Below are positions 1-37,542 of a DNA stretch of 37,542 bases, piece by piece. This DNA comes from Arthrobacter agilis (lineage in GTDB: Bacteria > Actinomycetota > Actinomycetes > Actinomycetales > Micrococcaceae). The DNA is taken from contig NZ_CP024915.1 in the NCBI RefSeq assembly GCF_002953615.1, positions 1,769,139 to 1,806,680 of the forward strand, read 5' to 3'. A program made the position numbers and the translations under genes. The notes beneath the pieces were generated by a model, which saw only the letters and a program-made list of their open reading frames with translations, searched no databases and was not told the DNA's origin. The first letter of the stretch is position 1, and every line of letters begins with the position of its first letter.

Positions 1-936
1 ATCGACACCGCACACCAGCACCGCCGCAAGGTGGCGTTCGTGGGCCGCTCGATGGTGCGCAACATGACCATCGCGGCGGACCTCGGCTACCTCAACATCC
101 CGCAGGGCCTGCTCGTCGACTTCAAGAAGCTCGAGCGCAGCGACGACCACAAGGTGGTCCTCATCTGCACCGGCTCGCAGGGGGAGCCGATGGCGGCCCT
201 CTCGCGCATGGCCAACAAGGACCACGCCATCCGCATCAGCGAGGGTGACACGGTGCTGCTGGCCAGCTCCCTCATCCCGGGCAACGAGAACGCCATCTAC
301 GGCATCATCAACGCGCTGACCGAGATCGGCGCCAACGTGGTGCACAAGGGCAACGCCAAGGTACACGTCTCCGGGCACGCCAGCGCCGGTGAGCTCGCGT
401 ACTGCTACAACATCGTCAAGCCGCGCAACGTCATGCCGGTGCACGGCGAATGGCGCCACCTGCGGGCGAACTCGGAGATCGCCGTCGCCACCGGCGTCGA
501 CCCCCGCAACGTGGTCATCGCCCAGGACGGCGTGACGGTCGACCTCGTGCGCGGTCGCGCCACGCTCTCGGGCAAGGTGGAGGCCGGTCTCGTCTTCGTC
601 GACGGCGACAGCGTCGGCGGGATCACCGAGGAGGACCTCCGTGAGCGCCGCCGCCTGGCCGAGGAGGGTGTCGTCACGGTCCTCGCGATCATCGATCCCG
701 ACAACGGGGACATCGTCGAGGCGCCGGAGTTCTTCACCAAGGGCTTCTCCTGCTCCGACGAGGACCTCGACAAGGCGGGCGCCGCCGTCGAGAAGGCGCT
801 GCGGGATTCCGCCTCCAACCGCCAGGGCGGCCGCCGCCAGGACCCGGAGGACATCATCGAGCGGGCCACGGCGAACTGGATGCGCCGGTACTACAACCGC
901 CAGCCCGTGGTCTCGGCGATCGTCGTCGACGCCTGA
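1..936 (+). CDS. rnj: Ribonuclease J, C-terminal part (5' end outside window)
   Basis: This is the 3' part of an RNase J gene, a metallo-beta-lactamase/beta-CASP ribonuclease with endo- and 5'-exonuclease activity in RNA processing and decay. The frame is open to the left edge, so about 311 residues are visible and the N-terminal metal site is missing. Visible signatures are the CTGSQGEP turn of the beta-CASP domain, the SGHAS motif and the PVHGEWRH motif with its metal-binding His, followed by the C-terminal domain ending in AIVVDA. The full protein is usually about 560 residues. An apparent GTG start at 31 lies inside the conserved domain and is not the true start. A strong hairpin follows 16 bp after the stop. 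The family call is confident from the motifs; substrates are known only from the family. Confidence 0.95.
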   Translation: MDTAHQHRRKVAFVGRSMVRNMTIAADLGYLNIPQGLLVDFKKLERSDDHKVVLICTGSQGEPMAALSRMANKDHAIRISEGDTVLLASSLIPGNENAIYGIINALTEIGANVVHKGNAKVHVSGHASAGELAYCYNIVKPRNVMPVHGEWRHLRANSEIAVATGVDPRNVVIAQDGVTVDLVRGRATLSGKVEAGLVFVDGDSVGGITEEDLRERRRLAEEGVVTVLAIIDPDNGDIVEAPEFFTKGFSCSDEDLDKAGAAVEKALRDSASNRQGGRRQDPEDIIERATANWMRRYYNRQPVVSAIVVDA

Positions 937-952
937 TCCCCGGCAGCACCCC

Positions 953-988
953 GAAGGCCCCGGTACTCCCAGGAGTACCGGGGCCTTC
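953..988. terminator. Hairpin terminator after RNase J
   Basis: A perfect 16-bp stem (953-968 with 973-988) closes a 4-nt loop, starting 16 bp after the rnj stop. No T-tract follows, as is common for actinobacterial hairpin terminators. Its symmetry means it could also stop transcription coming from groEL. Confidence 0.8.
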
Positions 989-1000
989 GTCGTCCGGCCG

Positions 1001-1040
1001 CCCGACAGCGCCCGACAGTGCCCGACCTGGCCCGACAGCG
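1001..1040. repeat. Four-copy 10-bp tandem repeat
   Basis: Four consecutive 10-bp units of the form CCCGACAGCG are present: 1001-1010 and 1031-1040 are identical, 1011-1020 differs at one position and 1021-1030 at three. They lie in the 309-bp non-coding gap between rnj and groEL, just after the rnj terminator. No function is evident. Confidence 0.75.
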
Positions 1041-1069
1041 ACCGCCGACCGTGCTGGTGTGTGGACCGA

Positions 1070-1135
1070 CCCACTGATCACGGCCCTCCGGTGGGCATGT
1101 CCGAGCATTCCCACCGGCGCGGGCCGATCAGTGGG
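1070..1135. repeat. 66-bp imperfect palindrome
   Basis: Three nested paired blocks form a long interrupted stem: 1070-1079 with 1126-1135 (10 bp), 1082-1086 with 1121-1125 (5 bp) and 1088-1095 with 1110-1117 (8 bp). They enclose a 14-nt loop. It lies midway between the rnj and groEL terminators, outside any convincing reading frame. It could be a REP-like element, a cruciform or a structured RNA; the sequence does not decide. Confidence 0.7.
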
Positions 1136-1175
1136 CGCTCCCGTCGACACCGAAACGCCACGGGCCCGCTGACAC

Positions 1176-1215
1176 ACAGCAGCACCCCGGCTCGGAGGAG
1201 CCGGGGTGCTGCTGT
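1176..1215 (-). terminator. Hairpin terminator of groES-groEL
   Basis: A perfect 18-bp stem (1176-1193 with 1198-1215) with a 4-nt loop starts 30 bp after the groEL stop on the minus strand. There is no T-tract. It marks the end of the groES-groEL transcript. Confidence 0.8.
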
Positions 1216-1245
1216 CGAACGGGACGGGCTCGGAGCCCAGGGGTC

Positions 1246-2874
<1,629 letters not shown>

Positions 2875-2892
2875 TCAGGCTTGTGCAGCGAG

Positions 2893-2923
2893 AAAAACCC
2901 CGGCCACTGCGGGCCGGGGCTTT
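2893..2923 (-). terminator. Intrinsic terminator between groES and groEL
   Basis: On the minus strand an 8-bp all-GC stem (2912-2919 with 2898-2905) with a 6-nt loop is followed by five T residues (2897-2893). It is the only hairpin in the window with a textbook T-tract. It lies 16 bp after the groES stop and 30 bp before the groEL start, so it should terminate part of the groES transcripts. Confidence 0.85.
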
Positions 2924-2935
2924 CCAATCGGGGTA

Positions 2936-3232
2936 CTACTTGACGACGACGGCGAGGACGTCGCGGGCGGACAGCACCAGGTATTCCTGGCCTCCGTGCT
3001 TGACTTCGGTTCCGCCGTACTTCGAGTAGATGACGATGTCGCCCTCGGCGACGTCGACGGGGACGCGGTTGCCGTTGTCGTCGACGCGACCCGGTCCGAC
3101 TGCTACGACCTCGCCCTCCTGGGGCTTCTCCTTGGCCGTGTCCGGGATGACGAGGCCGGAAGCAGTGGTCTGCTCCGCTTCGAGGGGGCGGACAACAATG
3201 CGATCCTCAAGAGGCTTAATAGAGACCGACAC
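2936..3232 (-). CDS. groES: Co-chaperonin GroES
   Basis: 98-residue co-chaperonin that caps the GroEL ring as a heptamer. The N-terminus reads as [12 protein letters not shown], the mobile loop is around SGLVIPD (residues 25-31), and the roof segment GEVVAVGPG follows; length is normal for the family. The start is GTG at 3232, preceded by an AAGGAG site about 8 bases upstream. It is the first gene of the minus-strand groES-groEL unit. It lies about 120 bases downstream of a promoter flanked by two CIRCE operators, so HrcA repression and heat induction are expected from family knowledge. Confidence 0.97.
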
Positions 3233-3325
3233 TCGGGCTCTCCTTTGCGTTCGTTACCAATGGAATGTAGGCCGTCGGGTTGGCGTGAACCGTCGTCGCG
3301 GTGCCGGCGAACGCTTCCCTCTGGA

Positions 3326-3352
3326 TTAGCACCCGCAGGGAGCGAGTGCCAA
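3326..3352 (-). promoter_or_regulatory. CIRCE operator 1 (HrcA site) at the transcription start
   Basis: On the minus strand the site reads TTGGCACTC, nine bases, then GGGTGCTAA, two mismatches from the CIRCE consensus TTAGCACTC-N9-GAGTGCTAA. It begins 6 bp downstream of the -10 box, so it covers the predicted transcription start. Confidence 0.9.
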
Positions 3353-3357
3353 CTCCG

Positions 3358-3386
3358 ACTGTATGCAAGGGCTGGCACTCGGTCAA
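3358..3386 (-). promoter_or_regulatory. groES-groEL promoter
   Basis: Minus-strand -35 TTGACC (3386-3381), a 17-bp spacer and -10 TACAGT (3363-3358). The -35 lies in the spacer of the distal CIRCE and the predicted start lies in the proximal CIRCE. The predicted leader is about 120 bases. Confidence 0.8.
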
Positions 3387-3398
3387 GGCGAGTGCCAG
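3372..3398 (-). promoter_or_regulatory. CIRCE operator 2 (HrcA site) over the -35 box
   Basis: Perfect inverted repeat CTGGCACTC, nine bases, GAGTGCCAG. The nine-base spacer contains the -35 hexamer of the groES promoter. It is centred 46 bp upstream of the proximal CIRCE. Confidence 0.9.
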
Positions 3399-3457
3399 CG
3401 TTGACAGGCCGGAGGCAAAATGGTGACAGACGTCACTCCGAATAGGGCATGCTTCGG

Positions 3458-3487
3458 TTGCGTAATTCCCGAGCTTCCCTCTAGATT
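3458..3487 (+). promoter_or_regulatory. Promoter of the siderophore transporter operon
   Basis: -35 TTGCGT (3458-3463), an 18-bp spacer and -10 TAGATT (3482-3487). It is immediately followed by an iron-box-like inverted repeat, and the first gene starts at 3559. Confidence 0.55.
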
Positions 3488-3492
3488 CGTAG

Positions 3493-3512
3493 AGGTAAGG
3501 CACCCCTTACTT
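3493..3512 (+). promoter_or_regulatory. DtxR/IdeR-like iron box
   Basis: The inverted repeat GTAAGG (3495-3500) and CCTTAC (3505-3510) sits at the predicted transcription start. Its left half AGGTAAGGC resembles the DtxR/IdeR box, whose consensus halves are TTAGGTTAG and its complement; the right half matches less well. Position and the iron-uptake genes downstream support iron-dependent repression. Confidence 0.55.
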
Positions 3513-3558
3513 CCACGACATCGGGCCGGGCCGGCCCCTTCCACTCGGAGTTCATCCC

Positions 3559-4503
3559 ATGGCACACGTGCGCCTCGCCGTCCTTTCCGCAGCCGCTGCG
3601 GCCACCCTCGCCCTGACGGCCTGCGGTGGTTCCTCCGAAGCTGCCGACGAGCCGGCAGCGGCCTCGACCGTCTCGATCGAGCACGCACAGGGAACCACCG
3701 AGGTGCCCGTGGACCCCGAGACCGTCTTCACGTTCGACCTCGGCGCACTGGACACGCTGGACGCACTCGGCGTCGACGTCGCAGGCGTCCCGCAGGGAAC
3801 GCTGCCCGAGCAGCTCTCGGCCTACGAGGGCGGCGACACCACGAACATCGGGTCCATGAAGGAGCCCGACTTCGAGGCCATCGCCGCCGCCGCACCGGAC
3901 CTGATCATCATCTCGGGGCGCGTCGCGGACTCCTACGGCGAACTCTCGGAGATCGCGCCGACCATCGACCTCAGCGTGGACGCCACCGATCCCATCGCGA
4001 GCTTCACCGGGCACACCGAATCCCTCGGCCGCATCTTCGGCGCCGAGGACGAGGTCGCCGAGCGCCTGGACGCGCTCGACACCCGGATCGCCGAGACGAA
4101 GGAAGCGGCAGCATCCGCCGGCGACGGCCTGATCCTGCTGACCAGCGCGGGCGAGGTCACCGCCTACGGCACCGGGTCCCGCTTCGGCCTCATCCACGAC
4201 GTGCTCGGCGTCGAGCCCGCAGCCGCGGTGAAGAACGAGGGCACGCACGGCGAGGCCGTCTCCTTCGAATACATCGCCGAGGTCAACCCGGCCCACCTGT
4301 TCGTCATCGACCGGGACGCCGCCGTCGGCGAGGCAGGCGCGGCCGGATCCGCCGTCCTGGACAACGAACTCGTCAACGGGACCGACGCAGCGAAGAACGA
4401 CGCCATCACCTACCTCGACTCCGCGAGCTGGTACCTGATCGGCTACGGCCTGAACAACCTCGACGCCATGGTCTCCGCCGTCGACGAGGCCGTCGCGGCC
4501 TGA
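3559..4503 (+). CDS. Siderophore-binding lipoprotein (YclQ/FatB type)
   Basis: 314-residue substrate-binding protein of an iron-siderophore ABC importer. A signal peptide ends in the lipobox LTAC with Cys22, so the mature protein should be anchored to the outer face of the membrane. The stretches AYGTGSRFG, IIHDVLGV-like LIHDVLGV, SFEYIAEVNP and FVIDRD are characteristic of the YclQ/FatB/CeuA group of catecholate and petrobactin-type binding proteins. The ATG has GGAG about 8 bases upstream. It is the first of four genes, 32 bp before the first permease; B. subtilis yclNOPQ has the binding protein last instead. Regulation by iron is suggested by the upstream box. The exact siderophore cannot be told from sequence. 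Confidence 0.88.
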   Translation: MAHVRLAVLSAAAAATLALTACGGSSEAADEPAAASTVSIEHAQGTTEVPVDPETVFTFDLGALDTLDALGVDVAGVPQGTLPEQLSAYEGGDTTNIGSMKEPDFEAIAAAAPDLIIISGRVADSYGELSEIAPTIDLSVDATDPIASFTGHTESLGRIFGAEDEVAERLDALDTRIAETKEAAASAGDGLILLTSAGEVTAYGTGSRFGLIHDVLGVEPAAAVKNEGTHGEAVSFEYIAEVNPAHLFVIDRDAAVGEAGAAGSAVLDNELVNGTDAAKNDAITYLDSASWYLIGYGLNNLDAMVSAVDEAVAA

Positions 4504-4535
4504 TCCGCTCCGCCGTACCCACGGCCGGCGCCCCC

Positions 4536-5549
4536 ATGGCAGCACTCTCCCTCCGGCCCCAGCGGGCCGCACAGCAGCACGGCTCCACCCGATCGCCGGC
4601 CCTCTGGCCGGCCGGCGGAGCCGTGCTGCTGCTTGCCGTCCTCAGCCTCTTCGTCGGAGTCTCGGAGGTCTCCCCCGCCGACCTGCTGGGCGGCGACCCC
4701 GATGTCTGGCAGACCTTCCTGGTGAGCCGGGTCCCCCGCACGCTGGCGATCATCCTGGCAGGCGTCGCCCTCAGCGTGGCCGGCTTCATCCTGCAGCTCA
4801 TGGCCCGCAACCGGTTCGTGGAGCCCTCCACCGTCGGCACGGTGGAATCGGCCACAGCCGGGATCCTCGTCGCCACGCTGCTCCTGCCCGGTGCGCCGAT
4901 CGTGGCGAAGATGGGAATCGCGGCCGTCTTCGCTGTGGCCGGGACCGCACTCTTCCTGGCCGTCCTGCGGCGTATCCCGCTGCGGAACACCCTGATCGTC
5001 CCGCTCGTCGGGATCATGCTCGGCGGCGTCATCGCGGCGGTGACCACCTTCTTCGCCTACCGCTTCGACCTGCTGCAGACGCTCAACACCTGGATGATCG
5101 GGGACTTCTCCGGCCTCGTCCGCGGCCGCTACGAGCTGCTGTGGATCGTCGCCGTCCTCGCCGTCGTCGGCTATGTGTGCGCGGACCGCTTCACCGTGGC
5201 CGGCATGGGCGAGGAGTTCACCACCAACCTCGGGCTGGACTACCGGCGCACCATGAACCTCGGACTCGTGCTGGTCAGCCTGATCAGCGCCGTCGTGGTC
5301 GTGGTCGTGGGAGCCATCCCGTTCCTCGGGCTGATCGTCCCCAACCTCGTGTCACTGCTCATCGGGGACAACGTGCGCCGGTCCGTGCCCTGGATCGCCG
5401 TCTTCGGCGCAGGCTTCGTCCTCGCCTGCGACATCCTCGGGAGGATCATCCGCTTCCCCTACGAGGTGCCGGTCGGCGTGATCGTCTCCGTGGTCGGCAG
5501 CGCCCTGTTCATCGCCCTGCTCGTCCGGAGGACCGCCCGTGCGCGCTAG
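4536..5549 (+). CDS. Siderophore ABC transporter permease 1 (FecCD family, YclN-like)
   Basis: 337-residue polytopic membrane protein of the FecCD/BtuC permease family, about nine or ten hydrophobic segments. The conserved early motif SRVPRTLAIILAG and the later GAIPFLGLIVPNLV segment, which precedes the coupling region contacting the ATPase, are visible. The start is set at ATG 4536; the open frame runs further upstream only as a shadow of the binding-protein gene. It overlaps the second permease by 11 bases, so the two are translationally linked. Together with the second permease it should form a heterodimeric channel. Confidence 0.88.
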   Translation: MAALSLRPQRAAQQHGSTRSPALWPAGGAVLLLAVLSLFVGVSEVSPADLLGGDPDVWQTFLVSRVPRTLAIILAGVALSVAGFILQLMARNRFVEPSTVGTVESATAGILVATLLLPGAPIVAKMGIAAVFAVAGTALFLAVLRRIPLRNTLIVPLVGIMLGGVIAAVTTFFAYRFDLLQTLNTWMIGDFSGLVRGRYELLWIVAVLAVVGYVCADRFTVAGMGEEFTTNLGLDYRRTMNLGLVLVSLISAVVVVVVGAIPFLGLIVPNLVSLLIGDNVRRSVPWIAVFGAGFVLACDILGRIIRFPYEVPVGVIVSVVGSALFIALLVRRTARAR

Positions 5550-6552
5550 GACCACCGCCCTGCCCACCGCCGTCGTGCAGACCGGGCGGAAGCCCGCGAA
5601 GACCCTCCCGCCCGCCGCCTGGCTGGTGGTGCTCGGCATCGCCGCCGCCGCACTCGTCGCGGCCTTCCTCCTCGTCGACCTCCAGGGGAACCTCGCCTAC
5701 GTGCTGCCGCGGCGCCTGAACCGCGTCGGAGCCATGGTGCTGGTCGCCGCCGCCGTGGGCGTCTCCACCGTGCTGTTCCAGACCGTCACCGGCAACCGGA
5801 TCCTGACGCCGTCCATCATGGGGCTGGATGCGCTCTACATCCTCATCCAGACCGTCCTCGCCTTCGCCCTCGGTGCCTCGACCCTCCTCACACTGGGCGC
5901 GCCCCTCCGCTTCGCCGTCGAGGTCACGCTCCTGGTCGCCTTCTCCTGGCTGCTGTACCGGTGGCTCTTCACCGGTGGCGGGCACAGCCTCCACCTGCTG
6001 CTCCTGGTGGGGATCGTGTTCGGTGTCTTCTTCCGGGGTACTTCGTCCCTGCTCCAGCGGCTGATGGATCCGAGTGAGTTCATCATCCTGCAGGACCTGT
6101 TCTTCGCGAGTTTCAACCGCGTGGACCCGATGCTCCTGCTGATCTCCGCCGTGGTCGTCGCCGGGCTCTGCGTACCCGCCTGGCGCCTGCGCCACCGCCT
6201 CGACGTCCTGGCCCTGGGCCGGGACACCGCGGTCGGCCTCGGGGTGGACCACCGGCGGACGGTGACGCTGGTCCTCGTGATCTGCTCTGTGCTCGTCGCC
6301 GTCTCGACGGCCCTCGTAGGACCGGCGACGTTCTTCGGCCTGCTCGTCTCCGCGCTCGCGTACCAGCTGTGCAGCTCCTTCCGGCACGCGGTCGTGCTTC
6401 CCATCGCCGTGCTGCTCGGCGTGATCGCCCTCGTGGGCGGGCAGCTCGTCCTCGAGCAGGTCTTCGAGTTCGACACCGCGCTCAGCATCGTGATCGAGTT
6501 CACCGGCGGCATCGTCTTCCTCGCACTCCTCCTGAAAGGCCGTATCCGGTGA
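5539..6552 (+). CDS. Siderophore ABC transporter permease 2 (FecCD family, YclO-like)
   Basis: 337-residue second membrane subunit. It starts with GTG at 5539 inside the end of the first permease, with GGAG just upstream. The family segments RLNRVGAMVLVAAAVG and VGPATFFGLLVSALAYQL are visible, with about nine hydrophobic helices. It lacks the SRVPR version of the entry motif, as YclO-type subunits do; this partnering of two unlike permeases fits YclNO rather than a homodimeric BtuC. Its stop overlaps the ATPase start (GTGA). Confidence 0.87.
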   Translation: MRARTTALPTAVVQTGRKPAKTLPPAAWLVVLGIAAAALVAAFLLVDLQGNLAYVLPRRLNRVGAMVLVAAAVGVSTVLFQTVTGNRILTPSIMGLDALYILIQTVLAFALGASTLLTLGAPLRFAVEVTLLVAFSWLLYRWLFTGGGHSLHLLLLVGIVFGVFFRGTSSLLQRLMDPSEFIILQDLFFASFNRVDPMLLLISAVVVAGLCVPAWRLRHRLDVLALGRDTAVGLGVDHRRTVTLVLVICSVLVAVSTALVGPATFFGLLVSALAYQLCSSFRHAVVLPIAVLLGVIALVGGQLVLEQVFEFDTALSIVIEFTGGIVFLALLLKGRIR

Positions 6553-7307
6553 TCACCATCGACCACGCCACCAAGCGCTACGGCAGCTCCACCGTGGTGG
6601 ACGACGTCACCTGCACCATCCCGAGCGGGGGTGTCACCTCGATCATCGGACCCAACGGCGCCGGGAAGTCCACCCTCCTGTCGATGATGAGCCGGCTCCT
6701 CCCGCTCGACGCCGGCTCGGTCCGGGTGAACGGGCTGGACGTCAGCACCACGCCCGGACCCGCCCTCGCGCGGACCCTGTCCATCCTGCGCCAGGAGAAC
6801 CAGCTGACGGTCCGGCTCTCCGTGCGCGACCTCGTGGGGTTCGGCCGGTTCCCGCACAACAACGGGCGGCCCACCATGGTCGACCGCGAGCACATCGACC
6901 GGGCGCTCGACTACCTCGACCTCACCGACCTGGCCGACCGGTTCGTGGACGAGCTCTCGGGCGGGCAGCGCCAGCGGGCGTTCATCGCCATGGTGCTGGC
7001 GCAGGACACCGACTACATCCTGCTCGACGAACCGCTCAACAACCTCGACATGAGGCATTCGGTGGACATGATGCGTCTGCTCCGCCGGCTCGTGGACGAC
7101 CTCGGGAAGACCGTGGTGCTGGTGATCCACGACATCAATTTCGCCTCCTGCTACTCGGACACGATCGTGGCGATGCGCGACGGCGCGCTGATCCATTCGG
7201 GCACGCCGGAGGAGATCATGACACCGGAGGTGCTGCGGGACGTGTACGACGTGGACATCCAGGTGGAGCGGATCCGGGGCAACAGGATCGGCGTCTACTT
7301 CGCCTAG
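6549..7307 (+). CDS. Siderophore ABC transporter ATPase (YclP/FepC-like)
   Basis: 252-residue ATP-binding subunit. It has Walker A GPNGAGKST (34-42), the Q-loop glutamine near 82, the signature LSGGQ (136-140) followed by RQRA, Walker B YILLDE (156-161) with the D-loop NNLD, and the switch His in VIHDIN. The GTG start at 6549 overlaps the preceding stop. It powers iron-siderophore import by the two permeases and the binding lipoprotein. It is the last gene of the unit; the next gene's apparent -10 box begins within its final codons. Confidence 0.92.
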   Translation: MITIDHATKRYGSSTVVDDVTCTIPSGGVTSIIGPNGAGKSTLLSMMSRLLPLDAGSVRVNGLDVSTTPGPALARTLSILRQENQLTVRLSVRDLVGFGRFPHNNGRPTMVDREHIDRALDYLDLTDLADRFVDELSGGQRQRAFIAMVLAQDTDYILLDEPLNNLDMRHSVDMMRLLRRLVDDLGKTVVLVIHDINFASCYSDTIVAMRDGALIHSGTPEEIMTPEVLRDVYDVDIQVERIRGNRIGVYFA

Positions 7308-7310
7308 GCT
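7305..7310 (+). promoter_or_regulatory. -10 box of a probable leaderless promoter
   Basis: TAGGCT is followed by six bases and then the ATG at 7317, so transcription should begin at the start codon. The hexamer overlaps the stop codon of the ATPase gene. No good -35 is visible. Confidence 0.5.
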
Positions 7311-7316
7311 GGCAGC

Positions 7317-8531
7317 ATGGCTTCGGACAACATCGCGGACATCCTGACGCCCGAGGGCTGGGAGCTGCTGAACTCGCTCGGGCCCTACACCGAGGCCGAC
7401 AGCCTGCGCCTCTCGGAGCAGCTGCGGAAGGCCGGCCACTCCCCCGAGGTGGTCGCCGCCGCCCTCACGCAGTCACGCCTGCGCGCGAAGGCGTCCGCGA
7501 AGTTCGGGCCGTTCGCGGAGCACATGGTGTTCACCTCGACCGGACTGGAGCAGGCCACGCGCCTGATGGTCGCGGCACGCCATGCGCAGCGCTTCGTCGA
7601 CGCCGGGCTCGTGAGGGTCGCGGACCTCGGCTGCGGACTCGGCGCGGACAGCATGGCCCTGGCCACCCTCGATCGCGAGGTCACCGCCGTCGAACTCGAC
7701 GAGACGACCGCCGCGGCGGCGACCATGAACCTGCTGCCCTTCCCCAACGCGCGCGTCGTGAACGCCGACGCAGCATCCGTGGACACCGCGGACTACGACG
7801 GCGTGTGGCTCGATCCGGCACGCCGGACCACGACGACGTCGGGTACGTCGCGACTCTTCGACCCCGAGGCGTTCTCGCCTCCCCTGTCCTTCGTGCAGCG
7901 CCTGGCGGACGGCGGGACGCCCGTCGGCGTGAAGATGGGCCCCGGAATGCCGCACGGGGCGATCCCGTCGACGTGCGAGGCGCAGTGGATCTCCGTGGAC
8001 GGGGACGTCACCGAGGTGGGCCTCTGGTTCAACGCGCTCCGCCGCGACGGCGTCCGGCGGGCTGCGCTGGTCATCGGTCCCCGCGGCGCCGCGGAGATGG
8101 TGTCGGGGGCGGAGTTCGGCGAGGGCCCCACCGCCGCGGTCGGCGAGCCCGGTGGCTACCTCTACGAGCCCGACGGCGCCGTGATCCGCGCCGAACTCGT
8201 GGCGGACCTCGCAGCGCAGCTCGGCGGGCACCTGCTGGACCCGATGATCGCCTACATCTGCGCGCCGTCGTTCACCGACACTCCTTTCGCGCGCGCCTAC
8301 CGCGTGCTGCAGGTACGGCCCTACAACGTGAAGGCGCTCAGGGCATGGGTGCGCTCGGAAGGCATCGGCGTCCTCGACATCAAGAAGCGCGGCACGTCCG
8401 TGACGCCGGAGGAGGTGCGGAAGCAGCTGCTGACGGGATCGGGCAAGGGACGCAAGAAGGCCACTCTCGTGCTGACCCGCATCGGCGACGAACGGGTGGC
8501 GGTCGTCGTCGAGCCCGCCGGCCCGGCGTGA
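7317..8531 (+). CDS. SAM-dependent methyltransferase with THUMP-like C-terminal domain
   Basis: 404-residue class I methyltransferase-fold protein. The SAM-binding motif VADLGCGLGA is at residues 101-110, with an acidic strand end VELDE near 125. The segment WLDPARR (164-170) is in the place of the catalytic motif. The C-terminal quarter (VLQVRPYNVKALRAWVR and IGVLDIKKRG) matches the THUMP-like domain seen in a conserved actinobacterial family of unknown substrate. By analogy with THUMP proteins an RNA target is possible, but this is inference. The ATG lacks a ribosome site and follows a -10 hexamer by six bases, so it is likely leaderless. Confidence 0.8.
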   Translation: MASDNIADILTPEGWELLNSLGPYTEADSLRLSEQLRKAGHSPEVVAAALTQSRLRAKASAKFGPFAEHMVFTSTGLEQATRLMVAARHAQRFVDAGLVRVADLGCGLGADSMALATLDREVTAVELDETTAAAATMNLLPFPNARVVNADAASVDTADYDGVWLDPARRTTTTSGTSRLFDPEAFSPPLSFVQRLADGGTPVGVKMGPGMPHGAIPSTCEAQWISVDGDVTEVGLWFNALRRDGVRRAALVIGPRGAAEMVSGAEFGEGPTAAVGEPGGYLYEPDGAVIRAELVADLAAQLGGHLLDPMIAYICAPSFTDTPFARAYRVLQVRPYNVKALRAWVRSEGIGVLDIKKRGTSVTPEEVRKQLLTGSGKGRKKATLVLTRIGDERVAVVVEPAGPA

Positions 8532-8641
8532 CGGCAGGCCACACATCGCCCTTGCCCGCAACCGACCGTGCCGCGCACCGTCCGGGTGTCCGCGTTCCTA
8601 GACTCGGTGGGAGGACAGACGGATCGAGCGGGAGGCAGCAG

Positions 8642-9343
8642 ATGGCGGACGGCACGGCGGAGACATCGGGAAGACGGCACGGCGTGCTCTTCGACGTCGA
8701 CGGGACCCTCGTCGACTCGAACTACCAGCACACCCTCGCCTGGTGGCAGGCGTTCCGCCGGTTCGGCCACGACGTCCCCATGGCGGAGATCCACCGGGCC
8801 ATCGGGATGGGCGGCGACAAACTCGTGGCGCACCTCCTCGGCGAGGACCGCGACGCCGACCAGGACGCCGAACTCGACGCGACGCACGGCGCGGTCTTCT
8901 CGACCTACTGGCCCGGCCTCCGCTCCTTCGAGGGAGCCGCGGACCTCGTGCGCCGCTGCGCCGACGACGGCCTCACGGTGGTCCTCGCGTCGTCCGCTTC
9001 CCAGCAGGAACTGGGCGTGCTGCGGAGGATCATCGGCGCCGACGAGGCGATCAGCGCCGCGACCAGCTCCTCCGACGCCGAGAACAGCAAGCCCTCCCCG
9101 GACATCCTCCGGGCGGCGCTCGACGCCGGCGGCCTGGATGCGGCAGACGCCGTGTTCGTGGGGGACTCGGTGTGGGACGTCCGCGCCGCCTCCGACCTGA
9201 AGATCCCCACGATCGGACTCGCCTCGGGCGGGACGAGCGAGGCCGAGCTGCGCGACGCCGGGGCGGTCGAGGTGTACAAGGACATCCGGGCGCTGCTCGA
9301 CGCGTTCGACGACGGCGCGCTGCACAGGCTCGCGACCTCCTGA
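8642..9343 (+). CDS. HAD-superfamily hydrolase (phosphoglycolate phosphatase/beta-phosphoglucomutase-like)
   Basis: 233-residue HAD phosphatase. Motif I FDVDGT has the nucleophile Asp18 and acid/base Asp20, motif II is SSAS near 117-120, motif III has Lys150 in KPSP, and motif IV is GDSVWD (174-179). A helical cap of about 70 residues lies between motifs I and II, the class of PGP, beta-PGM and DOG phosphatases. The ATG at 8642 has GGGAGG seven bases upstream. The gene stands alone, 110 bp after the methyltransferase and convergent with DUF503. Substrate is not predictable. Confidence 0.85.
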   Translation: MADGTAETSGRRHGVLFDVDGTLVDSNYQHTLAWWQAFRRFGHDVPMAEIHRAIGMGGDKLVAHLLGEDRDADQDAELDATHGAVFSTYWPGLRSFEGAADLVRRCADDGLTVVLASSASQQELGVLRRIIGADEAISAATSSSDAENSKPSPDILRAALDAGGLDAADAVFVGDSVWDVRAASDLKIPTIGLASGGTSEAELRDAGAVEVYKDIRALLDAFDDGALHRLATS

Positions 9344-9352
9344 GGGCAGCGC

Positions 9353-9398
9353 GCGGGCGGGCACCCGGCGGGGCGGACCGGTGTCCGCACCCGCCCGC
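9353..9398. terminator. Two-tier hairpin between convergent genes
   Basis: Outer stem 9353-9361 with 9390-9398 (9 bp, GC only) and inner stem 9373-9378 with 9383-9388 (6 bp, 4-nt loop). It lies between the HAD gene and the convergent DUF503 gene and can serve both. No T-tract. Confidence 0.5.
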
Positions 9399-9407
9399 CT
9401 GCCGGCG

Positions 9408-9701
9408 TTAGTCCTCGCTGCTCAGGAGCCGCCGCCGGGCGCTCAGGAGCTCCACCTCCGGCCTCGCGGCGACGTATCGCTCCACGCGATCCAGCACGTC
9501 CACCAGGTGCTGCCGGTCGCCCCCGACCATGCCGACCCCGACGACGGCCCGGCGGTGCAGGTCCTGGTTCCCGACCTCGGCGACGGACACCTCGAACGTG
9601 CGGCGCAGGTCCGACACCAGCGGACGCACCACGGAGCGCTTGCCCTTCAGCGAATGCACGTCGCCGAGCAGGACGTCGAACTCGATGAACCCGATCCACA
9701 T
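9408..9701 (-). CDS. DUF503 family protein (YlxP-like)
   Basis: 97-residue protein of the DUF503/YlxP family. The family pattern is visible at the start (an aromatic-rich strand followed by SLKGKRSVVRPLVSDLRR) and in the middle as VAEVGNQDLHRRAVVGV. In many bacteria this gene sits between infB and rbfA and is linked loosely to ribosome biogenesis; here it stands apart from that cluster, downstream of a LacI-family regulator. It has a strong AAGGAGG ribosome site. The molecular function is unknown. Confidence 0.85.
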   Translation of the reverse strand: MWIGFIEFDVLLGDVHSLKGKRSVVRPLVSDLRRTFEVSVAEVGNQDLHRRAVVGVGMVGGDRQHLVDVLDRVERYVAARPEVELLSARRRLLSSED

Positions 9702-9733
9702 GGCGGTCCTCCTTGGGCTGGGCGCTACCCGGC

Positions 9734-10747
9734 CTAGGCCGAATCACGCCAGACGACGGTGGTCTCCAGGACCTGTACCGGACTCGGCAGCCCCCTGATC
9801 TGGGCCAGGACGAGCTCTGCGGCGGTGCTGCCGAGCAGGTCCGCGGGCTGCCTGACCGTGGACAGCTGCGGGCGGGTACGCAGCGCCCAGCTGCTGTCGT
9901 CGAAGCCCACGATCCCGACGTCGTCGGGCACTTTCCGTCCCGATTCCTGCAGGGCTGTCATGGCCCCCGCGGCGACGGCGTCGGACGCCGCGAAGACGCC
10001 GTCGATCTCGGGGCAGCGACGCAGCAGCTCCTGCATCCCCTCGAGGCCCGCCGCGTAGGTGTAGAGCGGGTACTCGACCACGAGCGAGGCGTCGAAGCGC
10101 CCGCCCAGGGCGTTCCGGAAACCGGTGAACCGGTCATGTCCCGAGTCCCGGTCCATCGCGCTGGCGATCATGCCGATCCGCTTGCGGCCCGTCTCCACGA
10201 GCCGCCGCGTGATCGCCTGGGCCGCCGCCGCGTTGTCGATGGCGACGTACGGGAGGTCGGGCGTGCCGGGGGGATGCCCCACGAAGGCCGCCGGCACACC
10301 GATATCCCGCACCGCCGACGCGATGGGGTCCGACGCCCGGGCGGAGACGATCACCGCACCGTCCACCAGCCCGCCCCGGAGATAGTCGGCGACCCTGCGG
10401 CTGTCCCGGTCCGAGTCGATGATGAGCGAGACGAGCTGGTAGTCGGCCTTCGAGAGCACGGCGTTGGCGCCGAGGAGGATGGAGCCGATGTTCGGGTCCT
10501 CGAACAGGAGCGAGTGCGGCTCGTGGATGATCAGGGCGATCGCTCGGGATTCCTGGGTCACGAGGTTCCTCGCGGCCGAATTGCGCACGTATCCCACCTG
10601 GGCGATGGCTTCCTCGACGGCTGTCCGCGCCTCGTCCGACACGTAGCGTTCGCCGTTGACGACCCGGGAGACGGTGCCCCGGGAGAGCCCCGCGGCGCTC
10701 GCGACGTCGTTGATCGTCGCCCGGCGGTTACGGGTGCGAGGGGGCAT
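9734..10747 (-). CDS. LacI/GalR-family transcriptional regulator
   Basis: 337-residue sugar-responsive repressor. The N-terminal helix-turn-helix is TINDVASAAGLSRGTVSRVV (residues 11-30) with the hinge YVRNSAARNL, followed by a periplasmic-binding-protein-like ligand domain with GVFAASDAVAAGAM and GIVGFDDSSWA typical of the family. The ATG at 10747 is six bases from the -10 hexamer TACAGT on the minus strand, so it is probably leaderless. DUF503 follows after 32 bp. No sugar gene is adjacent. The nearest candidate targets are the two LacI-type operators at 16815 and 16861 in front of the beta-galactosidase operon, but this pairing is inference. Confidence 0.92.
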   Translation of the reverse strand: MPPRTRNRRATINDVASAAGLSRGTVSRVVNGERYVSDEARTAVEEAIAQVGYVRNSAARNLVTQESRAIALIIHEPHSLLFEDPNIGSILLGANAVLSKADYQLVSLIIDSDRDSRRVADYLRGGLVDGAVIVSARASDPIASAVRDIGVPAAFVGHPPGTPDLPYVAIDNAAAAQAITRRLVETGRKRIGMIASAMDRDSGHDRFTGFRNALGGRFDASLVVEYPLYTYAAGLEGMQELLRRCPEIDGVFAASDAVAAGAMTALQESGRKVPDDVGIVGFDDSSWALRTRPQLSTVRQPADLLGSTAAELVLAQIRGLPSPVQVLETTVVWRDSA

Positions 10748-10753
10748 ATCTGT

Positions 10754-10759
10754 ACTGTA
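10754..10759 (-). promoter_or_regulatory. -10 box of a probable leaderless lacI-type promoter
   Basis: Minus-strand TACAGT ends six bases before the ATG of the LacI-family gene, the spacing expected for transcription starting at the start codon. The -35 region is poor. Confidence 0.5.
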
Positions 10760-10913
10760 GCCGAGCCTCTCCGGGCCATCGGCGCGGAAAGGGCGTAGGG
10801 TGAAGGCAGTTGTCTAGAAGAAGGCGGCTGCCCCCGGTTCTTCTCTTCGTTCCCCCGGTGCTACCGCCGGGCACGCAACAGCAGAGCACCATCCCCGATA
10901 GGGGGAGTGCATC

Positions 10914-11027
10914 ATGAGCAACCACGAAGCCCTTCTTCCACAGCCGCTCGCAGGCGGTGCAGCATCCCGACCTGCGCCCACGTCAAGTCCACGCCCCGGC
11001 ATGCGCCGCGCTGTCCTGACGACGTAA
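10914..11027 (+). CDS. Possible 37-residue small protein
   Basis: This short frame lies in the 436-bp gap between the divergent LacI-family gene and the gene at 11184. It has an unusually good ribosome site (GGGGGAG, 6 bases before ATG). The product is Pro/Ala/Arg-rich, begins MSNHEALLPQP and ends RRAVLTT, with no recognised domain or membrane segment. It could be a leader peptide or a real small protein. The remainder of the gap (10760-10913 and 11028-11183) contains no other feature I can support. Confidence 0.35.
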   Translation: MSNHEALLPQPLAGGAASRPAPTSSPRPGMRRAVLTT

Positions 11028-11183
11028 CCCCTTCCCGCGGGCTCTTCAGCGCCCTGACGCGGTGACTGCGCACCTCGCACTCCCGCACCCGATCGCTCCC
11101 GAGCACATCACGCTCGAGCGGTCCCCTCCGCCGGCCCATCCTTCACCGGCACTGCTCTCCAGACACTGCAAAGGATCACCACC

Positions 11184-11540
11184 ATGACGCAGCACATCGA
11201 AGAATTCCTCCAGGAATGCACCACCGTCACCGCCGACGGCACCCTCGCATCCCTCGACGAGGTCGAGGGCCTCTACCTCTACTGGTCCTCCCTGCGAGCC
11301 GTGGCCACCTCGGACGGGACGGACGAAGCGGACCCGACGGACACCAGTGCCGTCCTCGACGCCCTCCGGTCCCGCGGAGTGGAACCGGCCCAGCGCGACG
11401 GCGTAGATTATCTCGAAGGGCTCGTCCTCACCGGCCCGGTGATGACCGACTTCATCCTGTCCTGCGACTTCACCGGCGCCTGGGGCCACCCGGACGTCCG
11501 GGAGCTGGAGCCGGCGGGAGACGTCGCCGCAGCGTCGTAA
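11184..11540 (+). CDS. Hypothetical acidic protein, 118 residues
   Basis: I do not recognise a family. The product is small, acidic and soluble, rich in Asp, Glu and Thr, with a single Trp-containing segment LYLYWSSLRAV in the first third and the segment DFILSCDFTGAWGHPDV near the C-terminus. There is no signal peptide or membrane helix. AAAGGA precedes the ATG by about 9 bases, and codon third positions are GC-rich like the neighbours, supporting a real gene. The deacylase gene follows after 16 bp, so the two are probably co-transcribed. Confidence 0.6.
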   Translation: MTQHIEEFLQECTTVTADGTLASLDEVEGLYLYWSSLRAVATSDGTDEADPTDTSAVLDALRSRGVEPAQRDGVDYLEGLVLTGPVMTDFILSCDFTGAWGHPDVRELEPAGDVAAAS

Positions 11541-11556
11541 CACCCGAGGAGGTGCC

Positions 11557-12051
11557 GTGGGCAGGAAGGTCGCAGGGTCCCGCAGCACCCCCGCACTAGC
11601 CGCCCTCACCGCGGCCGGCATCCCCTTCACCGCCCGGCCCTACCAGCACGACGAGGGCGTCTCCTCCTACGGGCTGGAAGCCGCCGCCGCACTGGGAGTC
11701 CCACCCGAGCGCGTGTTCAAGACGCTCATGACGAGCGTCGACGGCACTCTCGTCGCCGCGGTCGTGCCCGTCAGCGGATCCCTGGACCTCAAGGCGCTGG
11801 CCGTCGCGCTCGGCAAGCGGAAGGCCGCGATGGCCGATCCCGCACTGGCCCAGCGGCGGACGGGCTACGTGCTGGGCGGCATCTCCCCCATCGGGCAGCG
11901 GCAGCCCTCCCCTGTCGTGATCGACCGGTCGGCCCACGACCATCCGACGGTGTTCGTGTCCGGGGGCCAGCGCGGCTTGGACATCGAGCTGGCGCCCGCC
12001 GATCTCATGTCCGCCACGAACGCCCTCTCGGCACCCATCGCAGGACCCTAG
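11557..12051 (+). CDS. ybaK: Cys-tRNA(Pro)/Cys-tRNA(Cys) deacylase, YbaK/EbsC family
   Basis: 164-residue trans-editing enzyme that hydrolyses misacylated aminoacyl-tRNA, classically Cys-tRNA(Pro). Family features are the N-terminal YxHD-like YQHDEGVSSYGLEAA, the conserved Lys in RVFKTLM (near residue 55), VAAVVPVSGSLDLKALA, GYVLGGISPIG and the C-terminal VSGGQRGLDIELAPADL. The start is GTG at 11557 with GAGGAGG a few bases upstream. It lies close behind the hypothetical gene at 11184 and is convergent with phzF. Confidence 0.92.
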   Translation: MGRKVAGSRSTPALAALTAAGIPFTARPYQHDEGVSSYGLEAAAALGVPPERVFKTLMTSVDGTLVAAVVPVSGSLDLKALAVALGKRKAAMADPALAQRRTGYVLGGISPIGQRQPSPVVIDRSAHDHPTVFVSGGQRGLDIELAPADLMSATNALSAPIAGP

Positions 12052-12072
12052 CGCGCAGATCTCCGTGCGCTC

Positions 12073-12909
12073 CTATGCGCCGATCGACACGGCTCCGCCC
12101 GAGACCGTCACGCCGCCCGTGCGGGGTATGCCGACGGTGATGACGGAGGGACGGCCGACGTCGGCTCCCTGGTGCACAGTGAGGGTCGCCGGCGGCGTGA
12201 CCTCGCCCCGTGCCCGCAGGTAGGCGCCCAGGGATGCCGCCGCGGACCCGGTCGCAGGGTCCTCGCGGATCCCGCCGGGAGGGAACGGATTGCGGGCCTC
12301 GAAGACCGCGGGACCGAGCCGGTGCACGACGGCGACGGTCGCATTCCATCCCTGCGTGGCCATCAGCCGCCTGAGCCCGTCGTAGTCGTAGTCGAGGCTC
12401 CTCAGGACGGCGGCATTGCGCACGGGCACGATCGGATGGATGTTCCCCGCGAAGGACAGCATCACGGGCAGGTCAGGGGCCAGGTCGTCCTCGCCCAGGC
12501 GCAGGTGGCGCAGCAGGTCCGTGCGGACGGCGGGCGCGATGACCTCGACCCGCGGCTCGACCGTCACGAGGGACGCGACGAACCGGCCGGACACGTTCCT
12601 GCTGTCGACGCCGAGCGGGCCGACCGGCGTCGACAGGAGCAGGGTCCCTGCCCCCTCGCGGTCCGCGATCGCGACTCCCGTGGCGATCGTCGCGTGGCCG
12701 CAGAACGGGATCTCGGCCTCGGGTGCGAAGTAGCGGATCGTGGCCGCGCCGCCGGACCGCTCCGAGATGAAGGCGCTTTCCGCATAGCCCAGGCGGGCGG
12801 CGATGGCCTGCATCTCCCCGGCCGTCAGGCCGTCGGCGTCGAGGACCACCCCGGCCGGGTTCCCGCCGTCGGCGCGGTCGGTGAAGGCTGCGTAGCGGAG
12901 GATCTCCAT
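12073..12909 (-). CDS. PhzF-family isomerase/epimerase
   Basis: 278-residue protein with the diaminopimelate-epimerase-like fold. It shows GNPAGV (16-21), the catalytic-position Glu44 in AESAF, FCGHAT (69-74) and DPATGSAA (217-224), all hallmarks of the PhzF family. PhzF itself isomerises a phenazine precursor, but most relatives outside phenazine clusters have unknown substrates, and no other phenazine gene is here. The ATG at 12909 follows a minus-strand TAGCAT by six bases, so it is likely leaderless. The APC transporter gene ends 31 bp upstream on the same strand. Confidence 0.88.
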   Translation of the reverse strand: MEILRYAAFTDRADGGNPAGVVLDADGLTAGEMQAIAARLGYAESAFISERSGGAATIRYFAPEAEIPFCGHATIATGVAIADREGAGTLLLSTPVGPLGVDSRNVSGRFVASLVTVEPRVEVIAPAVRTDLLRHLRLGEDDLAPDLPVMLSFAGNIHPIVPVRNAAVLRSLDYDYDGLRRLMATQGWNATVAVVHRLGPAVFEARNPFPPGGIREDPATGSAAASLGAYLRARGEVTPPATLTVHQGADVGRPSVITVGIPRTGGVTVSGGAVSIGA

Positions 12910-12915
12910 GCTGCG

Positions 12916-12944
12916 ATGCTACTGGCAGCCGGGCGCTGCTTCAG
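12916..12944 (-). promoter_or_regulatory. Probable leaderless promoter of phzF
   Basis: Minus-strand -35 CTGAAG (12944-12939), a 17-bp spacer and -10 TAGCAT (12921-12916), six bases before the ATG. The -35 overlaps the stop codon of the APC transporter gene. Confidence 0.5.
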
Positions 12945-14395
12945 CCGTCGACCGCCGTCGGGTCGCCCGCTTCGGTATTGGTCCTGCGGTTGATCAGCCA
13001 GGTCACGAGCCAGAGCACGACGCCGATCGCCATGAGGCTGCCGGCGATCTGGTACTGGACGACGTCGCGCCCCACCCACGGACCGGCGAGGAAGGCGCAC
13101 AGGAGTGCCGCCACGACGGGAAGCGGGCCCGGGGACGTGAAGAACACCTTCCGATTGACGTCCCGCTTGCGGCGCAGGACCACGCAGGCCACGTTCACGA
13201 TGGTGAACACGCACAGGAGCAGGAACGCCGTGGTGCCCGAGAGGTTCGCGACGATGTTGCTGTCGGGATCGCTGGTCACGTAGAGGATCAGACCGAGGGC
13301 CAGGACGGTCGAGAAGGCGATACCGGCCCAGGGCGTGCAGCGCACGGGCAGGACCTTGGCGAGCGGACGGGGCAGGACGTCCTGCCGTGCCATCCCGTAG
13401 ATCAGGCGGCTCGCCATGAGCATGTTGATCAGGGCCGTATTGGCGACCGCGAAGACGGCGAGGAAGGGGAAGATCCTGTCGATCGGGAAATCGGGCGAAC
13501 CCTTGTGCACCACCTCGAGCAGGGCCGCTCCCTCGGCCTCCCGGATGCCCTCCAGTTCGGTGGGGCTGAGCACCGTGACCACGGAGATCGCCACCAGCAT
13601 GTAGAAGATGACGGCGATGCCGAGGCCGGTCAGCATGGTCCGGGGGAAAATGCGCTCGGGGTTCTGGGTCTCCTCGACCATGTTCACGGAGTCCTCGAAG
13701 CCCACCATGGCGAAGAACGCGATGGACGTCGCGGCCGTCACCGCGAGGAACATGCCCTTGTCCTGGTAGTCGGTGAAGACGAAGATCTCACCGACGTTGC
13801 CGTTGCCCTGCGCCATCGCGAGGAACCCGACACCGATCACGATGCACAGTGCGGCCACCTCCACGAGGGTCAGCACGACGTTGAACTTGACGCTCTCGCC
13901 GACCCCGCGGAGGTTGATCACGGCCAGGAGGACCATGAAGCCGAGCGCGACGGCGGTGATCACACCCTGGCCCGGCATGTCCAGCCAGCCGTTGATCTCG
14001 AGTCCGCCGAAGAAGTTCTGGGCGAGCACGTTCGCGGACGTGGCGGCGCTGGTGATGCCCGAGCAGACGACGGCGAACGCCACCAGGAAGGTCACGAAGT
14101 GGATGCCGAACGCCTTGTGGGTGTAGAGCGCGGCCCCCGCGGCCTGGGGGTACTGCGTCACGAGTTCGAGATAGGAGAACGCGGTCAGCGTCGCCACGAT
14201 GAAGGCGAGCAGGAACGGCAGCCAGACCAGGCCGCCGACCGTGCCGGCCATGGTGCCCGTCACGGCGTAGACGCCGGCCCCGAGGATGTCCCCGACGATG
14301 AACAGGAGGAGCAGTTTGGGTCCGAGGACCCGCTTCAGCTCCGGTTCCCCGGTGGTGGCGGGTGCGTCGGACACGTGCTCGGCAGAAGTACTCAT
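12941..14395 (-). CDS. APC-family amino acid permease
   Basis: 484-residue integral membrane transporter of the amino acid-polyamine-organocation superfamily, with about 12 hydrophobic helices. The first helix carries the substrate-binding glycine motif GDILGAGVYAVTG. Helix 3 is preceded by TAFSYLELVTQYPQAAGAA, and helix 6 has the GFEDSVNMVEE segment seen in the YhdG/CAT-like branch. A GGGGAGG ribosome site precedes ATG 14395. It probably exchanges or imports an amino acid or amine across the cytoplasmic membrane with protons; the substrate is not determinable. It is divergent from the VOC gene. Confidence 0.88.
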   Translation of the reverse strand: MSTSAEHVSDAPATTGEPELKRVLGPKLLLLFIVGDILGAGVYAVTGTMAGTVGGLVWLPFLLAFIVATLTAFSYLELVTQYPQAAGAALYTHKAFGIHFVTFLVAFAVVCSGITSAATSANVLAQNFFGGLEINGWLDMPGQGVITAVALGFMVLLAVINLRGVGESVKFNVVLTLVEVAALCIVIGVGFLAMAQGNGNVGEIFVFTDYQDKGMFLAVTAATSIAFFAMVGFEDSVNMVEETQNPERIFPRTMLTGLGIAVIFYMLVAISVVTVLSPTELEGIREAEGAALLEVVHKGSPDFPIDRIFPFLAVFAVANTALINMLMASRLIYGMARQDVLPRPLAKVLPVRCTPWAGIAFSTVLALGLILYVTSDPDSNIVANLSGTTAFLLLCVFTIVNVACVVLRRKRDVNRKVFFTSPGPLPVVAALLCAFLAGPWVGRDVVQYQIAGSLMAIGVVLWLVTWLINRRTNTEAGDPTAVDG

Positions 14396-14519
14396 GGTCG
14401 GCCTCCCCTGTGGTTTTCCACCTCACTGTGGCCCTGATCAGCCTGCTTAGCAAGGGGTGCGCACGAGAAATCCGCGGGCGTGGAGAGGACCGCCGTCGCG
14501 CCCCTGCCGTGGTACCCCT

Positions 14520-14540
14520 TGCCGGATCGACCGTCCGGCA
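14520..14540. promoter_or_regulatory. Inverted repeat in the APC/VOC divergent gap
   Basis: TGCCGGA and TCCGGCA form a perfect 7-bp inverted repeat with a 7-bp spacer, in the 224-bp space between the divergent APC transporter and VOC genes. It could be an operator; no regulator gene is adjacent. Confidence 0.4.
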
Positions 14541-14619
14541 CAGATGATTTCCCGAGCTACCGTCCGTCTCAGAGGTACCAAGGGCCCAGCAGGGCCACCA
14601 CAGGAACAGGAGAGCGGCC

Positions 14620-15066
14620 ATGTCCACCAACGTCTTCATCAACCTCCCCGTCAGTGATCTCGCGACGTCGAAGGAGTTCTACACCAGCTTCGGCTGGACG
14701 CTCGACCCCAACTTCTCCAACGACGACGCCGGGGCCGTCACCATCAGCGACACCATCTACCTGATGATCCTCGGGCACCATCACTGGGCGCAGTTCACGG
14801 ACAAGCCGGTCGCCGACACCCGCACCACCTCGGCCGTCATCAACGCCCTCAGTGTCGAGGACCCGGCCGAGATCGACACCCTCGTGGACAGGGCCCTCGC
14901 GGCCGGCGCCACCGAGGGCAAGGCCCAGGATCTCGGGTTCATGCGCTCGCGCTCCTTCGCGGACCCGGACGGCCACAACTGGGAGATCATGTGGATGGAC
15001 CCCATCGCCCGGACCGGCGACTGGGAAGCCGTCCAGGCCAAGTACGGGGAGCAGCAGCCGGCATGA
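14620..15066 (+). CDS. VOC-family (glyoxalase/bleomycin-resistance-like) protein
   Basis: 148-residue protein of the vicinal oxygen chelate fold. It has the opening NLPVSDLATSKEFYTSFGW, the central aromatic strands and the closing SFADPDGHNWEIMWMD with a metal-position Glu. It resembles the small VOC proteins annotated as lactoylglutathione-lyase-like, whose substrates are mostly unknown. AGGAG sits about 8 bases before ATG. Its stop overlaps the start of the following MDMPI-type gene (ATGA), so the two are translationally coupled. Confidence 0.87.
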   Translation: MSTNVFINLPVSDLATSKEFYTSFGWTLDPNFSNDDAGAVTISDTIYLMILGHHHWAQFTDKPVADTRTTSAVINALSVEDPAEIDTLVDRALAAGATEGKAQDLGFMRSRSFADPDGHNWEIMWMDPIARTGDWEAVQAKYGEQQPA

Positions 15067-15767
15067 CGCCGGGCCTCGGGCCGGCACGACGACGCGCGGC
15101 CTCCGGCACCGGCGGCCGCGCGGTCGTGACTGCCGGTGACGCGCTGTGGGACCTGGCCCATGCGGAGCGTGCGTCCCTTGCGGACGACCTCGCCGCGCTC
15201 TCCCCGGAGCAGTGGGACCTGCCCACCCTCTGCGGCGAGTGGAGCGTCGAGGAGGTGACGGCGCATCTCTCGGCGGCAGCCTCCGTCGGTGGCCGGATGT
15301 GGATCAGGAGCATGCTCCTCGCGGGCTTCCGCCCTGCCGTTCACAACCGGCGCAGGCTGTCCGAGCACCGCGGCCCCACCGCCGCGGCGACGCTGGACCG
15401 GTTCCGCGCCGTGGTCAACCTGTCCATCGCACCGTCGCCGCACCTGCCGGCATACCTCGGGGAGATCGTGGTGCACGCCCAGGACATCCGGCGGCCGCTG
15501 GGCATCGCCACGCAGCCCGGCGTCGACGCCCTGCTGCCGGTGGCGGAGTTCTTCGTCGCGAGGAACTTCACCGTCCCGAGTCGCCGTGTCGCCTCCGGCC
15601 TGCGGCTGGAGGCGACCGACGCCCCCTTCGCGTCCGGCGAGGGGCCCGAGGTCCGTGGAAGCCTGCTCGCCCTCGTGATGTGCCTCGCCGGACGCCCGGC
15701 GTATCTCGCCGACCTGTCGGGGCCAGGGGTGCCGGTCCTGCGGTCGAGGATCACCGGCGGGGCCTGA
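15063..15767 (+). CDS. Maleylpyruvate isomerase-family (mycothiol-dependent type) protein
   Basis: 234-residue DinB-like four-helix protein of the MDMPI_N/TIGR03083 group found in mycothiol-producing actinobacteria. The segments DDLAALSPEQWDLPTLCGEWSV and the His of EEVTAHL, plus the Glu and His of GEIVVHAQDIRRPLG, supply the expected metal ligands. The ATG at 15063 overlaps the VOC stop by four bases; GTG 15126 is an alternative start giving a product nearer the usual N-terminus. Activity could be a mycothiol-dependent isomerisation or transferase step; this is family inference. The pair with the VOC gene suggests a small detoxification unit. Confidence 0.8.
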   Translation: MTPGLGPARRRAASGTGGRAVVTAGDALWDLAHAERASLADDLAALSPEQWDLPTLCGEWSVEEVTAHLSAAASVGGRMWIRSMLLAGFRPAVHNRRRLSEHRGPTAAATLDRFRAVVNLSIAPSPHLPAYLGEIVVHAQDIRRPLGIATQPGVDALLPVAEFFVARNFTVPSRRVASGLRLEATDAPFASGEGPEVRGSLLALVMCLAGRPAYLADLSGPGVPVLRSRITGGA

Positions 15768-15783
15768 CCCCGGCAGGACGGTG

Positions 15784-16638
15784 TCAGAGCGCGTCGGCGA
15801 GCCAGTCCTGCACCACGGGGATGTCCACGCGCTGGTAGCCGCCGAGGTAGCGGCAGTTCGCGGTGTAGGTGTAGCTCGTGACGGCCACGATGTAGTCACC
15901 GTGGAAGACGGGTCCGCCTGAGTCACCGAAGCAGGTGCCGCCTCCGCCGCGGTTGTCGTTCGGGTTGCCCTGCAACTGCAGGATCTGCGGCGTCAGCTTC
16001 TGGCCCGGCGATGTGGTGTTCCGACGGATCAGCGGGTAGGACATGGGCTGGGGCTTCTGCGGGCCGGCCTCCGGCTTGCGCACCTCCGTGCCGTAGCCGA
16101 CGACCTCGAAGAGGGTCCGGTTGAGCGCGGGCGACGCGAACTGGTCGAGGTACCCGACCGGCGCAATAGTCGCCGGTTCGATATCGGTGACCGGCTCGTC
16201 GAGGACGATGAGGCCGACGTCGTTCCAGTTGTCGACATCCGTGAAGTCCGAGTACCCGGGATGGGTGGCAGCGGTGCCCGACAGGTAGCCGGCGCCGGTG
16301 ATCTCCGCGTCCGTGTATCCCACCGACGGGTCCGCTGCGTCAGGGAACGGTGCGGGCGGCGCCACAGCCACCACGGAGTCGAAGGTGACCAGGGTGCTTC
16401 CCACTGTCCCGTCGGTGCAGTGCGCCGCGGTCAGGAGGACGGTCGGCTCGATCAGGGTCGCCGAGCAACGGTACCGGCCGCCATCGTCACCGTAGGCGAG
16501 GATCAGCCCCACATTCGGGTGCTCCTCGCCGTCCGGCTGCCCCCCGGTGATGGCCGACGCGGGGGACGCGCCGGCGACGGACAGGGCGACCGCCGTGGCG
16601 GCGAGCAGGGCGGAGCTACGGAGAAAACGTCTCATCAT
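15784..16638 (-). CDS. Secreted chymotrypsin-fold serine protease (S1 family)
   Basis: 284-residue secreted protease. The signal peptide ends ASPASA at residue 29, immediately followed by ITGG, the equivalent of the activated trypsin N-terminus, so there seems to be no propeptide. The catalytic triad is His73 in LTAAHC, Asp140 in WNDVGL and Ser240 in GDSGGP. The residue six before the Ser, which sets trypsin specificity, is Gly234 rather than Asp, so cleavage after Lys/Arg is not expected. The start is ATG 16638 with GGGAAGG upstream; the frame continues further upstream without support. It is convergent with the MDMPI-type gene and divergent from the beta-galactosidase operon. Confidence 0.9.
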   Translation of the reverse strand: MMRRFLRSSALLAATAVALSVAGASPASAITGGQPDGEEHPNVGLILAYGDDGGRYRCSATLIEPTVLLTAAHCTDGTVGSTLVTFDSVVAVAPPAPFPDAADPSVGYTDAEITGAGYLSGTAATHPGYSDFTDVDNWNDVGLIVLDEPVTDIEPATIAPVGYLDQFASPALNRTLFEVVGYGTEVRKPEAGPQKPQPMSYPLIRRNTTSPGQKLTPQILQLQGNPNDNRGGGGTCFGDSGGPVFHGDYIVAVTSYTYTANCRYLGGYQRVDIPVVQDWLADAL

Positions 16639-16786
16639 CGAAACCTTCCCAGGAAGAAGAGTGGTTCGAGAACGGTACAACTCCACGGTGGCCGAGAGCC
16701 ATACTCCCGCTGCTGCGGAGGTCCAGGGCGGACGTCGCCGCGCAGGCAGGGATGTACTGGCTGAAGGGACGGAGCATGGGTCGCCG

Positions 16787-16815
16787 TTGACAGCCGATGT
16801 GACCGCAGTTACTCT
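16787..16815 (+). promoter_or_regulatory. Promoter of the GH42 beta-galactosidase operon
   Basis: Consensus -35 TTGACA (16787-16792), a 17-bp spacer and -10 TACTCT (16810-16815). The predicted start near 16822 lies inside the first LacI-type operator. The leader is about 120 bases. The 302-bp gap 16639-16940 otherwise holds only the operators and the unlocated protease promoter. Confidence 0.8.
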
Positions 16816-16828
16816 GGGAACGTTCACA
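16815..16828 (+). promoter_or_regulatory. LacI-family operator 1
   Basis: TGGGAACGTTCACA, a near-palindrome with the central CG typical of LacI/GalR operators. It overlaps the last base of the -10 box and the predicted transcription start. Confidence 0.75.
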
Positions 16829-16860
16829 GATTCTCGATGGAGAGCTCGGCCGCCCAATTC

Positions 16861-16874
16861 TGGGAGCGTTCACA
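16861..16874 (+). promoter_or_regulatory. LacI-family operator 2
   Basis: TGGGAGCGTTCACA, identical to operator 1 except for one base, 46 bp further downstream. The shared sequence extends to 17 bases (16814-16830 versus 16860-16876). It lies in the leader, so it would act as a roadblock or a second dimer site. Confidence 0.75.
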
Positions 16875-16940
16875 GAACGCCGCTCGTCTTCTCCCTCACG
16901 CAGTCGCAGGGATTCGGCACACCCCCACCGAGGAGCAGGC

Positions 16941-19007
16941 TTGGCACGCACAACCACCGTCGCAGGACTGTCCGGCACAGGACAGCTCGTGTATGGGTGC
17001 GACTACAACCCCGAGCAGTGGGACCCGTCCGTGTGGCACGAGGACGTCCGGCTGATGAAGGAGGCCGGTGTCAACCTGGTCGCCGTCAACATCTTCGGCT
17101 GGGCGGAGCTCGAGCCCGAGGAGGGCACGTTCCGCTTCGAGAACCTCGACGCGGTGATGGACCTCCTCGCGGAGAACGGGATCGGCGTCAACCTCGGCAC
17201 CGGGACGTCGTCGACCCCCGCGTGGCTGACCACGGCGCATCCCGAGATCCTCCCCCGCGCGGCCGACGGCACCGTCCGCTGGCCCGGCGGCCGCCAGGCC
17301 TTCTGTCCCAGCTCCCCCGTCTACCGGGACTCCGCCCTCGCCCTCGTGCAGAAGGTGTCCGCGCGCTACGGCAGCCACCCCGCCCTGCGCATCTGGCACG
17401 TCTCCAACGAGATCGGGTGCCACAACTCCCTGTGCTACTGCGATGTCTCCGCCGAGGCGTTCCGGGGCTGGCTCCGCGCTCGCTACGGGGATCTCGATGC
17501 GCTCAATGCGGCGTGGGGCACCGCCTTCTGGAGCCAGCGCTACTCCGCCTGGGAGCAGATCCTGCCCCCCAGGCTCACCCTCTCGGCCACCAACCCGACG
17601 CAGACGCTCGACTTCAACCGCTTCAGCTCGGACGAACTGCTCGCGCACTACTCGGCCGAGGAGGCCGTCCTCCGCCGGAACAGCGATGCCCCGGTGACCA
17701 CCAACTTCATGGTCGCCGCGCACATCCGCAACCAGGACTACTGGACGTGGGCACCGGAGATGGACGTCATCGCGAACGACCACTACCTCGACCACCGCCT
17801 CGACGCGCCGCTGGCCGAGCTGGCCTTCGCCGCCGATACCACGCGCGGGCTCGCGCAGGGCCGGCCCTGGCTGCTCATGGAGCACTCCACCGGAGCCGTG
17901 AACTGGCAGCCGCGGAACATCGCCAAGGGCCCCGGCGAGATGATCCGCAACTCACTCACCCACCTCGCCCGTGGCGCCGACGGCCTGTGCTTCTTCCAGT
18001 GGCGGGCCTCCCTGCAGGGCAGCGAGAAGTTCCACTCCGCGATGGTGCCGCATGCCGGCACCGATTCGCAGATCTGGCGCGACGTCGTCGAACTCGGCTC
18101 CTCGCTCGGAAAGCTGCGCGAGCTCGCGGGCACCACCGTGCATGCCGAGGTGGCGCTCGTCTTCAGCTGGGAGGCCTGGTGGGCCCACGACCAGGACTCG
18201 CACCCGTCCGGCGACGTGCGGTACATCGAGCAGATCCATGCCGCCTACAGGGCGCTCTGGGATGCCGGGATCACCGTCGACGTCGTGCCGCCCGGCGCCG
18301 ACCTCTCCGCCTACCGGCTCGTGGTGGTCCCGAACCTCTATCTGGTCCGCGACGAGCACGCCGCCGTCATCACCGACTTCGTGGAGAGCGGAGGCTCTGC
18401 CTTCGTCACCTTCTTCAGCGGGATCGTCGACGAGAACGAGCGGGTGCGGCCCGGAGGCTATCCCGGGGCCTTCCGGGATCTGCTCGGTGTCCGCTCCGAG
18501 GAGTTCTTCCCTCTCGATCCGGCGCATCCGCTTACACTCGACAACGGTTCGCCCGCGTCCCTGTGGTCGGAGGCGCTGCGCCTGACCACCGCCGAGCCGG
18601 TGCTCGGCTATGCGACCGGCCATCACGCCGGCGCACCCGCCGTCACCCGCAACCGCTTCGGCACGGGCGAGGCCTGGTACGTCGGCACCGTGCTCGACGG
18701 CAGCGTCCTGAAGGACCTGCTGCTGCGCGCCGCCGTCACCGCCGGGGTCCGGCTGACCGAGGCGCAGTCCGGCCTCGAGGCCGTGACCCGCCGTGGCAAC
18801 GCGCACGACTACCTCTTCCTGATCAACCACTCCGCCGAGGACCGCAAGCACCGGGTCCACGGCCTGGAACTGCTGACCTCCGAGGCCGTGGCCGACGTCG
18901 TCGTCGTTCCCGCCGGCGCCGTCCGCGTCGTTCGCACCACCCCAGCACGTCCCGACACCGACGGCTCGTCGCAGAGCCGAAAGGATGCAGGCAATGACAG
19001 TCACTAG
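16941..19007 (+). CDS. GH42 beta-galactosidase, operon 1
   Basis: 688-residue glycoside hydrolase of family 42, hydrolysing terminal beta-galactosyl residues by a retaining mechanism; no signal peptide, so cytoplasmic. The family entry motif YGCDYNPEQW is at 18-27. The acid/base Glu157 is in WHVSNEIG and the nucleophile Glu314 in LLMEHSTGAVNW; trimerisation and beta-sandwich domains follow. Cys122, Cys165 and Cys167 match three of the four zinc-binding Cys of the family, while the fourth position is Ser170. The start is TTG at 16941 with GAGGAG upstream. The next gene overlaps by 14 bases. LacI-type repression and co-transcribed importer genes indicate breakdown of imported galacto-oligosaccharides. 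Confidence 0.95.
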   Translation: MARTTTVAGLSGTGQLVYGCDYNPEQWDPSVWHEDVRLMKEAGVNLVAVNIFGWAELEPEEGTFRFENLDAVMDLLAENGIGVNLGTGTSSTPAWLTTAHPEILPRAADGTVRWPGGRQAFCPSSPVYRDSALALVQKVSARYGSHPALRIWHVSNEIGCHNSLCYCDVSAEAFRGWLRARYGDLDALNAAWGTAFWSQRYSAWEQILPPRLTLSATNPTQTLDFNRFSSDELLAHYSAEEAVLRRNSDAPVTTNFMVAAHIRNQDYWTWAPEMDVIANDHYLDHRLDAPLAELAFAADTTRGLAQGRPWLLMEHSTGAVNWQPRNIAKGPGEMIRNSLTHLARGADGLCFFQWRASLQGSEKFHSAMVPHAGTDSQIWRDVVELGSSLGKLRELAGTTVHAEVALVFSWEAWWAHDQDSHPSGDVRYIEQIHAAYRALWDAGITVDVVPPGADLSAYRLVVVPNLYLVRDEHAAVITDFVESGGSAFVTFFSGIVDENERVRPGGYPGAFRDLLGVRSEEFFPLDPAHPLTLDNGSPASLWSEALRLTTAEPVLGYATGHHAGAPAVTRNRFGTGEAWYVGTVLDGSVLKDLLLRAAVTAGVRLTEAQSGLEAVTRRGNAHDYLFLINHSAEDRKHRVHGLELLTSEAVADVVVVPAGAVRVVRTTPARPDTDGSSQSRKDAGNDSH

Positions 19008-19923
19008 TACGCCGGCGGAGGCCCCGAAGGCGCCCCCGGCCACGAGGAAGAACCGCTCGTCGGGGGCACAGCGCCGCGCGGTGGCCCTGTTCATCGCACC
19101 CTTCGCGATCCTGTTCCTCGCCTTCTACGCGATCCCGATCGTCTACGCCGTCGTCCAGTCGCTGCTCACCGTGGAGCGCGAGGGCACATTCGGCAAGCCA
19201 CGGCAGGTCTTCGGCGGCTTCGTCCAGTACGAGCAGGTGTTCCAGAACACAGCGTTCTGGGAATCCGTGGGACGCGTGCTGCTCTTCGGCGCGATCCAGG
19301 TGCCGGTGATGCTCGGCCTCGCCCTGCTGTTCGCGCTGCTCCTCGACTCGCCCCTGCTCAAGGGCAAGAAGTTCTTCCGGCTCGCGTTCTTCGCGCCCTA
19401 CGCCGTGCCCGGGGTGATCGCCGCCATCATGTGGGGATTCCTGTACTCGCCGTCGCTCTCCCCCTTCGGCGCGGTCACCTCGAACATCGACTTCCTGTCC
19501 GGCAACCTCGTGCTCTGGGCCATCGCGAATATCGTGACCTGGGTCTACGTGGGCTACAACATGCTCATCATCTACTCGTCGCTGCTCGCCATCCCCACCG
19601 AGATCTACGAGGCGGCCCGGCTCGACGGTGCGAGCAACATCCAGATCGCCTGGCGCATCAAGATCCCCCTGGTGATCCCCGCGATCATCCTCACCGCCGT
19701 GTTCTCCATCATCGGGACGCTCCAGCTCCTGGCCGAGCCGCAGACGCTGCGCAGCTTCAGCTCGGCGATCAACAGCACCTTCACACCGAACCTCGCGGTC
19801 TACACCACGGCGTCCGTGCCGAACTACAACCTCGCCGCGGCGTTCTCCGTGGTCCTGGCCCTCGCCACATTCATCCTCTCCTTCATCTTCCTGAAGTCGA
19901 CCCAGCGGAAGGTCACCCAGTGA
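18994..19923 (+). CDS. Sugar ABC transporter permease (MalF type), operon 1
   Basis: 309-residue inner-membrane permease of the CUT1 sugar importer class, six hydrophobic segments. The cytoplasmic EAA loop reads EAARLDGASNIQIAWRIKIPL, the contact site for a shared ATPase. ATG 18994 is preferred over ATG 18985 because AAAGGA then lies 8 bases upstream. It overlaps the GH42 gene by 14 bases and the next permease by four (GTGA). No ATPase gene is in the operon, so a shared MsiK-type ATPase encoded elsewhere is expected from family knowledge. Confidence 0.92.
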   Translation: MTVTSTPAEAPKAPPATRKNRSSGAQRRAVALFIAPFAILFLAFYAIPIVYAVVQSLLTVEREGTFGKPRQVFGGFVQYEQVFQNTAFWESVGRVLLFGAIQVPVMLGLALLFALLLDSPLLKGKKFFRLAFFAPYAVPGVIAAIMWGFLYSPSLSPFGAVTSNIDFLSGNLVLWAIANIVTWVYVGYNMLIIYSSLLAIPTEIYEAARLDGASNIQIAWRIKIPLVIPAIILTAVFSIIGTLQLLAEPQTLRSFSSAINSTFTPNLAVYTTASVPNYNLAAAFSVVLALATFILSFIFLKSTQRKVTQ

Positions 19924-20852
19924 CGGCAGCCCCAGCCACCGCCCCCAAGCGCCAGCGCGGGGGAAGTTCGACGGCGAACAGCGCCGACACCCGCACCCGC
20001 GGACCACGGCAGAGCGTCATGTCCCGCAGTGCCGCGATGCTCATCATGGGGGTCTTCACCCTCTACTTCCTGACACCTATCTGGTGGCTGCTGACCACGT
20101 CCACCAAGACGGGCGGCGAGGTCACCTCGACCGCACCCCTGTGGTTCACCGCGGACTCCCTCGGGACGTTCTTCGGCAACCTGGGACGGCTCTTCTCCTA
20201 CGGCGACGGACTGTTCGGCCGCTGGCTGCTCAACTCCGCCCTCTACGCCGGCGTGGGCGCCCTGATCGGCACGATCATCGCCGCGATGTGCGGCTATGCG
20301 CTCGCCAAGTACGAGTTCAGGGGACGCGAGGCGATCTTCAACATCGTCCTCAGCGGCGTCCTGGTCCCCGCGACCGCCCTGGCCCTGCCCCTGTTCCTGA
20401 TCTTCAGCCAGGTGAACCTCACCAACACCATGTGGGCGGTGTTCCTGCCGAGCCTCGTGAGTCCCTTCGGCGTCTACCTGGCACGGATCTACGCCGCCGC
20501 CAGCGTGCCGGGGGAACTGCTCGAGGCGGCCCGGCTCGACGGCTCCGGAGAGATCCGCACCTTCTTCACGGTGTCCACACGCCTCATGGCACCGGCGCTG
20601 GTGACGATCTTCCTGTTCCAGTTCGTCGCGATCTGGAACAACTTCTTCCTGCCCCTGATCATGCTCCGCGACCAGGACCTCTTCCCCGTGACGCTGGGCC
20701 TGTACGCCTGGAACAGCCAGATCAGCCAGATCCCCGAACTGCGGTCCCTCGTGATCGTCGGGGCGCTCGTCTCGATCCTCCCGCTGATCATCGCCTTCCT
20801 CGCACTCCAGCGTTTCTGGAGCAGCGGGCTCGGCGCCGGCAGCGTCAAGTAG
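19920..20852 (+). CDS. Sugar ABC transporter permease (MalG type), operon 1
   Basis: 310-residue second permease of the CUT1 importer. After a polar, Thr/Ala-rich N-terminus of about 40 residues come six membrane helices. The EAA loop is EAARLDGSGEIRTFFTVSTRL, and the C-terminus has the ALQRFWSSGLGAGSVK end typical of MalG-type subunits. It starts with GTG at 19920 overlapping the upstream stop. The binding-protein gene follows after 79 bp, a spacing with room for separate translation initiation. Confidence 0.92.
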   Translation: MTAAPATAPKRQRGGSSTANSADTRTRGPRQSVMSRSAAMLIMGVFTLYFLTPIWWLLTTSTKTGGEVTSTAPLWFTADSLGTFFGNLGRLFSYGDGLFGRWLLNSALYAGVGALIGTIIAAMCGYALAKYEFRGREAIFNIVLSGVLVPATALALPLFLIFSQVNLTNTMWAVFLPSLVSPFGVYLARIYAAASVPGELLEAARLDGSGEIRTFFTVSTRLMAPALVTIFLFQFVAIWNNFFLPLIMLRDQDLFPVTLGLYAWNSQISQIPELRSLVIVGALVSILPLIIAFLALQRFWSSGLGAGSVK

Positions 20853-20931
20853 CACCACTCCCCGACCAGCACTCCTGGTGCGCCGGCGTCCGCCCCGCAC
20901 CGCACTGCTCAATCAACCGATAGGAAAGACA

Positions 20932-22266
20932 ATGCGCGCGCATTACGGAAAAGTCACCGCGGCCTTTGCCATGATCTCTGCGCTGGCTCTCTCCGGCTGT
21001 TCAGCCGGCGGAGACAGCTCCGAGGCAGGGGCCGAAGCCGTCCCCTGCGAGGCCTCCGAAGGACCCGTCGAACTGAGCTTCACCACCTGGGTCCCGGGCA
21101 TGGACCAGGTGGCCGAGCTCTGGAACACCGAGAACCCTGACATCCAGGTGAAGGTGCAGACCGGCCCCAACGGCAACTCCGGTACCTACCAGAACTTCTT
21201 CAACCAGATCCAGGCGGGCAACGCACCGGACCTCGGCCAGATCGAGTACGACGCCCTGCCCAACTTCCGCGTACAGGACGGTCTCGAGAACATCGCCGAG
21301 TGCGAGGGCATCGCCGACGCCCAGGACCAGTTCGTGGACTGGACCTGGGGCCAGGTGACCTTCGGTGAGGAGGGCTCGGTCTACGCGGTCCCGCAGGACA
21401 GCGGCCCGATGGCCATGTACTACCGCGCGGACCTCTTCGAGCAGGCCGGCATCGCGGTTCCCACCACGTGGGAGGAGTACGCGGCGGCGGCGGAGCAGAT
21501 CAAGGCGCAGGGCTCCTACATCACCAACTTCCCGAAGACGGACGTCAACTGGTTCGCGGGCATGGTCTGGCAGAACGGCGGCCAGTGGTTCGCCAACGAC
21601 GGCGAGAACTGGGACGTCAACCTGACCAGCCCCGAATCGGAGGAAGTGGCCACCTACTGGCAGGATCTGCTGTCCAAGGACCTCGTCTCCACGCTGCCGT
21701 CGTTCTCGGACGAATGGAACGCCTCGTTCAACACGGGCCAGCAGTGGACCTGGGTCTCTGCCGTGTGGGGTGCGACCACCCTGTCCGACGGCGCGCCCGA
21801 CACCTCCGGCAAGTGGGCCGTCGCCCCGATGCCGCAGTGGGAGGACGGCGGAGAGGCCGCCGGCAACTGGGGCGGTTCCTCCACCGCGGTCCTGAAGGGC
21901 TCGGACCACCCGGCCGAGGCCGCGAAGTTCGCGCTCTGGCTGAACACCGATCCCGAAGCACTCGCGCTGGCCAACGAGCTCGGCGGCCTCTACCCCGCAG
22001 CGAAGTCGGCCACCGACCTCGAGGCCTTCGCAGGCGGCGTCGAGTACTACGGTGGGCAGAAGATCTACGACGTCTTCGCCGACGCTTCCGCGAACGTGAA
22101 CCCCGACTTCACCTGGGGTCCCACGATGACGCAGACCTACACGGACGTCTCGGATGGATTCGGTGCTGCCATCGGTGGCTCCGGCACCCTGATGGACGCC
22201 CTCGAGAACGGACAGCAGAAGACCGTCGACTCGCTGAAATCGCAGTCGATCCCCGTCTCCGAGTAG
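20932..22266 (+). CDS. Sugar-binding lipoprotein of ABC transporter, operon 1
   Basis: 444-residue extracellular solute-binding protein, family 1 (MalE-like). The signal peptide ends at the lipobox LSGC with Cys23. The mature part starts with a short Gly/Ser/Glu linker, then the domain beginning VELSFTTWVPGMDQVAELWN; VYAVPQDSGPMAMYYRADLFE and WGGSSTAVLKGSDHPAEAAKF are typical of the family. AGGAAAG precedes ATG 20932. It delivers oligosaccharide to the two permeases encoded upstream, presumably a beta-galactoside given the GH42 gene. Placing the binding-protein gene last is the reverse of the usual order. A strong hairpin follows. Confidence 0.92.
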   Translation: MRAHYGKVTAAFAMISALALSGCSAGGDSSEAGAEAVPCEASEGPVELSFTTWVPGMDQVAELWNTENPDIQVKVQTGPNGNSGTYQNFFNQIQAGNAPDLGQIEYDALPNFRVQDGLENIAECEGIADAQDQFVDWTWGQVTFGEEGSVYAVPQDSGPMAMYYRADLFEQAGIAVPTTWEEYAAAAEQIKAQGSYITNFPKTDVNWFAGMVWQNGGQWFANDGENWDVNLTSPESEEVATYWQDLLSKDLVSTLPSFSDEWNASFNTGQQWTWVSAVWGATTLSDGAPDTSGKWAVAPMPQWEDGGEAAGNWGGSSTAVLKGSDHPAEAAKFALWLNTDPEALALANELGGLYPAAKSATDLEAFAGGVEYYGGQKIYDVFADASANVNPDFTWGPTMTQTYTDVSDGFGAAIGGSGTLMDALENGQQKTVDSLKSQSIPVSE

Positions 22267-22291
22267 TACCGGCGCACCTGCCGGAACGTCC

Positions 22292-22327
22292 CGAAGCGCC
22301 GCGTCCCGGAAGGGGCGCGGCGCTTCG
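22292..22327 (+). terminator. Hairpin terminator of GH42 operon 1
   Basis: A 16-bp stem (22292-22307 with 22312-22327, one T-G pair) capped by GGAA, 25 bp after the binding-protein stop. There is no T-tract. The rest of the 219-bp gap to the amylosucrase gene holds no supported feature except its -10 box. Confidence 0.8.
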
Positions 22328-22474
22328 CGCGTCGACGGCGTGCTCCTGCGGTTCGCGGATGCTCCCGTCGAGGCCGGGCGGCAGCACCCGGCGTTCCCGG
22401 ACGTCCACGCCCTCCGTGCTCTTGCAGCCCACGTACGGCAGGACGTGCTCCGCCCCTGGCCGCTCCGCTGCAAT

Positions 22475-22480
22475 AGGCTT
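22475..22480 (+). promoter_or_regulatory. -10 box of a probable leaderless amylosucrase promoter
   Basis: TAGGCT ends five bases before ATG 22486, and no ribosome site is present. The transcript should start at or next to the start codon. The -35 is not recognisable. Confidence 0.5.
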
Positions 22481-22485
22481 GCCGG

Positions 22486-24420
22486 ATGAGCTCCCCGCAG
22501 CCTCTCCCCGAAGACCGTGTCCGCGCGGAGGTGCAGGCATCGCGCCTCTCCGGAACGTCCGACGCGGACTGGTCCTCGTTCCTGGCGCGCTTCGATGCCG
22601 AGTTCCCGCGCCTGCAGGCCCTGTTCCATCGCATCTACGGTCCGGGAGCGGATGGAGAGCTCCTGCAGGTGGTCCTCGACGCCGCAGCGTCCTGGCAGGA
22701 CCGGCCCGCGGACCTGAAGGCCCTCGACGCCGCCCGCGCCATGGCGCCGGACTGGTTCGCCTCGAACCGGATGCTCGGCGGGGTCTGCTACGTGGACCTG
22801 TACGCGAGGAACCTCGCCGGACTGCGCGACCGGATCCCCTCCCTCCGCGAGCTGGGCCTGACGTACCTGCACCTGATGCCGCTGTTCCTGGCGCCGGCGG
22901 AGAACTCCGACGGCGGCTACGCGGTCTCGAGCTACCGCGACGTGGACCCGGCGCTCGGGACCATGGACGACCTCGCGGACCTCGCCCGCGAACTGCGGGA
23001 GAACGGCATCGCCCTCGTGGTCGACTTCATCTTCAACCACACCTCCGACGAGCACGACTGGGCGCGCCGAGCCGTCGCCGGAGACCCGGACTACGAGGAC
23101 TTCTACTGGATCTATCCCGACCGGGGCATGCCCGACGCCTACGAGCGGACGGTCCGCGAGATCTTCCCCGACGACCACCCCGGCTCCTTCGTGCAGCTCG
23201 AGGACGGCCGCTGGATCTGGGCAACGTTCCACTCCTTCCAGTGGGACCTCAACTACCGCAACCCCCGGGTCTTCCGGGCCATGGCCGGGGAGATGCTCTT
23301 CCTCGCGAACCAGGGCGTGGACATCGTGCGCATGGACGCCGTCGCGTTCATCTGGAAACAGCTCGGCACCACCTGCGAGAGCCTCCCCGAAGCGCATCTG
23401 CTCCTGCAGGCCTTCAACGCCGTCTGCCGGCTCGCAGCACCGTCGCTGCTGTTCAAGTCCGAGGCGATCGTCCACCCCGACGAAGTGGTCCAGTACATCG
23501 ACCCGGGTGAGTGCCAGCTCAGCTACAACCCGCTGCAGATGGCCCTGATCTGGAACTCCCTGGCCACCCGGGAGGTGTCCCTCCTCGCCCAGGCCCTCGA
23601 ACGCCGGCACGACATCCCCGACGGCACCGCCTGGGTGAACTACGTGCGCAGCCACGACGACATCGGCTGGACCTTCTCCGACGAGGATGCCGCCGAACTG
23701 GGCATCAACGGGCACGACCACCGCCGGTTCCTCAACGCCTTCTACGTGAACCGGTTCCCGGGTAGCTTCGCCCGCGGCGTGCCGTTCCAGGACAACCCCC
23801 GCACCGGGGACTGCCGCATCTCCGGCACCACCGCGTCCCTCGCCGGGCTCGAAGCGGCCGAGACCGGAGGCACGGAGGAGGCCCCCGGTGCCGCCGTCGC
23901 GCGGATCCTGCTGGCCCACTCGATCATCCTCAGCACCGGCGGCATCCCGCTGCTCTACCTCGGCGACGAGGTCGGGCAGCTCAACGACTACACCTACCTC
24001 TCCGACCCTGCGAAGGCCGGCGACAGCCGCTGGGTCGGCCGGCCGGCCTACCCGGTCGACCGCTACGCCACCCGGCAGGACCCCGCCACGGACGCCGGGG
24101 CCGTCCACACCGGCCTCGTCCGCCTCATCGAGGTGCGCAAGCACACCCCCGAGTTCACCGGCGGCCGCCTGGTCCCCTTCCACACCGACAACCCGCATGT
24201 CCTGGGCTACCAGCGGCCCGGCCTGCTCGACGGCGAGGACTCCACCGTCCTCGTCCTCGCCAACTTCGCCGACACCCCGCAGGATGTCAGCGCCCGGACC
24301 CTCTCCGGCCTGCCGGAGAGGGTCATCGAACTCATCACCGGGCGGCGGGCGCACCTGACAGCGGGTATCACCCTCGAACCGCACGGCGTGCGCTGGTTCA
24401 GGGTCCGCGCCGAGGTCTAG
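22486..24420 (+). CDS. Amylosucrase (GH13 subfamily 4)
   Basis: 644-residue transglucosidase that uses sucrose to build alpha-1,4-glucan and releases fructose (EC 2.4.1.4). Catalytic residues fit the Neisseria enzyme with an offset of two: nucleophile Asp284 in [12 protein letters not shown], acid/base Glu326 in [10 protein letters not shown] and transition-state Asp391 in RSHDDIGW. The all-helical N-terminal domain is present, and length equals that of known amylosucrases (about 640). There is no signal peptide. It follows the GH42 operon terminator and has its own likely leaderless promoter, so its regulation should be separate. Some relatives act as sucrose hydrolases, so product profile is uncertain. 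Confidence 0.92.
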
Positions 24421-24480
24421 GCCCGGGCCCCGTCGGCACCGCCTGCCGGCGCAGGGACACGCCGCCGCCCGACCCGCCTG

Positions 24481-25299
24481 CTACGCCTCCCGGCGCGAGA
24501 ACTCCCCCGCAGCCCGGACCTGCTCCGCCGTGGGACGGACACCTGTGTAGAGGACGAACTGCTCCTCGGCCTGCAGTGCGACGACCTCCGCACCCGTGAT
24601 GACCGGCTTGCCCGCTGCCCGGGCGGCGAGGATCAGCGGCGTCTCCGACGGGGAGGCGACGACGTCGAACACCACCCGTGCCGCCTCGATGGCGGCTGCC
24701 GGGAAGGCGAGGGCGTCGGCGTCCGCGCCGGCCATGCCGAGCGGCGTCACGTTGAGGATGAGGTCGGCCGTCGACTCCCCCACCGCCTGCTGCCAGGCGA
24801 AGCCGTACAGGTCCGCGAGAGCCCGGCCCGTGCGCTCGTTGCGGGCCACGACGGTCACCCGGGTGAACCCGGAATCACGCAGGGCTGCGACGACGGCCTT
24901 GGCCATGCCCCCGGACCCCTGCACGAGGACCGAATGCGACGTCGGCACGGCATGCTCCCGCAGGAGCCGCTCCACCGCGAGGTAGTCGGTGTTGTACGCG
25001 GTGAGGACGCCGTCGTCGTTCACGATCGTGTTGACGGAATCGATCGCCTTCGCCGAGGGGTCCAACCTGTCGACGAGCGCGATGACGTCTTCCTTGAACG
25101 GCATCGAGATGGCGCAGCCCCGGATCCCGAGACCCCGCAGGCCCGCGATGGCCGCCGGCAGGTCCGGGGTGGTGAAGGCCTTGTAGATGAAGTTCAGGCC
25201 CAACTCCTCGTAGAGGTAGTTGTGGAAGCGCGTCCCGATGTTGCTCGGCCGCGCGGCCAGGGAGATGCAGAGGGTCATGTCTTTGTTCAGGATGGGCAC
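24481..25299 (-). CDS. Shikimate dehydrogenase-like protein (HI0607/SdhL type)
   Basis: 272-residue NAD(P)-dependent dehydrogenase of the AroE family. SLAARPSN (13-20) is the substrate-loop position, SMPFKE (65-70) carries the catalytic Lys69, NTDY (103-106) the catalytic Asp105, and GSGGMAKA (128-135) the nucleotide-binding turn. The whole protein closely follows the HI0607-like branch, which has low shikimate activity and an unclear role, rather than biosynthetic AroE. GTG 25299 is chosen because VPILNKDMTLCISL matches the family N-terminus; the frame continues upstream without support. It is divergent from the YbdK-type gene and convergent with amylosucrase. Confidence 0.87.
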   Translation of the reverse strand: MPILNKDMTLCISLAARPSNIGTRFHNYLYEELGLNFIYKAFTTPDLPAAIAGLRGLGIRGCAISMPFKEDVIALVDRLDPSAKAIDSVNTIVNDDGVLTAYNTDYLAVERLLREHAVPTSHSVLVQGSGGMAKAVVAALRDSGFTRVTVVARNERTGRALADLYGFAWQQAVGESTADLILNVTPLGMAGADADALAFPAAAIEAARVVFDVVASPSETPLILAARAAGKPVITGAEVVALQAEEQFVLYTGVRPTAEQVRAAGEFSRREA

Positions 25300-25447
25300 G
25301 GTGCATATTCTTCCAGCAGCATGCCCGCGCGGGCGAGCGGACCCGCTCCGCGCCGCGCCAAGCACTAGCATAGGGACGAGTCTCTTTCCGCGACGGCGCG
25401 TCCCGAGGCACCAATCGATGAGCCCGTACCCGTCAGGAGCCGCTTCC

Positions 25448-26587
25448 TTGAAGATCGACTTTGCGCAGTCAGCCCAGTCCACGCTCGGCGTCGAGTGGGA
25501 ACTGGCGCTCGTGGACCGCTACAACGGGGAGCTCGTCCCCGTGGCCAACGAGGTGCTCCGCGGGGTCAGCGCGAACCACCCGGAACTGCAGGACGACGAC
25601 GAGCACCCCCACATCAAGCAGGAACTGCTGCTCAACACGGTGGAACTCGTCACCGGCATCTGCACCACCGTGGACGAGGCGAAGGAGGACCTGTCCCGCT
25701 CGCTCGCCGCCGTCCGGGAGGTCACCGACCCGATGGGCGTGGAACTGTTCTGCGCCGGTTCGCATCCCTTCAGTGCGCCGCGTTCCCAGCAGGTGACGGA
25801 CAAGGAACGGTACGCGAAGCTGATCGACCGCACGCAGTGGTGGGGCCGGCAGATGGTCATCTACGGCGTGCACGTCCATGTGGGCCTCGACCACCGCGAC
25901 AAGGCGCTCCCTGTGGTGGACGGCCTGACCAACTACTTCCCGCACTTCCAGGCGCTCTCGGCGTCGTCGCCGTTCTGGGGCGGCGAGGACACGGGCTACG
26001 CCTCGCAGCGCGCGCTCATGTTCCAGCAGCTGCCCACGGCGGGCCTGCCCTTCCACTTCGACGACTGGGCGGCGTACGAGTCCTACGTCCAGGACATGTC
26101 CACCACGGGAGTGATCGACGCCGTCAGCGAGATCCGGTGGGACATCCGCCCGGTCGGGAACCTCGGGACGGTGGAGATGCGCGTGTGCGACGGCCTGTCC
26201 ACGCTGCGCGACGTCGGTGCCGTCGCCGCCCTCACGCAGTGCCTCGTCCACGAGTTCTCGCAGATCCTCGATGCGGGCGGCAGCATCCCCACCATGCAGC
26301 CCTGGCACATCCAGGAGAACAAGTGGCGGGCCGCCCGCTACGGGCTGGACGCCATCATCATCCTCGACGCCGACGGCAACGAGCAGCTTGTGACGGACCA
26401 CCTCGCCGACGTGCTCACCCGGTTGGAGCCCATCGCCGCGAGACTCGGCTGCAGCAGCGAGCTGGCCGACGTCGAGGGCATCATGCAGCGCGGAGCCGGG
26501 TACCAGCGCCAGCGGCGCATCGCCGAGGAGCACGACGGCGACCTGCGCGCCGTCGTGCTGGACATGGTGCAGCAGCTGCGCGAGTAG
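25448..26587 (+). CDS. Carboxylate-amine ligase, YbdK/GCS2 family
   Basis: 379-residue member of the glutamate-cysteine ligase type 2 family. Family landmarks are the opening STLGVEWELALVD, KQELLLNTVELVTG, the metal-site HVHVGL (GVHVHVGL) and the late NKWRAARYGLDA. YbdK shows weak glutamate-cysteine ligase activity in vitro; its physiological substrate is unsettled, and in a mycothiol organism glutathione synthesis is unlikely. The start is TTG 25448: AGGAG lies 8 bases upstream and the product then begins KIDFAQS as in relatives. ATG 25418 would add ten residues. A possible -10 TAGCAT lies at 25366-25371. Confidence 0.88.
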   Translation: MKIDFAQSAQSTLGVEWELALVDRYNGELVPVANEVLRGVSANHPELQDDDEHPHIKQELLLNTVELVTGICTTVDEAKEDLSRSLAAVREVTDPMGVELFCAGSHPFSAPRSQQVTDKERYAKLIDRTQWWGRQMVIYGVHVHVGLDHRDKALPVVDGLTNYFPHFQALSASSPFWGGEDTGYASQRALMFQQLPTAGLPFHFDDWAAYESYVQDMSTTGVIDAVSEIRWDIRPVGNLGTVEMRVCDGLSTLRDVGAVAALTQCLVHEFSQILDAGGSIPTMQPWHIQENKWRAARYGLDAIIILDADGNEQLVTDHLADVLTRLEPIAARLGCSSELADVEGIMQRGAGYQRQRRIAEEHDGDLRAVVLDMVQQLRE

Positions 26588-26641
26588 CGGGCACCGACAC
26601 CGGCCACGGCGCCTCCACCGCGACCGGAAGCACCGGCCCAC

Positions 26642-27028
26642 ATGTCCGGCTGGACGGCAGCCGTCGCGATCCTCCTCATCCGTGGGGTCGTCTCCTTCCT
26701 CGCCGGTTTCGGTCGAGCCCTAGGCGCCCTGGTCATGCTGTCGGTGTTCTACGTATTCCCCCTGGACGACGGCGCGGCAGCGGGTACCGCGGACGCCGCG
26801 AAGACCGATGCCTGCAGGGAGGAGTGGCTGGGCAGGCGAGCTGCGCGGCGTCGGGAAAGTGCACCCGACGATCCGGACGCATGGTTGCCCGCTTTCGGAT
26901 CCCCCAGCGGACGAGGGGCACCGGATGCTGTTCCCGGCGGGTTCTCGAGAAGGCGATCAGCCCGACGGGAAGAGCGTGGGGATGCCGATGGCGCTGACCA
27001 GAAACAGCGTGTCGACCAGCCACGATGA
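26642..27028 (+). CDS. Uncertain small membrane protein, possibly decayed
   Basis: Unrecognised 128-codon frame in the 369-bp space between the YbdK-type gene and the next supported gene (26588-26956). Its first 45 residues form a plausible membrane segment (LSVFYVFPLDD after two hydrophobic stretches). From about residue 65 it turns Arg-, Asp- and Gly-rich with lower GC at third positions, and its last 72 bases overlap the better supported minus-strand membrane gene. No ribosome site is visible. It may be a real short protein that has lost its frame, or chance. Nothing else is seen in this space. Confidence 0.3.
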   Translation: MSGWTAAVAILLIRGVVSFLAGFGRALGALVMLSVFYVFPLDDGAAAGTADAAKTDACREEWLGRRAARRRESAPDDPDAWLPAFGSPSGRGAPDAVPGGFSRRRSARREERGDADGADQKQRVDQPR

Positions 27029-27247
27029 CCGTCCGGCGTCTACCACGGCGATTCCTCGTCCGAACGCTCCCGTGAGGAGCACGCTCACCAGGCCGACGAG
27101 ACCGACTGACACAGCAGTGATCCGGGCGGCCTCGGGACGGTGGCGTCCACGGCTCCATGCGCGACCGAACAGGATCACGATGCCTGTGGAGGCGATGAAG
27201 CCCAGGAGCAGGAGGACGGACACCATCAAGGGGGAAGGATCCTCCAT
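26957..27247 (-). CDS. Small three-helix membrane protein, hypothetical
   Basis: 96-residue protein starting MEDPSPL with three predicted membrane helices: LMVSVLLLLGFIASTGIVILF, then ITAVSVGLVGLVSVLLTGAF, then a C-terminal WLVDTLFLVSAIGIPTLF. A basic loop (RAWSRGRHRPEAAR) lies between the first two. No family is recognised. A longer version from GTG 27283 is possible, and neither start has a clear ribosome site. It diverges from the RidA-like gene. Base composition is less GC-biased than the flanking genes. Confidence 0.5.
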   Translation of the reverse strand: MEDPSPLMVSVLLLLGFIASTGIVILFGRAWSRGRHRPEAARITAVSVGLVGLVSVLLTGAFGRGIAVVDAGRSSWLVDTLFLVSAIGIPTLFPSG

Positions 27248-27301
27248 GGTGGGTGAATGATGGGAAGCTTGCTTGGTCGGCACGAGGGAAAGCAGGATCT
27301 G

Positions 27302-27709
27302 ATGGCTTCAGCAGTGACGTTGATCCGATCCACCGCGCTGACGGACGCAGCCCAGTATGCCTACGCCGCCACCGCGCCGGCCGATGCGCGACTGATCTTC
27401 CTCGCGGGGTCCTGTCCCCTCGATGAAACCGGGGCAACAGTGGGAAAAGGCGATTACGCAGCACAGGCGGAACAGTGCGTTCGAAACATGACGACGGCTC
27501 TCCACGCAGCTGGAGCGGTTATCGAAGACGTCATCAGCACCCGCGTGCTCGTGGCATCGACCGATCGGGGTGATCTCGTCGACGCCTGGGAGGTTGTACG
27601 CCGAGCGTTCGGTGCCCATGACGTACCGAGCACCCTGTTGGGCGTGACGGTTCTTGGATATGAGGACCAACTCGTGGAGATCGAAGCCGTGGCCGCTGTC
27701 CGCACCTGA
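27302..27709 (+). CDS. RidA/YjgF-family protein lacking the catalytic Arg
   Basis: 135-residue trimeric-fold protein of the Rid (YjgF/YER057c/UK114) superfamily. Archetypal RidA hydrolyses reactive enamine/imine intermediates released by PLP enzymes. Family segments are LIFLAGSCPLDETG, AEQCVRNMTTALHAAG, VISTRVLVAS and the closing QLVEIEAVAAV, with the conserved Glu near 126-128. The essential Arg of RidA (in a PARS-type motif) is replaced: the aligned position reads VPSTLLGV with Thr111. This points to one of the non-RidA subfamilies, which are often not deaminases. ATG 27302 has AGGA upstream and matches family length; ATG 27257 would add 15 residues. It is convergent with the class V PLP enzyme. 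Confidence 0.82.
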   Translation: MASAVTLIRSTALTDAAQYAYAATAPADARLIFLAGSCPLDETGATVGKGDYAAQAEQCVRNMTTALHAAGAVIEDVISTRVLVASTDRGDLVDAWEVVRRAFGAHDVPSTLLGVTVLGYEDQLVEIEAVAAVRT

Positions 27710-27740
27710 GGATCCGCGTCAGCGTTCGGCGAAGGATCCT
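27709..27740. terminator. Weak hairpin between convergent genes
   Basis: AGGATCC (27709-27715) and GGATCCT (27734-27740) pair over 7 bp, right at the stop of the RidA-like gene and before the convergent PLP-enzyme gene. No T-tract; a terminator role is only suggested by position. Confidence 0.3.
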
Positions 27741-27828
27741 GCTACGGCACAGCCGAACCGGTGGCATCCTGCTCGTCGTCGTCGCCGGCATCGGCCCATC
27801 CCGTGCGACGTGAAGACCTACACCCGCG

Positions 27829-29037
27829 TCATGAGGCGACGAACTCGCCGAGCGCGGTCAGGAGGCGATCGACGTCGTCGTCGTTGTTGTAGGGAGCCAA
27901 GCCGACCCGCAGGGCGGCGCTGTCCTCGAGGTCAAGGCGACGGAAGGCTTCGTAGGCGTAGAAGGACCCCGCCGGCGCGAGGATGTTGCGATCCGCGAGG
28001 AATCGGTAGGCGTCCGCGGAGGACCGGCCCGGGAACGTCACCAGCAGTGTCGGTGTCCGATCTTTGGCTTTCGAGTGCAGCACGACGGCGTCACCCAGTT
28101 CCGCCAGCCCTGCCTCGATGCGGGAGCGCAACGCGAGCTCGTGCTCGTCGACCAGATGAGCGGATGCAAGAAGGCGCGCACGGCGGCCGGTCCCGGTTCC
28201 CGGAGCGATCGCTGCCAGGAAGTCCACGGCCGCCGTGGTTCCGGCCATGATCTCGTACGGGAGGGTGCCGAACTCGAACCGCTCCGGAACCGCGTTCGTG
28301 GACGGCAGCAGCTTGTCCGGTTGCAGCGACTCCAGCAGCTCCGGGTCGGCCACGAGAACACCGCAGTGGGGTCCGAGGAATTTGTAGGGCGAGCAGGCGA
28401 AGAAGTCAGCTCCCAGCGCCTTCACGTCGACCGCCGCATGAGCGGTGTAGTGCACGCCGTCCACGTAGACCAGAGCGCCGACCCCGTGCGCGGCATCGGC
28501 GATGCGCCGCACCGGCGGTTTCGTGCCGAGCAGGTTCGAGGCGGCGGTGATCGCCACCAGCTTCGTGCGCTCGGTGATCGCGGTCGCGACGGACGCTTGG
28601 TCAATCTCCGTGGTGTCCGGCTCGAAATCGATCCAGCGTACGATGGCGCCGACCGCGTCGGCTGCCTGCACCCAGGGGCGGATATTGGAGTCATGGTCCA
28701 GCCGTGACACCACGACCTCGTCGCCCGGCTGCCACGTCTTGGCGAGGTGGCGGGAGAAGTCGTAGGTGAGCTGCGTTGCGCTCCGCCCGTAGACGACCCC
28801 GCCGGGATGCGCCCCGAGCAGGTCGGCCATCGCCGCCCGGAATCCGCTGACCGCCGATTCGGCGTTCCTCTCCGAGCCCATGCCGAGGCCGCGGTTGGAC
28901 AGCGGCCCGGTGATGGCGTCGGCTATCGCGGCTCCTACGACGGCGGGGGCCTGCGTCCCGCCGGGGCCGTCGAAGTACGCGGTACCGGTGCGTAGGGCGG
29001 GGAAGTGCGCGCGGAAGGCCGCGATGTCCAGGGTCAT
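27829..29037 (-). CDS. Class V aminotransferase / cysteine desulfurase-like protein
   Basis: 402-residue PLP enzyme of the group labelled cysteine desulfurase-like (TIGR01976). The cofactor lysine is Lys219 in CSPYKFLGPHCG, and the PLP-phosphate and ring-stacking elements include the DHDSNIRPW segment and YVDGVHYTAH. True SufS/IscS enzymes carry a persulfide Cys on a late active-site loop; here that region reads LAPAGSFYAYEAF without Cys, and the only cysteines noted are Cys215 and Cys225 next to the Lys. It may be a lyase, a transaminase or an epimerase rather than a desulfurase. Its ATG overlaps the stop of the upstream small membrane gene (ATGA). It is convergent with the RidA-like gene. 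Confidence 0.85.
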   Translation of the reverse strand: MTLDIAAFRAHFPALRTGTAYFDGPGGTQAPAVVGAAIADAITGPLSNRGLGMGSERNAESAVSGFRAAMADLLGAHPGGVVYGRSATQLTYDFSRHLAKTWQPGDEVVVSRLDHDSNIRPWVQAADAVGAIVRWIDFEPDTTEIDQASVATAITERTKLVAITAASNLLGTKPPVRRIADAAHGVGALVYVDGVHYTAHAAVDVKALGADFFACSPYKFLGPHCGVLVADPELLESLQPDKLLPSTNAVPERFEFGTLPYEIMAGTTAAVDFLAAIAPGTGTGRRARLLASAHLVDEHELALRSRIEAGLAELGDAVVLHSKAKDRTPTLLVTFPGRSSADAYRFLADRNILAPAGSFYAYEAFRRLDLEDSAALRVGLAPYNNDDDVDRLLTALGEFVAS

Positions 29038-29276
29038 GCCGCTACTTTCTCAAGCGGGGGCCGAAACGGGAAACATTGCGGGCGAGAGTCGCTCGACGTC
29101 AGCTCTTCCGCAGAGGGAGAGCTCCCGCTGGCGTCGGAGTGATACGACCGCAGTCCGTGCTTCACTCCGAGCCGGATGATCCAGTACAGGACCAGCCCGA
29201 AGATCACCGGCACGATGACCCAGACGACGAGAACGATCAGGAACGAGAATCCATCCAGACGCACAGCTACCCCCAT
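29034..29276 (-). CDS. Small single-helix membrane protein, hypothetical
   Basis: 80-residue protein with one long hydrophobic segment (FLIVLVVWVIVPVIFGLVLY) followed by IIRLGVKHGLRSYH, a pattern I have seen in short actinobacterial membrane proteins of unknown role. A polar Ser/Glu-rich tail follows. The stop overlaps the start of the PLP enzyme by four bases, so translation of the two is probably coupled. A GTG at 29264 after a G-rich stretch is an alternative start. A -10-like TACGCT lies about 20 bases upstream of the ATG. Confidence 0.6.
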   Translation of the reverse strand: MGVAVRLDGFSFLIVLVVWVIVPVIFGLVLYWIIRLGVKHGLRSYHSDASGSSPSAEELTSSDSRPQCFPFRPPLEKVAA

Positions 29277-29398
29277 CGGTGAACGATCAGATGCTCGAGC
29301 GTAGCGCGCGGGTCCGAGACTTCGGCCACCGCCGGCCGAGCGAGATCAGCTGGAGCGGAGGGTAGCCGCGCGTTGTTGCCGGCGAAGGCGGTCCCGCG

Positions 29399-29917
29399 TC
29401 AGTCGACCACACCGCACAGGGCGAGTCCCAGGAGGTCTGGATCTGCGGCGTCGTGGACGCCCGCCTCGAAGGTGACAGTCTGTTCGGAGGGATCGGAGAA
29501 GACGATCCTGCCCACGTCGCGCATGATGATGCCGGCGCCAGGATCAGTGGCCAGGTATCTGTGTCCCACCACCGTGACGGTGTATTCGTTGGTGCCGGGT
29601 ACGCGGGTGTAGGTCTGGACGAAGTGTGCCCCCACTTCGACCGACGTCATGGTGTCCAGGTTCGTGAGGACATCGCGTGGTGCCGACACCTGCATCCTGA
29701 ATCGGGTCACGTTGCCTTGCTCGTCGAGCCAGAACAGAGACTTCGTGCTCGAGGTTCCGCTGATTCGGACGTCGAAGTCATCGCCGCAGCTGAACTGGAA
29801 GTCGTAGCTGTCGACCGTCACCGGATCGCGTTCGGGTCCGGCTGCGACAACCGAAGAGGCACCCGTCAAGGACAGGCCGAGCACGGCGACGGGCACGAGG
29901 AGGCGGGGATTCTTCAT
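29399..29917 (-). CDS. Secreted hypothetical protein
   Basis: 172-residue protein with an N-terminal Sec signal peptide (basic KNPR start, hydrophobic VPVAVLGLSLTGA, cleavage near SVVAAG). The mature part is beta-strand rich, begins YDFQFSCGDDFDVRISG and ends DLLGLALCGVVD; its two Cys could form a disulfide closing the domain. GAAAGG precedes the ATG by about 8 bases. I do not recognise the family with confidence; similar actinobacterial secreted proteins have no assigned role. The 271-bp stretch upstream (29918-30188) shows no feature. Confidence 0.65.
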   Translation of the reverse strand: MKNPRLLVPVAVLGLSLTGASSVVAAGPERDPVTVDSYDFQFSCGDDFDVRISGTSSTKSLFWLDEQGNVTRFRMQVSAPRDVLTNLDTMTSVEVGAHFVQTYTRVPGTNEYTVTVVGHRYLATDPGAGIIMRDVGRIVFSDPSEQTVTFEAGVHDAADPDLLGLALCGVVD

Positions 29918-30188
29918 GACGGCTGCCTTTCGTGGAAGGGCGGGGCAGCGGAGTCGCCGTCACGTCGTGCCTAAAGGGTGCGCGTGAGTGAACGGGCTGT
30001 CAACGGCGGTCCGCTGTCAGCGAGCGGTCACTGGGTTGGACGCTTGAACCTCGCACGGCTGCAGTGTCCTCGTGCTCGACGCCGGCGGTGTCGGGCGCAG
30101 GAGGGAGTGGCCAGGCCGGCGAGCTGTGCGACGTTCCACCCAGACGCCTAGCTGTACGCTCACGGCTCCTCACCGACGGCGTCAGAAG

Positions 30189-30554
30189 CTAGTCCGTCGC
30201 TGCATCGTCGTCGTTTTCGGGCTGCTCCCCACCCCAGATCGCCTTCGGGTAGATGCCCTCGGCAACCAGTGAGCTGGGACGACTGTTCAACGAGTGTGGC
30301 TCCAGGACCTCACCGAGAATGAGGATGGCGGCTAGTTCACCAGGGTGGCGGAGGCCCCGGAAGCCATCGTTGTTCAGCGACTCGAGACGGAAGCGCCGGC
30401 CGAACTGATGGGGCCCCTGATCCACGACGACAGCGAGCGTCTCGTCGTCCAAAGGGTATACGGCGACGAGGTTCCACTCGTCCCGTGGGGTGGCGGAGAT
30501 GTGGTCGAAGGATGCCCTGAAGGCTGCGATCCATTCGACCATGGAGTAGTTCAT
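30189..30554 (-). CDS. Hypothetical protein, 121 residues
   Basis: Unrecognised soluble protein. The N-terminus MNYSMVEWIAAFRASFDHI looks helical and amphipathic, the middle has alternating strands (WNLVAVYPLDDETLAVVVDQG), and the C-terminus is very acidic (ENDDDAATD). GGAGG lies 4 bases before the ATG, supporting translation. No membrane segment or signal. Third-position GC is lower than in the flanking core genes. Confidence 0.55.
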   Translation of the reverse strand: MNYSMVEWIAAFRASFDHISATPRDEWNLVAVYPLDDETLAVVVDQGPHQFGRRFRLESLNNDGFRGLRHPGELAAILILGEVLEPHSLNSRPSSLVAEGIYPKAIWGGEQPENDDDAATD

Positions 30555-30664
30555 GCGGCCTCCATGGCAGCTGTTCCCGTGCGCGTCACGGCTGAGACGA
30601 CGGTGTTCTCCTGCACATGGTGACCTGCTCCGAGGGAGTAGGGGACGGCGTGGCCGGATACGGG

Positions 30665-30853
30665 TCAGGGGTTACGGCGTGAGAACGCTCGTCGCGCGTT
30701 GAAGCTGACGATGCCGACCATGAACAGTGAGAAGAACACCTTGATCACCAGGGGTGTGTTGTCGAAGTGGACCCACAGGTAAGTAAGGATGCCTATTGCG
30801 ACGATGGTGCTGATGATGAATAGCGTCTTCGCGACAGGGGGGTTCGAGGTCAT
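30665..30853 (-). CDS. Small two-helix membrane protein, hypothetical
   Basis: 62-residue protein with two predicted membrane helices (LFIISTIVAIGILTYLWV and VIKVFFSLFMVGIVSF) and a basic C-terminal tail FNARRAFSRRNP, suggesting both ends face the cytoplasm. No family recognised. A TAGACA hexamer ends six bases before the ATG, so it may also be leaderless. The 211 bp upstream to the Lrp gene show nothing else. Confidence 0.5.
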   Translation of the reverse strand: MTSNPPVAKTLFIISTIVAIGILTYLWVHFDNTPLVIKVFFSLFMVGIVSFNARRAFSRRNP

Positions 30854-31064
30854 GGCCTATGTCTACCGGGGCGGTGCTGCAACAACAAACCGGTCCTCAT
30901 GGAAAAGGCGGACCTCCGCAGGCCGCCATCCACCGAGATCTTTCAGCCGCCCGGAAGCCGGTGGACCTGCGTCCGGCTTCGTAGGTGACGGTGGGGATCC
31001 CTCTCCGTACACGGGTGAGTTGGATTCGTGAGCAGGACGGTCGAAGTGGGCGATGCCTCCCGTG

Positions 31065-31523
31065 TCAGGCAGGAGTGATGTGTCGCGAGGGAATCGGGCT
31101 CGAGTAGACCACGCTGGTCGTGATGCCACCGAGGGTAGCGAGGCGACCGGTGATGCGTTCGAGGTCGCGCATCGAGCGTGCCAGCACCTTGATGATGAAG
31201 CAATCCGCTCCGGTGACGTGGTGTGCTTCGATGATCTCGGGCATCGCGTCGACGAGGTCATGGAACGGCTTGTAGTTGCCGGTGGGGTAGGCCAGTCGCA
31301 CGAACGCTGTCACCGCGTACCCGAGAGCTTCAGGATCGACGGTGATGGAGTACCCGGTGATGACCCCGCCATCGGTGAGGCGCCGGAGACGATCGCTGGT
31401 CGCGCTCGGTGAGAGATTGATGGCCCGGGCGAGTTGCGCGACGCTCGTCCGTCCGTCCTGCTGCAGGTGGCGCACTATCGCTTCATCGGTTGCGTCGAGG
31501 TCCAACCGTGGGTTCGATGGCAT
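31065..31523 (-). CDS. Lrp/AsnC-family transcriptional regulator
   Basis: 152-residue regulator. The N-terminal winged helix-turn-helix covers DLDATDEAIVRHLQQDGRTSVAQLARAINL onwards, with the recognition region SPSATSDRLRRL and GVITGYSITVDPEALGY linker. The C-terminal RAM (amino-acid binding) domain follows, with HHVTGADCFIIKVLARSMRDLE. Such proteins form octamers that respond to an amino acid. ATG 31523 is seven bases after a minus-strand TACATT, so it is likely leaderless. It diverges from the rhodanese gene across a gap with two palindromes, so autoregulation and control of the rhodanese are likely. Confidence 0.9.
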   Translation of the reverse strand: MPSNPRLDLDATDEAIVRHLQQDGRTSVAQLARAINLSPSATSDRLRRLTDGGVITGYSITVDPEALGYAVTAFVRLAYPTGNYKPFHDLVDAMPEIIEAHHVTGADCFIIKVLARSMRDLERITGRLATLGGITTSVVYSSPIPSRHITPA

Positions 31524-31530
31524 AACGGTG

Positions 31531-31550
31531 AATGTACCGTGGTTCCACGG
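31531..31550 (-). promoter_or_regulatory. lrp-type promoter -10 and adjacent palindrome
   Basis: Minus-strand -10 TACATT (31536-31531) is directly joined to the perfect palindrome CCGTGG-TT-CCACGG (31537-31550), which fills the promoter spacer. It is a good candidate operator for autoregulation. Confidence 0.55.
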
Positions 31551-31564
31551 CCGTCGGCGCTTCT

Positions 31565-31579
31565 GCACAATCGATGTGC
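31565..31579. promoter_or_regulatory. Second inverted repeat in the lrp/rhodanese gap
   Basis: GCACA, five bases, TGTGC. It is centred 28 bp from the first palindrome on the rhodanese side of the divergent gap. It could be a second regulator site. Confidence 0.45.
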
Positions 31580-31616
31580 TGTTCCAGAAGAGCGTCGGAG
31601 GAGATTCGATAGATGC

Positions 31617-32063
31617 ATGCCTCCTTCTCTTTCCGCCGCTGACTTCTTCGCTGCGAAGCTCGCCTATGAAACCGACCCTGCGGACCTGGCTGCTGAGCGT
31701 GCATCTGGCCTCGGCCCGATCGTGATCGATACCCGCTCGGCCGCTTCCTGGAGGCAGGGCCGCATTCCGGGTGCCGCCCACATTCCGAACGCAGAGCTCG
31801 AAGCACGCATCACCGACGTCGCCCCCGCCCTGGATGCCGCCATCGTCGTCTACTGCTGGGGACCGGGCTGCAACGGCAGCACCCGCGGCGCGTTGAACCT
31901 GGCGTCGCTGGGCTATACGAATGTGCGCGAACTGATCGGCGGGTTCGAGTACTGGTCCCGCGAGGGCTTCGCCACGGTCAGTGATGAGGGGCGCGCACGC
32001 CGTTCACCGGACCCCCTGACAGCACCGTCCACACCGCGGCATGACGAGCGCGACACCGCCTGA
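31617..32063 (+). CDS. Rhodanese-domain sulfurtransferase
   Basis: 148-residue single-domain rhodanese, which moves sulfane sulfur between thiols as an enzyme persulfide. The CH2A-like strand PIVIDTRSAASWRQGRIPGAAHIPNAE and the active-site loop Cys85-NGST-Arg90 (CX4R) are intact; Cys80 is a nearby second thiol. There is no signal peptide. ATG 31617 is chosen because the domain begins just after; GGAGGAG lies 13 bases upstream, and an out-of-frame ATG at 31613 is closer to it. Divergent from the Lrp/AsnC gene. The stop TGA overlaps the possible CTG start of the next frame. Confidence 0.87.
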   Translation: MPPSLSAADFFAAKLAYETDPADLAAERASGLGPIVIDTRSAASWRQGRIPGAAHIPNAELEARITDVAPALDAAIVVYCWGPGCNGSTRGALNLASLGYTNVRELIGGFEYWSREGFATVSDEGRARRSPDPLTAPSTPRHDERDTA

Positions 32064-32245
32064 CAGTCGCAGAACTCTCCCTGGATGGCTACCGGCTTCC
32101 CTCGCACGTCGACGCCGAAGGCAACGGGAACGGTCTCGTCTGCGGCAAGCCGCTCGCCCCGGTGGACCAGGAACGAGTGTGCCCTGCTGTCACCTGCCCG
32201 GTGGACGTCATCTACAGCTTCCGGGACGACGAAACGACTCGGTAG
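32060..32245 (+). CDS. Small conserved-looking protein with apparent CTG start, or a start-less remnant
   Basis: 61-residue frame reading LTVAELSLDGYRLPSHVDAE, then GNGNGLVCGKPL, VDQERVCPAV and TCPVDVIYSFRDDETTR. The Cys pattern and the ending CPVDVIYSFRD(D/N) look like short actinobacterial proteins of unknown function that I have seen, so I judge it genuinely coding. No ATG, GTG or TTG precedes the conserved part: the frame opens after a TGA at 32042-32044. CTG at 32060 overlaps the rhodanese TGA (CTGA) as a coupled start would. Either CTG is used or the start was lost by mutation. The 112 bp after it hold nothing clear. Confidence 0.45.
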   Translation: MTVAELSLDGYRLPSHVDAEGNGNGLVCGKPLAPVDQERVCPAVTCPVDVIYSFRDDETTR

Positions 32246-32357
32246 CAGCCTGGTCTTCGGAGCCGATCCGGCTCGTGGGTTGTCGCGGTGGGCGGAACAC
32301 GGGCTTCGACCCTAGACTCGGGGAAGATGGATCAGCGCGCCCATGAGGAGTTGGACA

Positions 32358-32621
32358 GTGGCAGACAGCAGCAGATTGGATCCGGCGAAGGATTTCCCGG
32401 AGGACCTGTCGACCGTGGACAGGGACGACCTGGACATCCTGAACAGCAGGAACCACCGGTCGCGGGACCGCCAGTTCGTCGAACATCATGAGGTGGATGC
32501 CGAGACCGAGGGCCAGCACCACGAGCTCCGCGAGGAGCTGGATCGGCGTCAGGCCATCCGGGACGCTCCGGCCGAGGAGACGGCCGAGGAGACGGGCGAG
32601 AGAGCGGTCCGCGAGTCCTGA
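32358..32621 (+). CDS. Hypothetical highly charged protein, 87 residues
   Basis: Hydrophilic, probably largely helical protein rich in Asp, Glu and Arg (SRNHRSRDRQFVEHHEVDAE and HHELREELDRRQ). No membrane segment and no Cys. GTG 32358 is preferred because GAGGAG lies seven bases upstream; ATG 32343 would place the ribosome site inside the gene. No recognised family. It is convergent with the small acidic gene at 32695. Confidence 0.55.
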   Translation: MADSSRLDPAKDFPEDLSTVDRDDLDILNSRNHRSRDRQFVEHHEVDAETEGQHHELREELDRRQAIRDAPAEETAEETGERAVRES

Positions 32622-32694
32622 GCCGCTCCGGGATCACGGCTGTGGTCCCGCGGCAAACCGCCTGCGGCAGGGAGGGTCTCCCCTCGGGCCTTTG

Positions 32695-32940
32695 CTAGCG
32701 CGAGCCCCCGGTGAAGCGGTCGTCCGTCGTCGGGTTGTCCGCGGGCGAGTCCTCGAGTCCGACGTTGCCCGCGAGCGTCTCGACGGACGGGTCGCCGTCC
32801 GGGACTGCCTGATTCGCGATGAGGTCGACCTCGTCCGCAGCGGTCAGCGGCCCGTCCTGGATCTGGCCGACGTCGGTCGGATCGATCCCCTCGGTGCTGC
32901 CGAGATCCTTCAGGTGATGTTCTTCAGTCGGCTGGTCCAT
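32695..32940 (-). CDS. Hypothetical acidic protein, 81 residues
   Basis: Very acidic, Gly/Pro-rich and probably disordered protein (STEGIDPTDVGQIQDGPLTA, then a DSPADNPTTDDRFTGGSR end). No family assigned. A minus-strand TACGCT ends seven bases before ATG 32940, so a leaderless transcript is likely. Composition fits the surrounding chromosome. Confidence 0.5.
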   Translation of the reverse strand: MDQPTEEHHLKDLGSTEGIDPTDVGQIQDGPLTAADEVDLIANQAVPDGDPSVETLAGNVGLEDSPADNPTTDDRFTGGSR

Positions 32941-32989
32941 GATCCCGAGCGTAGGCCCGCCGCCGGCTCCCCCGCAGCCCCCGTGGAAG

Positions 32990-33023
32990 CCGCACTCCCG
33001 TCTTGCACCTGCCGGGAGTGCGG
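32990..33023 (-). terminator. Hairpin terminator of GH42 operon 2
   Basis: An 11-bp perfect stem (32990-33000 with 33013-33023) and a 12-nt loop, 30 bp after the stop of the second GH42 gene on the minus strand. No T-tract. Confidence 0.65.
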
Positions 33024-33053
33024 TGTACCGGGAGGGCGATTCTTCGACCGGCG

Positions 33054-35030
33054 TCAGCGATCGGTCAGTACGAGGGCGTAGCCGAAGGGTTGCAGCGTGA
33101 CGCCGTCCACGGCGAGGCCCGTGAGGGCGTCCTCGCCCGCCACCTCGATCTCCGTGGCTTCTACGCCGTGGTTGATGACGGTCAGCAACCGGCCACGGCG
33201 GATCGCCTCCACCATCGGCGGCAGTCCGGGCAGCACCGGCTCCACGCCCGCCGCTGCGAACAAGTGCCCGAGCACCTGCCGGGCGCCGTCGTCGTCGGGC
33301 ACCGTGGCGAGGTAGTAGGCGGCTCCTGCCCCCTCGCGGCGCACTGTCAGTGCCGGCCGGCCGTGCTGGCGGGCCCCGTCGAAGGTCGCCAGGACCTCGG
33401 CGTCGACGACGTGGGCCTCCTCCGCGAGGTAGGAGCCCGCGAAGCCGAACCCGCGGCCGGCGATCCGCGCCTGCTGCTGCCCGGGCCCCTGCGAGTCCGG
33501 TGCGACGAGCGCGCCGAAGTCCTCGACGACGATCCCGAGCAGGTCGCGCAGCTGCATGCCGAACCCGCCCGGACGGAAGCGGTCACTCTCGTCGACCACG
33601 TCGCTGAAGGCCGTGACCAGCAGGTGTCCGCCCTGCTCCACGAAGGCGACGAGGTTGCCGGCGGATTGGTCCGTGAGCAGGTAGAGGTGCGGAGCGATGA
33701 CGGCGTCGTACGTCGTGAGGTCTGCCGTGGGCGGCAGGATGTCGACCTGCACATGGAGGCGGTGTGCGGTGTCGTACCAGCCCCGCACGAGGGACAGGTA
33801 GTCGAGGGAGGTGGGGTGGTCGGGGTTCTCGATGGCCCACCAGTTCTCCCAGTCGAGCAGGATGGCGACGCGCGAGGAACCGTCGTCGGCGGGCAGTCCC
33901 GGCAGCCGGTCGAGCTCCTGCCCGAGTGCCACCACCTCCCGCCACGTCCGCGTCTGCGTCCCGGCGTGCGGCAGCATACCGGAGTGGAACTTCTCCGACC
34001 CCGCCCGCGACTGGCGCCACTGGAAGAACAGGATGCCGTCGGCTCCACGGGCCACGGCCTGCATGCTCTGGGCCGCGAGCTGCCCCGGCGCCTTCGGCGC
34101 GTTCGACGGCCGCCAGTTGACGGCGTTGGACGCCTGCTCCATCAGCAGCCACGGGGTGCCCGGTTTGAGCGACCGCATGAGGTCCCCGTGGAAGGCGCCC
34201 TCGCGGAAGCTCTCGGGGTCGTTGGGGTCCGGGTACAGGTCGTCGCTGATGACGTCCAGCTCCGGCGCCCACTGTGCGTAGTTCGCCGGTTTGAAGGCGC
34301 CCATGAAATTGGTGGTGACGGGCTGCGTCGCGCCCGCGGCGCGGATGATGTCGCGCTCCATCCGGTAGCACTCGAGGAGCATGTCGGAGGTGAACCTGCG
34401 GTAGTCGAGGAGCTGGCCGGGGTTGTGGCTGTAGGGCGCGTGGCGGGGCGGGAAGACCTCGCCGAAGCTGCCGTAGCGCTGGGACCAGAACATGGTGCCC
34501 CAGGCCTCGTTCAGAGCGTCCACCGTTACATAGCGCTTCTCCAGCCAGAGGCGGAAGGCATCCCGAGCCGCATCGGAGTAGTCGACATTGAGGTGGCAGC
34601 CGTACTCGTTGTTCACGTGCCAGAGCACCACGGCGGGGTGCTGCGCGTAGCGCTCCGCGATCCTCGTCACGAGTGCGGCGGCGAGCTTCCGATAGGCGGG
34701 CGACGACGGCGCGTAGTGCTGGCGGCTGCCGTGCCAGTAGGGCGACCCGTGCTCGTCCGCGGCCAGCATCTCCGGGTAGGCGACGGTCGCCCAGGGTGGT
34801 GGCGACGCCGTCGCGGTGGCCAGGTCCACGGCGATACCGGCGTCGTGCAGGAGGGTGATGATGCGATCCAGCCAGTCGAAGTCGAACTCGTGCTCGGACG
34901 GCTGGATCCGGGCCCACGAGAAGATCCCGAGGCTGACCATCGTCACCCCGGCCTCGCGCATGCGTGCCACGTCATCAGGCCAGATGTCCTCGGGCCACTG
35001 TTCGGGGTTGTAATCGCCGCCGTAATGCAC
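33054..35030 (-). CDS. GH42 beta-galactosidase, operon 2
   Basis: 658-residue family 42 glycoside hydrolase, cytoplasmic. The entry motif GGDYNPEQWP is at residues 4-13. The acid/base Glu142 is in WHVNNEYG and the nucleophile Glu298 in LLMEQASNAVNW; the trimerisation and C-terminal beta domains follow and end in ALVLTDR. Unlike the first GH42 protein, none of the zinc-site cysteines remain (YAPSSP and HLNVDYSD replace the Cys-bearing segments). GTG 35030 is chosen because GGAG lies 5 bases upstream and the product then begins just before the conserved motif. It is the last gene of the minus-strand importer operon, 38 bp after the DUF624 gene. Confidence 0.94.
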   Translation of the reverse strand: MHYGGDYNPEQWPEDIWPDDVARMREAGVTMVSLGIFSWARIQPSEHEFDFDWLDRIITLLHDAGIAVDLATATASPPPWATVAYPEMLAADEHGSPYWHGSRQHYAPSSPAYRKLAAALVTRIAERYAQHPAVVLWHVNNEYGCHLNVDYSDAARDAFRLWLEKRYVTVDALNEAWGTMFWSQRYGSFGEVFPPRHAPYSHNPGQLLDYRRFTSDMLLECYRMERDIIRAAGATQPVTTNFMGAFKPANYAQWAPELDVISDDLYPDPNDPESFREGAFHGDLMRSLKPGTPWLLMEQASNAVNWRPSNAPKAPGQLAAQSMQAVARGADGILFFQWRQSRAGSEKFHSGMLPHAGTQTRTWREVVALGQELDRLPGLPADDGSSRVAILLDWENWWAIENPDHPTSLDYLSLVRGWYDTAHRLHVQVDILPPTADLTTYDAVIAPHLYLLTDQSAGNLVAFVEQGGHLLVTAFSDVVDESDRFRPGGFGMQLRDLLGIVVEDFGALVAPDSQGPGQQQARIAGRGFGFAGSYLAEEAHVVDAEVLATFDGARQHGRPALTVRREGAGAAYYLATVPDDDGARQVLGHLFAAAGVEPVLPGLPPMVEAIRRGRLLTVINHGVEATEIEVAGEDALTGLAVDGVTLQPFGYALVLTDR

Positions 35031-35068
35031 GCGAGCTCCAGGGGTAGTCGGGGTGGTCGGAAGGATGG

Positions 35069-35707
35069 TCAGGACCGGGTGGGGCGGTCCCGCACGGAGG
35101 TCGCCAGCGCCGCGAACACCAGGCATCCGATGCCCGGGACCACGAGCGGTGGCAGCTGCCATGCGACGATCGCCGTCAGGCCCACCGCGAAGGCGAGCCA
35201 GACGACGCCCGCCGGGTCGCGCCGCACGTCGCGGACCCACTGGATCCCGGCGGTGCGCCATGAGCGTGAGTCCTGCCAGCGGGCCGTCGTCCCGGCAAGG
35301 GCTGCCAGCAGGGCGACCAGCAGGACGACGCCCATCGCCAGGACGAACTGCCACCCCGGCAGGATCCGCGCAGCGGCGACGACGATGTCGAGCAGCAGGA
35401 GCGCGACGCCCAGCACGACGCCCAGACCCACGAGCCAGCCGGTCCGCAGGGCTGCGGTGAAGTCCGCGGCGAAGTGGCGGAGGGAGGAGTCCTCGGCGCG
35501 GAGGAAACGGTGGAGATGGGCCGAACCGGCAGCGAAGGCCGCAGGGATCGTGACGATCCCGAGGCCCGCCACACAGCACAGCACCCCGACCCACAGGACC
35601 TCTCCGAACAGGGCGAAACGGGCGGACGCCCCGGGCCAGCGCAGGCCGCTTCCGTCGCGGGTGGCGGCTTCCCGCCCGCGAACGGCCTCGCGCCGGCGCC
35701 GGCTCAT
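35069..35707 (-). CDS. DUF624 (YesL-like) membrane protein
   Basis: 212-residue membrane protein of the DUF624/YesL family, with five or so hydrophobic segments. After a basic start (SRRRREAVRG) come FGEVLWVGVLCCVAGLGIVTIPAA and AAGSAHLHRFLRAEDSSLRHFAADF, the conserved core of the family. Its role is unknown; members recur inside carbohydrate ABC transporter operons. ATG 35707 overlaps the stop of the upstream permease (ATGA). It sits between the permeases and the GH42 gene, so it should be co-expressed with import. Confidence 0.85.
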   Translation of the reverse strand: MSRRRREAVRGREAATRDGSGLRWPGASARFALFGEVLWVGVLCCVAGLGIVTIPAAFAAGSAHLHRFLRAEDSSLRHFAADFTAALRTGWLVGLGVVLGVALLLLDIVVAAARILPGWQFVLAMGVVLLVALLAALAGTTARWQDSRSWRTAGIQWVRDVRRDPAGVVWLAFAVGLTAIVAWQLPPLVVPGIGCLVFAALATSVRDRPTRS

Positions 35708-36624
35708 CCCTTGAGGCCCTGGGTGGCGACGCCGTCGACGAGGAAGCGCTGGAAGATCACGAAGAACAGCATGACCGGCAGCAGTGCGAGCACGGAGATC
35801 GCGATGGTCGCGCCGTAGTCGGAGGTGCTCGTCTGGTCGTTGAAGATGCGCAGGGCGAGCGGCAGGGGGTATTTGTCCGGCGAGTTCAGGTAGAGCAGTG
35901 GGCCGAGGAAGTCGTTCCAGCTCCAGATGAACGCGAAGATCGACGAGGTGATGATGGCGGGCTTGATGAGCGGCAGGGTGATGGAGAAGAAGATCCTCGC
36001 GTGACCGCAGCCGTCGATGCGCGCGGCCTCGTCCAGTTCCCGGGGCAGGTTGCGGATGAACTGGACCATCAGGAAGACGAAGAACGCCTCCGTGGCCAGG
36101 AACTTGCCGGCCAGCAGGGGCCAGAAGGTGTCGATCAGTCCGAGGTTCCGGAAGATGATGTACTGCGGGATGATCAGCACGTGGAAGGGCAGGAGCAACG
36201 TCCCGATCATGGCGGCGAAGAGGATCTTGCTGCCGCGGAAGTTGATGCGGGAGAAGGCGTACGCGGCCATCGAGGACGAGATGACCGTGCCGATGACAGC
36301 ACCGACGCCGAGGAGCAGGGAGTTGAGGAAGAACTTCCAGGTCGGGATCCCGGCAATGCCCTGCATCACCTTCACGAAGTTGTCGAAGGTCGGATTCTCG
36401 GGGAGGAAGCCCTGGTTGCTGCCGAACTCGGAGTTCGGCTTGAGCGACGCCGAGACCATCCACAGCAGCGGGTACAGCACGATGGCCGTGAGCGCGACGA
36501 TGCCGATGATCCAGATCGCGGTCGGGATGTGCCGGCGCATCGGACGGCGCCGGGGCGCCCGCATGGTGGGATCGTCGGGGTTCACCGGGACGGGGACGGC
36601 AGGGTTGGATTCGATCGTGGTCAC
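35704..36624 (-). CDS. Sugar ABC transporter permease (MalG type), operon 2
   Basis: 306-residue CUT1 permease with six hydrophobic helices after a polar, Pro/Arg-rich N-terminus of about 30 residues. Motifs are SASLKPNSEFGSN, the EAA loop DEAARIDGCGHARIFFSITLPL and the C-terminal FQRFLVDGVATQGLKG typical of MalG-like subunits. GTG 36624 overlaps the upstream permease stop (GTGA). No ATPase gene is present in the visible part, so a shared ATPase is expected. Confidence 0.93.
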   Translation of the reverse strand: MTTIESNPAVPVPVNPDDPTMRAPRRRPMRRHIPTAIWIIGIVALTAIVLYPLLWMVSASLKPNSEFGSNQGFLPENPTFDNFVKVMQGIAGIPTWKFFLNSLLLGVGAVIGTVISSSMAAYAFSRINFRGSKILFAAMIGTLLLPFHVLIIPQYIIFRNLGLIDTFWPLLAGKFLATEAFFVFLMVQFIRNLPRELDEAARIDGCGHARIFFSITLPLIKPAIITSSIFAFIWSWNDFLGPLLYLNSPDKYPLPLALRIFNDQTSTSDYGATIAISVLALLPVMLFFVIFQRFLVDGVATQGLKG

Positions 36625-37542
36625 TTGGAGTCTCCTGCGTAGTGGACCCAGCTCCTGGAGGTGCGGAACAGGATGAAGGCGAGGACGCCGACGGCGAGCA
36701 GCAGGACCCATGCCATCGCCGAGGCGTAGCCCATCTGGTTGTTGGCGAAAGCCCTCGTGTAGAGGTACACGGTGTAGAAGTTCGTGGCGCCGCCCGGGCC
36801 GCCTGTGCCGGAACCGATGATGTAGGCCGAGGCGAACACCTGGAAGGCATTGATCATCTCGAGCAGCAGGTTGAAGAAGATGACCGGCGAGAGCATCGGA
36901 ACGGTCACGCTGAGGAACTTGCGCCAGGCGCGCGCCCCGTCCACCGATGCCGCCTCGTACAGCTCGGCAGGGACCCCCTTGAGCCCGGCCAGGAAGATGA
37001 CCATCGGGGCGCCGAACTGCCAGATCGCGAGGAGGATCATCATCGGCATGATGAGCGACGGGTTGCCGATCCACCCGCCGAGGTTGATGCCGAAGAGGTT
37101 CAGCGTGCCGTCGACGGGGCCGTCGGTGGAGAACATGGCCCGCCAGACGATGGCGATGCTGACGCTCGCTCCGATGAGGCTCGGTGCGTAGAACGCCGAG
37201 CGGAAGAAGCCCGTGCCGCGTGCCTTGTAATTCAGGAGCATCGCCACGCCGAGTGCGGCCGCGAGCTTGATGGGCGTTCCCACCAGCACGTAGACCAGGG
37301 TGATCCGCACCGAGCTCCAGAACTTCTCGTCCCCGGCCATGCGGGTGAGGTTCTCGAGCCCGGTCCACTCGGGAGCGGTGAAGAGGTTGTAGTCGGTGAA
37401 CGCGAGGTACAGCGAAGCCACCATGGGGCCGAGGGTGAGGCCGATGAAGCCGAGGAGCCACGGGGAGAGGAAGACGTAGCCCGCCACGGTGTCGCGGTTT
37501 CGGGAACGGCGGGGCCGGGGCGTGCCGCCACAAGGACGTCTA
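36621..37542 (-). CDS. Sugar ABC transporter permease (MalF type), operon 2, 5' end outside window
   Basis: At least 306 residues of a CUT1 permease. The frame is open to the right edge; the basic stretch TPRPRRSRNRDTVAGYVFLSPW before the first helix is typical of the MalF N-terminus, so GTG 37487 is probably internal and the true start lies beyond the window. The EAA loop is YEAASVDGARAWRKFLSVTVP. The binding-protein gene usually precedes this gene and would be just outside. It forms the channel with the MalG-type subunit encoded next. Confidence 0.92.
   Translation of the reverse strand, partial: RRPCGGTPRPRRSRNRDTVAGYVFLSPWLLGFIGLTLGPMVASLYLAFTDYNLFTAPEWTGLENLTRMAGDEKFWSSVRITLVYVLVGTPIKLAAALGVAMLLNYKARGTGFFRSAFYAPSLIGASVSIAIVWRAMFSTDGPVDGTLNLFGINLGGWIGNPSLIMPMMILLAIWQFGAPMVIFLAGLKGVPAELYEAASVDGARAWRKFLSVTVPMLSPVIFFNLLLEMINAFQVFASAYIIGSGTGGPGGATNFYTVYLYTRAFANNQMGYASAMAWVLLLAVGVLAFILFRTSRSWVHYAGDSK

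Follow-up and report, generated by a model that had tools for sequence, protein, structure and literature searches.

A 61-codon reading frame overlapping the rhodanese stop codon in Arthrobacter agilis, very probably the truncated end of a small secreted-protein gene

Genes cut short at the border of a variable region are an ordinary kind of bacterial pseudogene. The reading frame at positions 32060-32245 of a 37,542-nucleotide stretch of Arthrobacter agilis contig NZ_CP024915.1 (hereafter the window, to which all positions refer) is like them in its partial but collinear homology to intact genes, which ends abruptly, in the loss of its 5' signals and in lying where a variable region ends. It differs from them in that its remaining codons form an open frame and have hardly decayed, and this suggests a recent truncation. 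The intact proteins to which it is related have loops that presumably resemble the Excalibur calcium-binding domain. One relative (G1209) shows a D-x-N-x-D-G-x-x-C loop and others comparable ones; Pfam does not list Excalibur, at E up to 10, for the four full-length relatives scanned, none of which is G1209. A literature search found nothing on this locus.

In our analysis, the frame is very probably an ordinary 5'-truncated remnant, probably a recent one, of a gene for a secreted, cysteine-containing protein of about 99 residues. A first-pass annotation had instead described it as a plausible conserved protein of 61 residues with three cysteines, starting at a CTG. The frame, its cysteines and its coding origin were confirmed, but its status as a CTG-started gene found no support. 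The features discussed are collected in Table 1.

Table 1. Position, strand and supporting evidence of the features discussed, in window coordinates
Feature	Position	Strand	Evidence
Variable region between conserved blocks, with the putative remnant as its rightmost element	26612..32258	.	Comparison with G011 and G006
AsnC/Lrp-type regulator, divergent from the rhodanese gene and in the same module	31065..31523	-	PF13404, PF13412 and PF01037 for 31083-31523; frame ends at 31065
Gene with a rhodanese domain (148 codons), shifted in frame at its 3' end	31617..32063	+	PF00581, E 4.2e-16; seven orthologous places
TGA aligned with the usual stop of the orthologues, out of the rhodanese frame by a one-base gap	32042..32044	+	Eight-row alignment, translations
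Putative junction between rhodanese-module DNA and remnant	32058..32066	.	Left homology ends at 32026-32057; right homology starts at 32066 (BLAST) or 32060 (in register)
Putative 3' remnant of a secreted-protein gene that has 99 codons when intact: codons 39-99 and TAG 32243-32245	32060..32245	+	Translation, genus matches, alignment, in-register DNA identity
Small conserved ORF (92 amino acids) in the right-hand conserved block	32343..32621	+	Relatives in 38/38 genus genomes, own included

Relatives of the 61-codon frame

The frame is open for 61 codons from the CTG at 32060. Its nearest in-frame stop upstream is the TGA at 32042-32044, giving an open stretch of 66 codons, and the CTG is the first start-like codon past that stop. 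The CTG (32060-32062) overlaps the TGA that currently ends the rhodanese frame (32061-32063) as CTGA, exactly as the first-pass annotation had recorded. Its statement that the frame contains no ATG, GTG or TTG was mistaken, as GTG occurs in frame at 32162, 32177 and 32201, although these codons lie too deep inside to initiate most of the protein. Openness by itself carries no information about this frame: 289 of the 1107 stop-to-stop frames in the window have 66 codons or more, and ten simulated first-order Markov sequences as long as the window give 386-421 such frames (mean 408). What lifts it above chance is its homology.

The 61-residue translation retrieved no match from Pfam (E up to 1) or NCBIfam (E up to 10). 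Among 38 whole genomes near the window, searched with a cut-off of E up to 0.001, it matched three, own genome (G000) included; the matches in the other two, G005 and G009, both of the genus, are stop-free and show E values of 1.1e-23 and 2.1e-21 and identities of 67% and 66%, respectively. Using the full-length protein of G005 as a query against 38 genomes of the genus (E up to 0.01), we retrieved matches in seven of them: three intact copies, including a third one in G318, the own genome and three weak matches (G319, G006 and G021; E 0.001-0.009) that were left out of the count of relatives. The intact gene is thus present in three of the 38 genomes. Each copy encodes 99 residues, beginning with an ATG and a hydrophobic, signal-like N-terminus, followed by GCPA and then by the part held by the window, to which it is 66-67% identical, without gaps, over codons 39-99. 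The alignments show homology, in collinear order, between the 61 codons and the 3' part of the intact genes. The own-genome match to the full-length query reached back to residue 30, across the TGA; we took this extension as due to chance, because DNA identity there is at background level.

More distant full-length relatives with the same build were found in other genera. A search of 245 genomes of the family gave five matches, among them an accepted relative in G1209 and a rejected, unrelated frame in G1128. Likewise, four of 394 genomes of the class matched, of which we accepted two (G362 and G431); G583 contains a GCPAG-like stretch, but its frame continues into unrelated arginine-rich sequence. 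No accepted relative came from 297 genomes of the order, where seven matched, own included, and the other six, all in one other genus (g38), were unrelated open frames of 392-500 codons. Members of that genus were listed again in the class (6/394) and phylum (3/396) searches and were rejected, one of them, G091, by its similarity to its fellow members alone. The 396 genomes of the phylum yielded no accepted relative apart from the window. The sole match among contigs, of 30 residues in Polyangium, is an arginine-rich open frame with no other resemblance, and a tblastn search of plasmid and phage records with a full-length relative gave no match.

All six accepted full-length relatives have their start 38-43 codons 5' of the place equivalent to 32060 and carry, ahead of the shared part, a signal-like segment and GCPA (starts and signal-like segments were assigned by eye). 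Orthologues that begin at another site, which the first-pass annotation had named, along with a frameshift here, as speaking against its reading, do exist; the frameshift does not occur within the 61 codons. An alignment of five full-length sequences, leaving out G1209, contains 24 invariant positions, 16 inside the shared part and eight outside it. The window frame retains all 16 of the former and has lost the other eight, among them G31, C32, P33 and A34. The GCPA motif, also present in G1209, is missing from the window and with it the first conserved cysteine, so that the genus copies have four cysteines and the window frame three. The start codon and the signal-like segment are missing as well, their place being taken by an in-frame stop at 32042 and by rhodanese-side DNA.

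These relatives define a family of unnamed small secreted proteins, of 95-106 residues, from this genus and from other genera of its class, with which the window codons align gap-free (codons 39-99 of the genus members) although they lack the start codon, the signal-like segment and the GCPA motif. The family is sparse and scattered across four genera among the genomes searched, and its members (at loci L002, L003, L071, L065, L068 and L082) share the signal-like segment, GCPA and a Gly/Asn-rich loop ending in Cys. Of four full-length relatives compared with Pfam, two gave weak matches under the curated cut-offs and two gave none; NCBIfam gave no match for the two relatives scanned, and a search of solved structures produced nothing convincing (best E 0.22). 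The analysis thus brings to light a family of small secreted proteins without a name, whose scanned members miss the curated Pfam cut-offs.

The joint with the rhodanese module

Six other genomes of the genus share the DNA of the rhodanese gene, at seven loci in all (7/38 genomes matched, own included), with identities of 76-89%. At six of these loci the shared block also contains the AsnC gene, starting at 31048-31064, whereas in G327 the match begins only at 31573. The 20-kb stretches around the seven loci contain no further match to the window of more than 100 bases, so the AsnC-rhodanese module stands in other surroundings in these relatives. The remnant frame is absent behind the rhodanese gene at all seven loci.

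The DNA on both sides of the CTG was compared in register with the three intact genes. Identity is 3/15 bases at 32045-32059 and rises to 10, 10 and 11 of 15 bases at 32060-32074; elsewhere it amounts to 1-6/15 on the left of 32060 and to 5-14/15 farther right. The BLAST matches show 70.0% identity over 190 columns with G005 and 69.5% over 167 columns with G009. On the other side, the end of the rhodanese homology varies with the relative and is farthest in G327. By these comparisons, homology to the intact genes breaks at 32060 and the DNA leftward is the 3' end of the AsnC-rhodanese module. The CTG therefore sits on a recombination joint of two unrelated pieces of DNA, and it is equivalent to an internal leucine codon, Leu-39, of the intact genes.

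An alignment of the window with the seven orthologues explains the overlap of the two frames. The window alone, among the eight rows, is one base short, between 32026 and 32027, which is 15 bases before 32042 and adjoins a run of C. The TGA aligned with 32042-32044 is the stop of five of the seven orthologues; the rhodanese of G023 stops two codons before it and that of G327, with a one-base gap of its own farther upstream, stops still earlier. Owing to its gap, the window rhodanese passes the usual stop and runs to the TGA at 32061-32063. The CTGA overlap is thus accidental: it results from this shift, or from an error in the sequence at that place, and not from an evolved coupling.

In comparison with the close relative G011, conserved DNA stops at 26611 and starts again at 32259, in two flanking blocks with identities of 95.4% and 93.7% to the window; between these blocks lie partly different DNA and, from 27429 to 29390, further shared pieces. 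Compared with G006, conserved DNA stops at 26588 and resumes at 32276, and G006 contains only 74 bases in between, that is, an empty site; its own AsnC-rhodanese module lies about 1.4 Mb off on the same contig. The remnant is the last piece ahead of the right-hand conserved block, which begins at either 32259 or 32276, and the site varies between relatives. A gene of the glutamate-cysteine ligase family is the left neighbour of the variable region, which contains a RidA-type gene and a class V aminotransferase gene as well as the AsnC and rhodanese genes; three of its frames were scanned with Pfam and gave no match.

Constraint, initiation and competing explanations

Ka/Ks values of the window against G005, G009 and G318 are 0.33, 0.37 and 0.65, and those among the intact copies are 0.24-0.41, so only one of the window values is raised; none of nine Fisher comparisons between window and intact values, made on rounded counts, was significant (p 0.11-1.0). 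The frame differs from G318 in 20 residues, and if these were placed at random on the 61 positions the chance of sparing all 16 invariant ones would be 0.0005. That the frame is unbroken and keeps all 16 speaks against the remnant reading, and constraint thus shaped most of its divergence. Presumably it acted before the truncation, with decay barely begun, or else some constraint remains.

A genuine small gene, with a CTG start translationally coupled to the rhodanese stop, would account for this conservation, for the unbroken frame and for the CTG being the first start-like codon past the upstream stop and overlapping the present end of the rhodanese. This was the non-canonical initiation by coupling put forward in the first-pass annotation, and several results speak against it. 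Each of the six accepted full-length relatives has its start 38-43 codons farther upstream, ahead of a signal-like segment, and the CTG corresponds to an internal leucine. The frame follows the rhodanese gene at none of the seven loci of the relatives, where matches end at 32026-32057, and the overlapping stop itself hinges on a one-base gap seen in the window row only. Nor is there a Shine-Dalgarno signal before the CTG: in the 17 bases upstream, pairing with the anti-Shine-Dalgarno sequence reaches −2.5 kcal/mol, which is no better than background (equalled or bettered at 66% of 2000 random positions of the window, median −3.3); values of the three intact genes range from −7.6 to −8.9, and the rhodanese gene reaches −9.3. 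Translation from the CTG is therefore unsupported, and we regard a coupled gene of this kind as very unlikely. Recruitment of the stump, devoid of its export signal, as a cytosolic protein of 61 residues through CTG re-initiation at the rhodanese stop seems very unlikely too; if it were true, a new gene would have been made out of the tail of an old one, reborn from a fragment. Before the one-base deletion, the usual rhodanese stop at 32042 would have shared the frame of the remnant, so a fusion of both through a frameshift or stop read-through can be imagined; the relatives show no such arrangement at any of their seven rhodanese loci, and we give this next to no credence.

The junction, or the gap in the tail of the rhodanese gene, might also stem from errors of sequencing or assembly. 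The assembly consists of one contig (3.48 Mb), and its completeness is estimated at 89%, whereas most of the relatives listed reach 99-100%; a low completeness can reflect indel errors, and may point to residual ones here, and the gap adjoins a run of C. There is, hence, a small chance of local sequence errors in this assembly. The loss of 38 codons is, however, unlike an error of the indel type, and one-base gaps are few in comparison with G011 (four in the window and two in the relative over 8172 columns, three and two over 5192 columns). Were the gap alone erroneous, the rhodanese gene would stop at 32042-32044 and the reading of the frame at 32060 as a remnant would be unaffected. That an error lies behind the junction or the gap is, in our estimation, scarcely probable.

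On the remnant reading, the loss of a start codon, suggested in the first-pass annotation as the other way of explaining the CTG, did take place, but the loss is larger, as it comprises 38 codons, the entire 5' third, with the signal-like segment and GCPA, and rhodanese-gene DNA occupies its place. The module may have arrived there, or a deletion may have joined it to a resident gene, and either would have removed the start codon together with the signal peptide and the first conserved cysteine. What remains is probably untranslated, and its product, if made, would be neither exported nor complete in its cysteines, being one short. The overlap of the Leu-39 CTG with the rhodanese stop would follow from a one-base deletion in the rhodanese tail. 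We infer that the stump lacks both translation and function. The case also calls for caution, because a tidy overlap of stop and start, together with an open and conserved-looking frame, can stem from a recombination junction; it is the comparison of the 5' ends of relatives that tells a missed gene from a stump.

Other elements of the region gave some further observations. A DNA search of plasmids with positions 26600-32400 retrieved 19 records with 60-80% identity, in which the best place was always the RidA gene, the aminotransferase gene (annotated as cysteine desulfurase-like) or the rhodanese gene, and in none of the 19 the remnant. The one-base gap in the rhodanese gene of G327 (L059, around 10100-10230) is at a different place from that of the window, so frameshifts may be tolerated in the tail of this gene. 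Finally, the small ORF to the right of the remnant shows no Pfam match at E up to 1, and its family is represented by one to ten matches (E up to 1e-5) in every one of the 38 genomes of the genus.
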